A stretch of DNA of 5,329 bases from Candidatus Poribacteria bacterium (GTDB lineage: Bacteria > Abyssobacteria > SURF-5): NCBI GenBank assembly GCA_016215705.1, contig JACRIR010000176.1, forward strand, positions 1 through 5,329. The letters are read 5' to 3'. The translations under genes were made by a program, and so were the position numbers. Numbering within the stretch: position 1 is the stretch's first letter; each line of letters opens with the position of its first letter. Under the pieces are notes generated by a model. That model did no database searches. It was not told the origin of the DNA and was given only the letters and a program-made list of their open reading frames with translations. Below are positions 1 to 5,329 of this stretch, piece by piece.

Positions 1-119
1 AGGCCACCGAAGGATCGCACTAACAAACAGTCAGTGTATGAATAGAACTCTGTACTACTCACGTTCGAAATCATGAATTCTTGTCGCGATTCTCATGACA
101 CACCGTATGAAACTCACAC
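1..119. other. Left-edge stretch with no supported gene
   Basis: I see no recognisable gene here. All three plus-strand frames hit a stop within the first 85 bases. One minus-strand frame is open from an ATG at 74-72 to the window edge (24 codons), but it has no convincing ribosome binding site and no recognisable motif, so I do not call it. Confidence 0.5.
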
Positions 120-188
120 GGGCGCAATGAATTGCGCCCCTACAGGAGTATACGAGGGATTTCTGTAGGGGCGCGATTCATCGCGCCC
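120..188. repeat. Head-to-head pair of palindromic GGGCGC elements
   Basis: Two near-perfect palindromes lie in inverted orientation. Positions 120-139 form a 9-bp stem (GGGCGCAAT/ATTGCGCCC) and 169-188 form another 9-bp stem (GGGCGCGAT/ATCGCGCCC). Each carries an adjoining CTACA (140-144) or TGTAG (164-168), so the two 25-bp arms are also inverted copies of each other around a 19-bp centre. This is the layout of a REP/BIME-like or small palindromic mobile element. It sits 56 bp beyond the cobT stop, so its transcript could fold strongly and protect or end the cob mRNA, although it has no T-run of an intrinsic terminator. A related palindrome lies inside cobU (1714-1729) and a shorter one at 5031-5052. 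Confidence 0.8.
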
Positions 189-198
189 GATATGGCGA

Positions 199-223
199 TT
201 TGGTTGCGGCTTCGCCGCGCTGC
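199..223. repeat. Dispersed GGTTGCGGC hairpin repeat, copy 1
   Basis: A 25-bp sequence containing the small palindrome GCGGCTTCGCCGC. It matches 2798-2822 at 23 of 25 positions, the two differences lying in the centre of the palindrome (TC here, AT there). It lies between the palindromic pair and the cobT stop codon. Function is unknown; it looks like a dispersed intergenic repeat. Confidence 0.6.
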
Positions 224-243
224 GTCAGGTTTTGGCGCATGTT

Positions 244-1308
244 TCATCCCTTTGCTTTGGAGACGGCGGCCTCGTCAAAGGTCGCCACTTCCGTCAATAT
301 CCGCGCTGCCGCCTCGACCAATGTCATTGCGAGCGCTGCTCCCGTCCCTTCTCCGAGCCGAAGATCGAGGTCCAGCAACGGAGTCTTGCCCAGGTGGGCC
401 AGCATTGCCTGGTGACCGCACTCGACGCTCTTGTGCGCGGCAATCATATAATCCGCCGACAGCGGCGCGAGGCAACGCGCAATCAACGCCCCGGCGGTCG
501 CGGGGAATCCGTCAAGAATGACCGGCCTACGCATCGCCGCCGCTCCGAGCACAAGGCCGGCAATCCCGCCGATTTCGAACCCGCCGACCTTAGAGAGAAC
601 GTCTAATCCGTCGTCGGGGTCGGGCTTGTTGACGGCAAGGGACTTCTCAATCATTTCCACTTTATGATGCAGTTGGCCGTTTTCGATTCCGGTTCCGCGC
701 CCCGTGACGGTTTCAACGGACTTCGCTGTGATTGCGGCAACCACCGCGCTCGCCGATGTGGTATTCCCGATCCCCATGTCGCCCGTTCCGAATATGTCCG
801 TGCCTGCTCCGAGGTCGAAAGCCACCTCGATGCCCGCCTCGAGACAGCGAACCGCCTGTTCCCTCGTCATTGCCGGGCCGCAAATCATGTTCTGAGTTCC
901 GCTGCCGACCCGCTTCGTTATGATCCTTCCGGCCTGCGATAACTCGCTGAGGTCTCCCGCCACTCCCATATCGACCACCACCACTCGAGCGTTTGCGACC
1001 CTCGCAAGAGCATTGATGCCGGCCCCGCCATTGACGAAATTGTGCACCATTTGCAGCGTGACTTCCTGTGGATACCTGCTCACTCCCTCAGCGGCGACAC
1101 CGTGGTCGGCTGCCATAGTTACAACCGCGCGTCTTTCGACCTTCGGGTTCATCGAGCGAGTCATTCCCGCGAGATCCACCGCCAGGTCCATGAGCCGTCC
1201 GAGCGCCCAATACGGCATCGTGAGTTGCTCCAGCCGCGTCCGCGCCTTATCGCGGAAACCCGAGTCTTGCGCGACTATCTGTCCGATTGTGGTCTTAAGC
1301 AAATCCAT
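244..1308 (-). CDS. cobT: Nicotinate-nucleotide--dimethylbenzimidazole phosphoribosyltransferase (CobT)
   Basis: This cytoplasmic enzyme moves phosphoribose from nicotinate mononucleotide to 5,6-dimethylbenzimidazole, giving alpha-ribazole 5'-phosphate, the lower-ligand half of cobalamin. At 354 residues it is the normal family length and looks intact. Visible family blocks are ADHGV (67-71), GDMGIGNTT (176-184), VTGRGTGI (201-208), GGFEIGGIAG (242-251), ILDGFP (264-269), HKSVECGH (292-299) and LRLGEGTGAALA. E320 in the last block aligns with the catalytic Glu317 of the Salmonella enzyme. The active-site loop has GDMG where many homologues have GEMG, a conservative change. The ATG at 1308 is preceded by AGGA with 8 nt spacing (1320-1317). 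The gene follows cobU by 89 bp on the same strand, separated by a hairpin repeat, so it is probably the second gene of the riboswitch-controlled unit. The lower ligand actually used cannot be told from sequence. Confidence 0.96.
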   Translation of the reverse strand: MDLLKTTIGQIVAQDSGFRDKARTRLEQLTMPYWALGRLMDLAVDLAGMTRSMNPKVERRAVVTMAADHGVAAEGVSRYPQEVTLQMVHNFVNGGAGINALARVANARVVVVDMGVAGDLSELSQAGRIITKRVGSGTQNMICGPAMTREQAVRCLEAGIEVAFDLGAGTDIFGTGDMGIGNTTSASAVVAAITAKSVETVTGRGTGIENGQLHHKVEMIEKSLAVNKPDPDDGLDVLSKVGGFEIGGIAGLVLGAAAMRRPVILDGFPATAGALIARCLAPLSADYMIAAHKSVECGHQAMLAHLGKTPLLDLDLRLGEGTGAALAMTLVEAAARILTEVATFDEAAVSKAKG

Positions 1309-1355
1309 GTCTTGTTTCCTTTTTCAACAACCTATTGCACAAGCCACCTGTTTAT

Positions 1356-1389
1356 CCCCCCTTTCGTAAAGGGGGAAGGGGGGATTTTT
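1356..1389. repeat. C-run/G-run hairpin repeat between cobU and cobT
   Basis: An 8-bp stem (CCCCCTTT at 1357-1364, AAAGGGGG at 1368-1375) closes a CGT triloop. A second G6 run follows at 1378-1383, then ATTTTT. The second G run can compete with the first for the C run. This resembles a common dispersed bacterial intergenic repeat of the form ATCCCCCTTT...AAAGGGGGA. On the transcribed (minus) strand the stem is not followed by a U-run, so it is not an intrinsic terminator for cobU. It could stabilise the upstream mRNA or lower cobT expression. Confidence 0.65.
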
Positions 1390-1397
1390 CCAATTCA

Positions 1398-2102
1398 TCA
1401 TGAATGTGCTCGCTTTACGTACACCGGCAGTCCGCAAACGACAAGAGTCACCTCATCCGCCGCAGCGGCCATCACTTGATTGCATCTTCCCGCAAGATCC
1501 CGGAACAAGCGCGACGCGGAATTATCCGGCACTATCCCCATGCCGACTTCATTCGCGACGAACACGACCGTGCCTCGGTTTCGTCGGCAAGCTTCGATCA
1601 CTTCCTCGCAGCGAGTCGAGATAATCTCTTCGGTGATACTGGAAATGTCCCGCGATCCTTTATTGATACTGGAAACGTTCCCTGATTCTGCATCCCGGTC
1701 AGGCTGTTGTAGGTGCGAATTTATTCGCATGGTGCTTCGGGCCTCTTCTCGCTTTGTGTCTCCGCATACATTCGTGCCCGCAATCTCGCGAGGTGTCACC
1801 GTGTTCTCGCCTGCTTCATGCATCAGGTTGTTAATCCACAAGGTCAAACAGTCAACCAGGATAACGGCGGATTCCTCGGAGCTTCGTATCGCCCGGACGA
1901 GTTCCAGCGGTTCTTCCAAAAGCTTCCAGTCAGTCTTGGAGCGGGCCTCTCGGTGCTTCCTTATCCTTTCTCGCATCTCGACATCCATCGCAACAGCCGT
2001 GGCAATAAATGTCCTTTGTCCCGGCACGCCTTCGGCAAGTCTCCGCGCATACTCGCTCTTGCCGCTCCTGCTTCCGCCTGTTATCAAGATTATTCTCGCC
2101 AT
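1398..2102 (-). CDS. cobU: Bifunctional adenosylcobinamide kinase / adenosylcobinamide-phosphate guanylyltransferase, with internal expansion
   Basis: CobU/CobP phosphorylates adenosylcobinamide and then transfers GMP to give AdoCbi-GDP, the activated partner of alpha-ribazole. The P-loop GGSRSGKS is at 9-16. RIRKHREAR (46-54) carries H50, matching the guanylylated His46 of Salmonella CobU. VDCLTLWINNL (83-93), NEVGMGIVPDN (184-194) and RDLAGRCNQ with AAAADEV (201-218) are all family blocks. The start is secure because the P-loop begins eight residues in, but the ribosome binding site is weak (AAGTGGA, about 2117-2111). At 234 residues it is about 50 longer than typical (roughly 180). The excess lies between residues about 108 and 156: a segment encoding MRINSH (125-130) comes from a palindrome, and 137-156 is a tandem decapeptide pair (DAESGNVSSI, NKGSRDISSI). 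All catalytic blocks are intact and the frame is open, so I infer a working enzyme with an enlarged surface loop. It is first in the B12-controlled unit. Confidence 0.95.
   Translation of the reverse strand: MARIILITGGSRSGKSEYARRLAEGVPGQRTFIATAVAMDVEMRERIRKHREARSKTDWKLLEEPLELVRAIRSSEESAVILVDCLTLWINNLMHEAGENTVTPREIAGTNVCGDTKREEARSTMRINSHLQQPDRDAESGNVSSINKGSRDISSITEEIISTRCEEVIEACRRNRGTVVFVANEVGMGIVPDNSASRLFRDLAGRCNQVMAAAADEVTLVVCGLPVYVKRAHS
1634..1693. repeat. In-frame tandem duplication of 30 bp inside cobU
   Basis: Two adjacent 30-bp units (1634-1663 and 1664-1693) match at 23 of 30 positions, with the first 12 bases (TGATACTGGAAA) identical. The unit is exactly ten codons and encodes DAESGNVSSI then NKGSRDISSI, so copy number change would keep the cobU frame. 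It lies in the part of the protein that other CobU proteins lack. Confidence 0.8.
1707..1734. repeat. Palindromic element copy inside cobU
   Basis: TGCGAAT (1714-1720) and ATTCGCA (1723-1729) form a perfect 7-bp inverted repeat with a 2-nt centre, preceded by TGTAGG (1708-1713). The right arm of the pair near the window start has the same order: TGTAGG (164-169), then GCG, an AT-rich centre and CGC. The cobU copy is read in frame as MRINSH and flanking residues within the extra segment. I infer a REP-like element that entered the gene without breaking it. Confidence 0.6.
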
Positions 2103-2137
2103 CCGGAGTCGTCCACTTAGGAGCCTATATAGATGCT

Positions 2138-2237
2138 ATTCGCACAATCCGCGACATTCGTAATCCGGCACTCTTCTTCTTTACTCGTGGAATTCGTCTC
2201 GCCCTTTGCCCGATTCGCGATATTCGTGATTCGGGGT
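2138..2237. repeat. Degenerate ATTCGTG/ATCCG repeat cluster in the cobU leader
   Basis: Several diverged copies of ATTCG(C/T)G and AATCCG stand at 2138-2169, 2184-2200 and 2211-2237, with a pyrimidine tract (CTCTTCTTCTTT, 2171-2182) between the first two groups. The same arrangement recurs upstream of purA and of the riboswitch promoter. It lies between the riboswitch terminator and the cobU start, so it is part of the untranslated leader of the cob mRNA. Confidence 0.6.
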
Positions 2238-2253
2238 CCACCTTTTTTCAAAC

Positions 2254-2289
2254 AAAAAAATCCCCAAACCCTATTCGGGTCTGGGGATG
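2254..2289 (-). terminator. Intrinsic terminator of the cobalamin riboswitch
   Basis: On the minus strand a stem of ATCCCCA/TGGGGAT-type pairing (2288-2282 with 2266-2260) continues past one mismatch into four more pairs (2280-2277 with 2271-2268) around a 5-nt loop, and is followed at once by seven T (2260-2254). It lies about 65 nt after the aptamer and 150 nt before cobU. This is the expected expression platform: ligand binding should favour this hairpin and stop transcription before cobU. Confidence 0.9.
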
Positions 2290-2321
2290 CCGTTTTCCAT
2301 CCCGGGCGTAAAACTGACCCC
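2277..2321 (-). promoter_or_regulatory. Candidate antiterminator of the cob leader
   Basis: On the minus strand GGGATG (2303-2298) can pair with CATCCC (2289-2284), and outside it GGGTC (2320-2316) can pair with GACCC (2281-2277). The two stems are nested and use up the 5' arm of the terminator, so the two folds exclude each other. This is my pairing by eye, with no energy calculation. Confidence 0.5.
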
Positions 2322-2349
2322 TTCACCGAGAGTCAAAACACCCTTTGTC

Positions 2350-2513
2350 GGCTGTGGGTAGGTCTTCTGGCTTACGGATCTCTCTACTCGCCGCGCCTTC
2401 CCGGTCTGATGAACCAGTGACTGTAGCGGCTTTCGTACCCGATTACAGCGGCGGGACCGCGACGGACTCTCACCGTCTTCCCATGTGTTTCCCCTGAGGA
2501 AACACCCACTTCC
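2350..2513 (-). ncRNA. Cobalamin (adenosylcobalamin) riboswitch
   Basis: Read on the minus strand this shows the hallmark blocks of the B12 aptamer in order: a GTTTCC/GGAAAC hairpin region (2503-2487), GGTGAGAGTCC (2474-2464), GGTCCCGCC followed by GCTGTAA (to 2443), and the B12 box GCCAGAAGACCTACC (2371-2357). The closing P1 stem pairs GTGGGT (2509-2504) with ACCCAC (2359-2354). It begins about 12 nt after the predicted transcription start and is followed by an intrinsic terminator, so it should act by transcription attenuation, lowering cobU-cobT expression when adenosylcobalamin is plentiful. Confidence 0.95.
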
Positions 2514-2528
2514 GTCATGTCAAGCCGT

Positions 2529-2557
2529 ATTCTATTCCGGCGTTCGCAAAATGTCAA
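2529..2557 (-). promoter_or_regulatory. Sigma-70-type promoter of the cobU-cobT unit
   Basis: The minus strand has TTGACA (2557-2552), a 17-nt spacer and TAGAAT (2534-2529), matching 11 of 12 consensus bases at the optimal spacing. The start point would be near 2522, about a dozen bases before the aptamer P1 stem, which fits a leader made of riboswitch plus terminator. This shows that the cob unit has its own promoter and does not rely on read-through from purA. Confidence 0.85.
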
Positions 2558-2587
2558 GTCGAGAAACAAGTCAAAAAGCATGACAAC

Positions 2588-2620
2588 GCGAATGGTGCGA
2601 ATCAAGGCGAATTACACGAA
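2588..2620. repeat. Phased GCGAAT repeats upstream of the cob promoter
   Basis: GCGAAT occurs at 2588-2593, 2597-2602 and 2607-2612, followed by CGAA at 2617-2620, at intervals of 9 to 10 bp. On the minus strand these read ATTCGC. They lie 31-63 bp upstream of the -35 box. They are most simply worn copies of the ATTCGTG repeats seen in every intergenic gap here, but the near-helical spacing would also suit a binding site. Confidence 0.4.
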
Positions 2621-2686
2621 CAAGAAACTCTCTGTCTGCAGAACGCACAAACTCTCTAGGTCGGCGTTCATCTGCGGTTAGAAATG

Positions 2687-2740
2687 CCTCTTTTTGTTTC
2701 TTCTTCTTTTCCCAAAATCCGTGTAATCAGTGAAATCCGT
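2687..2740. repeat. ATCCGTG repeat with pyrimidine tract
   Basis: A pyrimidine tract (2687-2713) is followed by three spaced units, AATCCGTG, AATCAGTG and AATCCGT (2716-2740). The same three-unit order occurs at 4435-4460 with only a few differences. It belongs to the dispersed repeat family of this region. The rest of the gap between the cob promoter and purA shows no gene. Confidence 0.7.
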
Positions 2741-2749
2741 AGGCTGAGC

Positions 2750-2775
2750 CCCGCGAAGTCCCGCGCTTCGCGGGA
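2750..2775. repeat. Strong hairpin downstream of purA
   Basis: CCCGCGAAG (2750-2758) and CTTCGCGGG (2766-2774) form a perfect 9-bp stem with a 7-nt loop. An alternative stem TCCCGCG/CGCGGGA (2759-2765 and 2769-2775) overlaps it. It lies about 170 bp beyond the purA stop in the direction of transcription. No T-run follows on either strand, so I do not call it an intrinsic terminator. Confidence 0.6.
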
Positions 2776-2797
2776 TTCCCAACACTCTTTCTTTTTG

Positions 2798-2822
2798 TTT
2801 GGTTGCGGCTATGCCGCGCTGC
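2798..2822. repeat. Dispersed GGTTGCGGC hairpin repeat, copy 2
   Basis: Second copy of the 25-bp repeat at 199-223, with 23 of 25 identical bases and an intact inner palindrome (GCGGC/GCCGC around TAT). Both copies are downstream of a minus-strand gene (purA here, cobT there). Confidence 0.6.
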
Positions 2823-2847
2823 AGAATCTGCGGAGGAGAGAGGTCGT

Positions 2848-2940
2848 CAATCCGTGAGAATCTGTGGTTTAGGTCCAGTGGTTTACTCGTGCGATTCGCC
2901 CGAATTCGTGATTCGTGTTCCCGCTTCTTCTTTACTTCTT
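2848..2940. repeat. ATCCGTG/ATTCGTG repeats next to the purA stop
   Basis: Copies of AATCCGTG and AATCTGTGG (2848-2868), then ATTCGCC, AATTCGTG and ATTCGTG (2893-2917), then a pyrimidine tract (2919-2940) that runs almost to the purA stop codon. The orientation matches the cluster upstream of purA. Confidence 0.65.
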
Positions 2941-2945
2941 GCGGC

Positions 2946-4232
<1,287 letters not shown>

Positions 4233-4252
4233 TTATTTCCGTTCCACACATT

Positions 4253-4278
4253 GTCATTCCCGCTTTCGTCGGAATGAC
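4253..4278. repeat. ATTCCCGC-type inverted repeat upstream of purA
   Basis: GTCATTCC (4253-4260) and GGAATGAC (4271-4278) are a perfect 8-bp inverted repeat around CGCTTTCGTC. This matches the widespread bacterial intergenic hairpin of the form TCATTCCCGC...GCGGGAATGA. It lies 36 bp upstream of the purA start, probably in or near its leader. A worn relative lies at 5192-5216. Confidence 0.65.
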
Positions 4279-4292
4279 TTTGAAGCACGTCC

Positions 4293-4570
4293 ATTCGTGT
4301 AATTCGTGTTCCAAAAAACTCTTCTTTTTCTTAATCCGTGCTAATCCGTAATGCAGATGTCCCTTCTCTTCTTTTTCTTATCTACCCCGTGTTCCCCGTG
4401 GTTTGATCTCTTTTTCTTCTTTTTCTTTTCCCTTAATCCGTGCAATCAGTGTAATCCGTGGTTCCCTATTTTCTTCTTTTGTTTCTTTTTCCCCGAATCC
4501 TACTAATCCGTGGTCGCAAATGTTTTTTCTCTTCTTCTTCCCATTTTCCCCGTGTTCCCCGTGGTTTGAT
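4293..4570. repeat. Cluster of ATCCGTG/ATTCGTG repeats alternating with pyrimidine tracts
   Basis: This cluster fills most of the gap between the DUF1844 gene and purA. Repeat blocks are at 4293-4312, 4331-4350, 4385-4407, 4433-4465, 4495-4516 and 4548-4570, each made of two or three spaced copies of ATCCGTG, ATTCGTG or CCCCGTG and often ending in GTGGTT. Pyrimidine tracts rich in TTCTTTTTC separate them. The blocks at 4385-4407 and 4548-4570 are identical over 23 bp. All copies point the same way. On the minus strand, the sense strand for purA, they read as purine tracts joined to CACGGATTA-type units. I see no gene in this stretch. Confidence 0.8.
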
Positions 4571-4594
4571 TCCCTGAAGCGCGAATGCTGCCCA

Positions 4595-4972
4595 TCACTT
4601 CGGCGCCTTCTTGACGTATTTCATCCGCAATTCAAACAGAATGCTCTTGAGCGCTCGCGCCTCGTCAGGGGTGAGGTTGCCGGCGGTCTTCTCCTCGAGC
4701 ACTCCCAGCTCATCGATCAGATACTTCGCGCGGTTGAAGTCCTCTATCGGCTCATTCGTCTCAGGGTCAGGTATCTCCCCCAGAAAAAGAGAAGCCTGCA
4801 TGGCAAGCTCGGTTACGAGCGTCACGAAGCTGGCCTGTATCGGAGGAAAGCCACCCTGCTCGGCGTGCGCTCTTTGCGAAGCATCCTTCTCTTTCTCTTG
4901 CTCCGCCTGCTTCTTCTCCCTGTCGATCTGATCCTTCCAGGATTCGTCGACTTTCTTTCCCGTTTCCGTCAT
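4595..4972 (-). CDS. DUF1844 family protein
   Basis: A 125-residue soluble protein of unknown function. Residues about 1-40 are highly charged, rich in K, E, D and Q, and look helical. Residues about 46-121 match my recollection of the DUF1844 domain: FVTLVTELAMQASLFLGEIPDPET (49-72), then AKYLIDELGVLEEKTAGNLTPDEA (82-105) and ILFELRMKYV (111-120). There is no signal peptide or membrane segment; the two hydrophobic stretches are amphipathic helices. The ATG at 4972 has a strong ribosome binding site, GGAGG (4986-4982), 9 nt upstream. It is 377 bp upstream of purA with a repeat cluster between, so I do not infer a shared operon. The domain is known only as a conserved bacterial family, and no biochemical role should be read from the name. 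Confidence 0.88.
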   Translation of the reverse strand: MTETGKKVDESWKDQIDREKKQAEQEKEKDASQRAHAEQGGFPPIQASFVTLVTELAMQASLFLGEIPDPETNEPIEDFNRAKYLIDELGVLEEKTAGNLTPDEARALKSILFELRMKYVKKAPK

Positions 4973-5030
4973 AGGAGTGAGCCTCCGTCCCTAATGTGTG
5001 CGCGCCAATAGAATCTATCCAACAATCCTA

Positions 5031-5052
5031 TGGGCGCTAATATATTCGCCCA
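5031..5052. repeat. Palindromic TGGGCG...CGCCCA element
   Basis: TGGGCG (5031-5036) and CGCCCA (5047-5052) flank an AT-rich centre of 10 bases. The arrangement (GGGCG, AT-rich core, CGCCC) is like the palindromes at 120-139 and 169-188, so it may be a shorter or diverged member of that family. It lies about 60 bp upstream of the DUF1844 start. Confidence 0.55.
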
Positions 5053-5191
5053 GAATCGCCCCCGGGGATCCTTCCCTAAACTCCATTGCATTATCATCAG
5101 GCGACATTCCGCCGCCAACCATAATTCTGAGCCTTTGACAACGCCTGCGGCGTGGCTATGCGGACAAGAAGACAACGGTTGCAGCCGACTT

Positions 5192-5216
5192 ATCATTCCC
5201 GCGCAGGCAAGCATGA
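5192..5216. repeat. Degenerate ATTCCCGC-type repeat
   Basis: ATCATTCCCGCGCAGGC followed by AAGCATGAC looks like a worn copy of the common TCATTCCCGCGCAGGCGGGAATGA-type hairpin. The left arm is intact, the right arm is damaged, and the ends TCAT/ATGA still pair. Confidence 0.45.
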
Positions 5217-5252
5217 CACAACGTGTTCGGCTGGGCTAGATTTTAACCCCAA

Positions 5253-5283
5253 ACCATGAACCATAAACTATAAACCATGAACC
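5253..5283. repeat. Heptamer tandem repeat
   Basis: Four 7-bp units, ACCATGA, ACCATAA, ACTATAA and ACCATGA, followed by a partial ACC. This is a short tandem heptamer array of the kind scattered in many bacterial intergenic regions. It lies just downstream of the possible stop codon at 5292-5290. Confidence 0.75.
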
Positions 5284-5289
5284 GAATTA

Positions 5290-5329
5290 CTAGTAAATCA
5301 CCTTGTTCAAAGGATACTCGAGAATCCCT
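5290..5329 (-). CDS. Possible 3' end of an unidentified gene
   Basis: On the minus strand the window begins inside a frame reading GILEYPLNKVIY followed by TAG (5292-5290). The peptide has an ordinary protein-like composition and ends just before the repeat-filled gap, which fits a gene end. With only 12 residues I cannot name a family. A second minus-strand frame is also open here as far as a TAA near 5246, so the choice is uncertain. Confidence 0.3.
   Translation of the reverse strand, partial: GILEYPLNKVIY

Follow-up and report, generated by a model that had tools for sequence, protein, structure and literature searches.

An in-frame insert of repeat DNA in the CobU protein of a Candidatus Poribacteria genome, and the same palindromic repeat in other genes of the host

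Introduction

How does a CobU protein, the adenosylcobinamide kinase/adenosylcobinamide-phosphate guanylyltransferase of B12 salvage, come to have a long extra segment between two of its conserved blocks, and what has become of the enzyme that carries it? The question is raised by the window analyzed here, a 5.3-kb contig (5,329 nucleotides in full) of a Candidatus Poribacteria bacterium with an assembly of 270 contigs. A preliminary description of this DNA had proposed that about 50 residues of its CobU were composed of repeat-derived DNA inserted in frame, in the manner of the palindromic elements of Rickettsia. We compared the protein with its relatives, examined the DNA of the extra segment, and looked for the same repeat in other genes of the host genome.

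The cobU gene and its setting

The 234-residue CobU frame has no stop. Its product matches Pfam PF02283 as a single domain over residues 5-227 (1.7e-56; 190.9 bits vs. a cut-off of 27) and passes the curated cut-off of NCBIfam NF004469 (187.8 bits vs. 161). NNLM occupies residues 91-94 and NEVG residues 184-187, and all 30 columns that are invariant across 14 CobU proteins, including the P-loop GG-RSGKS, are conserved in the window protein. The earlier claim of an open frame with its CobU motifs in place thus stands. The gene lies between a cobalamin riboswitch and a cobT-type gene in the order riboswitch-cobU-cobT on one strand (Table 1), no other CobU match was found in the host genome, and the genome also encodes CobS. 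Because the sole cobU found keeps its invariant residues, stands in this arrangement and is accompanied by CobS, the enzyme is probably still active.

Table 1. Positions of cobU, its neighbors and the parts of its insert in the window.
Feature	Position	Strand	Evidence
cobT-type phosphoribosyltransferase, downstream of cobU, same strand	244..1308	-	Pfam PF02277, 1.5e-126
cobU (adenosylcobinamide kinase/adenosylcobinamide-phosphate guanylyltransferase)	1398..2102	-	234 aa; PF02283, NF004469
Repeat-derived in-frame insert, residues about 106-158, net +52 aa	1629..1787	-	CobU alignments, codon score, pLDDT
Two tandem 30-bp copies (TGATACTGGAAAYGTYCC...), like box GAGACTGTCCCGCAATT, common upstream of REPs in this genome	1634..1693	+	Repeat search, 81%
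Linker joining box copies and REP	1694..1708	+	Similar linker (..GGCCAGGCTGTTGTAGG) beside REP at G000:C77:3607 (host genome)
GTAG REP, GTAG + GTGCGAAT-TT-ATTCGCAT hairpin; MRINSHLQ on cobU strand	1709..1730	+	Genome copy count
Decayed opposite REP arm, dimer with 1709-1730	1763..1785	-	nhmmer profile
Cobalamin riboswitch, upstream of cobU	2340..2524	-	Rfam RF00174, 113 bits, 1.3e-28

A segment missing from CobU relatives

From M94 to N184 the window protein has 89 residues, compared with 37 in the protein of the same-family genome G001; for Salmonella CobU the distance is about 43 (counted from alignments), so that the rough doubling noted earlier is right. G001, the sole same-family genome in which cobU was found, is the nearest relative compared; its linker reads NNLMREADARGEKITEKDISSRC, and relative to it the window protein has gained 52 residues in the stretch that leads from NNLM to the following helix. 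The two proteins are 56% identical on one side of the insert and 65% on the other. No CobU match was found in G002, the second same-family genome. A comparable segment was present in none of the 27 distinct CobU relatives in the alignment (G001 and 26 others), and no insert-carrying protein was found among the CobU relatives compared. Solved CobU structures likewise align to the window protein in two blocks only, at about residues 1-101 and 158-230, and therefore lack the segment between them. A further contig search gave one distant CobU, from an uncultured actinobacterium, that is also without the insert, and a viral-contig search gave one distant relative that served structure alignment only. 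The search for relatives listed two same-family genomes, the next level being "same domain," which suggests that the host lineage is thinly sampled.

The insert has a codon score of 0.01 per codon, unlike the parts of cobU on either side, which score 0.16 and 0.13. Its ends are uncertain by a few codons, with GAGATT at both ends, 159 nt apart. The residues covered by repeat DNA (107-157; window 1634-1784) nearly coincide with the extra part proposed earlier, at about 108-156.

Repeat DNA making up the insert

At the core of the insert, window positions 1709-1729 read GTAGGTGCGAATTTATTCGCA, in which a GTAG head leads into a hairpin whose loop has two bases. The host genome contains 15 exact sites of this 21-mer and 148 sites at up to 3 mismatches, compared with 0 for the reversed control, and the repeat origin of the insert core is therefore not chance. 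Thus the proposed repeat origin was borne out, and so was the expectation that part of the segment would recur elsewhere in the genome. The same-family genomes G001 and G002 have 50 and 250 REP sites, respectively.

The GTAG REP superfamily is characterized by a GT(A/G)G head with a perfect or near-perfect palindrome around a 2-4 base loop, by more than 100 copies per genome, and by inverted copies that are often paired at a fixed distance. The present element has the form GTAG-GTGCGAAT-TT-ATTCGCA(C), the final hairpin pair being G-T in the cobU copy, and its 148 copies exceed that number. Inverted pairs are frequent as well: among 93 REP elements surveyed in about 464 kb of host DNA around the listed REP sites, we found 19 inverted pairs, and 16 of these measure exactly 73 bp.

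Searching with an nhmmer profile built from 116 other sites (the window being excluded) gave a forward match over 1666-1791 (1.9e-13) and a reverse match over 1792-1701 (1.8e-4). Since the profile reveals a decayed second arm, the cobU insert looks like an older REP dimer in which one arm is intact and the other has decayed. Beside the dimer lie the two tandem 30-bp copies, which resemble a box with 31 sites at up to 3 mismatches (vs. 1 for the control), many of which adjoin REPs in the host genome; upstream of the REPs there, GGAAACTGTCCCGCAATTCT-like letters are favored. The copies likely derive from this REP-side box, although the profile match between the two is weak, and this weak resemblance leaves over a third of the insert less firmly explained than the rest.

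At cobU no target-site duplication was evident: except for the shared GAGATT, the flanks of the insert resemble each other no better than shuffles do (1928 of 2000 as good). The 19 REP dimers showed no excess over mismatched pairs.

Other repeats were seen in passing. A second palindromic repeat (GTAGGGGCGCGATTCATCGCGCCC) forms an inverted pair at window positions 119-189, downstream of cobT, and the intergenic stretches 4290-4570 and 2692-2740 consist of recurring phrases, among them AATCCGTGTAATCCGTGG and TTCTTCTTTTTC, several copies of which lie in the window. Yet another palindrome, GGGACACCATGCCGCATGGTGTCCC, is also abundant in the host genome (L085:3452-3476 and other places), with 59 matches at up to 3 mismatches in the 464 kb and 0 for the control, both strands of this near-palindrome being counted.

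Position of the insert in the CobU fold

An AlphaFold2 model of the window protein, run with a shallow alignment of three sequences, has pLDDT values of about 70-94 over most of the core, and every one of its 24 best fold matches is a CobU structure, those from Salmonella (1cbu and 1c9k) among them. Residues 100-152, which lie between model helices 86-99 and 158-173, have pLDDT values below 50. The insert is thus modeled as a loop between two helices that is probably disordered, in agreement with the loop location anticipated for it. In alignments the length of this inter-helix loop varies among CobU proteins, which makes extra residues plausible there.

Taken together, we consider it very probable that a GTAG REP dimer with flanking repeat DNA was inserted in frame into a CobU loop in the lineage of this genome. 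The element would have landed in the length-variable loop between the two helices; having a length that is a multiple of three and no stop, it would have been translated as a loop of about 52 residues, and this predicted disordered loop would have left the CobU fold and the invariant residues intact. We infer a neutral insert and not a useful one.

Alternative explanations

The inserted segment might instead have been co-opted, for example to regulate CobU assembly or to bind partners. That the frame has stayed open through a dimer with a decayed second arm means that the insert is not brand new. However, the segment is predicted to be disordered, its codon use differs from that of the rest of the gene, and the same REP peptide occurs in unrelated proteins, which argues against a role specific to CobU; we regard such a takeover as unlikely. 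We hold it to be no more probable that cobU is a pseudogene or a gene being lost, with the REP marking relaxed constraint. A 52-residue insertion is certainly unusual for a metabolic enzyme, but the open frame, the full set of invariant residues and the single genome copy do not fit a decaying gene, nor does the presence of the riboswitch, cobT and CobS together.

It is still less probable, and indeed hardly to be expected, that the segment is removed as an intron or intein, or that within the cobUT transcript it acts as structured RNA. It does contain an inverted repeat, but it is in frame and translatable, the riboswitch is the sole Rfam match in the window, and RNA folding of the insert is no better than that of shuffles (z 0.42). 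The insert is also far too short for an intein. Finally, the possibility that the segment is an ancestral part of CobU that relatives have lost can be dismissed with near certainty, for all that loop length varies among CobU proteins, since a conserved segment of the same length across genera was not seen among the 27 relatives and the core of the segment is a high-copy repeat of this genome.

The same repeat in other genes

The insert in cobU was confirmed, and it is not isolated: among the REP sites examined, the same REP lies in frame in five further host genes, in which the protein is recognizable on both sides and has extra residues relative to G001 or G002, so that, with cobU included, at least six host genes bear the REP. 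A stop-free frame over a REP was not enough for a gene to be counted, because such frames are common (at 82 of 117 REP sites such a frame extends 75 nt or more to each side); only genes with recognizable protein on both sides of the REP entered the count, which covers in-frame cases. An ORF for Peptidase_S13 (L083), in which the REP precedes the matched domain, was left out.

One of these genes encodes DNA polymerase B (L089:1467-4724 (+), G000:C259), which has three in-frame inserts relative to G001, of about 90, 130, and 40 aa. The insert of about 90 aa holds the REP, and those of about 130 and 40 aa are without it. The inserts are built of several repeat families, the frame is open, and identity to G001 around them is about 51-82%. 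In a VWA-domain protein (L133:7562-9958 (+), G000:C193), a single in-frame REP adds 24 aa relative to G002, and a sequence of about 30 nt is duplicated on its two sides (KIDESFLEKF/EIDESLPEKL; 0 of 2000 shuffles as good). This is the only gene with a clear flanking duplication, which the cobU insert lacks. The other three in-frame REPs are found in a family-9 glycosyltransferase (about +66 aa), in a GT2/TPR protein (about +43 aa), and in a gamma-glutamyltransferase for which the size of the insert is ill-defined, the protein sharing only 31-42% identity with its relatives.

A more general reading is compatible with the six REP-bearing genes and the three inserts of DNA polymerase B: repeat elements entering genes in frame would be a regular source of new disordered protein segments in this thinly sampled lineage, some of them now functional. 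We consider this improbable.

Transposase genes in the host genome

Repeats of this kind point to a REP-associated transposase resembling IS200/IS605, which may have moved the repeat now found in cobU. Three Y1-type transposases are encoded in the host genome, two of them at contig starts, and one narrowly exceeds the cut-off of NF047646 (REP-associated tyrosine transposase; 82.3 vs. 80). No REP of the GTAG family was seen in the examined DNA adjoining the host transposase genes, the NF047646-matching gene beginning less than 50 bp from its contig start. L085:47-1027 (+) (G000:C225) encodes a protein like REP-associated transposases, the C-terminal part of which matches the end of a DnaA family profile.

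Comparison with known systems

In known REP/RAYT systems, such as those of Pseudomonas, Stenotrophomonas, and enterobacteria, the gene for the transposase lies between two inverted REPs (PMC2817692). The repeat in cobU shares with them the GT(A/G)G head, the hairpin with a 2-4 base loop, the high copy number and the inverted pairs, and a REP-associated tyrosine transposase is encoded in its genome as in theirs, whereas transposase-flanking inverted REPs were not seen for it in the host DNA examined.

The likeness to Rickettsia that the preliminary description had drawn holds in part. As with the Rickettsia palindromic elements (RPE), a palindromic repeat would here be translated inside an otherwise normal protein. 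However, the element itself is a GTAG (RAYT-type) REP and probably not an RPE: RPE-4 and RPE-6 are grouped with the CGTC superfamily in PMC3733652, and this grouping sets them apart from the GTAG-headed element in cobU.

The closest parallel is with intragenic GTAG REPs, which, according to the same report from 2013, occur in many species, often as dimers encoding 20-30 aa, and also as clusters encoding 43-82 aa (PMC3733652). Insertions in flexible linkers or loops are proposed there to be possibly neutral. The cobU insert resembles these cases, such as uvrA of Opitutus terrae, in being a GTAG-headed palindrome, often a dimer there, that lies in frame within a known protein. It differs from them in gene and host and also in length, the dimers or groups described there being mostly of 20-30 aa and the REP with its flanking repeat in cobU being of about 52; cobU is not among the genes with intragenic GTAG REPs named in the sections consulted (PMC3733652).

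The present locus extends the known cases of a mobile palindrome becoming protein to an enzyme of B12 salvage and to a bacterial lineage that has been little sampled. Since same-family genomes without the inserts exist and the repeat has entered several genes, how well such insertions are tolerated can be tested directly in laboratory-expressed proteins. The mechanism is already known from the systems compared here, and the novelty of the Candidatus Poribacteria genome lies in which gene and which lineage are involved and in how many genes carry the repeat.
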